64,000 nucleotides of DNA from contig JAHELC010000002.1 in the NCBI GenBank assembly GCA_024644405.1, positions 124,001-188,000 on the forward strand, read 5' to 3'. The position numbers and the translations under genes are program-made. The stretch is from Nitrospinaceae bacterium. Its GTDB lineage: Bacteria > Nitrospinota > Nitrospinia > Nitrospinales > Nitrospinaceae. The notes beneath the pieces were generated by a model, which saw only the letters and a list, made by a program, of their open reading frames with translations, did no database searches and had not been told where the DNA came from. Below are positions 1 through 64,000 of this stretch, piece by piece; the first letter of the stretch is position 1, and each line of letters begins with the position of its first letter.

Positions 1-1304
1 GCAAAAGCGGGTTGGTAATGTTCTTTAATGGCCTGTGCCACCTCCGCACTTTCTCCGCTATACCCGGCGTAATACCCCCCCATGATGCCCTGCAGTTCCG
101 GAAACTCGAATACCATCTGGGTGACCAGGTCGGCCTTCGACAACAATGCGGCGCGCTTGGCGGTTTCCTTCGCTTCGGGGCAAACCTTCTGCGCGAACGT
201 CGAGGCCAGTGACACGATGCGCATCAATTTTTCATGCGAGGTGCCCAGATCCTTCTGGAAGACCACACCTTTCAGCTCGTCGACGAAATCTTCCAACCTG
301 CGCTTGCGGTCCTCGTCGTAAAAGAATCGGGCATCCTCCAACCGTGCTTTCAGTACGCGCTGGTTGCCGCGCGGGATGTCCTGGCCTTTCGCCTTCATAT
401 TGCTGATGGTGATGAAATACGGGAGCAGTTTATCGCCCTTCCACAGTGGAAAATATTTCTGGTGATGTTTCATGGTGATGACCAGCAATTCCTTGGGGAG
501 TTCCAGGTAGGCTTTATCGAACGCGCCGCGCACCGCTACCGGGTACTCCACGAGATGGGTCACGGTGTCGAGCAGGTCGGCGTCCTCCCGTACCTTGCCC
601 TTGACTTGTTTGGCGATGACTTTGATTTGATCTTTGATGGATTCGCGCCGCTCCGCCGGATCGACCATTACTTTGTGTTTCTTGCATTCCCGGAGATAGG
701 TTTTGAGGCTGTCGAATTTGAATTTCTGCGGTTTGAGGAAACGGTGACCCTGCGATGTGTTACCGGCTTTGATGCCTTCGAATTCGAATTTCAGTTTTTT
801 GCCGTCGAACAACGCGGAGATCCAATGGACCGGACGTGCGAACGGGAGTTTGTGCGAGGCCCAGCGCATTTTTTTGGGAAAGGTGATGTCGGCCATCCAC
901 TGCGGAAGGTATTCATTGAGTATATGGACGGTGGACTCACCTTTTTTTTCGACTTGGGCGCAGATCACCTCGCCCTTGGCGGTGGTCTCGGTGGTGAGGT
1001 CGGTAATATCCACACCCTTGCCTTTGGCAAATCCGATCGCCGCTATGGTGGGATTGCCTTCGGCATCGTACGCCACCTTGACGTTGGGACCGTGGTAGGT
1101 CTCGACCGCGTCTTTTTGCCGCTTGTCGACATCCGGGATATGAACGACCAGACGGCGCGGCGTGCCCATCAGTTGCGGCGTGCCGGCAGACACACGGCCC
1201 TTTTCAAAAAATTCAGAGAGTGCGCGGCCCATGTCGGCCAGCGCCGGCTCAATATACCCGGCGGGGATTTCTTCGGTCCCTATCTCTATCAACAGGTCTG
1301 GCAT
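1..1304 (-). CDS. glyS: Glycyl-tRNA synthetase beta subunit (partial, 3' end outside window)
   Basis: Beta subunit of the bacterial alpha2/beta2 glycyl-tRNA synthetase, which charges tRNA-Gly in the cytoplasm; the beta chain carries tRNA-recognition domains. The reading frame from the ATG at 1304 is open to the window edge and gives about 434 residues of a family usually near 690. It begins MPDLLIEIGTEEIPAGYIEP, the conserved GlyS N-terminus, and continues with a TPRRLVV stretch, ASHKLPFARPVHWI and YPVAVRGAFD, all family hallmarks. The alpha subunit gene (glyQ) lies about 16 kb away on the other strand instead of directly upstream as in many bacteria. The ribosome-binding site is weak. Identity is near certain. 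Confidence 0.96.
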   Translation of the reverse strand, partial: MPDLLIEIGTEEIPAGYIEPALADMGRALSEFFEKGRVSAGTPQLMGTPRRLVVHIPDVDKRQKDAVETYHGPNVKVAYDAEGNPTIAAIGFAKGKGVDITDLTTETTAKGEVICAQVEKKGESTVHILNEYLPQWMADITFPKKMRWASHKLPFARPVHWISALFDGKKLKFEFEGIKAGNTSQGHRFLKPQKFKFDSLKTYLRECKKHKVMVDPAERRESIKDQIKVIAKQVKGKVREDADLLDTVTHLVEYPVAVRGAFDKAYLELPKELLVITMKHHQKYFPLWKGDKLLPYFITISNMKAKGQDIPRGNQRVLKARLEDARFFYDEDRKRRLEDFVDELKGVVFQKDLGTSHEKLMRIVSLASTFAQKVCPEAKETAKRAALLSKADLVTQMVFEFPELQGIMGGYYAGYSGESAEVAQAIKEHYQPAF

Positions 1305-1997
1305 GGGAACAGGATTCTCTTAAAGGCTTAATTTATTGGGTTGTAAACGTATTCAGCAGCCTTGCCGCCTCGGTATTGGAAATCCAAAAACAACATACCT
1401 CGAGCCGCGTATTTATCAGACAACGCAGACAAAGTCAAATTCTCCCTGATTTACAGGGTTTTTACGATCTTTCACCTGGGACTTTAAATGCCTGTTCCCA
1501 ACAATGTCACCTCAGGTATATTTATAAATGTGAAATTTTTGTGACTTGATAAGCCCCGCTCTCCGTCTGGAAAGGCCCGATCCTCTCCGAATTTTATAAA
1601 AAAAATTAAATCTATTGAACACTTAGGATAGTTACCAAGGGTCTTTTATTTTTTAGCGTTTTTGAGATCTCTTCCAATAAAACATCTTTTTATAAAATCC
1701 CCCTTTTGGGGGATTTGTTGGGTCTCGCTACCATTATAAATTGACCGGGTCACCAACATTGAGAAACGATTGGTCCGGTTATTTAGTTAATCGGAAAACA
1801 GGGGGTAACGTCTTCTCGAAACCACACAATTTTCAGCTCCGCTCTCAAGACCCGCAGGAGCCATTTCCAGCCGACCCTGAACACACAAGATTATTTTTTG
1901 GCTGTTTTGTTCGTCTAATAAAAAGGTAATTGTTAATCAGCGGTATTTCCAATCGTAACCCAATCCATATATTAATTTTGCGAAATAGGAGAATATA
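1305..1997. other. Intergenic region with a perfect hairpin, no convincing gene
   Basis: Divergent spacer of about 690 bp between glyS and a lipoprotein gene, noticeably AT-rich. A perfect 9-bp stem with a TTTT loop sits at 1695-1716 (AAATCCCCC/GGGGGATTT). No T-tract follows it on either strand, so it is not a standard terminator. The short open frames here (1220-1549, 1741-1929) have no recognisable protein features or convincing ribosome-binding sites. Promoters for both flanking genes should lie here, but I cannot point to a clear -35/-10 pair. Confidence 0.5.
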
Positions 1998-3575
1998 ATG
2001 ATCGCACCTAAAGACCTGTTGAAATTTCTTAGCCTGTCAAGTTTGATATTTTTTGCGGGCTGCTACAGCGCCCCTTCCGGGACAACACATACCGGTTTGA
2101 TCCATAAGGATTACGAAGCGGTTGCTGCAAAAGCCGTCGATTCCGGATGGACCACGGCTTCCATGTCCTATCCCACAGGCATCGAAAGCACCAGCAATAT
2201 CAGGATCGACAAGTATTTCCCCAACACCGTACTTAAAGGGCAACCTTATACGTACAAAATCGATGTGACGAATTTAACGAATTTGGATTTGGAAAATGTG
2301 AACATCATTGAAACGTTTCCTGCGGATTTTGAAGCCATCAGCACGGAACCGGCCATTTTCGACACTTCGGGTGACAAAGTCGCCTGGGCTCTGGGCAAAC
2401 TGCCGGCAAAAAGCACCCGAACCATTAAAGTGACCGGCAAAGCCAATAGCACCGAAGACATCCCCTGTTGTACCGAAGCTAATTTTAAGGCTCCGGCCCT
2501 GTGCCTGAAAACCGCAGTTGTGGATTCCGGTCTGGCGCTGAGTCTGAAGGCTCCGGACAAAAAGCTCATGTGTGACCAGATCCCTCTGGAATACACCGTG
2601 AAAAACACGGGAACCAGCGCTTTGAGGGATGTTATGGTTTCTTCAACCTTGCCTGAGAACGTGATCGCGGAAGATGGAAGTAATCTTGTTTCTCGCCGGA
2701 TCGGACATTTGGCCCCGGGCGAAGAGCAAAAGATTATGACTTCTGTTCAGGCAACCGCTCCCGGTGAGTATTCCTTTGGCGGTTCTTCAAGTGGAGTTCC
2801 CAACATTTCCAACGTTGCGGGTGAGGCGACTAACATTACAGCCGATTCAAACTCCGCCATGACCAATGTTGCCAAGCCGCAACTTTCCATCAAAGCGGTC
2901 GGTGCTGAAAGTGAGCAATTTATTGGCCGACCGATCTCTTATGATTTCGAAGTCACCAACACCGGCGATGTCAACGCGGAATCCGCCATGCTCGCGGCAG
3001 CTGTTCCTGCGAATGCAGCGTTTAAGTCCGCCAGCAGTGCAGGCAGCTTTTCGCAGGCAACCCAGGCGGTGACCTGGGATCTGGGGACTCTGAAACCCAA
3101 TGATTCCAAGAAGGTCAGCATGACGTTAAGCGGTTACGAAGCGGGCCAGGCTGTTGCCCGGGCCGAAGCCAATGCCCTTTGCGCGGATGTGGTTTATGCT
3201 TCTCAAAGCAATCCCGTGGTCGGCGTTCCTGCTTTGCTTCTGGAGTTGATCGACCTCAATGACCCGCTGAGCGTAGGGGACACGACTGTGTATCAAGTGA
3301 CTGTGACCAATCAGGGCACTGCAGAGGCGACCAATATTGCATTGGCCGGTCTGTTTGAGGATATGTCCTATGTCACTTCTTCAGGCCACACGCCTATTAA
3401 AAATATCGACAAGGGCCTGGCTTTTGGCGGCTTTTCTCTCGGCGCCAAGGAAAGTGCCAGTTGGCAAATTCAATTGAAAGCGGACAAGGTCGGGGACCAA
3501 CGCTTTAAATTGATGATGCAAAGCGACCACCTGTCACGACCTGTAGAGGAAACGGAGTCGACTCGGATCTACTAA
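1998..3575 (+). CDS. Exported DUF11-repeat lipoprotein (OmcB-like)
   Basis: A 525-residue protein starting at an ATG after a good AGGAGA ribosome-binding site. The N-terminus has a lipoprotein signal peptide ending in a lipobox (FFAGC, Cys about residue 22), so it is probably anchored in the outer membrane. The rest consists of about four immunoglobulin-like DUF11 modules with the typical YTYKIDVTN, YTVKNTG, YDFEVTNTGD and YQVTVTNQGT strands followed by LGxL...P segments. The same domain occurs in the chlamydial cysteine-rich envelope protein OmcB and in many surface proteins. A structural or adhesive envelope role is inferred; the exact function is unknown. A strong GC hairpin follows the stop codon. 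Confidence 0.85.
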   Translation: MIAPKDLLKFLSLSSLIFFAGCYSAPSGTTHTGLIHKDYEAVAAKAVDSGWTTASMSYPTGIESTSNIRIDKYFPNTVLKGQPYTYKIDVTNLTNLDLENVNIIETFPADFEAISTEPAIFDTSGDKVAWALGKLPAKSTRTIKVTGKANSTEDIPCCTEANFKAPALCLKTAVVDSGLALSLKAPDKKLMCDQIPLEYTVKNTGTSALRDVMVSSTLPENVIAEDGSNLVSRRIGHLAPGEEQKIMTSVQATAPGEYSFGGSSSGVPNISNVAGEATNITADSNSAMTNVAKPQLSIKAVGAESEQFIGRPISYDFEVTNTGDVNAESAMLAAAVPANAAFKSASSAGSFSQATQAVTWDLGTLKPNDSKKVSMTLSGYEAGQAVARAEANALCADVVYASQSNPVVGVPALLLELIDLNDPLSVGDTTVYQVTVTNQGTAEATNIALAGLFEDMSYVTSSGHTPIKNIDKGLAFGGFSLGAKESASWQIQLKADKVGDQRFKLMMQSDHLSRPVEETESTRIY

Positions 3576-3592
3576 GCATGAGATTGCCTGGT

Positions 3593-3620
3593 GGTTCCCC
3601 GTGCGCCAGCACGGGGAACC
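3593..3620 (+). terminator. Strong hairpin after DUF11 gene, possible terminator
   Basis: A perfect 12-bp stem (GGTTCCCCGTGC / GCACGGGGAACC) with a 4-base GCCA loop lies 18 bp after the DUF11 stop codon. There is no T-run after it, so it is not a textbook Rho-independent terminator. It may stabilise the 3' end of the transcript or end transcription weakly in both directions. Confidence 0.45.
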
Positions 3621-3735
3621 CAGGGTGATTCCACCCCTCCTTCCCAAACATTCTCTCCTGAACATAAAACGGATATCAATGCCATCGAAATAGTCCGCGG
3701 GAACGCAAACGCAGTTTCGACCCAACCGTGAATTC

Positions 3736-4575
3736 TCAGCCCAGTGCCGGGATCTTAGGGATGTGCGCGGGCTGGATGCGGGCCATCCACCGGGGTCCTT
3801 CGGGGCCGATGCGGATCGAGTTCAGGACCCGTTGAAAATCTTCTTCCGAAAGTTCCGGACCTTCCTGAGCTCCGGACATTCCTATCGTGAACATGTACTT
3901 GCCCCGGGGGATCATCCAAAACCGGGTCAGGGTTGGAAACCGGCGCCCGTCTTTACCCGTTATGGTGTATTGGATTTTCGTGTAGGCCGCCTTCCATCCG
4001 TTGACCTGGGTTTCCTGGACTTCTTCTACGAAGGCGAAATTCTCGAACGTTGCCGGAAAACGAGCCACCGTACTTCTTAAAATATCCGTCGGCGAGGCTG
4101 TGCTCAAAGTTCCAAGATGCCGAATCATCACCTGCACCCCGGGATTAATATCATCATAAGGTTCAGGATGCTTGGTCATGAAAACCAAAGGCGCGTTGGC
4201 CTGTTCCCGAACGATCTGGTCCAGGTCCTTGCCTGTAAACCGGATTTGACCCTCGGATTCGCCCTGGGATTCTGTGACAACATGGGTCCAGCCCGCGGGT
4301 TTGGTGATGGTAAATCCAGTGGCACGACTGTAAAAGGTTTCGGTTCCTCCACTTTCACGCACAGTTCCAGATTCTCTTTTAGAAAAATCTGTATCAGATA
4401 CCCTTGCCACCATTTCAGCCACCGAGGACAGGTCCTTTGCCCCTGGGGAATCCACCGAAACCATCGTCTCTATCGAAGATTTTGAGTTTTCAGGAAGTCC
4501 CTGGGTCGTTGCGGTCGAAGAACAGGCGGTGAGCCAAGCCAAAGCTATGATTCCAATAAGGGATCTGATTTTCAT
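3736..4575 (-). CDS. PsbP-like lipoprotein, function unknown (paralogue of 54209-54874)
   Basis: 279-residue protein with a lipoprotein signal peptide (MKIRSLIGIIALAWLTACSS, lipobox LTAC). After a Ser/Thr-rich linker comes a domain starting ATGFTITKPAGWTHV, a PsbP-like/MOG1-type opening in which an aromatic Gly/Asp-Trp pair follows a short strand. It ends in WMIPRGKYMFTIGMSG and an EEDFQRVLNSIRI helix. The order of motifs (KHPEPY, NPGVQV, VNGWKAAYTK, IPRGKY.F.I) is matched by the protein at 54209-54874, so the two are paralogues. A periplasmic-facing role is inferred from the lipobox; no catalytic residues are evident. AGGAATTC lies just ahead of the ATG. Confidence 0.75.
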   Translation of the reverse strand: MKIRSLIGIIALAWLTACSSTATTQGLPENSKSSIETMVSVDSPGAKDLSSVAEMVARVSDTDFSKRESGTVRESGGTETFYSRATGFTITKPAGWTHVVTESQGESEGQIRFTGKDLDQIVREQANAPLVFMTKHPEPYDDINPGVQVMIRHLGTLSTASPTDILRSTVARFPATFENFAFVEEVQETQVNGWKAAYTKIQYTITGKDGRRFPTLTRFWMIPRGKYMFTIGMSGAQEGPELSEEDFQRVLNSIRIGPEGPRWMARIQPAHIPKIPALG

Positions 4576-4872
4576 GTCGAATTCCTATCAAAATTTTTAT
4601 TTGGTTTATGTCTTTTAATTTACATTAATTTTCCATATAAATCAAATAATATGGCATTTGAAAGCGCAAATTTTCTTTATAATGATAAAAAGATCAATAG
4701 TTTATGGAATCTATCCGAAGCCCGCTTTCAAACGGCCTATTGTACCCCCATACGGGGTATATAATTTGCTCTCTCGGCTAGAGTCCGGGATATCAGGAGA
4801 ATGTGGGTCATAAAAACAGGAAGGAAAAGAACGCAGGTGGGATTGATTTTGATGGAGGGACAACTTCCTAAT
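4576..4872. other. Intergenic spacer, AT-rich, no gene seen
   Basis: About 300 bp between the start of the PsbP-like lipoprotein and the terminator of the beta-barrel gene. It is AT-rich, particularly 4600-4700, and probably carries the lipoprotein promoter. I see no credible small gene; an open frame running 4801-5133 lies antisense to the beta-barrel gene and lacks protein-like composition. Confidence 0.4.
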
Positions 4873-4917
4873 AAAAAAAAGCGCCCCCTGCTTCCATTGA
4901 GAGAAGCAGGGAACGCC
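4873..4917 (-). terminator. Rho-independent terminator of the beta-barrel gene
   Basis: On the minus strand a GC-rich stem (GCGTTCCCTGCTTC / GAAGCAGGGGGCGC, one mismatch region) is followed directly by eight T residues. It lies about 30 bp after the stop codon of the outer-membrane protein gene, which is the expected position. Confidence 0.85.
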
Positions 4918-4944
4918 TTTTGTGATTACGAGACTTTAATAAGA

Positions 4945-5508
4945 TTAAAACATGAATCGTCCACCGAAAACCAGTTCGTGGGAATTGGGCACCACGGAGT
5001 CCGCGACTCCAAAATACCTGTAACCCCCAGTCAATACCACGTTGGGGGTGACCTCAAAACCCACCCCCAGCATGAATTGATATGCGAAATTGGTTTCACT
5101 GCCCACGGTCGCGCCGGTGATATTCAGGTCTGAATCCACGACGCCCATGCCAAATCCGACATAAGGGGTCACGGGAGAATTGCCCATTTCATGGTCGTAA
5201 TACCCATTAGCCATAAAACTCAATGCGGAAACATCGGAATCAACGGTAACAGCTATACCATTGGCTTCATCCAAATCGGTCGACCGATAGGTGATTTCGC
5301 CTTCCGCCCGGAATTGCCCGAAATCATACCCCACGGCCCCCCCGATGTTGAACCCGGGGCTGAAACTGAGATTGAGACCGGGCAAATCCATATCATCGGT
5401 CAGGGTTAATCCGGCGTTCCCCGAGAAATACAGTTTGCCGCTCGCCGCCTGCGCTGAAGTAGCCATAAATAGCGACGCTACAAACAAAGTCATCAAAAAA
5501 CGTTTCAT
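4945..5508 (-). CDS. Small outer-membrane beta-barrel protein
   Basis: 187-residue protein with a clear Sec signal peptide (cleavage after ATSAQA, about residue 21). The mature part shows alternating hydrophobic strands: FSPGFNIGGAVGYDFGQF, PYVGFGMGVVDSDL, FAYQFMLGVGFEV, VLTGGYRYFGV. It ends in a C-terminal aromatic residue (GGRFMF), the signal for barrel assembly by the BAM machinery. This fits the OmpW/OmpA-like 8-strand barrel class (OMP_b-brl). The substrate or function is not evident. The ribosome-binding site GGAGAGAG is well placed, and a terminator follows the gene. Confidence 0.85.
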   Translation of the reverse strand: MKRFLMTLFVASLFMATSAQAASGKLYFSGNAGLTLTDDMDLPGLNLSFSPGFNIGGAVGYDFGQFRAEGEITYRSTDLDEANGIAVTVDSDVSALSFMANGYYDHEMGNSPVTPYVGFGMGVVDSDLNITGATVGSETNFAYQFMLGVGFEVTPNVVLTGGYRYFGVADSVVPNSHELVFGGRFMF

Positions 5509-5649
5509 AATTCTCTCTCCTCCATTATTGGAACCCCCCGTTAAAAATAGGTAAATACCCTAACAAAAACAGGCCTCACCACAACTTACTAATTTACAAA
5601 TAGTGTAAAGCTAACTGAAGTAAAATCAATACCCTGAATTAGGTGCTTT

Positions 5650-6003
5650 TTGACCGCCACGGTGGACCTCCCCTTGTGGAATGGACCGGCCTTTGGTAGC
5701 TTGAAAACCCTCAACCTGATTGAAGGTGAAATCATGCTGACCGATGAAGAAGCGTTTGAACAATACGGCGACGAGCCGCTCCATTTTTCGCACTACTACA
5801 ACTTCGTGTTCATTTTCAAAAGCAAGGAAATGGACAACGGCGACCGCATCTTTCTGCAAATGGGCGGGACCATGGAAAAGGTCTCGGCGATGTCGGTCGA
5901 CGTCGAAGAGCCCCTCACCCTGAACGAGGACGCCGACCGCGAATTCGCCTACATCAAAAACGCCGCCAACCAGGTCATCTGGAAACACGGCGAGAAGAAG
6001 TAA
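5650..6003 (+). CDS. Conserved hypothetical, acidic cytoplasmic protein
   Basis: No signal peptide, membrane segment or known family is recognised. The frame opens at a TTG (5650, AGGTG just upstream) and gives 117 residues. A second possible start is ATG 5733, preceded by AAGGTG, giving 89 residues. The protein is acidic and well structured in composition (FSHYYNFVFIFKSKEMDNGD, FLQMGGTMEKV). It lies 43 bp upstream of mnmG on the same strand and may be cotranscribed with it. Codon composition matches neighbouring real genes, which argues for a real gene; the start is uncertain. Confidence 0.6.
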   Translation: MTATVDLPLWNGPAFGSLKTLNLIEGEIMLTDEEAFEQYGDEPLHFSHYYNFVFIFKSKEMDNGDRIFLQMGGTMEKVSAMSVDVEEPLTLNEDADREFAYIKNAANQVIWKHGEKK

Positions 6004-6046
6004 AAGAATTGCCCTCCTTTCTATAAAGAAGGTATATTGATAAACC

Positions 6047-7918
6047 ATGAAACATTACGATGTCATAGTCATAGGAGCCGGGCACGCGGGATGTGAAGCG
6101 GCGCTGGCGTCGGCACGGATGGGATGCGCCACGCTTCTGCTCACCCTCGATCTGGACAAGATCGCCCTGATGCCGTGCAATCCCGCCATCGGCGGGGTCG
6201 CCAAGGGCCATATGGTCTACGAAATCGACGCCCTCGGCGGGCAGATGGCGCGGGTGATCGACCGCACCGGTATCCAGTTCCGCATGCTCAACGCGTCCAA
6301 GGGTCCCGCCGTGCAGGGCAACCGCGCGCAGGCGGACAAGCATCAGTACAAAACCGAAATGCGCCGCGCGCTGGAAGCGCAAAGCCACCTCACCATCGCC
6401 CGCGAAGAAGCGGAGGAACTGATCGTCGAGGACGGAACGATCCGCGGACTCCGCACCGCCCAGGGCAGTGAGTACTTGGCGGGCGCGGTGGTCATCACCA
6501 CCGGTACCTTCCTGCGCGGACTGGTGCACGTCGGCATGAGCAGTCATCCTGCCGGGCGGGTCGGCGAAAAACCGTCGAACAGGCTTTCGGAATCGTTTCT
6601 GGCCTGCGGCTTCGAAGTGGCGCGCCTTAAGACCGGCACGCCGCCGCGTCTCCTGCGCGACACCATCGACTTCTCAAAATGCACGATACAGGACGGCGAC
6701 GCCGACCCCAAACCGTTTTCGTTCCAGACCGAGTCGGTCGAGCAGCGCCCCAAGGTGCCGTGTCACCTCACTTACACAAACGAACGAACCGCCGAAATCA
6801 TAAAAAATAATATGCACCTGTCGCCGCTGTACAGCGGCAGGATCGAGGGGGTCGGACCGCGTTACTGTCCGTCGATCGAGGACAAGGTGGTGAAGTTTCC
6901 CGACAAGAACACGCATCACGTCTTCCTCGAACCGGAAGGTCTGGACACCGACTGGATTTATCCCAACGGCATCTCCACCAGCCTGGCGGAGGAGGTGCAG
7001 ATTCAGGTGGTGCGCTCGATTCCCGGACTGGAGAACGCCGAGATCGTGCGGCCCGGCTACGCGGTAGAGTACGACTTCATCCCGCCGACGCAGTTGAAGG
7101 CAACGCTGGAGACCAAGCTCGTGCGCGGCCTGTTTCACGCGGGACAGCTCAACGGCACCTCCGGTTATGAAGAAGCGGCGGCGCAGGGGCTGATGGCGGG
7201 GATCAACGCGGCACTGCAGGTGCAGCAGCGCGACCCGTTCGTGCTGACGCGCATGGATGCCTACATCGGCGTGCTGATCGACGACCTGGTCACCCAGGGC
7301 ACGAAAGAGCCCTACCGCATGTTCACCTCGCGCGCGGAGTACCGTTTGCTGCTCAGGCAGGACAACGCCGACCTGCGCCTCATGGGCAAGGGTTTTCAAC
7401 TTGGGTTAATTCCTAGAGAGATATATCAGGCATCGATAGATAAACACAAAGCAGTCGAAACGGAAGTCGACCGCCTCAACCGCACGCCTGTGGTGCCCAA
7501 CAAGCCGACGCTGGCGCAGTTGTCGCAAATCGGCATCACCGACCTCAAAGGCCCGACGACTCTGGGCGGTTTGCTGCGACGTCCGGATATCCGCTACCCG
7601 CAGTTGATCGACGTGTTCAACGGCGCTTCGGTTTCAAAGCAGGTAGCGGAACTGGTAGAAATTGAAGTGAAGTACGAAACGTTCATCGACCGGCAGAACC
7701 AGATGGTCGCCAAACAGAAGAAGCTGGAGAACTACGTCATCCCATTGGATTTGGATTACCGGGGCGTTTCCGGCCTGTCCAACGAGGAAGTGCAGAAGCT
7801 GGAGGACATCCGTCCGGCGACGCTGGGCCAGGCCCTGCGCATCTCCGGCGTCACCCCGGCGGCGGTCGGCATCCTCATGCTCCTCCTGGAACGCCGCACC
7901 ACCGCGCCCGCGGCTTAA
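6047..7918 (+). CDS. mnmG: tRNA uridine-5-carboxymethylaminomethyl modification enzyme MnmG (GidA)
   Basis: FAD-dependent enzyme that with MnmE installs the 5-carboxymethylaminomethyl group on U34 of several tRNAs. The 623-residue length is normal. The N-terminus has the dinucleotide-binding GxGxxG ([12 protein letters not shown], residues 8-19). Family signatures follow: [48 protein letters not shown] and [13 protein letters not shown]. The C-terminal helical MnmE/tRNA-binding region includes [13 protein letters not shown] and [13 protein letters not shown]. The neighbouring DUF4911 gene starts 9 bp after the stop, suggesting cotranscription. mnmE is not in the window. Confidence 0.98.
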
Positions 7919-7926
7919 CCCCCCTC

Positions 7927-8148
7927 ATGCACACCGATTCAGTTCAGTGGATCCTCGAAGTCGACAAGCGCGACATCGCGTACATTGTTGGTATTTTCGA
8001 CGCCTATGACGACTTCGCCGTGGTGCGTACGCTCGACCCGGCGCGGGGTCATATCGAACTGATGGCCTCCCCGGATTATGTCGGCGAAGTGGCTAAACTC
8101 GTAGAGCACCTTTCCAAAGAAATCCCCCTGCGCATTTTGCAGCAATAA
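7927..8148 (+). CDS. DUF4911 family small protein
   Basis: 73-residue protein whose sequence (VDKRDIAYIVGIFDAYDDFAVVRTLD...IELMASPD) fits the DUF4911 family, small proteins of about 70 residues with an alpha/beta sandwich-like pattern. The function is unknown. It follows mnmG by only 9 bp, and such linkage to RNA-modification genes may be meaningful, though this is inference. Its convergent neighbour apt ends 10 bp downstream. Confidence 0.7.
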   Translation: MHTDSVQWILEVDKRDIAYIVGIFDAYDDFAVVRTLDPARGHIELMASPDYVGEVAKLVEHLSKEIPLRILQQ

Positions 8149-8157
8149 CGAAATCTT

Positions 8158-8676
8158 TTAAAACTGAAGGACAGAATACAGCGGCAGGTTTTTCAGTTTT
8201 TCGCGGCCGTTAAGGAAGGTGAGTTCGATGATGAACGCGGCTTCGACGATTTCCGCGTGGAAGTTTTCGCGGACCAGGTCGACTGTCGCCGCCATGGTGC
8301 CGCCCGTGGCGAGTACGTCGTCAATGAGCACCACGCGTTCGCCCTCTTTCAGCGCATCCTGATGAATCTCTACCGTGTCGGTGCCATATTCCAGATCGTA
8401 GGTCTGCTGGAACGTTTTGTACGGAAGCTTGCCGGGTTTTCGCACCATGACGCATCCCGCACCCAGCGCATAGGCTAGCGTCGCGGCGAAGATGAAACCG
8501 CGCGCCTCGATGCCCACCACGTGATCGATTTTCTTCCCGGTGTACCGTTCCTTCAAGTGATCCACCACGGTGGTGAACTGCACGGGATCGCCCAGCAACG
8601 GCGCGATGTCCTTGAAAAGGATGCCCTTCTTGGGAAAGTCGGGAATGTCCCGGATGATCTTTTTCAACGCTTCCAT
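8158..8676 (-). CDS. apt: Adenine phosphoribosyltransferase
   Basis: Purine-salvage enzyme converting adenine and PRPP to AMP. I chose the ATG at 8676 (GAAAGGAATGGT ribosome-binding site), giving 172 residues, the usual length; an upstream in-frame start would add 18 unconserved residues. The N-terminus [22 protein letters not shown] is the Apt signature, followed by GIEARGFIF and the PRPP-binding loop [13 protein letters not shown] (residues 115-127). It converges on the mnmG-DUF4911 unit. Confidence 0.97.
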
Positions 8677-8748
8677 ACCATTCCTTTCGGGGGATTCAAT
8701 GTTGCCAGCGGTTTCCGGATGGAGGAACAACTTAAAAAGTGAAGAGTA

Positions 8749-9522
8749 TCATTTATTTTTCAGATACAGGAGGGGATTTTTGGGATGGGCGTCGTTGCGC
8801 ACTTCGAAGTGCAGGTGGGGGCCGGTGGCGCGTCCAGTTTTGCCGATGCGCGCGATCATCTGGCCGCGTTTCACCTCGGCGCCTTTTTTAACGAGGTTGC
8901 GCGAGTTGTGGGCGTACACGGTGGTCAGGTTGCCGGGGTGTTTGATGATGATCATCAGGCCGTATCCCGTGGGACCCCACCCGCTGAACTTGACGGTCCC
9001 GCCCCCGGCGGCCCGGACGGGTGTTCCCCGGCGCGCGCCAATATCGATGCCGTGGTGGTTGCTGCCGTCGCGCGTGCCAAACCGCGATGTCAGCACGCCG
9101 CCTCTCACCGGCCACATCAGTCTTCTTTTCGCCGCGGCTTTGCGTTCGGCTTTGGTTTTCCTTTTTTTGGAGGCGTACTTTTTCGCAGAAACGGGAGGCT
9201 TGGAAACGCCGGGAGTATCGGGCACCGTCGGAGCCACGTACACCACCCGGTTTGCGTTGGGTATCCAGAGATGATGCCCCACATCCAATTCCGACGGGTC
9301 CCGGATTCCGTTGATGCTCTGCAGTTCCTCAACATTTACTCCATACGCCCGGGCGATGGCGTACAACGTCTGCCCCTTTTCCACCGGGTGATAGACGCCG
9401 TTGGATCGTTCGTAATAAGATTCTACCGCTTCATAATAAGGCACTCCACCGCAGCTGGAGAGGGTCAAACCCAGCGCCAGGCACAAGCTGAAACGAAGCA
9501 GAAGCTGTCGGGGGGAGGTCAT
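8749..9522 (-). CDS. LysM/M23-family murein peptidase lipoprotein (NlpD/EnvC-like)
   Basis: 257-residue lipoprotein from the ATG at 9522: signal peptide with lipobox LSSC (Cys24), one LysM peptidoglycan-binding domain (about 44-88, VEKGQTLYAIARAYGV...LWIP), a Lys/Ala-rich linker (about 115-135) and a C-terminal M23 lysostaphin-like domain (137-257). The zinc and catalytic residues are present: HxxxD at H157/D160 and HLH at H236/H238. It is therefore likely an active endopeptidase, unlike E. coli NlpD, whose site is degenerate. Role: peptidoglycan remodelling or cell separation in the periplasm. It lies close upstream of apt on the same strand. Confidence 0.9.
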   Translation of the reverse strand: MTSPRQLLLRFSLCLALGLTLSSCGGVPYYEAVESYYERSNGVYHPVEKGQTLYAIARAYGVNVEELQSINGIRDPSELDVGHHLWIPNANRVVYVAPTVPDTPGVSKPPVSAKKYASKKRKTKAERKAAAKRRLMWPVRGGVLTSRFGTRDGSNHHGIDIGARRGTPVRAAGGGTVKFSGWGPTGYGLMIIIKHPGNLTTVYAHNSRNLVKKGAEVKRGQMIARIGKTGRATGPHLHFEVRNDAHPKNPLLYLKNK

Positions 9523-9699
9523 GGCAGGACGACAATAAGTTATTGTTAATAAATAGCTTAAGATATTGAAAAGCCTCGTGTCAAGGCGATTCCCGGCTTT
9601 ACAAGGTCTGCAACATCCTGTATAAACCGGGTTTATCGTCAAGGGGTTCGTTTGCAACCGGTTTCGGTTCCCCGCGCAGGCAGGAAACGCGGGCTGAAG

Positions 9700-9800
9700 G
9701 ATAACAGCAAGAGAAACTTCTTGAGCGCAAGCGGAGTACCTCCGCAGGTAATTTTAAAATTATTTCCGGCGATTCGCCGGGCGTCACGCTGGCCGGCCTC
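9700..9800 (+). repeat. Degenerate intergenic repeat copy (R/B family)
   Basis: Contains CAAGAGAAACTtCTtGaGCGCAA-like sequence around 9708-9730 and the inverted repeat CCGGCGATTCGCCGG followed by GCGTCACGCTGGCC at 9776-9794. These resemble, respectively, the R motif near 13318-13343 and the B motif at 13734-13746. The GGCGATTCGCC core also recurs at 23851-23861. It lies between the murein peptidase and FG-GAP genes and codes for nothing recognisable. Confidence 0.5.
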
Positions 9801-9827
9801 AACCAAATTCATTAGCAGAGAAAACAA

Positions 9828-10967
9828 GTGATTCGCCTGATCCTGGTTTGTTTCATAGCCTCGGCGGTGCTCGGCACCTTTACCGGATGCGGTCCCAGCG
9901 CCAGGGATCCCCAACCGTTCGCCATCCCCTCTGCGTACAAGGTCGGTAAAAAACCCGCCACGGTGGTCGCCCACGACATGAACAACGATGAGTATCCGGA
10001 CCTCCTGATCCCGAACACGGACGACCATACGCTGATGTTCTTCGAGGGCAACGGCGACGGTTCGTTCAAGGAACCGTTCGTGATGAATACCGGGCGCGAG
10101 CCGGTCGCCCTGGCGGTGGCGGATTTCAACGGCGACCGCATTCCCGATGCCGCTGTGTGCAACTACGGCGACGGTAATTTCTCTATTATCCTCGGGCAAA
10201 TAGACGGCGTGTTCAAAATGCTCGATCCGGTGAAGACCGGCAAACTGCCGATCGCCATCACCACCGGCGATTTCAACAACGACCGCAAGGCGGACCTGGC
10301 GGTGACCTTACGGTTCGACAAGCTGATCATTTTTCTCGGCAACGGCGACGGTACCTTCAAACAGGCGGAGGCCTATATCGCACCGGGCACGCCGTCGCGG
10401 CTGGTTACCGGGGATTACAACGGTGACAAGAATACCGACCTCGCCATCACCTTCAACGCGATGAATACCAATTTCATCCGCATCTATGACGGCAACGGTG
10501 ACGGCACCTTCCGGATTCCCCGAAAGATCAAAGGCGGCAAACAGGCCGCCTTCATCACACAAAGCGATATGAACGGCGACGGCCATCTGGACCTGATCAT
10601 CTCCAGCGCCCTGGCCGACAGTTTGACCCTGTTTCTGGGCGACGGCAAAGGTGGCTTTACCCGCCAGCAGGATTTCGCCGCGGAAAAAGGACCGGGTTAC
10701 ATCGTGGCGGGTGAGTTTACCGGCGACAGGATACCGGATTTGATCGTCGGCAACGTACGCGACGGGGACATCTCGTTACTGCAGGGGCGGGGCGACGGGT
10801 CGTTCATCTTTCCGCATTTCAATTATGCGGTGGGACGCCAACCGCGCTCCCTCGCCGCCGCCGATTTCAACAAGGACGGATTGGAAGACCTCGCGGTGCT
10901 TCTCTACGATTCCGCCACCCTCCAGATCTTCATGCGCAAAATCGACAACCCCCGCATTGAGGGCTGA
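9828..10967 (+). CDS. FG-GAP/VCBS-repeat beta-propeller lipoprotein
   Basis: 379-residue exported protein starting at a GTG. The signal peptide ends in a somewhat imperfect lipobox (FTGC, Cys21), suggesting a lipid-anchored envelope protein. It contains about seven FG-GAP/VCBS repeats, each with a Ca2+-binding DxNxDxxxD loop (DMNNDEYPD, DFNGDRIPD, DFNNDRKAD, DYNGDKNTD, DMNGDGHLD, DFNKDGLED) and a GNGDGTF turn. This should form a seven-bladed integrin-like propeller. Such proteins are implicated in adhesion or surface binding; no enzymatic domain is visible. The number of repeats is consistent with a complete propeller. Confidence 0.88.
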   Translation: MIRLILVCFIASAVLGTFTGCGPSARDPQPFAIPSAYKVGKKPATVVAHDMNNDEYPDLLIPNTDDHTLMFFEGNGDGSFKEPFVMNTGREPVALAVADFNGDRIPDAAVCNYGDGNFSIILGQIDGVFKMLDPVKTGKLPIAITTGDFNNDRKADLAVTLRFDKLIIFLGNGDGTFKQAEAYIAPGTPSRLVTGDYNGDKNTDLAITFNAMNTNFIRIYDGNGDGTFRIPRKIKGGKQAAFITQSDMNGDGHLDLIISSALADSLTLFLGDGKGGFTRQQDFAAEKGPGYIVAGEFTGDRIPDLIVGNVRDGDISLLQGRGDGSFIFPHFNYAVGRQPRSLAAADFNKDGLEDLAVLLYDSATLQIFMRKIDNPRIEG

Positions 10968-10969
10968 CC

Positions 10970-10997
10970 CTCTAGCAGGGGAGGCAACTGACTAAAC
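10970..10997 (+). repeat. Partial R-family intergenic repeat
   Basis: CCTCTAGCAGGGGAGGCAAC followed by TGACT resembles the start of the R copy at 23764-23793 (CCTCTAGCGAGGGAGGCATC then TGGCTGAC). Only the first third of the element is present. It starts within 3 bp of the FG-GAP gene stop codon. Confidence 0.45.
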
Positions 10998-11022
10998 TGA
11001 CAACTTGGCTTAAAATATTTGA

Positions 11023-13131
11023 TTAACCCCCGGTGAGTTTGGGGGCGCTGTAAGCAGGCAGGCGGTTATAGAGGATCATTTTTGTTTCGGTGTCGAGGCG
11101 GCCGTGGTCCTTCAGGTTGTAATAGCGCTGGAACTTGGCCACGGCATCGGCGGTGCGCCGGCCGTACCGGGAATCGGGTGGTTGCTTGTAATACCCGAGC
11201 CGGTTCAATTGTTTTTGAAGCCACACGGAGTGCTCGCCCTGGTACCCGGTTTTCATATCGCCGGGCAGTTTCTCAAAATTTTTCCACGGCACCCAGGCCT
11301 TGTGCGTCCATAGCGACTCAAACAGAGACAGCGGAATTTCAAACGTCTCGTTGGATTGAAACACTCCCACATTTCCCTTGAGCCCCACCAACGCCAGGTA
11401 GCGCGCGCCTTTGCCGTCCGGCAGATTGAGCTCCACCAGAGCCGGATAGTTGAGCGTCGTCAACCGGTGCAGGTTGCCGTTCGATTCATAGACGGACAGC
11501 CCGTAATCGGCTTTCAGGATTTTCCGGGCCTGCGGCGTCAGGGTGACCGTTTCTTTTTTGAAGGCGCGCCAGCGTTGCAACACCCAGCGTGCGGCTTCGA
11601 TTTTACTTTCACCGGTCGTCAACGTGGACAACTGTTCCACCAACTCTTTTTCCCGGGAAAATTGTACCGGAGTTTGTGATACCTCAGCCGTTACAGCGGC
11701 GCCGTTTTCTCCTGCACCTTGGGCCGGGGCGTTGTCCATTGAGGACAGGGTGCGCGTCTGGGGCTGCGCTTGCGGCACCAGCTGTCCCGGCTGGGTCAAA
11801 TTAAGGGGCGTCTGCTCGATCATTTCGGTAATCCTGGATTCCTGCGGTACCGCACCGGTCGATGGATACTGGCTTTGAAAATACAACGCGAATGCTCCCA
11901 GCACTCCGATGACCAATAAAGCGGCGGCCAGCCTCTGATGTCCTCTTCCCCGCGGAGGTTTCAGTTGGATGTCCCCCAATTTTTTCTCCGCCAGTCCCAC
12001 AACAATGCGGTCAATCTTTTTCACTCCCTGAAGATGCGCTTCCGCCAGCGCCTGGTCGGCGATGCGGTTGATCAACCGGGGAAGACCGCCGGAGGCCCGG
12101 AACACGGCATCGGCTGCAGGCCGGCTGAAGGCCACTTTGCCCTTGCCCCCCGCCACGTTCAGGCGGTGTTGAATATAACCGTGCGTTTCTTCCAAATTCA
12201 GAGGATGCAGTTCCCATTGGGCACCGATGCGTTGTTGCAGCGATGCCATGGAGGACCGGTTCAGAATTTTGTCCAAATCCGTCTGACCGATCAAAATAAT
12301 CTGCAGCAATTTTTCTTTTGCGGTTTCAAGGTTGGACAGGATGCGCAACTCTTCGAGTAACTCCGGAGCCATATCCTGCGCTTCGTCCACCACCACGGCC
12401 ACGCGCCGCCCCTGCTCTTTCTTCCGGAAGAGGAATTCACGCAAATGAAACAGCAACTCTTTTTTGTTGGTGCTGTGCGACGGCAGGTTGAATTCGGCAT
12501 TGATGGTTTGCATCAGCTCGACGGCGCGGTCGCAGGGATGATTCAAATAGGCGAAATCGATCCCCGAATTCAGTTCCTTCAGGAAACTGCGGCAGAGGGT
12601 GGTCTTGCCGGTCCCCACCGCTCCGGTGATTTTCACGATTCCCTTGTTCTCCTGGAGGGAGAGCACCAACTGGGCCAGCACTTCTTTGTGCCGGGTGCTC
12701 AGGTAATAGTAATCCGGGTCGGGGGTGAGTTCGAACGGCTTGGCACTCAGCCCGAAAAAATCCAGGTACGTCCGTACCAGCTTGCGTTTGGCGATCATCA
12801 CCTCGACGTCGCCCACCCCACGGGGCGCAGTGACTGCAGACGGTTCGCCGGGATTGTCCGGTGGATTATCCACCGGATTGGGGGTCAGTTGCAGCCGGGC
12901 GTTATAGGCTTCGCGCTTGGCATCATCCGAAAGCAGGTCGAACGCTTCCTGGACCTGTTCGATCTGCTCGATCAGCGAACCTTCCAGGGGACCCGGCTTG
13001 GGGCGCTCCTGGGGATGATCGAAATAACGGATCCAGCCCAGGTAAGATTCCTTGACCTGTCGCGGCGAAGCCTGGGGCGAAATACCCAAAGCTTTATAGT
13101 AATCGGTATGTTTGACGGTAGGCACGGGCAC
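11023..13131 (-). CDS. J-like domain / ExeA-type AAA ATPase / peptidoglycan-binding fusion
   Basis: 702-residue protein. Residues about 8-82 form a DnaJ-like four-helix pattern (DYYKALGISPQASPRQVKESY...VQEAFDLLSDDAKREAYNA), but the HPD tripeptide that activates DnaK is HPQ. Residues about 115-390 are a GspA/ExeA-type AAA ATPase with Walker A GAVGTGKT, Walker B VAVVVDEAQD and the family opening FFGLSAKPFELTPDPDYYY. A membrane helix (LAAALLVIGVLGAFALYF, about 400-420) follows. The periplasmic part ends in a PG_binding_1 domain (WLQKQLNRLGYY...AVAKFQRYYNL). ExeA proteins couple ATP hydrolysis to peptidoglycan interaction during secretin assembly; no secretin gene is nearby. Alternatively it is a general envelope-spanning ATPase. 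Confidence 0.88.
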   Translation of the reverse strand: MPVPTVKHTDYYKALGISPQASPRQVKESYLGWIRYFDHPQERPKPGPLEGSLIEQIEQVQEAFDLLSDDAKREAYNARLQLTPNPVDNPPDNPGEPSAVTAPRGVGDVEVMIAKRKLVRTYLDFFGLSAKPFELTPDPDYYYLSTRHKEVLAQLVLSLQENKGIVKITGAVGTGKTTLCRSFLKELNSGIDFAYLNHPCDRAVELMQTINAEFNLPSHSTNKKELLFHLREFLFRKKEQGRRVAVVVDEAQDMAPELLEELRILSNLETAKEKLLQIILIGQTDLDKILNRSSMASLQQRIGAQWELHPLNLEETHGYIQHRLNVAGGKGKVAFSRPAADAVFRASGGLPRLINRIADQALAEAHLQGVKKIDRIVVGLAEKKLGDIQLKPPRGRGHQRLAAALLVIGVLGAFALYFQSQYPSTGAVPQESRITEMIEQTPLNLTQPGQLVPQAQPQTRTLSSMDNAPAQGAGENGAAVTAEVSQTPVQFSREKELVEQLSTLTTGESKIEAARWVLQRWRAFKKETVTLTPQARKILKADYGLSVYESNGNLHRLTTLNYPALVELNLPDGKGARYLALVGLKGNVGVFQSNETFEIPLSLFESLWTHKAWVPWKNFEKLPGDMKTGYQGEHSVWLQKQLNRLGYYKQPPDSRYGRRTADAVAKFQRYYNLKDHGRLDTETKMILYNRLPAYSAPKLTGG

Positions 13132-13280
13132 TCTCCAATAATTCAGTTACTTAATCGATATCCGCGGCGCTTGTGGACCGCCGTAACAATATACAAATTC
13201 TGGAGAGGGCTGTAAACAAAAATTGAGATATAAGCCCTTAAAAAACAATAATATGGCTAAATATCCAGCAGTCTGAGCCG

Positions 13281-13346
13281 GCTCCTGCCCGGAGAGGGAA
13301 CTTGCTGACCGTTTGCGCCCAAGAGAAACTACTGGGACGCAATTTT
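13281..13346 (+). repeat. Dispersed intergenic repeat, R motif
   Basis: CTCCTGCCCGGAGAGGGAAC...GCTGACCGTTTGCG...AAGAGAAACT...GACGCAATTTT matches, with substitutions, the copies at 13746-13816, 22236-22303, 23757-23836 and (minus strand) 60279-60357. It lies in the upstream spacer between the J-like/ExeA gene and yacG. Confidence 0.7.
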
Positions 13347-13438
13347 CCTGCTCCCCCCTATGGGCGGGCTGAGAGCGGTTGACCGGGAAGGTCGGAGGGG
13401 GGTATGGTGTGGCCCAACGGCTCCCTTGACAGGACCCT

Positions 13439-13642
13439 GTGATAATGACCTCAAAGCCCAAACCCAAACCGAAATGTCCCACCTGCGGAAAGCCTGCGAT
13501 CAAACAGGACAATGCCTTTTTTCCGTTCTGCTCCGAGCAGTGCCAGCTCATTGATCTGGGAAATTGGCTGACCAGCGGCTACAGCATCCCCGGCACCGAT
13601 ACTCCCTCAGCACCGGATGATGACCATCCCGAAAACAATTGA
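13439..13642 (+). CDS. yacG: YacG-type zinc protein (DNA gyrase inhibitor family)
   Basis: 67-residue zinc-finger protein with the YacG pattern CPTCGKPAI...FFPFCSEQCQLIDLGNWLTSGYSIPG. The four zinc-binding cysteines (CxxC...CxxxC) and the DLGxW motif are present. In E. coli YacG binds GyrB and inhibits DNA gyrase. Two in-frame starts are possible: GTG 13439 (AGGA 5 bp upstream) or ATG 13445. It stands alone between repeats, and the repeat-rich spacer follows directly after its stop codon. Confidence 0.9.
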   Translation: MIMTSKPKPKPKCPTCGKPAIKQDNAFFPFCSEQCQLIDLGNWLTSGYSIPGTDTPSAPDDDHPENN

Positions 13643-13698
13643 CAGGCTGAGCCTGTCGCAGCATAGCACCCTGCCGCCCTTCGACAGGCTCAGGGTGA
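13641..13698 (+). repeat. GACAGGCTGAGCCTGTCG palindrome and partial copy
   Basis: A near-perfect palindrome (GACAGGCTGAGCCTGTCG, 13641-13658) begins at the yacG stop codon. A related TTCGACAGGCTCAGGGTGAC follows at 13679-13698. Sequences of this kind occur as dispersed intergenic elements in many bacteria. It could form a hairpin in the yacG 3' end. Confidence 0.6.
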
Positions 13699-13720
13699 CA
13701 CCGGCGAGCCGCCGGGGGCA

Positions 13721-13745
13721 AAATTGGGTCCAGCGTCACGCTGGC
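13721..13745 (+). repeat. Dispersed repeat, B motif
   Basis: AAATTGGGTCCAGCGTCACG followed by CTGGC. It recurs at 22301-22325 with a single mismatch, and in inverted orientation at 45417-45441 with two mismatches. Inside it CCAGCGTCACGCTGG forms a short inverted repeat. This copy runs directly into the R motif at 13746. Confidence 0.75.
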
Positions 13746-13816
13746 CTCCTACCCGGAGGGGGAACTGGCTGACCGGTATCGGCCAAATGGAATCTCTGGG
13801 CGCAATTCAGGGTTTG
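13746..13816 (+). repeat. Dispersed intergenic repeat, R motif
   Basis: CTCCTACCCGGAGGGGGAAC then GGCTGACCGGTATCGGCC, ATCTCTGGGCGCAATTCAGG and GTTT. The best matches are 22236-22303 and, in reverse, 60279-60357. It is joined head-to-tail to the B motif ending at 13745. Confidence 0.75.
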
Positions 13817-13902
13817 AAGTAGAGGTAGTCCTTAGAATGCGATGACAATCGTTCATCCGCGTCACTCAGCCCCAGCTAAACTTGCTCCAGGCCTAGCCTG
13901 GG

Positions 13903-14370
13903 CTAGGGTTTGATGTAGAGGTAGCCCTGTTCCTGCAGGTCGGCGATGCGCTTGACCGCAACCGGATGCGCGGTGGGCTGGAACCCCGGCGTCAGTTTAT
14001 CCAGGGGACGGTTGAACAGTTTCATGGACACCTGGCACATTTCCGGTTCCACACCTTTGTCCAACACCGCTTTCAGTTTGGCCTTGAGGACGGGGTCGAC
14101 TTTTTCCTTGTCGAACAGCATCAGGGCCGGACCGTGCACCACCACCTTGACGTCGATTTTGTCCCGTCCGCCTTCCGCCTCGATGTGTTTGTTGATGAGC
14201 GCCATGGCGTACTTGGCGGTGCCAACGTCGGAGCCGTCGATGTGATACAGCACTTTCAATTTACCGTCGGGGGTGCGGTGGTTGTCGGCTCCCGCCTGCG
14301 CGGATACCGCTCCCGCCAACAGAAAAACTCCAATCAGTAAGATTCTGAATAGACCTTTGCGTTGCAACAT
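13903..14370 (-). CDS. Exported DsrE-like protein
   Basis: 155 residues from the ATG at 14370, chosen for the strong AGGAGGAC ribosome-binding site and the signal peptide that follows (LLIGVFLLAGAVSAQA). The mature part has the DsrE/DsrF-like Rossmann pattern: KVLYHIDGSDVGTAKYAMALINKHIEA, DVKVVVHGPALMLF, then LKAVLDKGVEPEMCQVSM, with one cysteine. This subfamily (DsrE-like with signal peptide) is found in sulfur- and nitrogen-oxidising bacteria. A role in periplasmic sulfur chemistry is possible but not shown by the sequence. Confidence 0.78.
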   Translation of the reverse strand: MLQRKGLFRILLIGVFLLAGAVSAQAGADNHRTPDGKLKVLYHIDGSDVGTAKYAMALINKHIEAEGGRDKIDVKVVVHGPALMLFDKEKVDPVLKAKLKAVLDKGVEPEMCQVSMKLFNRPLDKLTPGFQPTAHPVAVKRIADLQEQGYLYIKP

Positions 14371-14488
14371 GTAGTCCTCCTGGAACTGCGTTCCAATTTT
14401 TTTTGATGAGCCCCTCTCATTACCCGGAGAGAGGCTGAATTGATGTTTATCCGAGTGTATCACGGCTTGAATTTCCACCAGCAATTTC

Positions 14489-14884
14489 TCAGCGGCTTTT
14501 TTTGGGGTCGTCGGAATGGGGAATGGGAGGCAGGTCATTGTAACTCAGCTTAAATCCGGGATGCGCGAATTTGAACAGCAGGTCGATTACCTGACGGATG
14601 GCGGCAACGTGGTATTTGCGCGCCGGGGCGCCGTCGAAGTGCGGGTCGTCCTCCTCCATGGAAATGGTTCCCGGACTGAGGTAGTTGAGATAAAACGCGC
14701 CGAGCGGGCGGAACTTCTCCAGCGGTTCGTCCTCCGGGCAGGAGTTGACGATGATCATGTGGATATCCTGCCCCGGTGTGGAATACACCTCGAACAGGCC
14801 GCCTTCCTTGATGGTGTTGCGGCGGCAATAGTCCAGAATCCGGTGCGCATCCTGGACCGAAACCTCCCTGTAAACAACGTGCAT
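14489..14884 (-). CDS. Conserved hypothetical cytoplasmic protein
   Basis: 131 residues from the ATG at 14884, preceded by GGGAC; a longer frame from a TTG at 14947 is possible but less likely. The family is not recognised. There is no signal peptide or membrane segment. The sequence shows a mixed alpha/beta pattern (VYREVSVQDAHRILDYCRR, DIHMIIVNSCPEDEPLEKF, RQVIDLLFKFAHPGFKLSYN). It lies 118 bp upstream of the DsrE-like gene on the same strand and is divergent from the gene at 15007, so it may share regulation with the DsrE-like gene. Confidence 0.6.
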   Translation of the reverse strand: MHVVYREVSVQDAHRILDYCRRNTIKEGGLFEVYSTPGQDIHMIIVNSCPEDEPLEKFRPLGAFYLNYLSPGTISMEEDDPHFDGAPARKYHVAAIRQVIDLLFKFAHPGFKLSYNDLPPIPHSDDPKKSR

Positions 14885-15006
14885 GAGCGTCCCGTGGCTG
14901 TTTGCGTAACCCCGATTATGGGTTTTGAAGGCCCGGTTTGCAAACAAATAAAATAATGATATGGTTAAGGAAATACCCTTATAAGTCCTTGTTCCCAGGT
15001 GACAAC

Positions 15007-15603
15007 ATGAACGATAAGTTGGAAATGCTGTTGGAAAAATTCCGGAACGTCGAACGCGAATTGACGGAGGAAATGCAGAAAAAACATGAGGAATTTTTCT
15101 ACACGATTAAAAAGAAAAAAATCCGCTTCAAACGGGAAATCAAACTGCAGCACAAAATGTTAATGATTACCGCGCTTCAATATATTCGCGGGGCCCGGCC
15201 GCTGGCCATTCTCACCATGCCGGTGATCTGGGCCTGTTTGATTCCCGCTATATTGATGGATGTGACGATATCAATTTACCAGGCCGTCTGCTTTCCCGTG
15301 TACGGCATCCCGAAAGTACGACGGAGTGACTATGTGATTATTGACCGGCATAATCTGAGCTACTTGAATGCTTTCGAAAAGATTAATTGCATGTATTGCA
15401 GTTACTTCAACGGCCTGATGGGCTATGCGCGGGAAATGGCCGCACGCACGGAGCAGCACTGGTGTCCGATCAAGCACGCCCGGAAAGGGGGAAACATTCA
15501 CAGCCGCTACAAATATTTTCTCGATTACGGCGACGCCAAACGATATCACAATGAAATGGAAACCATACGCCGCAACTTTGAGGACATCAATCAAGAGAAT
15601 TGA
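15007..15603 (+). CDS. Conserved membrane-associated hypothetical protein
   Basis: 198 residues from the ATG at 15007, chosen because AGGTGACAAC directly precedes it and upstream in-frame codons look non-coding. The N-terminal third is a charged coiled-coil-like segment rich in Lys/Glu (about 1-45). One or two hydrophobic segments follow (LAILTMPVIWACLIPAILMD and ISIYQAVCFPVYG). After them is a soluble, Cys/His-containing part (CMYCSYFNGLMGYAREMAA, EQHWCPIKHA), a motif set seen in a widespread uncharacterised family. The CxxC plus C/H residues could bind metal; that is inference. Confidence 0.65.
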   Translation: MNDKLEMLLEKFRNVERELTEEMQKKHEEFFYTIKKKKIRFKREIKLQHKMLMITALQYIRGARPLAILTMPVIWACLIPAILMDVTISIYQAVCFPVYGIPKVRRSDYVIIDRHNLSYLNAFEKINCMYCSYFNGLMGYAREMAARTEQHWCPIKHARKGGNIHSRYKYFLDYGDAKRYHNEMETIRRNFEDINQEN

Positions 15604-15634
15604 TAAAAACGATATCCACAGCCGGAGTCAAGTT

Positions 15635-16165
15635 ATGAGATCAAACCTTTGTTCAAAAATTGCCGGGTCCGCCGTGGCGGTTTTCCTGTACCTGACCGTC
15701 ACCCATCTGGCGTTCGGAGTCACCGCCGCGAACCTGGGCAATACCAAGGCCGATGACATCCGGCGACTGTTGAAGGTTTCGGGCATTCACGATCAATTGA
15801 ACATCGTGAAAAACAATCTGCTCAATCAGTACTCGATGGGATTTTCAGGAGCCTACCCCAAAACGCCTGACGCGTTCTGGGAGGAGTACTATGAACTGAT
15901 CGGGCAACAGGACATCGACACCCTGGTGGAACGGATGGTTCCGGTGTACGACAAAAACATGTCGCACGAGGTGATCCGCAAACTCATCGAGATGTTCGAG
16001 ACGCCGTTCTGGGAAGAATGGAAGGTGAAGATGCCCGCCATCAGCCGCGAGGCGGGGCAGATCGGCAGTGAATGGGGACAGGCATTGCTCCAATCCGAAG
16101 ATTTCAATAAAAAACTGGAGGCGTTGATCCAGAAACACGACCTCGAAGGCCTGAACACAGAGTGA
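15635..16165 (+). CDS. Exported DUF2059-like protein
   Basis: 176 residues from the ATG at 15635 (GGAG 8 bp upstream). It has a signal peptide of about 29 residues ending near LAFGVTA. The mature part resembles DUF2059 proteins: an N-terminal LLKVSGIHDQLNIVKNNLL helix and a C-terminal core VYDKNMSHEVIRKLIEMFETPFWEEWKVKMP, where the family has a conserved F-x-x-x-F/G and a MP motif. The function of the family is unknown; periplasmic location is expected. It follows the membrane-associated gene by 31 bp and is probably cotranscribed with it. Confidence 0.7.
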   Translation: MRSNLCSKIAGSAVAVFLYLTVTHLAFGVTAANLGNTKADDIRRLLKVSGIHDQLNIVKNNLLNQYSMGFSGAYPKTPDAFWEEYYELIGQQDIDTLVERMVPVYDKNMSHEVIRKLIEMFETPFWEEWKVKMPAISREAGQIGSEWGQALLQSEDFNKKLEALIQKHDLEGLNTE

Positions 16166-16309
16166 ACGGCATACAGTAAAGCGCGGCATTACCGCTCCTG
16201 CTCACACCACTTTCGCCACTCCCGACCACCTTCCAAATAGTTTTCGTCTCTACTCTCTTCCGTCTTATAATACCCGGAGGTACCACAAACAGGCCCTGGA
16301 GTACCACCG

Positions 16310-16774
16310 ATGTTCGACGACCTTAAAAGTATTATCGAAATTCCCATCGCCGAGAAGGATCACAAAAAGGTGGCCCAGCTGATTCAGTTTATCGGCAAGA
16401 TGTCGCTCAAGGGCGGCGGCAAGGTGCCGCTCCTGCATATTCTGAATATCGCCGGGTTCGATAAAAAAGAGGGCATACGCATTCAAAAAATCAGAGGCGA
16501 CCTCATCCTGCAAAGCGAAAAAGGGAAACTGGAAGGTTTGTTTCTCAACACCGGCCAGAAACTGCGGGAGAAGATACCCAACGTGCCGATGTTCGAGCCG
16601 GAGATCATCGGCGAGAAAAAAATCGGCGGCAACTTCAAAGTCTCCAAGAACCAGCTGGACCTGAACAAAATCCAGGGACTCACCGTCATCAAAACCGTCG
16701 GTGACAACCTGTTCGACCTTAAATTCAAGGTCAAAAGAGTCATCCTCACCCCGAAAACAGTTGCTGTGATTTAA
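16310..16774 (+). CDS. Hypothetical cytoplasmic protein
   Basis: 154-residue protein with no recognised family, no signal peptide and no membrane segment. It is basic and beta-rich (KIRGDLILQSEKGKLEGLFL, FEPEIIGEKKIGGNFKVSKNQ, LFDLKFKVKRVIL). The ATG follows CCTGGAGTACCACCG, a moderate ribosome-binding site. The last 4 bp overlap the convergent membrane-protein gene. Confidence 0.55.
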   Translation: MFDDLKSIIEIPIAEKDHKKVAQLIQFIGKMSLKGGGKVPLLHILNIAGFDKKEGIRIQKIRGDLILQSEKGKLEGLFLNTGQKLREKIPNVPMFEPEIIGEKKIGGNFKVSKNQLDLNKIQGLTVIKTVGDNLFDLKFKVKRVILTPKTVAVI

Positions 16775-17223
16775 CTCTTCAATCCAAATTCTTCCGGATA
16801 TTTTTTTCTGTAATAAAACCAAGAAAACAATAAAAAAAGAATAGCAACTGCACTAACCACTTCTAAGGTTATTCGTCTCATAGTTGGTTCATAATAAATA
16901 AAATTGCGCAAAAAACTTGTGGGCAAATAAATCATCAATGGAATGAAAATCCAATAGCAAGAAAAGATACTCAATGTTTTTTTATAAAAAATAAGGAACC
17001 CAGCTCCAAAAAATATTGCTAAAATTGATTTTGCAATATTCAATATGGCCCAACCGCTATATGTTGCTTTCGAAGTGACGACTGAAGCATACGAGACTTC
17101 TGGAACATAGATATACAAACCAAGGGCCCCGCTAAAAATACACACCACCCCCATTATTTTCACTGCCCAAAACAGGAATTTTTCCCATCTGTTATTTTGC
17201 GGATTTTTTTCGTATAAAGCCAT
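16771..17223 (-). CDS. AT-rich four-helix membrane protein, unknown function
   Basis: 150-residue protein with four hydrophobic segments (VKIMGVVCIFSGALGLYIYV, AILNIAKSILAIFFGAGFLI, FSCYWIFIPLMIYL, VVSAVAILFLLFSWFY) and a charged C-terminal tail. No family is recognised. The gene is clearly more AT-rich than its neighbours, suggesting recent acquisition. Start choice: ATG 17223, where GGAG sits very close (1-base spacing); GTG 17259 is an alternative that would add 12 residues. Confidence 0.6.
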   Translation of the reverse strand: MALYEKNPQNNRWEKFLFWAVKIMGVVCIFSGALGLYIYVPEVSYASVVTSKATYSGWAILNIAKSILAIFFGAGFLIFYKKTLSIFSCYWIFIPLMIYLPTSFLRNFIYYEPTMRRITLEVVSAVAILFLLFSWFYYRKKYPEEFGLKS

Positions 17224-17332
17224 ACTCCTAATATAAAGGCTGAACAGGCCAGTGGGCACAAATAATCAGCCTTTTTTCAGCTACCCTCCGGAGCAGTTGA
17301 CTTTACAGCCGTTTCCCGGTTAAATACCCGCC

Positions 17333-18199
<867 letters not shown>

Positions 18200-18568
18200 A
18201 TCCAGCTCATCAATAAACCCGGTGCGGCGTTGGCCGGGACCCCGTGGGTCATACAATTACATAGGAATAAGGAGAGCGCCCGAACCTCCGCTGAGTTTTT
18301 CTCAAAAACCCTGAACCTCATACGAACATGGGTTTTCATTCACAGCGATTGATCCCCGTTCCAATCCACATTACCAACCCTGATAAAAATTCCAGATTAA
18401 CAAATTATTAAAATATTCGGTTTCACTAGTCTTTTCAAAAAACCGCCTTATACTGGATATAGGGCAATAACGGTTTTTGAAGGTTTTATGTTTCCCCGTT
18501 ATTGAAAGCCCCCTATTTTGAAGTGAGGTCTCTCCTTTGAAATCCATCCCAAAACCAGGCAAGTAAAA
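18200..18568. other. Intergenic region with inverted repeat
   Basis: About 370 bp between glyQ and the LpxO-like gene. An imperfect inverted repeat spans 18459-18514: ATAGGG-CAATAACGG pairs with CCGTTATTG-aaag-CCCCCTAT around a loop of about 20 bases. It lies about 55 bp upstream of the hydroxylase start, so it could be in its 5' leader. No open frame with protein-like composition is seen. Confidence 0.45.
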
Positions 18569-19555
18569 ATGACTTCCGTAATGATAGGTGTGTTTGTGGT
18601 CTTTGCCTTCGCTCTCGGGTCGATCACTTATGTTTATCTGTACCGCGGCAAGGCCCGGTATGCCAATCTTGGAGAATACCTGAGAAAAGGCTGGCCGATT
18701 TTTTCCCCGCTCAACTGCCTTTTATATATGTTCACCCAGTCCAGGGCGCGGCATTCCATCATCGATCTTAATAATTTTCACGAGCTGGATGAAATCCAGA
18801 ACAACTGGGAAACGATCCGGGAGGAAGTGGTCAACCTGTACCGCCAACGCTATTTTGAACAAACCAAAAAACCCGAGTCGCAGGCTTCTTACGATATCGG
18901 GTTCCGTACCTTCTTCAAATACGGCTGGAGCAAGTTTTACCTGAAATGGTACGGATACACCCACGACTCCGCGAAAAAGCTGTGCCCCAGGACGGTCCGG
19001 ATACTCGAGCAAATTCCTTCCGTCAACGGTGCGATGTTTTCCGTTTTGCCGGTTGACGGGCAATTGACCCGGCACCTGGACCCCATTGCCTGCTCTTTGA
19101 GGTATCATCTGGGTTTGGAAACCCCGAACTCCGATGATTGCTATATCAATATTGACGGGATTTCATATTCGTGGAGAGACGGCGAGGCCCTGATGTTTGA
19201 TGAAACTTATCCGCATTACGCCAGGAACGATTCCGACCGGTACCGTTTGATTTTGATGTGTGATGTCGAACGCCCCATGAATTTCCTCGGACGTATCATC
19301 AACTTTTTTTTCAAAGGCTTGATGCGAATGACCGTGGTGCCCAATATCGAAGGAGACAAGCGCGGGTTTGCCAATATCCTGTTTGCCGGACTGGCGCCGG
19401 TGAATCAAAAGCTCAAAGCCCTCAAGCAGAGCAACAAAAAGCTTTATACACTGATCAAATATTCGATCAATCTGACTTTAATACTCCTCGGTGTTGCCTT
19501 GATCGCAGGCCTGTTCCAACTCCTCTACAGCCTGGTCATGACGCTGGCCGCGTGA
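18569..19555 (+). CDS. Membrane-anchored aspartyl/asparaginyl beta-hydroxylase family protein (LpxO-like)
   Basis: 328 residues. An N-terminal membrane helix (1-25) and a C-terminal helix (about 300-325) flank a cytoplasmic Fe(II)/2-oxoglutarate dioxygenase domain. The iron ligands are recognisable in QLTRHLDPIACSLRYHLGL and GEALMFDETYPHYARNDSDRYRLILMCDVERP (two His and the 2-OG-binding Arg). LpxO enzymes of this family hydroxylate the secondary myristate of lipid A at the inner-membrane face. The assignment to lipid A rather than a protein substrate is inference from the membrane anchor and the HxD-like layout. Confidence 0.82.
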   Translation: MTSVMIGVFVVFAFALGSITYVYLYRGKARYANLGEYLRKGWPIFSPLNCLLYMFTQSRARHSIIDLNNFHELDEIQNNWETIREEVVNLYRQRYFEQTKKPESQASYDIGFRTFFKYGWSKFYLKWYGYTHDSAKKLCPRTVRILEQIPSVNGAMFSVLPVDGQLTRHLDPIACSLRYHLGLETPNSDDCYINIDGISYSWRDGEALMFDETYPHYARNDSDRYRLILMCDVERPMNFLGRIINFFFKGLMRMTVVPNIEGDKRGFANILFAGLAPVNQKLKALKQSNKKLYTLIKYSINLTLILLGVALIAGLFQLLYSLVMTLAA

Positions 19556-19714
19556 TCGCCAATCCCTCACCTGCGACCGGGACCCGGTCGATTAAATTAA
19601 TACATGACGTGGACAAGCTCGCCCTCCGCGGAGTGGTGCCAGGGAACGAAAAAGGGTCGCACTAAACCAAAGGCACTCCGCCCGTCGTCAGCAAGCTGCC
19701 CCTACGGCGAGTAG

Positions 19715-19801
19715 TGGTGCCGAAGAGAGGACTCGAACCTCCACAGGGTTGCCCCCACATGGTCCTGAACCATGCGTGTCTACCAATTCCACCACTTCGG
19801 C
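19715..19801 (-). tRNA. tRNA-Leu (CAG)
   Basis: An 87-base cloverleaf on the minus strand: acceptor GCCGAAG/CTTCGGC, long variable arm as expected for Leu, T-loop GGTTCGAGTCC, and CCA encoded. The anticodon loop TTCAGGA within the CATGG/CCATG stem gives anticodon CAG, reading CUG. Confidence 0.95.
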
Positions 19802-20045
19802 GTGTGAACGTGACGCTTAAAATATCATACCCGCCTTAAAATTGTAAAAAATTTTTTATCCGGCCATTTAAATATTGTCTAACAAGGAAAGCTATGCGCA
19901 TCGCGGACTGCATCCCCTTTAACCCCTTCATTTAATTATCCCTCCCCAGGCGATAGCGCTTGCTTTTAAAAAAGCGCCGTCGGATAATTGCAGGGACCGA
20001 GTACCGTCTTGAACGAGGGTTAGACAACTTTTTCCGGGGGGAAAT

Positions 20046-20228
20046 ATGAAACCTGCCAGCTCACGCTCCAGCGATCGCGCCGCACAACATCCCGTGCTCA
20101 TCGTCTCGCATTCGCAACAGGAAACAATCTGCAAAGAAGTTTATGAGTATCTGATCCGCAAAAAGATCCAGAAACTGAAGGAAGCGATCCTGCACTTCAA
20201 CACGATCATCAAACAGATGCTCAAGTAG
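20046..20228 (+). CDS. Possible small basic protein (60 aa)
   Basis: A short frame with a strong GGGGGGAAAT ribosome-binding site ahead of its ATG. The C-terminal half is a predicted basic helix (EVYEYLIRKKIQKLKEAILHF). No homologue is recognised. It is convergent with the flippase-like gene, which ends 8 bp away. It may be real given the ribosome-binding site, but composition alone does not prove it. Confidence 0.4.
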   Translation: MKPASSRSSDRAAQHPVLIVSHSQQETICKEVYEYLIRKKIQKLKEAILHFNTIIKQMLK

Positions 20229-20235
20229 CCGGCCC

Positions 20236-21261
20236 TCAGGCCTCCTCTTCAATCTCCACCAGTTTCTTGACCGAGATGTGGTCGTGGAGTATAAAGTAGA
20301 CGCCGCCCAGAATGATGACCGCAAAGTTGACACCCCACGCAACGAATCCGAAACTCACCGTGGCCACCTCCGCTTCGCCCATGATCTCATGCAGGGCGAT
20401 CAACACCCCGGCGTTGAACGATCCCAGAAATGCCGGCGTCGGCAGCACGGTGATCAGTATGCAGACCATCACCGTCAATAGAACCAGCGACGTTACGGAT
20501 TTGTCCTGGAGTTCATAGGCCCAGTACAGGGGATAATACTGCAGGACGATCAGCGCCCACACCCCCACCGTGGCCACGGCGATAAACACCAGCGCCCGTA
20601 AATTCCGGAACACCCCCAGGCCCTGGCTGAAGGTTTCCGTCATTTGAATCAAATTGTATTGCCATTTCTCAGGTAACGGTCTGATCAGCCAGTGCACCAG
20701 CGCCATCGCTCTTTCATTGTGAAATGTCAGCAGGTAAATGAACGCGATCAATGCCAGCACCAGCGCCAGGCTGAACAGTCCGAACTGGAACGCCAGGTCT
20801 CTGATTGAAATGCCCGACCAAGCGATGTTACCGTCAAAGATTTCTCCGTGAAATACCAGAATCCAAGAAAACAGAAACAACAGCAGAATCAGATCGAACA
20901 ACCGTTCGACCACGATAGTGGCGAGCGAACCGGCGAAGGACAACTCGAATTTTTTCCCCAGAAGGTAGGCCCGGACCAGTTCTCCCGCGCGGAACGGAAG
21001 AACTCCCGCCATGAAACCGACCATGAGCGGCGCAAACAAATCCCACGTCTTCACTTCCCGCACCGGCAAAAGGAGCACCCGCCAGCGGATCGCCCGTGCC
21101 ACGTAGGTCAGGCACATCAACGCAAAGGTCGGCAACAACCAGATATAATTGACGTGCCGGAACGAATCCATCAACTCGGGAACCGATACGTTTCGCATCG
21201 TATAATAAATGGCCGCAACAGCGAAAATCAGGCTGATGATCAATTGTCCGGATTTTTTCAA
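20236..21261 (-). CDS. Flippase-like/lysylphosphatidylglycerol synthase TM-domain protein (UPF0104, YbhN-like)
   Basis: 341-residue integral membrane protein with about eight helices. It contains the family motif LMCLTYVARAIRWRVLLLP and GFMAGVLPFRAGELVRAYLLGKK, followed by SLATIVVERLFDLILLLFLF. These match the flippase-like (LPG synthase TM) domain family, often linked to lipid or polyprenol export; the substrate here is unknown. The start appears to be TTG at 21261, which overlaps the ribF stop (TTGA) and has AGGA 7 bp upstream. Translational coupling with ribF is likely. Confidence 0.85.
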   Translation of the reverse strand: MKKSGQLIISLIFAVAAIYYTMRNVSVPELMDSFRHVNYIWLLPTFALMCLTYVARAIRWRVLLLPVREVKTWDLFAPLMVGFMAGVLPFRAGELVRAYLLGKKFELSFAGSLATIVVERLFDLILLLFLFSWILVFHGEIFDGNIAWSGISIRDLAFQFGLFSLALVLALIAFIYLLTFHNERAMALVHWLIRPLPEKWQYNLIQMTETFSQGLGVFRNLRALVFIAVATVGVWALIVLQYYPLYWAYELQDKSVTSLVLLTVMVCILITVLPTPAFLGSFNAGVLIALHEIMGEAEVATVSFGFVAWGVNFAVIILGGVYFILHDHISVKKLVEIEEEA

Positions 21262-22190
21262 AGCGGGGTCCTGGATAAGATGGTTTTGGCGGTGGCGATA
21301 TCTTTCTGGATCTGGGCGACCAGATCCTCCGCCGATTGAAACTGGATTTCCCCGCGAATGCGCTGGATGAAAGTAACTTCGATTTCCTCACCGTAAATGG
21401 AATCGCCAAAATCGAAAATATGCACCTCCACACTCAACCGGTCGCGGTTGAACGTCGGGTTGAAACCGATGTTGACCACCCCCGAATACACCTGGCCTTC
21501 TGAGGTCACGTAAACGGCATAGACGCCGGTACCGGGTATCTGCACCTTGCTGGTATCGATGTTGGCCGTGGGAAACCCGATCCCGCGGCCGGTTTTGTAG
21601 CCGTGCACCACTGGTCCCTGGATGGAATAATGGCGTCCGAGAAAATCGCGCGCGCGGACCACGTCGCCTTCTTCGATCAATTCCCGGACGTAGGAACTGC
21701 TCACCCGATGCCCTTCGAATTCCACCGGATCGATCACGTGCACCTTGAAATGAAATTCCTCCCCCATTTTTTTCAGGTAGGCGATGGTGCCCTCGCGTCC
21801 CCGGCCGAATGCGTAATCGTAACCCACCACGATCTCCTTCACGCCGATCTTGCCCACCAGAATATTTTCGGAAAATTCGCGCGGTTGCTGGTCGGCAAAC
21901 CCCTGGTTGAAATCCGCGCAGATGACCTGATCGATGCCGCACTGCTCGATCAGCTCCATTTTCTTGCGGAAACTCGTCAACAGGGGCGGTGCCTTTTCCG
22001 GAGCGATGATTTTCAACGGATGCGGTTCAAACGTGAATACAATCGCGGTTCCCTTGTTTTCGCGGGCGATCTCCGCCACCCGGCGGAAGATGATCTCGTG
22101 TCCCAGATGCACGCCGTCGAAGTTTCCGATCGTCATCACCGGGTAGGGACCGGGATCGGGGATATGTTTGGTGCCGCGAATGATTTGCAT
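21258..22190 (-). CDS. ribF: Bifunctional riboflavin kinase / FAD synthetase
   Basis: Makes FMN from riboflavin and then FAD. The 310-residue length is normal. The N-terminal FAD synthetase domain has the nucleotidyltransferase motif MTIGNFDGVHLGHEII and VVGYDYAFGRGREG. The C-terminal flavokinase domain has GIGFPTANIDTSKVQIPGTGVYAVYV and the VNIGFNPTF motif with a trailing EVHIFDF. It overlaps the flippase-like gene by 4 bp; a B/R repeat follows upstream. Confidence 0.97.
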   Translation of the reverse strand: MQIIRGTKHIPDPGPYPVMTIGNFDGVHLGHEIIFRRVAEIARENKGTAIVFTFEPHPLKIIAPEKAPPLLTSFRKKMELIEQCGIDQVICADFNQGFADQQPREFSENILVGKIGVKEIVVGYDYAFGRGREGTIAYLKKMGEEFHFKVHVIDPVEFEGHRVSSSYVRELIEEGDVVRARDFLGRHYSIQGPVVHGYKTGRGIGFPTANIDTSKVQIPGTGVYAVYVTSEGQVYSGVVNIGFNPTFNRDRLSVEVHIFDFGDSIYGEEIEVTFIQRIRGEIQFQSAEDLVAQIQKDIATAKTILSRTPL

Positions 22191-22235
22191 AAATGGATTG
22201 GGCCTAAAAGAAAAAACAGGAGCGGGTCGGCCCGT

Positions 22236-22303
22236 CTCCTGCCCGGAGGGGGAAAAGGCTGACCGCTAACGGCCACCGAAAATCCCCGAACGCAATTCAG
22301 AAT
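22236..22303 (+). repeat. Dispersed intergenic repeat, R motif
   Basis: CTCCTGCCCGGAGGGGGAAA then GGCTGACCGCTAACGGCC and GAACGCAATTCAG. It is the best preserved R copy and continues directly into a B motif at 22301. The B motif is in turn followed by CTCCTGCTC, apparently the start of another, truncated R. This implies a head-to-tail R-B arrangement. It lies between ribF and the UbiA-family gene, upstream of ribF. Confidence 0.75.
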
Positions 22304-22325
22304 TTGGGTCCAGCGTCACGCTGGC
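22301..22325 (+). repeat. Dispersed repeat, B motif
   Basis: Nearly identical to 13721-13745 (TTGGGTCCAGCGTCACGCTG core). It follows the R copy at 22236 without a gap. The CCAGCGTCACGCTGG core is self-complementary apart from the centre. Confidence 0.75.
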
Positions 22326-22374
22326 TCCTGCTCAGCAAGTCCTTATTTCAGGGTAGCCAAGAAGGCTTGAGGTG

Positions 22375-23286
22375 TCAATTGGCGATCAGCAAACCCACAC
22401 CGCCGCCCACCGCAAACAGGACAAACGTCAATAGTGTATTCACTTGCGCCGGAACCAGACGTTGGGCATGATCGTAATCCACCCACAAACGCCGGACTGC
22501 CAGGAACGCCGGAGGCAGGGCGATGCCCGCAAGCCAGACACTGGCCGGAAAACCCAGAAAAGGCAACTCCACTAATAAAAGACCTGCGGTCGCCACGATA
22601 ATGGCAAACACACGGCTGGCCTGCCGGGGACCGATGCGAACCACCAGCGTCTTCTTGTTCGCTTGTTGATCCGCGTGCACGTCGGGAAATTCGTTGATCC
22701 AGAGAAACGCTCCGATGAGCAATCCGAGGGGCAAAGACAGCACCACCACCTGCGGAGTCACGGTGCCTTGTTGTACCAGATACGTGCCACTGCAAATCAG
22801 CGGCCCGTAACAGAACGCCACGGTCAACTCCCCCAGTCCGCGGTACGCCAGCTTCAGGGGAGCGCCGTTATAAAAGTAAGCCGCACCCACACCGATCACT
22901 CCCAGCCACAGGACCAATGGCTCGCGGTACACAACGATGACCATCCCGATAGCAATCCCCAAAAGGTAAGATACTGCCGCGATGCCGATCGTCTGCTTCC
23001 GTGTGAGGAGACCCTCGACCAGCACCCGCTTGCCGCCCGAGAAAGGCGTCCGGTGTTCGGGAGCCACGCCGGGGTCCGCTCCCGAATCGAAGTCGAAGAT
23101 TTCGCCCGAGGCGTTTTTCGCCACTTCAATGCAGAAGATGCCCAATACCGTGAGCGTCAGCCAGCCCCAATGAAGGGGTCCTTCCGCCGCCGCCGCACAG
23201 GCGCCGAGAAAGAGAGCCGCCATGGAGGCCAGAGAAATTTTGGGATCGGCAAGACGCCAAAGCCCCAATCCGAAGTTCGTTGCCAT
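22375..23286 (-). CDS. UbiA-family prenyltransferase (MenA-like)
   Basis: 303-residue membrane protein with about eight helices and the two Asp-rich UbiA motifs: NASGEIFDFDSGADPG (N/DxxxD, about residues 58-73) and NEFPDVHADQQANKKT. A YFYNGAPLKLAYRGLGEL segment is typical of MenA-type enzymes that prenylate a naphthoate ring. With MqnA in this window the cell probably makes menaquinone by the futalosine route, in which MqnP, a UbiA relative, does this step; the protein could be that enzyme. Substrate assignment is inference. Confidence 0.82.
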   Translation of the reverse strand: MATNFGLGLWRLADPKISLASMAALFLGACAAAAEGPLHWGWLTLTVLGIFCIEVAKNASGEIFDFDSGADPGVAPEHRTPFSGGKRVLVEGLLTRKQTIGIAAVSYLLGIAIGMVIVVYREPLVLWLGVIGVGAAYFYNGAPLKLAYRGLGELTVAFCYGPLICSGTYLVQQGTVTPQVVVLSLPLGLLIGAFLWINEFPDVHADQQANKKTLVVRIGPRQASRVFAIIVATAGLLLVELPFLGFPASVWLAGIALPPAFLAVRRLWVDYDHAQRLVPAQVNTLLTFVLFAVGGGVGLLIAN

Positions 23287-23467
23287 AATGGTTCCTGTGC
23301 CTCCTGTCGATGGGTGACTCAGCTCGAAATGGTTGTTAAATAATAGTCAACAAGTATGGATGTGTCAAATACGGCAAAACCGGACTGTCCAGTCCTTCCT
23401 TGCCGACGGGTGGGGAGTTTGATATGATCGACCCATACACGAATATGAACCCGAATTAGGGTGTCCT

Positions 23468-23755
23468 ATGTTTGATATCGGTTTTTTTGAAATCATGATT
23501 ATTATGGTGATCGCGGTGATCGTGATCGGCCCCGCCAACCTTCCCAAACTGGCCCGTGCCGTCGGCCGCGGCTGGGGCGAATTCCAGAAAACGTTCAACG
23601 AACTGAAACAGGACGTACTCGACGAAACCGAGGGCGTGAAACAGACCGTCGGCATCGACCAGCTCGAACAGGAAGTCTCCGCCGCCACCAAGGTGGACGT
23701 CGACGTCAACCTCGACCTGAACGCGGATCCGGATATCAAACCCGATCAGGACTGA
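23468..23755 (+). CDS. Twin-arginine translocase subunit TatA/TatB
   Basis: 95-residue protein: short N-terminus MFDIGFFE, one membrane helix ([12 protein letters not shown]), the Gly-Pro hinge [15 protein letters not shown], an amphipathic helix and an acidic tail. This is the TatA/TatB fold. The MFDIG start with a Glu within the helix region favours TatB over TatA. tatC is not in the window, so the gene stands alone. It helps export folded proteins across the inner membrane. Confidence 0.88.
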
Positions 23756-23756
23756 A

Positions 23757-23836
23757 CTCCTGCCCGCCCTCTAGCGAGGGAGGCATCTGGCTGACGGGTC
23801 ACTCCGACCGAGAGCGCCTGAACGCAATTCAAGGTT
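23757..23836 (+). repeat. Dispersed intergenic repeat, R motif
   Basis: CTCCTGCCCGCCCTCTAGCG then GAGGGAGGCATCTGGCTGAC and GAACGCAATTCAAGGTTT. It begins next to the TatA/B stop codon. It is followed by the inverted repeat GCGGCGATTCGCCGC at 23850-23864, which also resembles the element near 9776. Confidence 0.7.
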
Positions 23837-23875
23837 TTAAATTTATCCGCGGCGATTCGCCGCCGTCACCAACCC

Positions 23876-24259
23876 ATGCTGAGCACCCCCACCCTGCATC
23901 CGTTTTTCTCACATTTTCCACCCGCCCTGTTTCTGGCGGGACTGGCGATGCTGGGTCTCGCGCGGCGCCGGTCCGACTCGCGCTGGGTGCAGGCGGCCTG
24001 TCTGAATTTCAGCCTGGGATTGCTGATGTCGATCCTTGCCGTGTTGACCGGCATGTTTGCCGCCGACCTCGCGCAGTGGCCGATCGTCGAAGTGGAGGGT
24101 CACCAGGGATATTCATTTGCCGCGGTCATTTTCTATATCTTCTGCACGGTCTACGTCTACACCCAACCCTTCAAGGTGGCCGCTCTGTTTTTTTACGGGC
24201 TGGCGTTATTGTCCATTGGCGCCACTGCCTGGTCCGGGTACCAGCTGGTGTTTCATTGA
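23876..24259 (+). CDS. DUF2231-family membrane protein
   Basis: 127 residues with four hydrophobic helices. The N-terminal LHPFFSHFPPALFLAGLAML matches the DUF2231 signature of a His-Pro followed by a HFP. A second His is in VEGHQGYSFAAVIFY. DUF2231 proteins are predicted to bind heme or to be redox-linked membrane proteins, but their function is not established. It is convergent with, and overlaps by 7 bp, a second DUF2231 gene. Confidence 0.75.
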   Translation: MLSTPTLHPFFSHFPPALFLAGLAMLGLARRRSDSRWVQAACLNFSLGLLMSILAVLTGMFAADLAQWPIVEVEGHQGYSFAAVIFYIFCTVYVYTQPFKVAALFFYGLALLSIGATAWSGYQLVFH

Positions 24260-24723
24260 ACCGCATCCGGTGTCGGCAGACCGAACCGATGCACCAGCTC
24301 CCCACCACAATATCCCGTCGCCAGAACTGAGGCCAAACCCACGCCCAACAGCGAAAAGTATAAAATCTGCCCCCATTTCTTTTTACCGTAACGCGCTGCG
24401 ACCAGGGCCAGAATAAAAATCACCACCGTCGAACTGGCGAACAGGATGTGGTAAGACAAGAACTTCCGCATGCGGGTTTTGATTTCGAGACTGAGCCGCG
24501 GATCGGTCTCGGAAAAAATATCACTGATACCAATGACGCCCAGAAACCCGACGACCGCCGCGACCAGGGCAAACACCAAACCCATGCGGATGTTGAATCC
24601 CCCCGCCGTGCGTGCCGACTCTTCGTTCTGAAGCTTGCCATAAAACTCGAACACCACCCCCATTACCAGAAGAGCCACGGCAAAGGGAACCAGCATGGGA
24701 TGTATTTGGGCAAAGGTCATCAT
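24253..24723 (-). CDS. DUF2231-like membrane protein
   Basis: 156 residues with four predicted membrane helices. It opens FAQIHPMLVPFAVALLVMGV, again the HP...P...A DUF2231-like pattern, and has a cytoplasmic/periplasmic loop IFSETDPRLSLEIKTRMRKFLSYHI with a conserved His. It ends GYCGGELVHRFG, a motif seen in membrane proteins that pair with cytochrome components. Two Met codons begin the frame and neither has a strong ribosome-binding site. The next gene upstream ends 3 bp away, so it is probably translationally coupled to the RNA methyltransferase. Confidence 0.7.
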   Translation of the reverse strand: MMTFAQIHPMLVPFAVALLVMGVVFEFYGKLQNEESARTAGGFNIRMGLVFALVAAVVGFLGVIGISDIFSETDPRLSLEIKTRMRKFLSYHILFASSTVVIFILALVAARYGKKKWGQILYFSLLGVGLASVLATGYCGGELVHRFGLPTPDAVQ

Positions 24724-24726
24724 GGA

Positions 24727-25554
24727 CTAAGAAGGGGTTTTGGGAGGGCGAGGTGCTTTACGGGACAGTTCCCCTAATAATATCCCGGCCGCCACCGAGG
24801 CGTTCAAAGATTCCATGTCGCCGGAACCGGGAATGCGCACCAGTGCGTCGCACCGTTTCTTAACCGGAACGGACAATCCTTCCTGCTCGTTACCGACCAC
24901 CATGACGCACGGGTACCTGAGTTTCAACTCGTAAAGACTTTTTCTGGAAGAGGGGTCGGCGCCGGCAACAAACACGCCCTGCGCTTTCAAATCTCTCAAA
25001 ATGGACGGCAGGCTTTTGCATTCGTACAACGGCACCATTTCCAAGGCTCCTTCCGCCATTCGCACGGCAGACGAATTCACAGCGGTGGCGGTCTCACCCA
25101 GCCCGACCAGTAATCCTTCCGCCCCGAAATAAGCGCACGACCTGAGAATGGCGCCGACATTATGAGAATTTTCCACCCGGTCCAGCGCCAGGGCGAATTC
25201 ATGTTTCGCCAGACCCGCCTTCACCCAATCGTGGACCGACGGTTGCTTCAGAGGCTTCACTACCATCACGTAGCCCTCGTGGTGGACACTGGACGCAACC
25301 TTGTTCAGGGATTCCTGGTCAAGTTTTCGGTAGGGCAGTTTGTTTCGGCTGCACCACTCCTTGACTTTTTTCAGCTGAGGCGCCCGGCTGGAGCTGAAAA
25401 AGACGCGCAAAATATCCTGCGGCCGGGTTTCAAAAACCCGCTGACAGGCATTCCACCCATAGACCGTGAATTCTCTTTGCTTGAGGGATGACCGGGAAGA
25501 TCCGGCGCGGGGGGGCCGGCTTGAACTGTTTTTTTTTGACGGGGATTGAGGCAA
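24727..25554 (-). CDS. SpoU/TrmH-family RNA 2'-O-ribose methyltransferase (RlmB-like)
   Basis: 275 residues: a basic Ser-rich N-terminal extension, a substrate-binding domain (VYGWNACQRVFE...LRVFFSS) and the knotted SPOUT catalytic domain. Its motifs are 1 (LALDRVENSHNVGAILRSCAYFGAEG), 2 (VMVVGNEQEGLS) and 3 (RIPGSGDMESLNASVAAGILLGEL). This matches TrmH/RlmB proteins that methylate ribose in 23S rRNA or tRNA using S-adenosylmethionine. The exact target nucleotide cannot be told from the sequence. Confidence 0.92.
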   Translation of the reverse strand: MPQSPSKKNSSSRPPRAGSSRSSLKQREFTVYGWNACQRVFETRPQDILRVFFSSSRAPQLKKVKEWCSRNKLPYRKLDQESLNKVASSVHHEGYVMVVKPLKQPSVHDWVKAGLAKHEFALALDRVENSHNVGAILRSCAYFGAEGLLVGLGETATAVNSSAVRMAEGALEMVPLYECKSLPSILRDLKAQGVFVAGADPSSRKSLYELKLRYPCVMVVGNEQEGLSVPVKKRCDALVRIPGSGDMESLNASVAAGILLGELSRKAPRPPKTPS

Positions 25555-25614
25555 CTAATTCGCTCTTTCGCAAAAAGGCGATCCCTGAACACCAGGGGCA
25601 ATTCGATCTGGGAA

Positions 25615-26061
25615 TTACCGGATGAAACTGCTCAACCGGTTATTCACCTCATCCAACCGGGTGATGACCAGATCGATAATCTGATCCTTGATTTTAATGA
25701 TCATTTCCGCAGACAGCTGGTCCATCAATTGGCTGTCCACCTTTAAGACGACAACCTCATTGTCCGCTTCGATCGCACTGGTGCGCGGCCGTTTGGCTTT
25801 CAGCGTGATCTCCCCGAATATGGAACCCGGCACCAACTGGGCCAGGGATACTTCCGCGGGTTTACTGCGCATCACGCTGACCTGCCCTTCCAGTAACACG
25901 AAAAAACCATAATCCACTTCATCCTCTTTCAGGATTTTTTCCTGGGGTTTGAATTGCATCCAATGACTTTTATGGGCCAGTAAACCTTCGCGGTCCGCTT
26001 CATCCATTTCCTTGAAAAAAGGAATTTCATTCATGAGTTTGACGAGTTTATCCTGATTCAT
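25615..26061 (-). CDS. Single-domain cyclic nucleotide-binding protein
   Basis: 148 residues forming just the beta-barrel sensor domain: IPFFKEMDEADREGLL, VDYGFFVLLEGQVSVMRS, LVPGSIFGEITLKAKRPRTSAIEADNEVVVLKV. The phosphate-binding-cassette pattern FGEI...RTSA is present, as in cAMP/cGMP-binding domains. There is no helix-turn-helix, kinase or membrane module, so it is not a standard Crp regulator. A partner protein is therefore likely, but none is evident next to it. Ligand identity is unknown. Confidence 0.85.
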   Translation of the reverse strand: MNQDKLVKLMNEIPFFKEMDEADREGLLAHKSHWMQFKPQEKILKEDEVDYGFFVLLEGQVSVMRSKPAEVSLAQLVPGSIFGEITLKAKRPRTSAIEADNEVVVLKVDSQLMDQLSAEMIIKIKDQIIDLVITRLDEVNNRLSSFIR

Positions 26062-26168
26062 TGCTGATACCCAAAAAGTTGATTTTTGATTACCTTAATA
26101 GTGTAAAGACAAACCGGCTCAAACACCACAACCCATTGGAAAAACTTCCAGTCGGAGTTTTCGGACCC

Positions 26169-27242
26169 TCAGCCGTGCCCGCCCATCATAAACGCTTCCG
26201 ACTCGTCAAACCGGGGAACCGGCAAATCGTCCACCTCCGCGAAATAGTCCTCCGCCCGCTCCAACACCTCGCTGGTGGTGGGGGTCTGGAACATGGCTCC
26301 GCGAAAGGCCGCGGCTCCCGGGTAGCCAAAAGCCAGCCAGACCGCCAGTTTGCGCAGGTACAGCAGGGTGCGCCGGGTATCGTAACGCGGACGCAACAGT
26401 TCATGGAAGCGGTGAAGCAGAGCCATCCGGCTCGGGTCCAGCGTCTCTCCCAGCTCTCCTGCGCATTGTCTGAAAATCCAGGGATTGCGCAGTGCCCCCC
26501 GGCCGATCATGACCGCATCGACCCCTGTTTCACGAAGCAGCGTTTGGGCCCTTTCGGCATTACGGATATCCCCGTTGCCGATGATGGGAAGCGTGGTGCG
26601 CTGTTTGACCTCGGCCATCAAATCCCAGTCCGCCAGGCCCTGATAACCCTGCACGCGGGTCCGCCCGTGAATGGCAACCCATTCGCAACCGGCGTTTTGC
26701 GCGGCAGCGACACACTCATGAATGGTCAACTCCTGGTCGCTCCAACCGGTGCGCATTTTGACTGTCAGGGGCAAATCGATGTTCCGTTTGATCTTCGTCA
26801 GAAAAGATTCCAGGTAGGCCGGATCGCGCATCAGCGCCGACCCGCACCCTTTTTGCACCACTTTCTTCACCGGACAACCGAGGTTGATGTCCAGAAAATC
26901 CGCGCCCTGCTCCTGAACCAGATGCGCGACCTTGATGAAATCGTCTGCGTAGTCCCCAAACAGTTGCAGGCCCACCAGCGTACCGGGGTTTTTATGAATC
27001 GCAATCATCCGACGGGTTTTTTCCGAATTGAACACCAGACCCTTGGCCGAAACCAGCTCGGATACCAGAACGCCCGCCCCCATTTCATCCATCAACTGCC
27101 GGTAGCAGACATCGGTAATGCCCGACATCGGCGCCATCCAGAATGCGTTGCGGGCACGGTCGATCAAACGCCCGCCCGACGCAGAAGCCATTGCGCGGCT
27201 TGGATTCTCTGCTTCTGTCAAAACTTTATGATTCATTTCCAT
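26169..27242 (-). CDS. tRNA-dihydrouridine synthase (DusB-like)
   Basis: 357 residues: FMN-dependent enzyme that reduces U to dihydrouridine in tRNA. The family core is clear: FWMAPMSGITDVCYRQLM, NLGCPVKKVVQKGCGSALM containing the catalytic Cys, TVKMRTGW, VAIHGRTRVQGYQG, PIIGNGDI and DAVMIGRGALRNPWIF. A C-terminal helical region follows. The position of the modified U is not evident. There is an N-terminal extension of about 30 residues before the core; downstream starts would be possible. Confidence 0.94.
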   Translation of the reverse strand: MEMNHKVLTEAENPSRAMASASGGRLIDRARNAFWMAPMSGITDVCYRQLMDEMGAGVLVSELVSAKGLVFNSEKTRRMIAIHKNPGTLVGLQLFGDYADDFIKVAHLVQEQGADFLDINLGCPVKKVVQKGCGSALMRDPAYLESFLTKIKRNIDLPLTVKMRTGWSDQELTIHECVAAAQNAGCEWVAIHGRTRVQGYQGLADWDLMAEVKQRTTLPIIGNGDIRNAERAQTLLRETGVDAVMIGRGALRNPWIFRQCAGELGETLDPSRMALLHRFHELLRPRYDTRRTLLYLRKLAVWLAFGYPGAAAFRGAMFQTPTTSEVLERAEDYFAEVDDLPVPRFDESEAFMMGGHG

Positions 27243-27279
27243 CCCATCATTATAAAAGAAAAATTTGCGATCACTTTAT

Positions 27280-28191
27280 TCATTTTGTTTTTGCCTGCAG
27301 GGCCGCCTCCCAGTAAGGCTGAAAATGTTCCGGCCACGGGGCCTGCAGGTCGATCCCACCGTTGACGCCGTTAAAGCGCAACCGGTGGGCGTGCAGCCCG
27401 TAGCAATGCGAATCGTCTGTGCGCTGGCCATACACCGGGTCATTGACCACCGGCAGGGCCACGCTGGCCAGGTGCACGCGAATCTGATTGGTCCGACCGG
27501 AACGGGGAAACGCCTGGAGCAGCGTTCTGCCGTTCAGCGAACTCAATTCTTTAAAATGCGTGACCGCTTCTTTCGGGTTCCGGGTCTGGTAGCCCACCGC
27601 GCGTGCCGCACCCTGGACTTTACCGACGGGCGCATCGACCACAAAACTTTTTTGGGCAGGAATACCTTCGACCAGCGCCAGGTATTCCTTTTCGACCCGG
27701 TTCTGCTCGAACTCCCGCATCAAATGCGTGGCCGCCGCTTTTGATTTGGCGAACACCACGAGGCCGGTGGTAAGCGCGTCCAGACGCTGCACCGGGCGGG
27801 GGGTTTCGTCCGGATACGCTTCCTTCAAAATCTCGGTCATACTGTTTTTAAAATAGCGCCCGCTGGGATGCACCGCCAAAGGCGCGCCCTTGTTGAACAC
27901 ACGGATGGACTCATCTTCAAAAACCACATCCAGAGTACGGTCGGCAGGGGGTTCTTCACGGATTCCCATGCGGGTCACGATATAATCATGTTGCTTGAGA
28001 AGGACGCCGGGCTGCACCCGCTCGCCATTGACGGTGATCCGTCCGTCGAGAATGCGGTCCAGCCACTCCTCCCGGCTCAGGTAGGGAAACCGCCCGGTAA
28101 AATAATCGACGACGGAATAGCCTATGTACTTGCCCGGAAGGTAGGATTCGTAAATCTGTTCGGCAGGAGGAAGACGATACAATTTAACCAT
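27280..28191 (-). CDS. RluA-family pseudouridine synthase with S4-like domain
   Basis: 303-residue pseudouridine synthase. The N-terminal S4-like RNA-binding segment is (EWLDRILDGRITVNGERVQPGVLLKQHD). The catalytic core has RPVQRLDALTTGLVVFAKSK, in which the catalytic Asp follows RL. The usual HRLD is QRLD here, and the second half reads TTG instead of TSG. Other family motifs, VEKEYLALVEG, GRTNQIRVHLA and YGLHAHRLRF, are intact. The target RNA is unknown. It precedes the YqgE gene by 28 bp on the same strand. Confidence 0.92.
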   Translation of the reverse strand: MVKLYRLPPAEQIYESYLPGKYIGYSVVDYFTGRFPYLSREEWLDRILDGRITVNGERVQPGVLLKQHDYIVTRMGIREEPPADRTLDVVFEDESIRVFNKGAPLAVHPSGRYFKNSMTEILKEAYPDETPRPVQRLDALTTGLVVFAKSKAAATHLMREFEQNRVEKEYLALVEGIPAQKSFVVDAPVGKVQGAARAVGYQTRNPKEAVTHFKELSSLNGRTLLQAFPRSGRTNQIRVHLASVALPVVNDPVYGQRTDDSHCYGLHAHRLRFNGVNGGIDLQAPWPEHFQPYWEAALQAKTK

Positions 28192-28219
28192 GCAATGACC
28201 TCAAGAACTGGAACGGGAA

Positions 28220-28786
28220 TCAATTGTGTCTGGGATCGACCGGAGCGCGCAACAGGTATTCATAGTCCTTGCCCAGGGATTGGACCACTTTCGGCCAGAT
28301 ATGCTGTTCCGGCGAGGTGAATACGAACGGGTCCGTTGCATCGCAGGTCAACCAACTGCGCTGGTCCATTTCTCCCGCCAACTGCCCGGAACCCCAGCCG
28401 GAATAGCCCATGTAAAAGCGGAGCTCTTCATTCGGATTGGGCAGGTCCGGCAGAACGTTTTCCAACGCATCCCAGCTCAACCCCATGTGAACGCCGGGGC
28501 ACACTTCCTCCATCTCCGGCAGAGGACGGGGGGAGCGGACCAGGTAAAACACCTGCGAGGGCGCTACCGGGCCGCCGATGAATACCTCGGCCTCGTAACC
28601 TGTCAACAATTCCGATGAGGCGAACACTTCGGTCGATTTCAACCCGGAGTTACGGTTGATGACCAGGCCAAACGACCCCTCCTCGTTGTGGTTGCACAGC
28701 AGAACCACCGTCCGGGAGAAATTAGGGTCCGGCAAAACGGGGTTGGCAATTAAGAATGATCCTTTACCGTACGAACCGTTTTCCAT
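28220..28786 (-). CDS. yqgE: YqgE/AlgH family protein (DUF179)
   Basis: 188-residue protein with the UPF0301 pattern: LIANPVLPDPNFSRTVVLLCNHNEEGSFGLVINR, VFIGGPVAPSQVFYLVRS, FYMGYSGWGSGQLAGEMDQRSWL. The biological role is unknown despite wide conservation. It is the first gene of a short same-strand run toward the pseudouridine synthase; the LRR gene upstream is 37 bp away. Confidence 0.93.
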   Translation of the reverse strand: MENGSYGKGSFLIANPVLPDPNFSRTVVLLCNHNEEGSFGLVINRNSGLKSTEVFASSELLTGYEAEVFIGGPVAPSQVFYLVRSPRPLPEMEEVCPGVHMGLSWDALENVLPDLPNPNEELRFYMGYSGWGSGQLAGEMDQRSWLTCDATDPFVFTSPEQHIWPKVVQSLGKDYEYLLRAPVDPRHN

Positions 28787-28822
28787 GGCGAAGTTTCGAT
28801 AGAGCGCGGCCGGCCACGCCGA

Positions 28823-29443
28823 CTACAGATTGAGTGATTGCAGTTTTTTGAAATTGGGACCCTGGCGGGCGGTTTCCCTGCCCTCCCGGGTACCGAAATT
28901 ATTGTCCAGATACAATGCGACCAGATTGGGAAACTTGCTCGAATTGGACAACGCAATATACCCTTCATCCCCAATCTCATTCTGGGCGAGGTCCATTTCC
29001 TCAATTTTCTCCAGTTCATTTTCCGCGGCCAGGACTTTGGCTCCTTCATCCTTGAGGTAATTGCGGTACAGGTTGAGGGTTTTCAGTTTCCGGAGAATTT
29101 TGGATTTTATGATCGCGCGAATCCCTTCCGTCCCCAGATCGTTGCCGCCCAGCTCCAGCCAGTTGAGCTTGGAGAAAACCTCGTTTTCGGCCAGATAATG
29201 GGCTCCGGCATCGCCGATCTTGTTGCCGCCCAGATTCAAACGTTTGATATTGGCGATCCGGGGGTCCTCTCCGATGACCTGCAGGCCGTTGATCCCGACG
29301 CAACAGCCTTTGAGATCCAGTTCCCGCTGGTTTGCGGAAAGGCGGTCATCCACGATCTTGGTCATGGCTTCGATCAATTTCGGCCCGGTATAGTTACAGG
29401 GCTCATCTGTGTCATAGATTTTAATTCCACTTAAAGAAGGCAT
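28823..29443 (-). CDS. Leucine-rich-repeat protein (RNase-inhibitor-like repeats)
   Basis: 206 residues with no signal peptide or membrane segment. It contains about five 28-residue repeats of the RI-like type (LxxLxLxxNxIGDxG): LNLGGNKIGDAG, LELGGNDLGTEG, LNLYRNYLKDEG, MDLAQNEIGDEG, LYLDNNFGTREG. It would form a short horseshoe and probably acts by protein binding; the partner is unknown. The N-terminal region (IVDDRLSANQRELDLKGCCVGINGLQVI) may be a degenerate further repeat. LRR proteins of this kind are uncommon in free-living bacteria. Confidence 0.88.
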   Translation of the reverse strand: MPSLSGIKIYDTDEPCNYTGPKLIEAMTKIVDDRLSANQRELDLKGCCVGINGLQVIGEDPRIANIKRLNLGGNKIGDAGAHYLAENEVFSKLNWLELGGNDLGTEGIRAIIKSKILRKLKTLNLYRNYLKDEGAKVLAAENELEKIEEMDLAQNEIGDEGYIALSNSSKFPNLVALYLDNNFGTREGRETARQGPNFKKLQSLNL

Positions 29444-29629
29444 AACACCTCAACTTCCTGGTTATAAAATAATTCCTATCGCCTGATTTTAACTCAAAAA
29501 TGCTCGAATAATTCACAAAATCGGGGGATTAGGGGTAAATTACACGTTTTCAATTGGGTGCGGACAGGCTATTATAATGTTGACAGAAAATCAATATAAT
29601 TTAAAATCGCCTGTTTACTTGGAGATTCT

Positions 29630-30001
29630 ATGGAATTGGATTTTGACAAGATGGGGGGTCTCGTCCCTGCGATCATACAAGACCATGCCACCGGCAAGGT
29701 GCTGATGCTGGCCTACATGAACAAGATCGCCTGGGAAAAAACCCTGGAAACCGGCAAAGCCTGGTTCTACAGCCGATCGCGCGACAAGCAATGGATGAAG
29801 GGCGAAGAAAGCGGCAACGTACAGGTGGTGAAGGAAGTGTTCGTCGACTGCGATGACGATACGGTCCTCCTCAAAGTCGAGCAGGTCGGCAAAGCTGCCT
29901 GTCACAAGGGCTACACCAGCTGTTTCTTCCGTAAGCTCAATGGCGAAATCACCACGGTCGAAGAAAAAGTGTTCGACCCGGATAAAGTCTATAAAAAATA
30001 A
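29630..30001 (+). CDS. hisI: Phosphoribosyl-AMP cyclohydrolase
   Basis: Histidine biosynthesis, third step, hydrolysing the adenine ring of PR-AMP; zinc enzyme. 123 residues, a HisI-only form without the HisE domain. Motifs: [40 protein letters not shown], and the metal-binding DCDDDTVLL with [12 protein letters not shown]. The start is ATG 29630 after GGAGATTCT. hisG follows 31 bp downstream. Confidence 0.97.
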
Positions 30002-30032
30002 CGTCAACCTTAAAAATGGCAGGAATGAATTA

Positions 30033-30911
30033 ATGAGTGGCAATGTTTTGAAGTTAGGAATTCCAAAGGGTAGCCTGGAAGAGGCGACAGTCAATCTGTT
30101 CGCCAAGGCTGGATACCGAATTAAAATCAGCAGTCGGTCCTATTTCCCCAGCATCGACGATGACGAAATCGAGTGCATGTTGATCCGCGCGCAGGAAATC
30201 GCCCGTTATGTAGCCGATGGCGTGCTGGACGCCGGACTCACCGGTAAAGACTGGGTTCAGGAAAACCGGGTGGATGTGGAAGAAATCGCCGACCTGGTGT
30301 ACTCCAAGGCGTCGTCCCGCCCGGTGCGCTGGGTGCTGGCCGTGCCCAACGATTCACCGGTCAAATCGGTGAAAGACCTGCAGGGCAAACGTATCGCCAC
30401 CGAAGTGGTGAGCATGACCGAGGACTACCTGAAGAAACACGGCGTCACCGCCTCGGTCGAATTTTCCTGGGGCGCCACCGAAGTCAAACCACCGAAATTG
30501 GCGGACGCCATAGTCGAGGTTACGGAGACCGGCAACTCCCTGCGGGCTAACAATCTGCGCATTGTCGAAACCCTGATGGAGTCCAATACCAAGTTCATCA
30601 TGAACAAGGATTCCTTTAAGGACGAATGGAAGAAAAACAAAGTCGACCGCCTGGTTCTCATGCTCAAAGGCGCCATGGCCGCCAACAAAAAGGTGGGCAT
30701 GCTGATGAACGTTCCCAAAAAATCTTTGGACGCAATCTTGAAAATTCTGCCGCCGGAGGTCAAGCCCACCCTCGCCAGTCTGACTGATGAAAACTGGGTG
30801 GACCTGACGGTCATCCTCGAGGAAAAACTGGTGCGGGAAATCGTTCCGGACCTGAAAAGCGCCGGAGCGGAAGACATCGTCGAGTTTCCCTTGAATAAAA
30901 TTATCCATTAA
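30033..30911 (+). CDS. hisG: ATP phosphoribosyltransferase, long form
   Basis: First enzyme of histidine biosynthesis. The ATG at 30033 is chosen because the protein then begins [22 protein letters not shown], the HisG N-terminus; earlier in-frame Met codons lie inside hisI in another frame. 292 residues match the long (HisG_L) form that has its own C-terminal regulatory domain and works without HisZ. The catalytic signature [25 protein letters not shown] is present. The gene lies 31 bp downstream of hisI. Confidence 0.96.
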
Positions 30912-30925
30912 ACCGAGAGAGAACC

Positions 30926-31660
30926 TTGGCCAGCAAAGGAAAAACCCCTAAACCTGAGAAAGACCCGGCGAAGCCCGGCACGGCAAAATCCAGCCCGGCA
31001 AAACCTGACGCCGCTCCCAAAGCCGCTACTTCTTCCACGGAAAAACCGGAAGTCACGCCTGCCAAGGGATCTCCTCCACCCGCGCTGGCGCCTACTCCCA
31101 AACCCAAACAGGACAAGCAATCCATCAATCTCTGGGTAATTTTACTGTTATTTCTGCTGATCATTGCCGGAGGCGTGGGAGCCGGCGGGTATTACCTGTA
31201 CCAGGAACAAATGAAATCTCAAAACGAGACCCTGGCCAAATTCTCTCAACTGGAAGGTCAATTGAGCACCTTGGATACCGAGGCGGACCAGACCCGTCAA
31301 AACAAACAGTCGATCGATACCCTGAAACAGGAATTGCAGCAATTCAAAACCGAAATGGACACCACCCTGAAGGCCCATCAAAGTTCGCTGGCCACTCTTG
31401 ACGAGGATGTGATGCGGCTGAAAGATAAAGTGGAACCCCCCGTGGAAACGCCGCCAGCGCCGTCTGCCATCCTTGAAGGGATCGACATCGAACCTGGAAA
31501 AGAACCGGGAGTGCTCACTCCTGATAGTCCGGATGAGGAAACTTTAGAGGATTCCGAGGCCAAAAAAGACGACCCGGAACAGGAATCCCAGAAGTTTGTT
31601 GAATGGATCGAAAATTTCTTCCGCGCCATCTGGAACTGGATCGCCGGTCTTTTCAGTTAA
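30926..31660 (+). CDS. Single-pass membrane protein with Lys/Pro-rich N-terminus and coiled coil
   Basis: 244 residues from a TTG start at 30926 (GAGAGAG ribosome-binding site, 14 bp after hisG). Order of parts: a Lys/Pro/Ala-rich segment (1-65), one membrane helix (LWVILLLFLLIIAGGVGAGGYYLY, about 70-93), a Gln/Leu coiled coil (about 95-165), an acidic linker, and a strongly amphipathic C-terminal helix rich in Trp/Phe (FVEWIENFFRAIWNWIAGLF). The family is not recognised. A role in membrane tethering or envelope organisation is possible. It sits directly behind hisG but has no obvious link to histidine synthesis. Confidence 0.6.
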   Translation: MASKGKTPKPEKDPAKPGTAKSSPAKPDAAPKAATSSTEKPEVTPAKGSPPPALAPTPKPKQDKQSINLWVILLLFLLIIAGGVGAGGYYLYQEQMKSQNETLAKFSQLEGQLSTLDTEADQTRQNKQSIDTLKQELQQFKTEMDTTLKAHQSSLATLDEDVMRLKDKVEPPVETPPAPSAILEGIDIEPGKEPGVLTPDSPDEETLEDSEAKKDDPEQESQKFVEWIENFFRAIWNWIAGLFS

Positions 31661-31681
31661 TACCTCTGCAAATTCCCCGGA

Positions 31682-32497
31682 TCACATTTCAATAAATTGA
31701 ATCGCTTCCTTTTGATCGAGGATGCCTTTTTCAAAACAGAGGTCGCGGAAATACTTGAGGCCGATCATTTCTTCCTCTCCCAGATCGTAGATGATTTTGG
31801 TCGACAGATAGTCGAGGCAGGTTTCAAAATCGATTTCCGATTGTTCCGATTCCGTTTGCGCGATACTTTCAATTCGCGACAGCCCTTCCGTTTTGGCTTC
31901 CTGAACCGTCACCTGAAAATCCTGATTCAGCTCAATACCGTTGCGCACGGCCACGATGGCATGGACAAAGGTTTTACCGGTTTGCTGGAACCACTGTTCG
32001 CTCAGGTCATAAACTTGAAGATCAGGAAAATCGGACCGCAAGCCAAACGCCGGGTCGCCTATGATGAGGGCGGCATCGTGCTGTTTCAACATGGCCTGCG
32101 GGTTGGGATCGGCGGATTCCAAAGACACGTTCGGAGAGAACACTTCTCCGAACAAGACCTGCAACAATACCGCAGAGGTTCGTGACCGGACGTCCAGCGC
32201 GACCGAGCGTACCTCTGGGAGCGGCAGGCGGGACGCGAACAATACCGTACCCACCGGACCCCGGGAAGCCACGGCGATTCCAGGCAGCAGGCGGTACTGC
32301 TCCGAATGCTTCAGGTATTCGATGGAAGGAATCATCGCCAGGTCCAGCTCACCTGTTCTCAACCGCTCAGCTAGGCTGGCCGGGGACCCGGTAACCAGGG
32401 TGACGCCCAATTGCTGTGCCTTCTCTTTGAGAGGAAGGAGCAGAGGCTGGGCATTGATGAAGTCATGAAAACCGAATTTCAACTTCTTTCCGGTCAT
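31682..32497 (-). CDS. mqnA: Chorismate dehydratase MqnA (futalosine menaquinone pathway)
   Basis: 271 residues matching MqnA: FGFHDFINAQPLLLPLKEK at the start, then ELDLAMIPSIEYLKHSEQYRLLPGIAVASRGPVGTVLFAS, ALIIGDPAFGLR, and a C-terminal helix. MqnA dehydrates chorismate to 3-[(1-carboxyvinyl)oxy]benzoate, the first committed step of the futalosine route to menaquinone. mqnB-E are not in the window; a UbiA-family gene lies at 22375. The gene has its own ribosome-binding site (AAGGGAATTC) and lies downstream of the hppA terminator. Confidence 0.92.
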   Translation of the reverse strand: MTGKKLKFGFHDFINAQPLLLPLKEKAQQLGVTLVTGSPASLAERLRTGELDLAMIPSIEYLKHSEQYRLLPGIAVASRGPVGTVLFASRLPLPEVRSVALDVRSRTSAVLLQVLFGEVFSPNVSLESADPNPQAMLKQHDAALIIGDPAFGLRSDFPDLQVYDLSEQWFQQTGKTFVHAIVAVRNGIELNQDFQVTVQEAKTEGLSRIESIAQTESEQSEIDFETCLDYLSTKIIYDLGEEEMIGLKYFRDLCFEKGILDQKEAIQFIEM

Positions 32498-32509
32498 GCT
32501 GAATTCCCT

Positions 32510-32548
32510 TCAAAATAAAAAACCGGGATGGAGAAACTCCATCCCGGT
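32510..32548 (-). terminator. Rho-independent terminator of hppA
   Basis: A perfect 12-bp stem (ACCGGGATGGAG / CTCCATCCCGGT) with a 3-base loop. On the minus strand it is followed by TTTTTTATTTT. It lies 18 bp after the hppA stop codon and ends the prs-rplY-pth-hppA unit; mqnA begins beyond it. Confidence 0.92.
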
Positions 32549-32565
32549 GAAAAACTTCAAGGTTC

Positions 32566-34637
<2,072 letters not shown>

Positions 34638-34641
<4 letters not shown>

Positions 34642-35204
34642 TCTGGTTGTTCCTCCGTTTGTTGAGATTTCTTGTTGAGTTCTTTCAGAGTTTCTTCGAT
34701 CCCGCGCACCGCTTCTTCCAGGGTTTCATTGACCTGGGGAATTTCTTCATCGGTGAAAGAGGAGAGCACATAATCGACAACTTCTCCCCCGTCTTCCGGG
34801 CGACCCACTCCGATACGGAACCGTGCGAATTCGCCCGTTCCCAGTTTTTCAATAATGGAACCGACGCCACCGTGACCGGCGTTGCCCCCTTTGAATTTTT
34901 TTTTGATCTTTCCCAGAGGCAAATCGATTTCGTCATGAACGACGATCATCCGCTCCGGGGGAATGTCCAAAGCATGCAGAAGCGCTTTGGCGGCCACTCC
35001 GCTTTTATTCATATACGTCATGGCCTTGGAGACAACGACGGGGCACCCCTCGACTTCACCCCGGCCACTCAGAGCCCGGTGTTGATGCTGATCCAGTTTG
35101 ATCCGATGCTTTTCAGCCAGGGTATCGATTACCAAAAACCCCATGTTATGCCGCGTCAACTCGTAACGGGGACCGGGGTTTCCCAACCCTAGAATCAGGT
35201 ACAC
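34638..35204 (-). CDS. pth: Peptidyl-tRNA hydrolase
   Basis: Releases tRNA from stalled peptidyl-tRNA. 188 residues. Signatures: [25 protein letters not shown] with the catalytic His and Asn, [45 protein letters not shown]. It is 6 bp from rplY and overlaps hppA by 4 bp. The Lys/Gln-rich C-terminal tail is typical. Confidence 0.97.
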
Positions 35205-35209
35205 AGGCT

Positions 35210-35890
35210 TTATTTCTTTTCGGCTTCAGCCGACTCACCCTTATCTTTATCTTCGGCTTTTTCGGCTGTTGCGCCTTCTTCTTCACCTTCCTCGGCGCCT
35301 TCAACCAATTCTTCTTCTGCCGGAGCTTCTTCGACCACCTTCACTTCATGGACGGAAACAACCGACTCGGACAGGTGATCCAAAATCTCAATATTGTCAG
35401 GCACGTCCAGATCGGAGATATGAACCACCTGATCGAGTTCCACCTGGGTCATATCCACCTTGAAAGACTCGGGAATTTCCCCGGGAAGACATTTGACCTC
35501 TACGGTATGCAGGTTCTGCTCGACCATGCCGCCTAACTTTTCGCCGGGGGAATGTCCCACCAAAACAACAGGAACGTCCACCTTGATTTCCTGCTTCATA
35601 TTGACTTCCAGGAAATCTGCATGCTCCCATCCATCCCGGACGGGATGTTGCTGATGGTCCTTAATAACCACGACCCGTTTTTTCTCGGAGTCGCCCTCGA
35701 TAGCAAGCTCGATCAAGCTGTTGAGTCCTTCTTTCTCGATGAGTTTTTTTAATTCTTTGGGATTCACCGTGAAGCTGACGTTGGCTTTCCCACCATACAC
35801 GACTGCCGGCAGGAATCCCTCATCGCGTAATCGACGATTGGCGCCTTTGCCCCGGCCTTCTCTTATTTTTCCTTTCAATGCAACTGCCAT
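35210..35890 (-). CDS. rplY: Ribosomal protein L25 / CTC family (long form)
   Basis: 226 residues from the ATG at 35890, which gives the usual MAVALKGKIREG start (a TTG 24 bp upstream is possible). The N-terminal L25 domain binds 5S rRNA (GRGKGANRRLRDEGFLPAVVYGGK), followed by the CTC C-terminal beta domain (VDVPVVLVGHSPGEKLGGMVEQNLHTVEVKCLPGEIPE). A strongly acidic Glu/Ala-rich tail of about 30 residues closes the protein. Gene order prs-rplY-pth is conserved in many bacteria. Confidence 0.96.
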   Translation of the reverse strand: MAVALKGKIREGRGKGANRRLRDEGFLPAVVYGGKANVSFTVNPKELKKLIEKEGLNSLIELAIEGDSEKKRVVVIKDHQQHPVRDGWEHADFLEVNMKQEIKVDVPVVLVGHSPGEKLGGMVEQNLHTVEVKCLPGEIPESFKVDMTQVELDQVVHISDLDVPDNIEILDHLSESVVSVHEVKVVEEAPAEEELVEGAEEGEEEGATAEKAEDKDKGESAEAEKK

Positions 35891-35891
35891 T

Positions 35892-36854
35892 TTACAAATC
35901 TCCGTCTGAATCAAATAACGAACTCACAGACGATTCGCTGTGAATTCTAATGATCGCCTCCCCAAACAAGGGAGCGACCGATAATATCTTAATTTTCCCG
36001 ATTGCCTCCAACTCCTTCGACAACGGGATGGTGTTGGTGGAAATAACCGATTGGATCGGTGAACTCTGTATTCGTTCCCCAGCCGGTCCCGAAAGCACCG
36101 GATGGGTACACAGCCCGTGCACTTCGGCGGCGCCGGCATCGAGCAGGGCGTTGGTTGCTTCAATCAAGGTGCCGGCCGTGTCGATCATATCGTCGACGAT
36201 GATCGCGACCTTGCCTTTGACATCACCGATGATGTTCATGGCTTTGGCGACATTGGGCCCTTCCCGCCGCTTATCAATAATGGCGAGGGACGTTCCCATC
36301 CGCTTGGCGTAGGCCCGGGCACGTTCCACACCGCCCGCGTCGGGAGAAATAACCACCGGATCCTTGAAATTGAGCTTCTTAATGTATCCGATCAACACGT
36401 TAATGGCAAACAAATGATCCACAGGAATGTTAAAAAATCCCTGTATCTGACCGGCATGCAGATCCATCGTCAGCACCCGGTCGGTGCCCGCCGTGTGCAG
36501 GATGTCGGCTACCAGTTTTGAGGTGATGGGCACCCGGGGCTCGCATTTGCGGTCCTGCCGCGCATATCCGTAATAAGGGATCACGGCGGTGATGCGCTTG
36601 GCCGAGGCGCGTTTGAGGGCGTCGATCATGATGAGCAGTTCCATCACGTTGGTATTTCCCGGTGTACAGGTGGACTGGAGGACAAACACGTCTCCGCCGC
36701 GTACATTTTCCTCGATCCGGACAAAGATTTCCTCGTCGGAAAAGGCCTTGATGACCGAATTGCCCATATGGATATCCATATAATCACAGATTTCCTGAGT
36801 CAGACCCCGATTGGATCTGCCGGAAAACACCAGAACTCTGCCGTTGTCACCCAT
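35892..36854 (-). CDS. prs: Ribose-phosphate pyrophosphokinase
   Basis: Makes PRPP from ribose-5-phosphate and ATP. 320 residues, typical. Signatures: [61 protein letters not shown], the catalytic [17 protein letters not shown] and the PRPP-binding loop [15 protein letters not shown]. It lies between tRNA-Gln and rplY. Confidence 0.98.
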
Positions 36855-36886
36855 GATGTGTCTCTTTCTTTAAATGAAAGAAAAAA

Positions 36887-36962
36887 TGGCTGGGGCGGGA
36901 GGACTCGAACCTCCGAATGCAGGAATCAAAATCCTGTGTCTTAGCCACTTGACGACGCCCCA
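36887..36962 (-). tRNA. tRNA-Gln (TTG)
   Basis: A 76-base cloverleaf on the minus strand: acceptor TGGGGCG/CGCCCCA, D-arm TCAAGTGGCTAAGACA, anticodon loop TTTTGAT in a CAGGA/TCCTG stem (anticodon TTG, reading CAA), T-arm GGAGGTTCGAGTCCTCC and an encoded CCA. It is located between ispE and prs, as in the gammaproteobacterial lolB-ispE-tRNA-Gln-prs cluster. Confidence 0.96.
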
Positions 36963-37186
36963 GTAGTTATATGGCTACCCTTGAAATTTCAACGTTATTG
37001 ACTGCCTGACATCCCCCGGAAAGGTCAATACGGTCTTCCCGACAACCCCATCATAAAACGCATGTTTACTAATAGCGATTGTAATCGTTGCTAACCGATA
37101 GACGAGTGCTTAGAGAACTTGGGCAGGCTTGTGTGAATCAGAATATCATGACATCTTGTGCCCCACAATGCGCAGGGACCTGGATT

Positions 37187-38086
37187 TCAGGGATAATTGA
37201 GGAGATTTTCCGGCATAAACTCGGAAAAGCTGGACACCGTCTCGGTCAGAAACGTGTCCCAATCCTCCTCACCACATCGAGCATAGGCCTCCCGAGCCTC
37301 TTGAGAATTCTCAAAAATGCCAAAAACCACAGAACCGCTGCCGGAAAGCAGTGTTCCGTCCGCATTCAGGGAATTCAATTTCTGCTTGATGCGGGTAATT
37401 ACTGGAAGTCTTTGAATAACAACAGGTTCCAGATCATTATGCAAATGCGCACCCAAACTGGCAATATTCGACTGGGAGAAAAATTCGCGCAAAATATTAA
37501 TATTTTTTGAGTTTTTTGTCAAATCGAAATTGAGCGCCTGGTAGACCTCTGCCGTGGCCATGGAGACCCTCGGAAACACCAGAATCACATGAAATTTTTT
37601 GGGCGGTGGCAAAGCCGTCAAACGCTCGCCCCGACCCTGCCCCAAAGCCGAAGGCGCGCACAGGAAGAAGGGGATGTCGGAACCCAACTCGGCGGCAATT
37701 TCAGAAAGCGCGGCGGTTTGCAGTTTCAGATCCCAGAGCCGGTTCAGGCCTCTCAGGACTCCGGCCGCGTTGCCACTGCCGCCTCCCAGCCCGGCGCCCA
37801 TGGGTATCTTCTTTTTCAGAACCATGCGGCATCCCAACCCGGTTTTCTCGGGAACAGTCTCCTGCAACCGGCGGGCGGCCCGGATCATGAGATTGCTCTC
37901 ATCAATGGGCACCCTGGGGTCGTCGCACACCAGCTCGATCCGGTTCGCCAGGGACTCCAGTTCCACGGTATCGTACAGGCTGACCATTTGGAACAGGGTC
38001 TCCAGATCGTGATAGCCGTCGGGGCGTTTGCCGAGAATGAACAGTCCAAGATTGATTTTGGCGGGGGTTTTAAAAACAAGTTTCAT
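37187..38086 (-). CDS. ispE: 4-Diphosphocytidyl-2-C-methyl-D-erythritol kinase
   Basis: GHMP-kinase of the MEP isoprenoid pathway. 299 residues. The substrate-binding N-terminus is KTPAKINLGLFILGKRPDGYHDLETLFQMVSLYD and the ATP-binding loop is PMGAGLGGGSGNAAGVLRGLN. C-terminal LGSDIPFFLCAPSALGQGRGE and the LSGSGSVVFGIF motif close the fold. It follows the LolB-like gene (25 bp) and precedes tRNA-Gln. Confidence 0.97.
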   Translation of the reverse strand: MKLVFKTPAKINLGLFILGKRPDGYHDLETLFQMVSLYDTVELESLANRIELVCDDPRVPIDESNLMIRAARRLQETVPEKTGLGCRMVLKKKIPMGAGLGGGSGNAAGVLRGLNRLWDLKLQTAALSEIAAELGSDIPFFLCAPSALGQGRGERLTALPPPKKFHVILVFPRVSMATAEVYQALNFDLTKNSKNINILREFFSQSNIASLGAHLHNDLEPVVIQRLPVITRIKQKLNSLNADGTLLSGSGSVVFGIFENSQEAREAYARCGEEDWDTFLTETVSSFSEFMPENLLNYP

Positions 38087-38110
38087 GGGTCGGGATGAGG
38101 CTCAAGGACT

Positions 38111-38884
38111 TCAGGGAACATTCAATTGAAAGGCGTCTTCCGGCACCCCTTGATTGATGAGGGGATTGTTGAATTTCATGACCACTGCATCGCCCAGCTG
38201 CGGGCGTTCCACGGTAATGATATGGGGGAACAAGTGCCCTTCCGCATCCTGGTAATCTTCCCAATGCACGGTGTAAACCCGTTTTCCACCTTCCCATTTA
38301 GCCAGCCGGACGGGATGGAGGGTATCGGGATCCACTTCAATTTCCAGCGGTGCGTTGTGCTCCGTGTCCACGGCGGTAATCTGATAATTGCCGGTTTCGG
38401 GATTCCAGCGGACGTCTTTCAGATGAAGCTCAGCGAGCCGGGGAATCTTACCCGAAAAAACGCTGACGTATTCGCGAAAATCAAACACCGTCCCAAACGT
38501 CCGCATCATGATATCCCACACTTCCCGGTTCCGGTACAGTTTGTTGCTTTTGGTATCATACAGAAGAATTTGCGTTTGATCGGAAATCAATACGCCCACC
38601 GGCTGACTGAACAGATTCAGGGTATCCAGCCGCAATGAAGTCTCTCCATCAATCAACAGCACCTGCTTGAGGTTGTGGTTCTTCTCCGGGGTCCTGATCG
38701 CGGACTTGACCAGGGATTTGATATTGTGGATGCCGTCCTGCCGCATCGTCAATTGCCGGGAAATCTCGTCGAGGGTGAGGAACTGCGCGGGAGGTTCGAC
38801 CGGTTTGGGAGGCGGCAGGGTTTCACAGGCGGTCAGAACGCCCGCCAAAACACACAGGAGGAGTTTAAGTTTTCGTTTCATCAA
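38111..38884 (-). CDS. LolB-like outer-membrane lipoprotein
   Basis: 257 residues with a lipoprotein signal (LLLCVLAGVLTACE, lipobox LTAC). The mature part resembles LolB/DUF4292 beta-sandwich proteins (SLVKSAIRTPEKNHNLKQVLLIDGETSLRLDTLNLFSQPVGVLISDQTQILLYD). In gammaproteobacteria LolB inserts lipoproteins in the outer membrane and sits beside ispE. Position next to ispE plus the fold supports a LolB-type role, though similarity is weak and the name is therefore not assigned firmly. Confidence 0.75.
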   Translation of the reverse strand: MMKRKLKLLLCVLAGVLTACETLPPPKPVEPPAQFLTLDEISRQLTMRQDGIHNIKSLVKSAIRTPEKNHNLKQVLLIDGETSLRLDTLNLFSQPVGVLISDQTQILLYDTKSNKLYRNREVWDIMMRTFGTVFDFREYVSVFSGKIPRLAELHLKDVRWNPETGNYQITAVDTEHNAPLEIEVDPDTLHPVRLAKWEGGKRVYTVHWEDYQDAEGHLFPHIITVERPQLGDAVVMKFNNPLINQGVPEDAFQLNVP

Positions 38885-38911
38885 TAAAGTGATTGGAAGG
38901 AGGGAAAGAAA

Positions 38912-41215
38912 TCAAAAACTTTGCAACATCAATTCATCCGCTTGACGGATTTTCTCCCGGAGTTTGTCCGGGTCGGGAATTTCTCCGGCCGGTTCCTCCA
39001 GTCTCTTCAGGGTCAACGCCAGGCTGGTCTTCCAGGCTTTGCGGGCTTCCGTAACATTGTCCATGGAAAAATGCACGTCTCCCAAATGGTCATAGAGCAC
39101 CGGATCGGGCTGGGCGTACACCATGGCTTTTTTAATATGGATCAAAGCCTGCTTCGGCTCGCCTTTTTTGTGATAAATCCATCCCAGGCTGTCCAGGAAA
39201 TATCCGTTGCGGGGCTGGATATTCAGCGCCTGCTCCAGATGGTGCAGAGCCTTGTCGAGATCTTCTCCCTTCGTCGCGTAAATATACCCGATGAAGTTGT
39301 GCGCATTGGAATGATGCGGGTTGATTTCCAGCGTCTGCTTCATGCTGGCGATGGCTTTGTCGTATTGCCCGAGTCGCTCGAGCAGCGCGCCCTGCTCAAA
39401 GTAGTATGTATCCTTTTTGTCATTCAGTTGGATGGCCTTGTTGATATTCTGGAAAGCTTCTTCATTTTCATTCAACGACATGTGGGCCAATGCCAGCGCA
39501 TGATAATACCGGTCATTATTGGGGTCGATGGCCACCGCTTTATTCAAGAGCTCAATCGATTTTTTCATCTCCTTGTTGAGTCCGTAGAGCCGGGCCAGAT
39601 TCAACAGGATATCAACCGAGTCTTCACCAGCACCGTCTTTACGATAGGCTTCCACTTCGGTGATAGCTTTATCCATCCTGCCGAACAACTCAAAAATTTT
39701 GGCGATGACGAGGCGCAACTCCTTGTCTTCTTCATTGGCGAGCGCCAACCGAAACTCGTCTACGGCTTCGAGATAAACCGCCTGCTCATAAAAAATGATG
39801 CCGATCTGGGTATGGATGTTGGCCTCACCCGGTTCGAAAGGAGGGACGTCCGCCACTTCCACGTTGTCGGACGATTGGGCATCGGCCATCAAATCGAATC
39901 GTTTTAAATGCTCGTTGATTTTTTTATCATCGGGTTTCAGTTTCAAAATAATTTTGTACTGCTCCATGGCCTCCGGATATTTTTTCTGAAGCTCCAGCAC
40001 ACGGGCCAGGTTTTCCCGGGCTTCGATGAAGCTGGGGCGAAGGGTCAGGGATTTCTTGAATTTCTCCTCGGCGCTTTGCATTTCACCGGTACGCACCAGG
40101 GCCGATCCCAGATAGTGATACCCCAGGGGGTTGGCCGGTTCCACCACGGTGGCCTGATGAAACAGTTCGCGCGCATCCTTAAATTGCTTGAGCGCCCGCA
40201 GGTTGTACCCGGCGAGCAAATAGGCGCGGGCATTGGAAGGTTCCACTTCCATAACCTTGTTGTAATGAGCCAAGGCCTCTTGATATTTGCCCTGACTGGA
40301 TAAAATATCACCCATAATCATACGGACCCGCACGTTATCCGGAAAACGGTCGATCGCATTCTTCCCGGCGGCCAGCGCCAGCTGAAATTGACCGGTGCGC
40401 AAATACAGGCTGACCAGATGTGTGTGTAGATTTTCTCGGGACGGATCGAACTGAACAACCTGCGCATAGTGCCGGGTGGCTTCGTCAAAATCTCCCTCCC
40501 GTTCGAACTTGTACGCTTTTAAATAATGGTAATACGCACGCGGATCCCGATAATTCCGGTCAGGGTATTTTTTGTTGAGGGCCTGAACCTGCCGGACGGC
40601 ATAGGAGGACTTGGATGAACCGGGGGTCATCGATGTCGTCTGATCACTCACATCCACCTCTACGGCGCTGGAATGGCTGGAGGGTTGCAAAGACGCACAA
40701 TTGGCAAGGATAAAAATGCTCACCCACGCCAGGGCGACAAACCGGAGTTTCGTACTCAGGCGGGCAAGACGCTCCCGCAATTCGGGGTCCGGTATCGGTT
40801 TCAAATGCTCCTCTCGGGCAACAGCATGCTTATCCATAGGTTGATTTTGACTCGGGGATGCCGAGATTTTTAAGGGTTTGTTGGAATTTATGGGGATGCC
40901 TTCGACCTGTTTAACCATTATCCCTATAAAGCCTTTAGAATCAAACATTTTATTCAATTTTAACAGGATTTTCCGCTCGTAGGTGCGCACGACCGGCACC
41001 CATTCCTTGCCATAAACCTCCACAAATAGAGTGCTTTCGGCCACTTTTGTGACCCGCGACCGGCTCCCGATTTCGTCTCCGACCACGATGCTCCAGAGCA
41101 GGTTGATCCGGTTCAAGTCCGAATCGGGGGTTTCCGGATCGGGCAACGATTTTATCGTTTCGGCTAAAACTTCACCCATCGAACTCCAGCCGAAAGATTT
41201 TTTTTGTTGCGCCAA
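38912..41215 (-). CDS. DciA (DUF721) domain fused to a membrane-anchored TPR protein
   Basis: 767 residues. Residues about 1-120 match DciA/DUF721, the domain of bacterial replicative-helicase loaders (LLWSIVVGDEIGSRSRVTKVAESTLFVEVYGKEWVPVV, then LLKLNKMF). A polar linker follows, then a hydrophobic segment at about 162-182 (LRFVALAWVSIFILANCASL) with a lipobox-like LANC. The remaining 560 residues are about 12-14 TPR units. The frame is unbroken. Topology with DciA in the cytoplasm and TPRs outside is consistent with a single-pass membrane protein. An internal ATG at 40837 could start a separate lipoprotein, but no ribosome-binding site precedes it. The TPR half resembles the TPR gene that sits beside lolB in pseudomonads. 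Confidence 0.85.
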   Translation of the reverse strand: MAQQKKSFGWSSMGEVLAETIKSLPDPETPDSDLNRINLLWSIVVGDEIGSRSRVTKVAESTLFVEVYGKEWVPVVRTYERKILLKLNKMFDSKGFIGIMVKQVEGIPINSNKPLKISASPSQNQPMDKHAVAREEHLKPIPDPELRERLARLSTKLRFVALAWVSIFILANCASLQPSSHSSAVEVDVSDQTTSMTPGSSKSSYAVRQVQALNKKYPDRNYRDPRAYYHYLKAYKFEREGDFDEATRHYAQVVQFDPSRENLHTHLVSLYLRTGQFQLALAAGKNAIDRFPDNVRVRMIMGDILSSQGKYQEALAHYNKVMEVEPSNARAYLLAGYNLRALKQFKDARELFHQATVVEPANPLGYHYLGSALVRTGEMQSAEEKFKKSLTLRPSFIEARENLARVLELQKKYPEAMEQYKIILKLKPDDKKINEHLKRFDLMADAQSSDNVEVADVPPFEPGEANIHTQIGIIFYEQAVYLEAVDEFRLALANEEDKELRLVIAKIFELFGRMDKAITEVEAYRKDGAGEDSVDILLNLARLYGLNKEMKKSIELLNKAVAIDPNNDRYYHALALAHMSLNENEEAFQNINKAIQLNDKKDTYYFEQGALLERLGQYDKAIASMKQTLEINPHHSNAHNFIGYIYATKGEDLDKALHHLEQALNIQPRNGYFLDSLGWIYHKKGEPKQALIHIKKAMVYAQPDPVLYDHLGDVHFSMDNVTEARKAWKTSLALTLKRLEEPAGEIPDPDKLREKIRQADELMLQSF

Positions 41216-41418
41216 ATGGATAACCCCGCTTCAATCACATAGAGTGTTAATAATACTATTTTAGAAAGAATTACCCGCTTTTCATAGTCTTAAATAATCA
41301 ATATTTTTCTTTCAGTTTCACGCTACGATTAAGTCCTTGATTTTGTATTTAAAACTCCAATTGAACGGAATCCGATACTACAATGGAAATGAACCTTTAG
41401 AGTAACATCCGGCGACTT

Positions 41419-42909
41419 ATGCGACCACGAATCCTCCTGATTCTCCTCGGCATCCTCAGTATCGTCCTGTACCTGGCAATGTGGCAGATTTCCTACCAGT
41501 TCAATTGGGGCGAGGGGTACCGCGACCGGCCGATTCTGATTTACCTGGCGATCTATTTCAGCCTGTTCGCCAGTTATGCCGGTGCCGTATGGATCATCTG
41601 GAATCGGACGGGCGACGACCATCGCCTGTTGTGGACGCTGATCATCCTCGGCCTGCTGTTCCGCGCCGCCGTCCTGCCTGCGCAACAGATTCAGGAAGAC
41701 GATGTGTATCGGTATTTGTGGGACGGCAAAGTGTTCGCTCACGACGTCAACCCCTACAAGTTCGCGCCGATGGAAGTATCGCGCCTCAAGGAATTTCTTA
41801 TCCAGGACCCGGAGGCGTTTGAGCAAAGGTACGATACTCAAAGTCAGGCCGAGTTGTCCCTGCTCTACGATCTGAAATGGGAAAGCCCGGAAACCCTGGT
41901 GTATCAGGAGCGCATCAACCATCCGCAGGTGGCGACGATCTATCCACCGTTGGCACAATTCGTATTCCGGCTGGCCCACCACATTCAACCCGATAGCATC
42001 ATCACCCTGCGACTGCTATTCCTGGTGTTCGACCTGGCGGCGTTGATGTTAATCGTGTGGACGCTGCAGGCGCTGGGTATGAACCGCCTGTGGGCGATGG
42101 TCTATTTCTGGTGCCCGCTGGTGATCAAGGAGACGTTCAACTCGACGCACCTCGACATCATCGGTATCGCCATGCTGTGCGGCGTGTTGTTCTTTGTGGT
42201 GAAGAAGCGGTACTTTGCCGCCAACGCGTTGCTGGCGCTCAGCGTGGTGGGCAAACTGTATCCCGTAATCTTATTGCCGCTTCTCCTGAAGCAACAGGCG
42301 AGCAAGGCCCGCACCAAAAATATCCTACTGCAATGCAGCCTCAGTCTATTGATCTTTTGTGGCGTTGTGGGTTTATTTTATTTGCCGTTTATCGAAATCG
42401 GCGCGCAGAATTTTTCCGGCTTGCAGACCTACGCCACGCGCTGGCAGCAGAACGACAGCATCTTCGCGATTCTCGTCTGGTTCTTCGGATGGTTTGTGGA
42501 GTCGGCAGGACCCGTCCCCTTCTCCTACGACCTGCCGTCGTTGCTGGCGAAGATCACTGTCGCCCTGATCCTCGGCGCGGCCCTGCTGGTTCTGCTGTTC
42601 CGGCGCGAGGAAACCCAACCGCCGCAGGGCAAGGCCGCCCTGGAACCGCTGTTCCTGATTATGGCGCTGGTATTTCTGCTGAGCCCGGTGCAGAATCCCT
42701 GGTACCTGTGCTGGGTGGTACCGTTTTTGTGCATCTTCCCCTGGCGCACGGGAATATTGCTGACCGGACTGGTCGGACTCTACTACCTCGACTTCTACTT
42801 CGACTACCAGGACATCAATCATCTTGCCCCGTGGATCCCCTGGTTCGAATACGTTCCGTTTTATCTTTTCCTAGGATGGGAATTTCAAAAATCAAAACAA
42901 CCCCGCTAA
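41419..42909 (+). CDS. GT-C membrane glycosyltransferase (GT87/DUF2029-like)
   Basis: 496 residues with about eleven membrane helices. Just after the first helices is QQIQEDDVYRYLWDGKVFAHDVNPYKFAP, a GT-C active-site loop with the acidic pair and the VNPY motif of GT87/DUF2029 mannosyltransferases. Other conserved pieces are INHPQVATIYPPLAQFVF and QNPWYLCWVVP. Such enzymes transfer sugar from a polyprenyl-phosphate donor on the periplasmic side; the acceptor is unknown. It converges with a remnant of a regulator, and its stop overlaps that remnant's stop. Confidence 0.84.
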   Translation: MRPRILLILLGILSIVLYLAMWQISYQFNWGEGYRDRPILIYLAIYFSLFASYAGAVWIIWNRTGDDHRLLWTLIILGLLFRAAVLPAQQIQEDDVYRYLWDGKVFAHDVNPYKFAPMEVSRLKEFLIQDPEAFEQRYDTQSQAELSLLYDLKWESPETLVYQERINHPQVATIYPPLAQFVFRLAHHIQPDSIITLRLLFLVFDLAALMLIVWTLQALGMNRLWAMVYFWCPLVIKETFNSTHLDIIGIAMLCGVLFFVVKKRYFAANALLALSVVGKLYPVILLPLLLKQQASKARTKNILLQCSLSLLIFCGVVGLFYLPFIEIGAQNFSGLQTYATRWQQNDSIFAILVWFFGWFVESAGPVPFSYDLPSLLAKITVALILGAALLVLLFRREETQPPQGKAALEPLFLIMALVFLLSPVQNPWYLCWVVPFLCIFPWRTGILLTGLVGLYYLDFYFDYQDINHLAPWIPWFEYVPFYLFLGWEFQKSKQPR

Positions 42910-43046
42910 TCCGGTTTGTTGAGACCGAGTTTTTTGATCTTGGAGTGCAGGGTGGTGGGTTTCATGCCCAGGGTTTCCGCAGTGCTTCTCTTGTTTTCCT
43001 GACCCTGTCCCGCCTCACTCAATGAACCGGATTTAAGCTTTAAATT
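42906..43046 (-). pseudogene. Remnant of an NtrC-type sigma-54 activator (Fis-type HTH)
   Basis: A minus-strand frame of about 45 codons ends STAETLGMKPTTLHSKIKKL then GLNKPD and a stop. The A-x-x-LGMKPTTL-x-x-KIKKLG pattern is the C-terminal Fis-type helix-turn-helix of sigma-54-dependent activators such as FhlA. No receiver, GAF or AAA domain precedes it; an in-frame stop lies just upstream. It therefore looks like the tail of a deleted regulator gene. Confidence 0.75.
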
Positions 43047-43172
43047 TCAATGGATAATCATAAAATCCATTGCCAAATAGGCAATTGGGACCATATTTAG
43101 GGGATAGCACTTCCAAAGACCCGGGGAGCAAGGCGGATCCCTGGTTTCCGTTCTGCCTGCCGGGCCCAACCC

Positions 43173-43190
43173 TGGGTGGTGCACCACCCA
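43173..43190 (+). promoter_or_regulatory. Perfect 18-bp palindrome ahead of the ribosome-binding site
   Basis: TGGGTGGTGCACCACCCA lies 4 bp upstream of the TTGGAGG ribosome-binding site of the gene at 43208. As RNA it could form a 7-bp stem with a short loop close to the ribosome-binding site and alter translation. Alternatively it is a protein-binding operator. No family can be assigned. Confidence 0.5.
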
Positions 43191-43207
43191 CAATTGGAGG
43201 CAGTCCC

Positions 43208-43630
43208 ATGAAAACAAAAATATTCCTTTTCAATATTCTAGCCCTGTTGGTAATACTCGGAATTCCCGCGAACCTTTGGGCGGGGGACATGGGCACCAAG
43301 GTGGAAAAAATCCGTATTATCGAGCCGGGTGAGGCCGAACGGTGCGCCAATGATTTTTTCGTGGACAACATCGGTAAAGAGGAAGCCGACCTCAAAGTGG
43401 TCCTCGGTCACAAAGTGTATGTGAGTGAAATATTACAGCCAGGAGAGAAAAGGGCGTTCGATCTGCCCGCGACTATTAACGTGGCGCGGCTACGGGGCAG
43501 GGAGGATGTATCGTTTGACGACATCGCCGTCATCATCAATCTCGGGCCAAAAGCCCATATGCGCGTGCGCTGCGTCGATCTGCGTGAAAACCCATTGAAG
43601 GGAGAAGATCCTTCAGCGGTTTTCAAATAA
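43208..43630 (+). CDS. Small exported protein, unknown family
   Basis: 140 residues with a Sec signal peptide cleaved near NLWA-GD (residue 25). The ATG follows GGAGGCAGTCCC, a strong ribosome-binding site. The mature part is soluble and beta-rich (EEADLKVVLGHKVYVSEILQPGEKRAFDLPATINVARL, DDIAVIINLGPKAHMRVRCVDL). It contains two cysteines (about residues 44 and 124) that could form a disulfide. No known domain is recognised. Confidence 0.65.
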   Translation: MKTKIFLFNILALLVILGIPANLWAGDMGTKVEKIRIIEPGEAERCANDFFVDNIGKEEADLKVVLGHKVYVSEILQPGEKRAFDLPATINVARLRGREDVSFDDIAVIINLGPKAHMRVRCVDLRENPLKGEDPSAVFK

Positions 43631-43696
43631 GATTTTATTAATAGGTGTTCATCGCTATTTCACAGATGGATTGGGATCCCTTAAGCCGTTTGGAAT

Positions 43697-44533
43697 TTAC
43701 CTCAACGCCATCAGTGCGGCGATGCGTTTTTCCATCGGCGGGTGGGTGCTGAATAAGCTCATCAAATCCCCGCCCGACAACGGGCTGACAATAAACATGT
43801 GGGCCGTAGCCGGTTCTGCATTCATTGGAATCTGTTTCGCACGGCGTTCCATCTTGGCGAGGGCGTTGGCCAGGGGGATCGGGGTCCCCATCAGTTCCGC
43901 GCCGGTGCGGTCGGCCTGGTATTCACGGGTGCGCGAGATCGCCATCTGCACCAACAGGGCCGCGATCGGAGCAATGATGATCATCAATATATGAATCAAC
44001 GGATGCCCGCCGCCACGTCCACCCCGGCCGCCCCCGAAGATCATTCCCCACTGGGCGATATTCGCCAGCATGCTGATCGCTCCGGCCATGGTGGCCACAA
44101 TCGTTCCTATGAGAATATCCCGGTTCTTGACATGACCGAGTTCATGCGCCAGCACGCCCTTGAACTCATCCGGACCGAGCATGTCCAGGATACCGTCGGT
44201 AAATGCGATGGCGGCGTGTTCCGGATTCCGCCCGGTGGCGAAGGCGTTGGGTTGCGGCGAAGGAATACGATAGATTTTCGGCAGGGGGAGTTCGGCGCGG
44301 CGGCACAGGTCCCGTACCATCCGGTAGACTTCCGGAAATTCGGATTCGGTTACTGGCTGCGCCTTGTAGATGGACAACACCATCTTGTCGCTGTAAAAGT
44401 AGGCGCCAAAATTCATCACCACGGCAAACACAAACGCCAGAATCATCCCCTGTTCGCCGCCCAGGGCCATCCCGCCGTAAACCAGCAGCACGGTCAAAAC
44501 ACCTAGTAATAATGTCGTTTTCAGGGCATTCAT
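43697..44533 (-). CDS. htpX: HtpX-type membrane zinc metalloprotease (M48)
   Basis: Inner-membrane protease involved in membrane-protein quality control. 278 residues. Two N-terminal membrane helices, the catalytic HELGH ([15 protein letters not shown]) and [21 protein letters not shown] upstream of it; a third zinc ligand lies in [15 protein letters not shown] Gly/Arg-rich loop ([12 protein letters not shown]) follows two more helices. It lies 115 bp downstream of the HAD gene on the same strand. Confidence 0.95.
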
Positions 44534-44585
44534 AATCTCAATCCAAATAAGTGCACGGTTCGTTCTTATTCAAATAAGATTGAAA

Positions 44586-44606
44586 TCGGACCAATTCAAG
44601 GTCCGA
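44586..44606 (-). terminator. Possible terminator hairpin after the HAD gene
   Basis: A perfect 7-bp stem (TCGGACC/GGTCCGA) with a 7-base loop sits 43 bp beyond the HAD stop codon. On the minus strand it is followed by TTTCAATCTT, a weak T-tract. It could attenuate readthrough into htpX. Confidence 0.4.
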
Positions 44607-44648
44607 CGAAATAATTATTCTGGGAGCCTGCTGGATTTATTTCGGGTT

Positions 44649-45341
44649 TCAGACCAATTCGTGAAAGGACCCCACCTTGGTGACGGCTGTGCCATTGTGG
44701 TGGCCCTTGCGGTCGATCAGGATGGAATGAATCCCGACATTGCGCGCCCCTTCAATGTCGGTTGCCGGTTCGTCGCCGATATGACAGGCCTGCTCCGGTG
44801 CCACGCCCGCCCGCTGCAACGCCTCCTTGAAAATTGCGGCGTCCGGTTTGGCGGAACCGACCACGGTGGAGGCCAGGATAAAATTGAAGTACGGCGCCAA
44901 ACCCGTGTTCTTTAAAATCTCCGGCAGGCGAGAATCCCAGTTGGACACCACCCCCAATACGGTCCCGTTGTTTTGCAATTGATCGAGCAGGCCCGACTCG
45001 GTGACGTCCTCGAACACCCGCCAGCTTTCCTGACTGCGGAATACGTCATAGATGTGATCGAAGTAACGGTCGAAATCGTTGAGACCGCCATGCGACGCGA
45101 ACACCCTTCGCACCAGCTCCTTCCAGAATGCGCGCTCCACTGCCAGGCCCTTTTTTTGGCCGAGAGATTCCATGCCGCCCATGTGGGTCCACTCCTGCCG
45201 GAACTCGCGGTTGAGATCGTCCGCACTGCCGGTAAAACCAAAATCGCGGGCGTGGGTGGCGTACACGTCCCCCACAGACGGATGCACGCGGAGCAAAGTG
45301 CCCCCGACATCAAAAAACACGGCTTTATAATTTTTCAGCAT
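44649..45341 (-). CDS. HAD-superfamily hydrolase (subfamily IA)
   Basis: 230 residues from the ATG at 45341; upstream in-frame Met residues give a non-conserved extension. Motif I AVFFDVGGTLL keeps the nucleophilic Asp (residue 11), but the second Asp of DxD is Gly, as in HDHD3-like members. Other motifs: cap domain from about 20-85, motif II VVSNWDS, motif III with Lys at ASTVVGSAKPDAAIF, motif IV IGDEPATDIEGARNVG. Small-molecule phosphatase activity is expected. The substrate is not evident. Confidence 0.88.
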   Translation of the reverse strand: MLKNYKAVFFDVGGTLLRVHPSVGDVYATHARDFGFTGSADDLNREFRQEWTHMGGMESLGQKKGLAVERAFWKELVRRVFASHGGLNDFDRYFDHIYDVFRSQESWRVFEDVTESGLLDQLQNNGTVLGVVSNWDSRLPEILKNTGLAPYFNFILASTVVGSAKPDAAIFKEALQRAGVAPEQACHIGDEPATDIEGARNVGIHSILIDRKGHHNGTAVTKVGSFHELV

Positions 45342-45416
45342 GAGCAACGATATATTAAAAAAAATGGAATACCCCGGACACACCGCTTCGGCGTGCAACG
45401 GGACGGCGAAGTGCCG

Positions 45417-45441
45417 GCCAGCGTGACGCGGGACCCAATTT
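45417..45441 (-). repeat. Dispersed repeat, B motif (inverted)
   Basis: Reverse complement AAATTGGGTCCCGCGTCACG then CTGGC, differing from 13721-13745 at one base. It is followed (minus strand) by CCGGCACTTCGCCG, the same GGCGA..GCC-type inverted repeat that neighbours other copies. A related GGCGAAGTGCCGG lies at 45509-45521. Confidence 0.7.
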
Positions 45442-45503
45442 GACCGTCGGGTAAAATCATCACGGGTTGTCTGATTATAACACTTGCAAGGGCGTAATAA
45501 GAG

Positions 45504-45548
45504 GGAACGGCGAAGTGCCGGTACCGGGGTCTTACGACCCCGGTACCT
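45504..45548. repeat. Hairpin repeat unit GGTACCGGGGTC/GACCCCGGTACC
   Basis: A perfect 12-bp stem (45520-45531 with 45536-45547) and a 4-base loop. It is preceded by GGGAACGGCGAAGTGCCGG, which nearly repeats the GGGACGGCGAAGTGCCGG at 45400-45417. No T-tract follows. Located in the spacer between the HAD gene and a small membrane-protein gene. Confidence 0.6.
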
Positions 45549-45589
45549 CTGGTGATAGCACTTGGAGAAGAGGAGGTAATTCCGGAAAT

Positions 45590-45853
45590 TTAACGCCTTC
45601 CCGGCATAAGGTTAATGATGGCAAGCAGGATGCTGCCGAGCAAAAGGGCAGCGGTTCCCGACCAGTAAAAGGCGTTCTGACCCATCATTTGGAGGAGGTC
45701 CGTCTGGTACAGGGTGTAGACCCAGTACATGGAAGATAAATAACCGATAAACAAAGCTGTTTTATAATGTGACCAGAGAATGCATAAACCCAGCAAACCG
45801 AGGACGAGAACGATCATCTCAATGGTGACTGCGCAATTCGTAACGTCAAACAC
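45590..45853 (-). CDS. Small three-helix membrane protein
   Basis: 87 residues, almost entirely hydrophobic: helices at about 10-27, 33-50 and 60-82, with WSHYKTALFIGYLSSMYWVYTLYQTDLL between. It has the same plan as its neighbour at 45888-46172 (a W..mK/YK-A-lF-G/s.L...YW.YT signature). The family is not recognised and the function is unknown. The two genes are 34 bp apart on the same strand. Confidence 0.6.
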   Translation of the reverse strand: MFDVTNCAVTIEMIVLVLGLLGLCILWSHYKTALFIGYLSSMYWVYTLYQTDLLQMMGQNAFYWSGTAALLLGSILLAIINLMPGRR

Positions 45854-45887
45854 GGTGCTTTAATCTCCCTGTAAGCAGACCGGCCGT

Positions 45888-46172
45888 TCACTTGGAAGAA
45901 GGCACAACCCAGGCATAAACCAGCAGAAATCCCAAAGACAGACCGATAAACATGGTCATAAAGATTCCATAGGTGTTGGCCAGCGCAATCTGAAACAATA
46001 CCGCTTTATTGGCGGTATATTCCCAATAGGCAAAGGTGCCCAGTGAAAGAAACATTCCCGCCTTCATCCGGCCCCAGATAGCCCCCAGGGCCAGAATGCC
46101 AAAGCTGATGATCATTTGACTCAGGGTCAGAGAAAAATGAAGTTGACCTGCCAGTTCTTGCAACGCTTCCAT
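45888..46172 (-). CDS. Small three-helix membrane protein, likely paralogue of the neighbour
   Basis: 94 residues with three hydrophobic segments (SQMIISFGILALGAIWG, GMFLSLGTFAYWEYTANKAVL, TYGIFMTMFIGLSLGFLLVYAWV). AIWGRMKAGMFLSLGTFAYWEYT aligns with ILWSHYKTALFIGYLSSMYWVYT of the next gene. They probably form a tandem duplicated pair, possibly hetero-oligomeric. No known family is recognised. The AT-rich spacer upstream carries its promoter. Confidence 0.6.
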   Translation of the reverse strand: MEALQELAGQLHFSLTLSQMIISFGILALGAIWGRMKAGMFLSLGTFAYWEYTANKAVLFQIALANTYGIFMTMFIGLSLGFLLVYAWVVPSSK

Positions 46173-46533
46173 TTTCTTTCACTCCAGGTAACTCAAGAGG
46201 TTGAAAAGAAAAATTCGATGATCTCTTATAACAAAGCAAGCCCTATGCCAAAAAAATTATATATGACTAAAAAGATGTTATTTATAGTTAACTATGGGAA
46301 ATCGCTTACTACAAAGGATTAAGATTGATACAAATATGTATAAAACATTGATTACATGTGTTTATTGTATTAAATTTTAAAAATAATCAAGTTATACCGT
46401 ATAATATTTTACAAATATTCTGCAAAAAAGATCAGGAATACCTAAAATCGCGGAGCCTCTTCCGGCTAATCGCATATTTATCAGACAAATATAAAACCAG
46501 GGATAATTTGAGATAAGGCTAAATAACCGATTT
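46173..46533. other. AT-rich intergenic region, no gene seen
   Basis: About 360 bp, strongly AT-rich (46240-46440). Short frames here lack ribosome-binding sites and protein-like sequence. It should hold the promoter of the 46172 gene and 3' end signals of the nucleotidyltransferase, but I find no clear hairpin terminator. Confidence 0.4.
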
Positions 46534-47280
46534 TCAATATTTTTCAGAGTGAGATTGGTATAAGCGGAGAGCTTCTTCGTAGTCTTCCTGTGTATCTATT
46601 TCTATGCATCCCCCGCTTGGGATAAGGTAGGGGCGGATTTCATGGTATGGGGTGATTTCATTGAAGATAATTTCCCAGAGGGCTTGAATGAACCGGGCCT
46701 CCTCCCGGTCATAGAGAGTCGCCAGCTGGCTCGCCACGGCCTGGGTCAGCATGAAAAATCCGATCGCTTCGCCCGCCATGTGAAACTTCGATTTTTCTTC
46801 CTTTGTTAAATCCCGCTTGGTCACGAACGATTCAATGGTCTGATCGGCCCGCAACAAGACCTTGGTGGCTTCGGTATCGTCGATATCCACGGGAGTGATT
46901 GCAAAGGAGGAGGGCCGGGATTGCCGGACATAGTCTTCCAGGGCCGCCCGCGGATACAGCACGTCCCCGTCCATGACCAGGAATTCACCCTCCCGGTTTC
47001 TCAGTCCCATCACCAGGGACAACGTATTGCCGGTGGTCTCGTACCGGTCGTTATCCACAAACTCGACCGGCATGGAGAGATCCAGGCTGTGGGCATAGTT
47101 TTTAATCGCCGCTTTATTATGCCCAACGACCAACACCGTCTGTTCCATCCCGAGCGATTCCAAGACACTGAGGTGGCGGGACAACAGGGTTTCGTCCCCA
47201 AAAGGCAACAGGCATTTGTGCGGAATATCGTCGCGCTTCAGACGCGACCCGTAACCCGCCAATAGGATCACTGCTTGCAT
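46534..47280 (-). CDS. Sugar/choline-phosphate-type nucleotidyltransferase
   Basis: 248 residues with the nucleotidyltransferase core: MQAVILLAGYGSRLKRDDIPHKCLLPFGDETLLSRHL (pyrophosphorylase GxGxR...PK-like motif, with HK), VEFVDNDRYETTGNTLSLVM, and the metal-binding FLVMDGDVLYPR. This fits LicC/RmlA-like enzymes activating a phosphorylated sugar or alcohol with CTP/UTP. The substrate is unknown. It lies upstream of the small membrane-protein pair and downstream of the TPR/SH3b lipoprotein gene. Confidence 0.85.
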   Translation of the reverse strand: MQAVILLAGYGSRLKRDDIPHKCLLPFGDETLLSRHLSVLESLGMEQTVLVVGHNKAAIKNYAHSLDLSMPVEFVDNDRYETTGNTLSLVMGLRNREGEFLVMDGDVLYPRAALEDYVRQSRPSSFAITPVDIDDTEATKVLLRADQTIESFVTKRDLTKEEKSKFHMAGEAIGFFMLTQAVASQLATLYDREEARFIQALWEIIFNEITPYHEIRPYLIPSGGCIEIDTQEDYEEALRLYQSHSEKY

Positions 47281-47407
47281 CAGCCATTCCTAAAAAAAAT
47301 ACAGAAATGCTGATGTTGTATCAGATTTCAATTTTAAAAAGGGAATTTTTTAAAAGGGGGGAAGGGCGCTGATCCGCGGCAACGCGATCAGGGAACCGCA
47401 CAGAGGA

Positions 47408-49894
47408 CTAAGGATTTTGAGCGAAGGACGAATCCACTTCCATCTTGCCGGAAAACTTTTTACTGATCCAGCCGGATTGGCCGTCCTGAAGTTCGACTTG
47501 ATACCACTCGTCCATTTCTTCCAGCAGGGGCCGCATTTCGCCTCTTTTCAAGCTACCGATCACTTTGCTCTGCGAGGAAGGTGAGGTACGCACATTCAAG
47601 GAAGATCCTTCCGGCACCTTGACCACCACCACCGTGGTGACCATCTCCTTCTTCTCTTTTTTTGCCGGAGTATTCCAGTGCTTCTTTTTCGCTTTCGGCG
47701 CGGGTAACGGAGCTTCAAAAGAAGCTTTTTGAGTCCCGCCCTCAATAACGGAAAACTTTTTGCTGATCCAACCGGTGGTTTCGTCTTCAAATTGAACCTG
47801 GTACCAGTCGCCCTCTTCCTTCAACAAGGGCAGCTTGTCTCCACGGAACAGCATATCCACCACGGCGCCACTGGAAGACGGAAGGGAACGTACATTCAAA
47901 GTCGAACCTTCCCTCACTGTAACGACGACCATAGCCCCCGAAGCCTGCTGTGGATCAGACTGAGATTGATCAGACTGAACAGGAGCCAATTCGCTCGTCA
48001 ACTCTGTTTCCTGCGCGGATGCTAACTCTGTTTCCTCCGCTGGTGAAGCGACCGTTGAATTTACCGTCCGCGTGGTTGAATAGCTTTTACTCACCCAGCC
48101 GGTCAATCCCTCTTCAATTTCGATCTGATACCAATCCCCTGATTCACTCATGAAAGGCATCATGTCGCCATTTTCCAGGTAACCCAGAATTTCCCCCTGT
48201 GTTGAGGGTTGCGACCGCACATTGAGGGTGGAACCCTCGCTCATCTGGACCACCACCATGATCTGCAAAGTCTCCGGTTGAGGAGTTGAGGCATCCATGG
48301 AGGAGGTTTCCATAGGGGGGGAGGGGACCAGGGCCGCCACCGTTTCAGATACCGTTTCCTGACTTATTGATTCTTCCGGATCCGGTGGAGCTGTTTCTAC
48401 CGGGGTGCTTTCAACCGGCGTTTCCTGTTTCGCACCTTGATCCTCCGGGTCGAAGCTGGCAACTTCCATGGGCTTTTCTTCTGTACTTGCCTCTGCCTTC
48501 ATCTCTTGGACGGGCTCGGGTTGCGTCTGTTCAGGGAGTGCCTGTTCGGGGGGTGCGCTTTCCGCTTTTGCGATTTCTTCTTTTACGATGCGGGCAATTC
48601 TTTCACTTTCGGACTCGACCGTTTCCGGTTGAGCGGTTTCCGCCTGTGCCACTGCCGTTTCAGGTTCTTCCTGTTTCGCTACTTCATTATTGGTTGGCTC
48701 TATCGTACTCTCAGCTGAGGCGGTTGCGGCCTCCGTTGTTTCCTGTTCAACCGTTTTCATTTTGATATCCCCCGCCGCTGTATCGGTAGATTCGGGAGCT
48801 TCCACTTCTGCAGGAATAACAGGTACCGGAGCGGGTTTTAAATCGGGGAGAGTGTCCAGACCCGTTGCGGCCACCTCATCAGGATCTCCGCTGAGTGGAT
48901 TGAACTCGGCCGGGACCCTTTGACTATCCTTGCTCTCCGCGGGTGTCCTGGCGGCAGTCTGTTCTCCGCCGGACCTCTCGGGTTTTTCAAAATCCTCAAA
49001 CGGGATCGCGGCGACAGGATCATTGTCCTGCGGAGCGGCCACGCTTTCTTCAGCGATATCTTCCACAGCGGCGGAGTCGGTGCCGAAAAAGTCACCCGAT
49101 TTTTTCTTTTTGGTACCGGGAGGTGGGGGGGTATAGGTCGCCGTGGGACTGGCAGTACTGTATTGGGGCGGCTTTTCCGATGACGCCCAGCTGGAGTCAC
49201 CGCCCGGACTGGCTGTTGCCTTGCCGGAGGAAATCCAACTTTTAGTTTGCGAAGTCGACTTGGCAACCCTGTTGGGATGCGCTTCCAGATATTCCCGCGC
49301 CCGTACCGCGTTCAATCCGTCGGGAAAACGGTTGACGAAATCCTGGTAGGCGGCTGAGTTATCCGCCTTGATCACCTGTAAAAAAATCTGGTCCTCCACC
49401 TGCTCCTGCTTGAACAGGATCGCCTGTTTTTCTTCAGGCTCGACAATCTGCTCCAACCGGGCAAGGATGACCAGCGTCTTGAAATAATCGCGGTTTTCGT
49501 GGAGCATACTGGCCTTGAACCGCAAGGCGCGGGCCAGGTTTTTTCGGATTTTGGGGTCGACCGGATCCAACCGATGGGCGGTCTCGAACTCCTGCAGAGC
49601 CTGTGACAACATATCCTGGGTGTAATACACCAACCCCAGGTTGTTATGTCCTTCAAATGAGTCGGGGTGCTTGGCCAGGAAAGATTCCCACAACTTGATG
49701 GCGGATTCAAACTGACCTTCGTTTTGAGCTTTTAAGGCCTGCGAAAACAAACTCTTATCAGGAACGGCTGTCACCGTCTGGGGAGCTTCGAACTGCTGAT
49801 CGGTCGGCTTATCGCCGCCGGAGGCACAACCTGAAAATACCAGCGCCAGCACCCCCATAAGGGCGATAAGGTGTTTACTCTCAAATAGTTTCAT
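47408..49894 (-). CDS. Large TPR/SH3b-repeat lipoprotein
   Basis: 828 residues. Lipoprotein signal (GVLALVFSGCAS, lipobox FSGC, Cys about 23). Then about two to three TPR units (QALKAQNEGQFESAIKLWESFL..., FEGHNNLGLVYYTQDMLSQALQEFETAHRLDP), a long low-complexity acidic, Gln/Glu/Thr/Ser-rich stretch (about 210-540), and three bacterial SH3 domains near 560-620, 665-725 and 750-815. Each SH3b has a GSTLNVRS..PS...G..L..GD motif, usually cell-wall binding. A role in envelope or peptidoglycan attachment is inferred. Confidence 0.85.
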   Translation of the reverse strand: MKLFESKHLIALMGVLALVFSGCASGGDKPTDQQFEAPQTVTAVPDKSLFSQALKAQNEGQFESAIKLWESFLAKHPDSFEGHNNLGLVYYTQDMLSQALQEFETAHRLDPVDPKIRKNLARALRFKASMLHENRDYFKTLVILARLEQIVEPEEKQAILFKQEQVEDQIFLQVIKADNSAAYQDFVNRFPDGLNAVRAREYLEAHPNRVAKSTSQTKSWISSGKATASPGGDSSWASSEKPPQYSTASPTATYTPPPPGTKKKKSGDFFGTDSAAVEDIAEESVAAPQDNDPVAAIPFEDFEKPERSGGEQTAARTPAESKDSQRVPAEFNPLSGDPDEVAATGLDTLPDLKPAPVPVIPAEVEAPESTDTAAGDIKMKTVEQETTEAATASAESTIEPTNNEVAKQEEPETAVAQAETAQPETVESESERIARIVKEEIAKAESAPPEQALPEQTQPEPVQEMKAEASTEEKPMEVASFDPEDQGAKQETPVESTPVETAPPDPEESISQETVSETVAALVPSPPMETSSMDASTPQPETLQIMVVVQMSEGSTLNVRSQPSTQGEILGYLENGDMMPFMSESGDWYQIEIEEGLTGWVSKSYSTTRTVNSTVASPAEETELASAQETELTSELAPVQSDQSQSDPQQASGAMVVVTVREGSTLNVRSLPSSSGAVVDMLFRGDKLPLLKEEGDWYQVQFEDETTGWISKKFSVIEGGTQKASFEAPLPAPKAKKKHWNTPAKKEKKEMVTTVVVVKVPEGSSLNVRTSPSSQSKVIGSLKRGEMRPLLEEMDEWYQVELQDGQSGWISKKFSGKMEVDSSFAQNP

Positions 49895-49934
49895 CTTATT
49901 AGAATAACTGATTTTAATTCAAGGTCAATATTTC

Positions 49935-49962
49935 TTGACTTGTTTTTTAATTCGAGTAACCT
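49935..49962 (+). promoter_or_regulatory. Possible sigma-70-like promoter ahead of the TPP riboswitch
   Basis: TTGACT at 49935 and TAACCT at 49957 are 16 bp apart, about 20 bp before the riboswitch. The -10 box is poor (three of six positions match TATAAT), so this is only a candidate for the thiamine operon promoter. Confidence 0.35.
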
Positions 49963-49983
49963 GATCCCTGAAATTTGAGTGGG

Positions 49984-50066
49984 AACTAGGGGTGTTACTT
50001 CGAACTGAGAGTCCAACCAGGACAACCCTTTGAACCTGATCTGGTTAATACCAGCGAAGGGAAGTT
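49984..50066 (+). promoter_or_regulatory. TPP riboswitch (THI element)
   Basis: The conserved aptamer cores are present in order: ACTGAGA (50004-50010), the accepting loop sequence before CCCTTTGAACCTGATCTGG (50027-50044), TAATACCAGCG (50047-50056) and AAGGGAAGTT. AACT (49984-49987) pairs with AGTT (50063-50066) to close P1. It precedes the thiS-thiG-thiE-thiC operon, which is how TPP controls such genes. Confidence 0.95.
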
Positions 50067-50067
50067 A

Positions 50068-50127
50068 ATTTATAATGTTTCATTATAAATCGGCTGTAGT
50101 CCTTTCCTGGATTACGGCTTTTTTTAT
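50068..50127 (+). terminator. Riboswitch expression platform: AT stem plus intrinsic terminator
   Basis: Just after the aptamer is a perfect 10-bp AT stem (ATTTATAATG / CATTATAAAT, 50068-50090). Then a second stem (GCTGTAGTCC / GGATTACGGC, with G-U pairs, 50094-50118) is followed by seven T residues. The second is an intrinsic terminator upstream of thiS, so TPP-dependent transcription attenuation is the likely mechanism. How the AT stem takes part is inference. Confidence 0.85.
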
Positions 50128-50153
50128 TTGAGCCGCCCCAACTTCAGGCGATT

Positions 50154-50354
50154 ATGCAACTCGTCATCAACGGGCAGGAAAAAGATTTGCAGTCCAGCGG
50201 GACCATCGCCCAGATGCTCAAGGAGCTGGACATCACGGGTTCCCATATCGCCGTAGCGCTTAATTTTCAAGTGGTGCCCCGTTCCAGTTACGACCAGACA
50301 CCTCTGCACGAGGGAGACAAGGTGGAAATCGTGCATGCCGTCGGGGGCGGTTGA
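50154..50354 (+). CDS. thiS: Thiamine sulfur-carrier protein ThiS
   Basis: 66-residue ubiquitin-fold carrier that delivers sulfur for the thiazole ring. It starts MQLVINGQEKDL and ends in the required Gly-Gly (HAVGGG). First gene of the TPP-riboswitch operon, 27 bp after the terminator stem. thiF, which activates ThiS, and thiH/thiO are not in the window. Confidence 0.94.
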   Translation: MQLVINGQEKDLQSSGTIAQMLKELDITGSHIAVALNFQVVPRSSYDQTPLHEGDKVEIVHAVGGG

Positions 50355-50408
50355 TACTGACATCTCGTCATAATCGGGCGGCGTGATTAATTTTTTTTGA
50401 GGCAGGAC

Positions 50409-51200
50409 ATGGAAACCGCAGTAGAAACCGAAAGCAAACTAAAAATCGCCGATACGGTGTTCAACTCCCGGCTGATCGTCGGCACAGGCAAATACGCTTC
50501 GTTCGAGCAGAACCGCCAGGCACTGGAAATTTCCGGTGCGGAAATGATCACCGTGGCCGTTCGCCGGATCGAGCTCGACAAAACCAAAGAATCGATCCTC
50601 AACTACATCGATCCCGAAAAATACACGCTCCTGCCCAATACTGCAGGGTGCTACAGCGTCAAGGAAACAGTGATGACCGCCCAACTGGCGCGCGAAGCGG
50701 GCCTCGGCAACTTCGTCAAAGTGGAAGTCATCGGCGACGAAAAAACCCTGTTTCCGGACAACGAAGCCACACTGGAAGCGTCCGAACTGCTCGTGAAAGA
50801 CGGGTTTCACGTCATGCCGTATTGCACCGACGACGTGGTGCTGTGCAAAAAGCTGGAGGATGTCGGCTGTTCCGCGGTCATGCCGCTGGCCGCGCCCATC
50901 GGCTCCGGTCTCGGTATCCGCAACCCGTACAACATCAAACTGATCCTGGAAGCGGTCACGGTCCCGGTCATCGTCGACGCCGGTGTGGGCACCGCTTCCG
51001 ATGCCGGCCGCGCCATGGAGCTGGGCGTCGACGGCCTGCTGATGAACACCGCGATCGCCGGGGCGAAGAATCCCCTGAAAATGGCGCAGGCCATGAAACT
51101 GGCGGTGCAAAGCGGACGGCTGGCTTTTGAAGCGGGACGGATTCCAAAAAAATTGTACGCCACCGCCAGCAGTCCCATTGACGGCCTGATCGATCTTTAA
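50409..51200 (+). CDS. thiG: Thiazole synthase ThiG
   Basis: 263 residues from the ATG at 50409 (GAGGCAGGAC ahead). It condenses DXP, dehydroglycine and ThiS-sulfur into the thiazole phosphate. Signatures: [47 protein letters not shown] containing the likely Schiff-base Lys, [44 protein letters not shown]. 54 bp after thiS. Confidence 0.97.
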
Positions 51201-51225
51201 ACCCTGAGCAAGATGGGTGAACCCC

Positions 51226-53822
<2,597 letters not shown>

Positions 53823-53845
53823 CCAGCATCACGCTGGATTTTTTT

Positions 53846-53884
53846 CACCCCTCCCTATTTCAAGGGAGGGGTGTTTTATTTTTT
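53846..53884 (+). terminator. Rho-independent terminator of the thiamine operon
   Basis: A perfect 10-bp stem (CACCCCTCCC / GGGAGGGGTG) with an 8-base loop and the T-rich tail TTTTATTTTTT. It lies 23 bp after the thiC stop codon. The sequence just upstream (CCAGCATCACGCTGG) resembles the core of the B repeat. Confidence 0.92.
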
Positions 53885-54208
53885 GGGATCCCTCCTCAGT
53901 TCCTCTTATTTACTCCGGAATCCCTTTCTGTAAATCTGTAAAAAATATCCCACTGCAATCGGCAATTTTTCAATAATTCTCTTCATTAATGCCCCAAGTG
54001 GGGCTGAATTTGTTAGCGGTGGGGGCGGCACCCTTTATACTGGAAGGGTTGGAACAAACAGGAATAGCGATTTGCCGGAAGGGGGAACCTGGCAAGGTTT
54101 GGAGACAGTTAAAAACGGACAATTGCGCTCAACGATTGGCTCCAAATAGAGAATGTGCAGCCAATTTCCGCTCCCTGGCAAGGGAGTTGAGGCAAGAAGG
54201 AGGAGGCT
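53885..54208. other. Intergenic spacer, no convincing gene
   Basis: About 320 bp between the thiC terminator and the PsbP-like gene. An open frame from 53989 overlaps the real gene in another frame and has no protein character. A weak inverted repeat CTCCCTGGCAAGGGAG lies near 54170-54185. Confidence 0.4.
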
Positions 54209-54874
54209 ATGAAACAGTTATGGATCGTCTCTCTGCTGGTTTTCGGCCTGATCGGGGCCACCAGCGGATTTGAGGAGAGCCGTCAAAGTAACAAGTTTTT
54301 CAACCGTGATGCCGGGTTTGCCATCACCAAGCACCCGGATTGGCATTTTCTGAGCCTGGATGATGCGGACACCTGGATGACAACCCCCGATACCAGCGAA
54401 GAAGGAAAATTGAAACTCAAGCAACATATTCAGAATTTGCGGGAGCAGGAAGCGCGTACCGGAATGGCCCCTTTGTTCATCGCCAAACATCAGGAGCCGT
54501 ATCCTCATCTCAATCCCATGCTCCAGGTGTCGTTGCATTATATCGACGATCTCCCGAAAGACGTCTCCCCGCTGGCGATTGCGGCGGTCATGGCCAAAAG
54601 CGTTTCGGAGAACAATAAGGGCTTCAAGATGATGGACCGCATCCGGTTGGTCCGGGTGTCCAATTTTGAAGCGGGTTATTTGAGCTTCACCCTCAATTCA
54701 GAACTGGCTTCAGGAGAAACCGAGTCGGCGATGAACCAGGTGTATCTGATCCCGCGGGGAAAATACGTCTTTGAAATCACCGTCTCGACTCCTTTGGAAT
54801 GTGACGCCCTCACCGACGCGGCCCTGGAGGACATGATGGAAACAATTTTCATTTTAAAGCCGTTCGAGATTTAA
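54209..54874 (+). CDS. PsbP-like exported protein, paralogue of the lipoprotein at 3736-4575
   Basis: 221 residues with a signal peptide (LWIVSLLVFGLIGATSGF). A strong AGGAGGAGGCT ribosome-binding site precedes the ATG. The body aligns with 3736-4575: NRDAGFAITKHPDWHFL, PLFIAKHQEPYPHLNPMLQVSLHYI, FEAGYLSFTL, VYLIPRGKYVFEITVST. The same order of motifs is seen there with KHPEPY, IPRGKY and V/IF.I. Unlike the paralogue it lacks a Cys lipobox, so it may be secreted or periplasmic rather than lipidated. Confidence 0.75.
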   Translation: MKQLWIVSLLVFGLIGATSGFEESRQSNKFFNRDAGFAITKHPDWHFLSLDDADTWMTTPDTSEEGKLKLKQHIQNLREQEARTGMAPLFIAKHQEPYPHLNPMLQVSLHYIDDLPKDVSPLAIAAVMAKSVSENNKGFKMMDRIRLVRVSNFEAGYLSFTLNSELASGETESAMNQVYLIPRGKYVFEITVSTPLECDALTDAALEDMMETIFILKPFEI

Positions 54875-54902
54875 TCTTCAACGCCAAACACTGTCAGAAT
54901 TG

Positions 54903-54940
54903 AACCCCCTCTCCTCTGCGAAGAGAGGGGGTTTTTTCGT
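54903..54940 (+). terminator. Rho-independent terminator of the PsbP-like gene
   Basis: AACCCCCTCTC / GAGAGGGGGTT, an 11-bp stem with a loop of about 9 bases, followed by TTTTT (54932-54938). It lies 28 bp after the stop codon. Confidence 0.9.
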
Positions 54941-55135
54941 GCTGCCTGTTTCCCGCAACGAGAATCCTGAAATCCTGACCCCCGGCGGCACTCCCAGCTC
55001 TCCATCAAAATAGATTGAAAAGTCATGTTTTAGAGGCACCTCCCTTAAATTTACTTAAATTTTCTATCTATTACCTTTACACTGAATTGAATTGATCTGC
55101 AGTCATTCGCCATCTTAAAGAGGCCTAGAAAATCC

Positions 55136-55708
55136 ATGACCGGAAAAAAGAAAAACAAAACCATTTTAATCATTGCGGCCGCTCTGGTGCTGGTGGGAGC
55201 GGGCGTGTACGCTTATGTGAACCTGGAAAAGCTGGAAGTCCTGGTCAAAAAAACGACCGGCAGTGACTCCCGGGACCTGCTGGCACTGGCTCAGGAAGCC
55301 GAACGGGCCGGCGACTACAACAAAGCGCTGGAATATTATCAGGGCTTTCTGGATGTTCACTCCGACGCCCCGGCCAACACCGATCCGGGTGTGGGCACCG
55401 CCTATGCCGGCGCGGGCAACATCTACTTCAAACAATTCAAATACCCCAAGGCCATCGAATATTTAAAAAAAGCGCTGGACCACTCCACCCAATACGTCGG
55501 CAAGCAGAGCCAGCAGGTGGCGGATCACTGGTTCTCCCTGGCTTCTATTTACGACAAGCAGGGTGAGGTGAAAACGGCTCTCGACCATTACAAAAACAGC
55601 CGCGATATTCTGACCAAGTTGGATGGGGACACCGCAAAAGTCGACAAAGTGATTGATGAGTTGGAAGACTATATGGTCAACGCCAACCTGCAAACCCGCT
55701 CTTCATAA
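55136..55708 (+). CDS. Membrane-anchored TPR protein
   Basis: 190 residues. N-terminal basic stretch, one membrane helix (ILIIAAALVLVGAGVYAYV, about 10-28), then about three TPR units with the W/L-G-x-Y-x-x-A pattern (ERAGDYNKALEYYQGFL, AGNIYFKQFKYPKAIEYLKKAL, ASIYDKQGEVKTALDHYKNSR). No other domain. It is followed by tRNA-Val and thrS on the same strand. A scaffold role on the periplasmic side is inferred. Confidence 0.8.
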   Translation: MTGKKKNKTILIIAAALVLVGAGVYAYVNLEKLEVLVKKTTGSDSRDLLALAQEAERAGDYNKALEYYQGFLDVHSDAPANTDPGVGTAYAGAGNIYFKQFKYPKAIEYLKKALDHSTQYVGKQSQQVADHWFSLASIYDKQGEVKTALDHYKNSRDILTKLDGDTAKVDKVIDELEDYMVNANLQTRSS

Positions 55709-55949
55709 TAACCCGTATCGTTCCCGATGGTGGGTCACCCTTCGCCAAGCTCCGGATGACATGCATCGTTCTCCTGCTGAACACGATTCTCTGTGTTCAC
55801 GCGCAGTTCATATTGACTTTTGTGGGCAAATAGTTCAAACTGCTGTTTTTCAAGGGTTTTCAGGGCTTTTGTCCACCGGATTTCGGCCTTGACAAAATGA
55901 CGGCAGGACTTAGAATAGCGATTCACCCGCATCCAAATATTGGATTTAC

Positions 55950-56021
55950 AGGCGCGTAGCTCAGGGGTAGAGTACTTGCTTGACATGCAAGGGGTCGGCG
56001 GTTCGAAACCGCCCGCGCCTA
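55950..56021 (+). tRNA. tRNA-Val (GAC)
   Basis: A 72-base cloverleaf beginning A at 55950: acceptor AGGCGCG/CGCGCCT, D-arm GCTC...GAG(T), anticodon loop TTGACAT in a CTTGC/GCAAG stem (anticodon GAC, reading GUC/GUU), T-arm GGCGG-TTCGAAA-CCGCC. CCA is not encoded, unlike the tRNA-Leu and tRNA-Gln in this window. Confidence 0.94.
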
Positions 56022-56113
56022 TGGTTTCCGCTGTCCTTCACGGATCAACTCCAAATCCAGTCAACAAATTCAAAAGACCGTTCAGGCGGTTCAGGTTCAC
56101 AAGTGTTTTGTAA

Positions 56114-57868
56114 ATGAACAATCCGAATCAAAAAGTTTACGATCTCGAAACTCTCCGTCACAGTACCGCGCATTTGATGGCACAGGCGGTGAAACAACTG
56201 TATCCGGAAACCAAGATCACCATCGGTCCGGTGATCGAGGATGGATTTTTCTACGACTTTCACCGCAAAGAACCGTTCAAACCCGAGGACCTGGAACAAA
56301 TCGAACACCGGATGCACAAAATCGCCAAAGAGGGATTGGAGGTGCAACGCGTCGAACTGTCTCCCGAGGCCGCCAAGAACATGTTCAACGCGATGGGTGA
56401 AAATTTCAAAGTAGAAATTATCGAAGATTTTGCGGAAGGGGAAATCATTTCCGCCTACACCCAGGGGGATTTCACCGACCTGTGCCGCGGTCCGCATGTG
56501 GAAAACACCAGGGACCTCAAGGTGTTCAAACTGTTGCACGCCTCCGCCTCTTACTGGCGAGGGGACGAACGCAACCCTGTGCTGCAGCGCATTTACGGCA
56601 CCGCCTGGCACGACAAGAAGGAACTGAAGGCCTACCTCAACCGCCTGGAAGAAGCCAAGAAGCGCGATCACCGCAAGCTGGGCAGGGAGCTCGACCTGTA
56701 TTCCATGTCGGAAGACATCGGGCCGGGCATGATCCTGTGGCACCCCAAGGGCGCACGCATCCGCTACCTGATGGAAGAATTCTGGAAGCAGGAGCATTAC
56801 AACAACGGCTACGAACTGGTGTACACGCCGCATGCCGCCAAGACCGACCTCTGGAAAATCAGCGGGCACATGGAATTCTACAAGGAAAATATTTTTTCGC
56901 CGATGGACATCGAGGGCAAAGAGTACGTCATGAAGCCGATGAACTGCCCGTTCCACATCCAGATTTACAAGACCGGACTGCGCAGCTACCGCGACCTGCC
57001 CCTGCGTTGGGCGGAGTTGGGTACGGTGTACCGTTATGAGCGGTCAGGCGTCATGCACGGACTCTTGCGGGTGCGCGGATTCACGCAGGACGACGCCCAT
57101 TTGTTCTGCCGCCCGGACCAGTTGGAAGACGAAGTCGCCAAAGTCCTCAAATTCGTGCTGTTTATTCTGCGGTCGTTCGGATTCTGGGAATACAAAGTCT
57201 TCCTGAGCACCCGGCCGGAAAAATCCGTGGGCTCCGATGCCGACTGGAAAACGGCCACCTCGGCCCTGGAAGCCGCCCTCAAACGGGCGGAACTGCCGTA
57301 TGAGGTAGACCCCGGCGAGGGCGTGTTCTACGGTCCCAAAATCGATATCAAGATCAGGGACAGCCTCAACCGGTACTGGCAGGTATCCACCATCCAGGTC
57401 GATTTCAACCTGCCGGAGCGGTTTGAGATGACGTATATCGGGGAAGACGGCCACAAGCACCAACCGATTATGATTCATCGTGCGCTGATGGGTTCGCTGG
57501 AACGGTTTTTCGGGTGCCTGATTGAACATTACGCCGGGGCATTCCCCGCGTGGCTGGCTCCGGTGCAGGTGATTCTGCTCCCCATCACTGACAGCCAAAA
57601 CCCCTATGCCGAGAAAGTGGCTTCGCGTCTGGAAGAGGTGGGTATTCGCGTTGAAAAAGACTTGCGAAATGAGAAGATTGGGTTCAAGATAAGGGAAGCG
57701 CAACTCCAGAAAATCCCTTACATGCTGGTCCTCGGCGACCAGGAAGTTCAGGCCAAAACCGTGGCGGTAAGGAAACGGAAGTCCAAGGAAACCCGGGTCA
57801 TGCCGGTGGAAGATTTCCTCCGGGAGTTGAATGAACTGATCGAAACCAAGGCGCTGGACGCCGAATAA
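56114..57868 (+). CDS. thrS: Threonyl-tRNA synthetase lacking the TGS domain
   Basis: 584 residues, compared with about 640 in E. coli. It begins directly with the editing-domain segment [36 protein letters not shown], so the N-terminal TGS domain (about 60 residues) is absent. There is no room for it: tRNA-Val ends only 92 bp upstream. The editing SAD motif [20 protein letters not shown] and the catalytic motifs [11 protein letters not shown] (zinc Cys) and [11 protein letters not shown] are normal, as is the anticodon-binding domain. The start has no obvious ribosome-binding site. Confidence 0.95.
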
Positions 57869-57890
57869 ACTTTAACAAGGAGAAGATTGT

Positions 57891-58439
57891 ATCAAGAAAC
57901 AAAGAGTAAACTCCATGATTCGTGTCAAAGAAGTATCCGTTATTGGCACCGATGGGGAACAGATGGGAACCTTCCCCACCCGCGAAGCCATTGCATTAGC
58001 CCAGGACCAGGATTTGGATCTGGTCGAAGTATCACCCAACGCCAACCCACCGGTTTGCCGGGTCATGGACTGGGGCAAACACAAATACAAGGCCAACAAA
58101 CGGGCCCACGAAGCCAAGAAAAATCAAAAGATTATCCACCTCAAGGAAGTCAAATTCCGGCCCAATACCGACCAGCACGACTTTGATTTCAAGGTCAAAC
58201 ACGTGCAGAGGTTCCTGGAAGCCGGAGACAAGGCCAAAGTGGTGATATTTTTCAAAGGCCGCGAAATTGTCCACCGGGAGGGTGGCGAAAGAATACTGAA
58301 GCGTGTTGCGGAGGCGATGGAAGATTATGGCGTCATCGAGCAGAACGCCAAGCAGGAAGGTCGAACCCTGACCATGATCCTGGTTCCCAAGGGCGGTAAT
58401 AAGAAAGAAAGCAAAAGTTCCCAGGGTTCTGAAGGTTGA
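57891..58439 (+). CDS. infC: Translation initiation factor IF-3, ATC start
   Basis: IF-3 prevents subunit joining and checks the start codon. The frame extends upstream of ATG 57915 to an ATC at 57891, with AAGGAG ending 8 bp before it. The eight added codons read KKQRVNSM, so the protein begins with the conserved RVN--IR motif of IF-3 (RVNSMIRVKEVSVIGTDGEQMG). E. coli infC likewise uses a rare AUU start for autoregulation. A start at ATG 57915 would remove the RVN residues. 182 residues. Other motifs: AIALAQDQDLDLVEVSPNANPPVCRVMDWGK and the C-terminal KVVIFFKGRE. Confidence 0.88.
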   Translation: MKKQRVNSMIRVKEVSVIGTDGEQMGTFPTREAIALAQDQDLDLVEVSPNANPPVCRVMDWGKHKYKANKRAHEAKKNQKIIHLKEVKFRPNTDQHDFDFKVKHVQRFLEAGDKAKVVIFFKGREIVHREGGERILKRVAEAMEDYGVIEQNAKQEGRTLTMILVPKGGNKKESKSSQGSEG

Positions 58440-58477
58440 CTCCCGGGACTCCTTCAGGTATGATTACCGGTTCCCGC

Positions 58478-58496
58478 TGGGGATTTTAAAGTCCCA
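58478..58496 (+). promoter_or_regulatory. Candidate hairpin between infC and rpmI
   Basis: GGGGATTTTAAAGTCCC forms a short stem in the spacer between infC and rpmI. L20 proteins autoregulate this operon in some bacteria through structured RNA near rpmI, so this spacer is a place to look. The structure here is not close to a described L20 leader and the assignment is inference. Confidence 0.3.
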
Positions 58497-58574
58497 ATAA
58501 TAAAAATTCACTGGAGTGCGGTCATCGGAAATCCGCTGCAGGCAGGATAATCGGTATCCGATGGAGAATTTAAA

Positions 58575-58769
58575 ATGCCAAAAATGAAAACCAACAGGGG
58601 TGCGGCCAAACGTTTCCGCAAAACGGCCACGGGTAAGATCAAGCGAAACTCCGCTTTTACCAGCCACATCCTGACCAGCAAAACGACCAAGCGTAAACGC
58701 AATTTAAGGCAAAGCAGCATCCTCTCAGCCGGAGATGCCAAACGCGTTCAGAGGCTATTGCCTTATTAA
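58575..58769 (+). CDS. rpmI: Ribosomal protein L35
   Basis: 64 residues, very basic: [20 protein letters not shown]...[24 protein letters not shown]. The family signature is intact and the length is standard. GGAG lies ahead of the ATG. Eleven bp upstream of rplT. Confidence 0.97.
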
Positions 58770-58780
58770 AGGAGAATTGA

Positions 58781-59140
58781 ATGTCCAGAGCAATTAATGG
58801 AACCGTATCCCGAAGGAGAAGGAAAAAAGTTCTCCGCATGGCCAAAGGATTCCGGAGCGTCCGCAGTGTCGCGTTCCGCAAGGCGCGGGAGTCGGTGGAA
58901 AGAGGCCTGTCCTACGCCTACCGTGACCGGCGCGCCCGCAAGCGGGAATTCCGGCGATTGTGGATTGCCCGTATCAACGCCGCTGTCCGGGCGGGCGGAA
59001 TGACCTACAGCCAGTTCATGCATGGCCTGAAAAAAGCCAATGTCGAACTCGACCGGAAAGTGCTTTCCGATATGGCCATTCATAATGAGCAATCCTTCAG
59101 TGCCTTGATGGATACGGCCCGAGCCCAGTTGAGCAGTTAA
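58781..59140 (+). CDS. rplT: Ribosomal protein L20
   Basis: 119 residues. Signatures: MSRAINGTVSRRRRKKVLRMAKGF, SVERGLSYAYRDRRARKREFRRLWIARINAA. Early assembly protein of the 50S subunit. It is the fourth gene of the cluster thrS-infC-rpmI-rplT-pheS, and a terminator-like hairpin follows it. Confidence 0.98.
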   Translation: MSRAINGTVSRRRRKKVLRMAKGFRSVRSVAFRKARESVERGLSYAYRDRRARKREFRRLWIARINAAVRAGGMTYSQFMHGLKKANVELDRKVLSDMAIHNEQSFSALMDTARAQLSS

Positions 59141-59184
59141 CCATGGGGACTCTCCGGCCCCGACTCTTTACGGAAAATTCAATC

Positions 59185-59220
59185 AGCTTGATTCCCACCG
59201 GGGATCAGGCTTTTTTTATT
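59185..59220 (+). terminator. Terminator after rplT
   Basis: AGCTTGATTCCC pairs with GGGATCAGGCT (one bulged T) and is followed by TTTTTTTATTT. It sits between rplT and pheS, so pheS may have its own promoter or depend on partial readthrough. Confidence 0.8.
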
Positions 59221-59241
59221 TAACTTTCCTTTTCCCTGCAC

Positions 59242-60252
59242 ATGATCGATAAAATCAAACAATATAAAGACGACTTCAAAAACCGACTCTCCGAGATCGG
59301 GATCGGGGATGAACTGCGGCAGTTGCGTACGGATTTTCTGGGGAAAAAAGGCGTGGTGACGCAGGTGATGAAGGACATGCGCGAGCTGTCATCCGAACAA
59401 AAAAGGGAAGTGGGCCGGCACGTCAATGAGCTTAAGAACTGGATTGAAAATGAGATTAAAGAAAAAACCGATAAACTGAAAGGCGCCTCCCTGGAAGGAG
59501 TCGACCGCACCTTCGACACCACCCTGCCCGGCCGCAAGGAAGCCCGCGGCTCGCTCCACCCCGTCACTCAGGTGATGGAAGAACTCATCGCCATCTTCGT
59601 CAGCCTCGGATTCCAGGTGGCGGAAGGTCCCGAGGTGGAATCCGATTACTACAATTTCGAGGCGCTCAACATCCCCAAGGACCATCCGGCGCGGGACATG
59701 CAGGATACGTTTTATATCGGCGGCGAAAAAGTTCTGCGCACCCATACTTCACCGGTACAGATCCACGTCATGGAAAAACAGCAACCGCCACTGCGAATCA
59801 TCGCACCGGGCAAGGTGTACCGCTGTGATTCGGATATCTCCCATACCCCCATGTTCCACCAGATCGAAGGACTGATGGTCGACGAAAATGTGACGTTCAG
59901 CGATCTCAAGGGAGTGATGAACATTTTTGTGCACCAGATCTTCGGCGAAAAAACGAAGGTCCGGTTCCGTCCCAGCTTTTTTCCCTTCACCTGCCCCAGC
60001 GCGGAGGTGGACATCCAGTGCGTCATGTGTTCGGGGAAAGGCTGCCGCGTTTGTTCGCAAACCGGCTGGCTGGAAATCCTCGGCGCCGGCATGGTCGACC
60101 CGGCGGTATTCGGGGCCGTCAAATACGATCCGGAAAAATGGACGGGGTTTGCCTTCGGCATGGGCATCGAACGCATCGCCATGCTCAAGTATGGCATCAA
60201 TGACATCCGCCTGTTCTTCGAAAACGACCTGCGCTTCCTCCAGCAATTCTAG
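59242..60252 (+). CDS. pheS: Phenylalanyl-tRNA synthetase alpha subunit
   Basis: 336 residues. N-terminal coiled coil (about 1-80, MIDKIKQYKDDFKNRLSEIG), then the class II catalytic core: GSLHPVTQVMEELIAIFVSLGFQVAEGPEVESDYYNFEALNIPKDHPARDMQDTF (motif 1 region), VRFRPSFFPFTCPSAEVDIQC (motif 2), and GFAFGMGIERIAML (motif 3). A zinc-knuckle-like CVMCSGKGCRVC insert precedes GWLEILGAGMVDPAVF. pheT, the beta subunit normally next in the operon, is not downstream; fabI lies there in the opposite direction. Confidence 0.97.
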   Translation: MIDKIKQYKDDFKNRLSEIGIGDELRQLRTDFLGKKGVVTQVMKDMRELSSEQKREVGRHVNELKNWIENEIKEKTDKLKGASLEGVDRTFDTTLPGRKEARGSLHPVTQVMEELIAIFVSLGFQVAEGPEVESDYYNFEALNIPKDHPARDMQDTFYIGGEKVLRTHTSPVQIHVMEKQQPPLRIIAPGKVYRCDSDISHTPMFHQIEGLMVDENVTFSDLKGVMNIFVHQIFGEKTKVRFRPSFFPFTCPSAEVDIQCVMCSGKGCRVCSQTGWLEILGAGMVDPAVFGAVKYDPEKWTGFAFGMGIERIAMLKYGINDIRLFFENDLRFLQQF

Positions 60253-60278
60253 CCGCCGCTCCGCGCGGGGCGAACTTT

Positions 60279-60357
60279 AAACCTTTTTTAAATTTCGCCC
60301 AGAGATCATCGCAAGCCATTAACGGTCAGCAAGTTGCCTCCAGGCGCTAGCCTGGCC
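60279..60357 (-). repeat. Dispersed intergenic repeat, R motif (inverted)
   Basis: Reverse complement: CTAGCGCCTGGAGGCAACTT then GCTGACCGTTAATGGC and ATCTCTGGGCGAAATT...GGTTT. It shares GCTGACCG..A..GGC and ATCTCTGGGCGcAATT with the copy at 13746. It overlaps the last codons of fabI, whose C-terminus is AQRPG. Confidence 0.7.
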
Positions 60358-61150
60358 GCTGGGCTTTTTTGACGATGTCTTTGTCGAAGTAGTTGACGGA
60401 CATGCCGGCGTCAAGCACGATGCCCTGGGCGTTGATGCCGCTGGCGCGTTCGCTCATCAGGAAAACCGCCGCGTTGGCCACTTCCTGGGTGGTCAACGCC
60501 TGTTTACGCAGGGTCGACTGTTCGGCGTGCAGGTAGGAATCGATGTAACCGGGAATCCCCGCCGAGGCGGAAGATTTCAGCAGTCCCGCATTGACGGAGT
60601 TAAACCGTACCTTTGAAAATGCGCTGAACGATTTGGCGAGAAAGCAAAGCGAGGAATCGAGCGCGGCCTTGGCGGGTCCCATGTATCCGTAATTCTCCGC
60701 CGCCATGCGCGTCGTGGAAATGGAGATGGTGACGACCGAGGCGGCGGGATCGAACACATCCTTGAAGGCGTTTGACAGGTTGATGAGTGAGTAACAGGAA
60801 ATGTCCACGCACTGCAGAAAATCTTTTTTCGATGTTTCGTGAAACGGCTTCAGGCCCTCTGCAAAATTGGCGAAAGCAATGGAATGCACCAGTCCGTGCA
60901 GGACATCCGTTTTTTCAGAAATTTCCTTTTTCAGGCGGGCGATATCCCCGTCACGTTCCACATCGCAGACAAACGTCCGGGCCGGGTCGATGAGTTTGGC
61001 GACGCTTTTTTTTCGTTCCTCGGAGCGCACGCTGTACAGCACGTTGGCGTTTTCGGCTTCGAGGGTTTTGCCGATATGATACGCAACGCTTTTTTTGTTG
61101 GCGACACCGGTCACCAGGATGGTTTTGTTGTCCAGCCCGAGGAAGCTCAT
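60347..61150 (-). CDS. fabI: Enoyl-[acyl-carrier-protein] reductase, FabI type
   Basis: 267 residues of the short-chain dehydrogenase fold. The FabI-specific N-terminus is [28 protein letters not shown]; the catalytic pair is [13 protein letters not shown] (Tyr-x6-Lys). [14 protein letters not shown] and the [13 protein letters not shown] segment also fit. It reduces the trans-2 double bond in fatty-acid elongation with NADH. It overlaps fabZ by 4 bp (ATGA). The last few codons lie inside an intergenic repeat copy. Confidence 0.93.
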
Positions 61151-61575
61151 AGCTTCTCCTCCATGAGCATCACGGTGAACTCCACCGTCACCGCCGTCTG
61201 GCCGTCCACCTGCACGTTGCCTTTCATATAATGAGCCGGCCCTACATTTTCCCCATAGTCCGCCCGGATCTCCAGAACGCTGCCGGGGTACACGGGATTC
61301 TTAAACTTGACGTTTTGAATACGGGACATGACGGGCACCTGGCCGGCGGGGGTCGGGAATTTTTTCGCCATCAAAATCGCCCCCGCCTGAAACACGCACT
61401 CGCAAACCAGCACCCCCGGCATGATCGGGTAACCGGGATAATGCCCCTTGAAAAACGGTTCCTCCGGATCGATGCGCTTGCGGGTGACGATGTGATCCCC
61501 GGTTTGCTCGACAATTTCGTCGACAAACAGAAAAGGAGGACGATGGGGTATGGCGTTCAGGATTTGTTCCTGCAT
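61147..61575 (-). CDS. fabZ: 3-Hydroxyacyl-[acyl-carrier-protein] dehydratase, FabZ family
   Basis: 142 residues, hotdog fold. Active-site His in [12 protein letters not shown] and the Glu region in [24 protein letters not shown]. The long second half is [42 protein letters not shown]. It dehydrates 3-hydroxyacyl-ACP to the enoyl form. It overlaps both neighbours: ATGA with fabI and 1 bp with fabG. No acyl carrier protein or ketosynthase gene is seen in the window. Confidence 0.92.
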
Positions 61576-62318
61576 TATAATCCGCCTGTTATCTCCAAAA
61601 CGGCACCATTGATATAAGCCGATTCGCGGTCCGCCAGAAACAGCACCGCCCGTGCCACTTCATCCACCGTGCCGAAGCGTTTCATGGGAACCTGACCCAG
61701 GTATTTTTTCTTCTGATCTTCCGGGAGATCGCCGATGAAATCGGTGTCAATAAATCCGGGCGACACACAATTCACCGTGATGTTGCGGCTGGCCACTTCC
61801 TTCGACAAGGAACGGGTAAACGCCACCTGCCCCGCCTTGCTGGCGGCGTAATTGGCCTGCCCTGCGAACCCGTACCGGCCGATGGGTGACGTGATGTTCA
61901 CGATCCTTCCGTACTTCTGCCGCATCAGGTGCTGTACCGCAAGCTTGCTCATATGGTACGTTCCCGTCAGGTTGGTGTGGATGACATCATCCCAATCCTC
62001 AACCGCCATCATCCCGACCACAGAGTCGCGCCGTATCCCGGAATTATTCACAAGAACCTCAAACTGTTTGAAATTTTCCTCCACATATTTGAAAAACGCA
62101 ACGACTCCGTCATAGTCGGAAACATCGAATTGCCGGAGGTGGAGCCGGTCGCTGTAGTTTTCATTAGCTTTTTGGAAATCCTGTGCGGCAGAGTCATCGG
62201 AACGGTAGGTAGCGATCACCTGAGCGCCGGCGGCGAGAAATGCTTCAGCCACACCGCGGCCGATTCCGCGCGTGCCGCCGGTCACAATAACAGTTTGATC
62301 TTTGAAATCGAAATTCAC
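61575..62318 (-). CDS. fabG: 3-Oxoacyl-[acyl-carrier-protein] reductase, FabG family
   Basis: 247-residue short-chain dehydrogenase. NAD(P)-binding TGGTRGIGRGVAEAFLAAGAQV, NNSGIRRDSVVGMM, catalytic YGRIVNITSPIGRYGFAGQANYAASKAGQVAFTRSL, and a C-terminal AYINGAVLEITGG. It reduces the 3-oxo group to hydroxyl. It lies 75 bp downstream of the CrtI-like gene and overlaps fabZ by one base. Confidence 0.92.
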   Translation of the reverse strand: MNFDFKDQTVIVTGGTRGIGRGVAEAFLAAGAQVIATYRSDDSAAQDFQKANENYSDRLHLRQFDVSDYDGVVAFFKYVEENFKQFEVLVNNSGIRRDSVVGMMAVEDWDDVIHTNLTGTYHMSKLAVQHLMRQKYGRIVNITSPIGRYGFAGQANYAASKAGQVAFTRSLSKEVASRNITVNCVSPGFIDTDFIGDLPEDQKKKYLGQVPMKRFGTVDEVARAVLFLADRESAYINGAVLEITGGL

Positions 62319-62393
62319 GATAGATGGATTGGACAGAAGAAGGGAAGAAACAACAAAAACTCAACTTATTGGGCGTATTTCCGTTGCCGAAAT

Positions 62394-63842
62394 TTATACG
62401 CTGACGGTTTCCAGTTCCGGTTGGGGTTGGGACACCGCGTGCAAGAATTTATCCACTTCGTTGGACACAATCACCCCGTAATTGGCCGCGCCCAACCAAC
62501 CGGACATGATGATCCCCACCGAACCCGCATGGAACAACCCTGCAATCTGTTTGGGAAGGTCCTTGCTGATCGAAAGCCCTTCAAACTTGGTGCCGAAAGA
62601 AACGCCGTTCGGATGCGCGGTGTAGCGTTTGAATGTCACCGGAGTGGAAGCTTCCAGGTGATCTATTTTTTTGCGTACATCAGGAACGTATTTTTCCAAA
62701 GCGTCCAGTGTCCGATCGATCAACAGTTTCTTTTTCTTCTCGTATTCCTGACGGGTCAGATGGGCCCAGTCCTTGAACCGTGCGTTGGTCGAAGCCACGA
62801 TGGAATACATGTTGAGGCCCGGCCGGGTTTCCGGATAATAAAAACTGAAGGTCCGGCTGGTGGTCTCCGGTTCCAGGAGAGAGGCCGAACTGAATTCCTT
62901 TTCCTGGGAGGTGAACAGCAGGTCTCCGACATTATCGATCTTTTCGCCTCTTTTAAGGCCCATATACACCTGGCAACTGCTGTCATTCAACCGGACCTTT
63001 TTAACCTCATCAAGAAATTCCGGAGTAAAGTGTTCGTCACCGGTCAACTTGTGAATGGTGCTTAAAATATTTGAATTGGATAAAACGGTTTTGGCGGGGA
63101 TCATCCGGCCCTGAACTTCCACCCCCTGCACGGTTTTGTCATTCACGACAACGCGTTCGACCATGCAATGGGTGCGGATATCCACGCCGTTTTTCAGCAG
63201 TTCCTTTTTCATTTTCTTGATCAGTTCGTTCGTACCGCCTTTAAACGTGTACACCCCTTTGTCCATGAAGTTGGCGAACACGATCCCGTAGGTGATCGCC
63301 GGATCATCCAGAGTGGAACCGTTGGCGTAGGTGATGGGTTCCATCAACAGGCGGTGGACATCGGTCCGGCCGGGGAAAAACTTTTCGAACAATTCGCGGG
63401 TGGTCATTGACAGGTCGTCATAAAAATTCATCGCCCGCACCGTTTGGAAAAAATCGTCGATGGTTTCCTTGACGATTCCGAAACGGTCTTTCATCAGGCG
63501 GGTAAAATCGTTTTTATCGAAATTGGTCCAGAAGGAGAATTGCGGGTTGTCGAAGCGGATGTTCTTGAGGCGGACGATGGAATCGGCGATTTCCTGGGTC
63601 CAGTATTTGCGGCAGGTTTTGATCATGCCGGTGGGAAACCCGTGCAGGGAGATATCCAGAATATGGCCGCCTTTGCGTTTGAACCAGGTGGCCAGCCCAC
63701 CCAAATTGTAGTGATGTTCGAGGATGAGAACCTTATATCCCAGTTTGGCCAGCTTGTTGGCGGCGGTCAAACCTGCCAGGCCACTGCCGATAACAATCGT
63801 ATCGTAAGCCGACTTGATTCCCTTCAGCCAGTCTTTAGCCAT
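62394..63842 (-). CDS. CrtI-like FAD-dependent oxidoreductase (phytoene desaturase/retinol saturase family)
   Basis: 482 residues from the ATG at 63842. FAD-binding [36 protein letters not shown] near the start (VIGSGLAG), then the substrate domain, and the C-terminal flavin-binding [22 protein letters not shown]. The family includes phytoene desaturases, carotene isomerases and retinol saturases, and also CrtI-like proteins in ladderane clusters. The start overlaps the stop of the upstream gene (TGATG), so the two are coupled. Substrate unknown. Confidence 0.85.
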
Positions 63843-64000
63843 CAAATTCTCCCGTATTCGGATTTGGCTTCCGCTTGCAAAATATGCAGGTTAGCCATTG
63901 AAATTCCGCTCAATGTCGCCCCAATGATACCCAAAAATCCCTGATCTGTCCCACAAATAAATAAGTTTTTTACCGGTGTCCGCCCACTCTTGATTTTGGT
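63842..64000 (-). CDS. Second CrtI-like FAD oxidoreductase (3' end only)
   Basis: The last 52 codons of a gene that enters from the window's right edge. They read ...[34 protein letters not shown]..., the C-terminal FAD motif of CrtI-like oxidoreductases (LFxCGxxxxxGxxG...SG...A). It therefore belongs to the same family as its neighbour but is a separate gene, with the two overlapping by one base. The 5' end, and full length, are outside the window. Confidence 0.8.

Follow-up and report, generated by a model that had tools for sequence, protein, structure and literature searches.

A DciA domain and an LbcA-like TPR protein in one reading frame in Nitrospinales and Methylomirabilota

DciA is the most widespread helicase loader of bacteria and has been treated as a free cytosolic protein. 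Known DciA proteins are free, soluble and about 100-180 amino acids long. Those of Caulobacter and Vibrio share a KH-like domain, a hinge and a C-terminal leucine helix of DnaB-binding type (PMC9825169, PMC9912922). Caulobacter DciA requires L163, L167 and L170 of this helix to bind DnaB and to complement (PMC9825169; also PMC12547741), and the C-terminal part of Vibrio DciA binds the LH-DH module (PMC9912922). LbcA (PA4667) of Pseudomonas aeruginosa is an outer-membrane lipoprotein with a long TPR solenoid, its gene shares an operon with lolB and ipk, and CtpA needs it to degrade cell-wall hydrolases (PMC6050968). It lacks a DciA domain, and its N-terminal signal peptide is an ordinary one. 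A literature search found no description of DUF721 with tetratricopeptide, nor, among the papers listed, of DciA with a lipoprotein, and PMC5109545 makes no mention of TPR or membrane.

The fused frame and its two halves

The window, a stretch of 64,000 nucleotides from a Nitrospinales genome of the phylum Nitrospinota, contains a single open frame of 767 codons in which, unlike in known DciA proteins, the DciA helix runs into a signal helix and a TPR protein of 595 amino acids. The features of this frame and the genes downstream of it are as follows.

38912-41215 (-): fused dciA-lbcA-like ORF, 767 amino acids, TTG start at 41213-41215; frame also found in relatives
40904-41176 (-): DciA (DUF721, KH-like) domain, about residues 14-104; PF05258, Foldseek 7ykm and 8a3v, invariant W41, L63 and W72
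40835-40837 (-): internal ATG, M127; lacks a Shine-Dalgarno and is conserved in only part of the genus
40796-40903 (-): variable polar linker, about residues 105-140; relaxed dN/dS, indels of whole codons
40796-40798 (-): CCG (P140), at the site of the internal ATG that follows AAGGA or GAAGGA in other fused genera
40748-40795 (-): DciA C-terminal helix IPDPELRERLARLSTK (L146, L150, L153); motif shared with the C-terminus of free outgroup DciA
40697-40741 (-): predicted signal/anchor helix ending in the lipobox LAN-C, residues 159-173 with Cys173; hydrophobicity, invariant N172 and C173
38915-40699 (-): LbcA-like TPR lipoprotein part, residues 173-767; overwhelming TPR matches, colinear with PA4667/LbcA 7rqf
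38111-38884 (-): LolB-like lipoprotein gene, directly downstream; weak match to NF053559 (LolB1), placed like lolB of the lbcA-lolB-ipk operon (PMC6050968)
37187-38086 (-): ispE; TIGR00154, 253 bits
35892-36854, 35210-35914 and 34638-35204 (-): prs, rplY and pth homologues; translations read by eye, conserved order

The TTG start is preceded by a weak GGGG, and an alternative ATG at codon 13 by GGAG; the upstream TTG is favoured because the Trp just before codon 13 is conserved. In the AlphaFold2 model of the protein, residues 13-104 form a KH-like domain and residues 144-171 one helix, and a TPR solenoid follows. Pairwise NG86 estimates of dN/dS for close pairs, some with saturated dS, are 0.10-0.47 for the DciA domain, 0.27-1.29 for the linker and 0.06-0.28 for the TPR part, and mostly low for the DciA motif and signal helix.

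An earlier note on this DNA had read a DciA domain, a polar linker, a membrane helix and a TPR protein in one frame, and its account of the DciA domain and of the frame is borne out. Residues 14-92 match the PF05258 profile at 31.9 bits (cut-off 24), the DciA structures 7ykm and 8a3v are the sole Foldseek matches at E<=0.001 to residues 1-173 of the model, and a sequence profile search with the DciA half also finds 7ykm. The three invariant residues W41, L63 and W72 are common to free and fused DciA. The note had also advised looking for a second, free DciA; the PF05258 search found none in the genome of 2,979,394 bases, so that the fused copy is the sole DciA, and the single DnaB gene is located elsewhere. 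The polar linker is present, but its end proves to be DciA's own DnaB-binding helix. L146, L150 and L153 form an LxxxLxxL helix with i, i+4, i+7 spacing that equals L163/L167/L170 of Caulobacter DciA and corresponds to the LH-DH-binding part of Vibrio DciA; it adjoins the lipoprotein signal helix and Cys directly and is degenerate in G013 of family f3. Sequence and model mark the N-terminal half as a true DciA, for which binding of DnaB and ssDNA and helicase loading are predicted.

The proposed link to the membrane agrees with the hydrophobic helix and lipobox-like LANC at residues 159-173. The TPR matches agree with the note as well, but the protein is better described as an LbcA-like lipoprotein than as a generic membrane protein. 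LbcA (7rqf) matches residues 107-559 of the mature part colinearly (E=1.2e-12), other TPR proteins matching mostly over shorter spans, and the gene order lbcA-lolB-ispE-prs-rplY-pth places the gene upstream of lolB and ispE, as in P. aeruginosa (PMC6050968). By these likenesses the TPR half is an LbcA-like lipoprotein, and activation of CtpA is assumed from LbcA. The window also holds, at 47408-49894 (-), a large lipoprotein-like ORF (VFSGC) with a TPR-like part at its N-terminus and three SH3-like repeats.

Distribution and history of the fusion

The fusion was surveyed in 61 genomes and then in 77 Nitrospinota genomes. All genomes of the window genus that have a DciA match carry the fused frame, and direct reading shows it in a total of 26 Nitrospinales genomes and in G068, a Nitrospinota MAG of an outgroup order. 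Families f1, f3 and f4 are fused wherever DciA was found, as are genera g9, g12, g13 and g16 of f2, while in f2 genera g4, g8, g11, g14 and g15 the dciA and TPR genes are separate and adjacent. G059 (L083) is the only split member read in g9; its linker is shifted by one base relative to its fused neighbours, and its split is a recent fission or else an error. The fusion of G068 (L101:2230-4524), whose genus contains two other genomes, both split, would be independent; it rests on one MAG and could be a single-assembly error. A Nitrospinaceae-type dciA-TPR locus is also carried by L165 (JAJFIR010000028.1), which is titled Emcibacteraceae, an alphaproteobacterium, and is probably misbinned or mislabelled.

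Fused dciA-TPR ORFs are found in 17 Methylomirabilota ("Rokubacteria") genomes. The Rokuibacteriota contig L201 displays the same architecture (DciA 59.1 bits, lipobox LAGC), and reading of the genes behind it showed LolB-like, ispE and prs; the phylum search with direct reading added 16 genomes. In most split Methylomirabilota the stop of dciA and the start of the TPR gene overlap (ATGA or GTGA). The Fitch count on the Methylomirabilota tree is 3; added to Nitrospinales and to G068, the latter being one MAG, this points to at least four independent fusions. No dciA-TPR fusion was verified among the matches listed for 297 Desulfobacterota genomes, and the fusion is thus not a general property of DciA. 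Three long Desulfobacterota frames were rejected as upstream frame artefacts.

The fusion, its conservation and its recurrence are held with high confidence. The earlier note had considered sequencing errors that delete the stop between two genes; such an error, whether of sequencing or of assembly, is barely conceivable. The genomes are mostly draft or MAG assemblies, but the frame is fused in 44 genomes of two phyla, including the single-contig G008 and G031, and its linkers have diverged in frame, the 27 Nitrospinota fusions having 15 different linker lengths without a frame break. With fusions in the same genus and throughout the 26 Nitrospinales, frameshift error is excluded; only G068 and G059 could singly be errors.

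Relatives with two separate genes, which the note had paired with sequencing errors as the case against a fusion, do exist, but later fission explains them better than errors. In most outgroup orders a free DciA of about 165 amino acids ends in I-K-D-x-x-L-K-x-x-I-x-R-I, and a TPR lipoprotein gene comes next. In fused proteins the motif is retained right in front of the hydrophobic helix, DciA of the split Nitrospinales clades stops before it, and in g11 a decaying copy is found on the N-terminus of the TPR protein. In split relatives the lipoprotein signal at the N-terminus of the TPR protein is an ordinary one. The TPR+IspE tree by itself, with 6 changes under parsimony, prefers neither direction. 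As a reading of the sequences, one early fusion in Nitrospinales followed by several fissions is favoured by what is left of the motif and by the Asn-Cys lipobox held in common.

Probable processing of the fused protein and a possible internal start

The fused frame probably encodes one bitopic preprotein. The N-terminal 156 residues, a complete DciA with KH-like domain, linker and leucine helix, would remain in the cytosol, and the following hydrophobic helix would be the signal sequence of the LbcA-like outer-membrane lipoprotein, with the basic C-terminal helix of DciA serving as the n-region of the signal peptide. Sec would insert the precursor N-in/C-out, Lgt would lipidate Cys173 and LspA would cut before it. 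The freed TPR lipoprotein would be sorted outward, where LbcA-type proteins activate the CtpA protease that limits cell-wall hydrolases, and the signal helix would stay on DciA as a C-terminal membrane anchor until DciA is proteolysed. We infer that the precursor is inserted and cleaved and that DciA is active and sits at the membrane. Some viral polyproteins, such as flavivirus capsid-prM, likewise carry an internal signal peptide behind a cytosolic protein and are separated by signal peptidase; they are unrelated, and the analogy is one of working only.

The lipobox Cys is invariant in all fused Nitrospinota proteins, as are both N172 and C173 in an alignment of 24 fused Nitrospinales proteins, and an invariant Cys argues for lipidation and cleavage. 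The Methylomirabilota lipobox is mostly canonical (LAGC and similar), with Gly, Ala or Ser at -1 in the 16 fusions examined. The residue at -1 is usually one of these three, but it is Asn in 26 of 26 Nitrospinales fusions, the window protein included, which makes the efficiency of cleavage in Nitrospinales uncertain. Free lipoproteins of split relatives also carry Asn at -1. This Asn (window 40697-40702) occurs in many split relatives, with Gly or Ala in the outgroups, g8 and g15, and seems to be a derived character that goes with the fusion.

The protein might instead be stable and uncleaved, spanning the membrane and coupling helicase loading to the envelope. Such a layout is that of the bitopic ToxR/CadC proteins, with a cytosolic DNA-binding N-terminal domain, one membrane helix and a periplasmic C-terminal domain; these are transcription regulators without a lipobox and have no sequence relation to the window protein. 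The atypical Asn at -1, the single continuous predicted helix 144-171 and the basic helix ahead of the hydrophobic stretch, from which N-in topology is expected, are compatible with this arrangement. It is nevertheless improbable, given the invariant Cys, the canonical lipobox of Methylomirabilota and the split relatives, which possess ordinary free lipoproteins and indicate that several apparent fissions were tolerated. Processing into a membrane-anchored DciA and an LbcA-like lipoprotein is most likely from the sequence features, so that of the single 767-residue product envisaged in the note the single gene stands and two processed proteins are the likelier outcome.

The note had allowed that the second part starts internally at ATG 40837 without a ribosome-binding site. 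That ATG indeed has no Shine-Dalgarno sequence; an internal start is not supported in the window genus but has counterparts in several other genera, which have an ATG 32-33 codons before the Cys behind an AGGA-type Shine-Dalgarno with anti-SD energies of -4.6 to -5.7 kcal/mol. The genes might then be nested, the long frame yielding DciA with a TPR tail, the internal start yielding the TPR lipoprotein, and the loss of the dciA stop being secondary. Both ATG and Shine-Dalgarno are kept in f1g2, f1g3, f2g12, f2g13, f2g16, two f4 genera and part of f2g9; among the in-frame ATGs of the TPR part, an anti-SD energy of -5 kcal/mol is reached by only 9.7%; the Gly codon within the Shine-Dalgarno is GGA or GGG at every occurrence; and split G026 begins at the same site. 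A conserved internal start in these fused genera would supply the lipoprotein without cleavage, which also weighs against a single precursor. Apparent conservation is inflated by shared ancestry, however, and the ATG is lost or without Shine-Dalgarno in f3, f4g7 and part of g9. It reads CCG, TCG or TCA in 7 of the 7 window-genus species read, where a TTG or GTG near a GAGGA-type sequence is found in some species but not all. Three Methylomirabilota (G128, G130, G133) have no ATG, GTG or TTG between the DciA domain and the lipobox, so that, barring non-canonical starts, their lipoprotein can come only from the long chain. Since no stop intervenes, every ribosome that translates dciA still makes the long chain. 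Nested genes are on this evidence unlikely, and in the window genus, which has no conserved internal start, the lipoprotein most likely derives from the full-length chain.

The DnaC-like loader and the meaning of the fusion

The genome of the window also encodes a DnaC/DnaI-like AAA+ protein of 348 amino acids with an N-terminal cysteine cluster (G000:C14:10313-11356; L112:1258-2304:-). Its best PDB match is 3ecc, DNA replication protein DnaC (E=1.4e-23), and its NCBIfam scores are below the cut-offs. Such a protein is found in 52 of 64 Nitrospinales and in 0 of 13 outgroup genomes of the phylum (PF01695 control). DciA thus coexists with a DnaC-like protein in the window genome and most Nitrospinales, whereas the usual trend is that DnaC/DnaI is absent where DciA occurs. 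As this is a trend and no strict criterion, the coexistence weakens the claim of a replication role but not that of family membership; the role may be shared with the DnaC-like protein.

DciA could also be a relaxed relic: a DnaC-like loader would have taken over in the Nitrospinales ancestor, leaving DciA decaying or repurposed as a lipoprotein domain. The distribution of the DnaC-like protein is in line with this, as are the decrease of DciA Pfam scores from 59-73 bits in the outgroups to 30-54 bits and the loss of the DnaB-binding helix in split clades, and relaxation by the DnaC-like protein may explain both the lower scores and the loss of the helix after fission. A loader in the same genome that could make DciA activity dispensable also counts against the precursor model. 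Purifying selection persists on the DciA domain, however, which is kept in nearly all near-complete genomes, and several fusion-bearing Methylomirabilota show no DnaC-like protein. The DnaC-type matches in fused Methylomirabilota are mainly of DnaA and IstB type as judged by length and score. The fusion thus does not need the DnaC-like protein, and a relic is rather doubtful.

Sorting DnaB into DciA type and DnaC type by Ser or Gly in its DH helix gave no clean signal. The DH-helix region of DnaB (DWPxLTxAAGxLSEA; L117, L298-L324) looks diverged in g4, g14 and g8. These are clades whose DciA lost the DnaB-binding helix, and co-evolution of the DH helix with that loss is possible from the sequences.

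The fusion recurs at the same junction, where under the precursor model the DnaB-binding helix of DciA would double as the signal peptide n-region. Tentatively, and at less than even likelihood, this would be a two-protein precursor that evolved several times: an essential-type cytosolic replication factor forms the pre-region of an outer-membrane lipoprotein, the two are separated by SPase II and made 1:1, and helicase loading is tied to lipoprotein export and cell-wall remodelling. The finding raises the questions of how processing proceeds in a protein that is half cytosolic and half periplasmic, and of what becomes of DciA once a DnaC-like loader is acquired. In this relative of nitrite oxidisers, a replication factor is probably anchored to the membrane by the export signal of a lipoprotein, which suggests a testable link between the start of replication and cell-wall growth; a physiological coupling of the two would be an attractive possibility.
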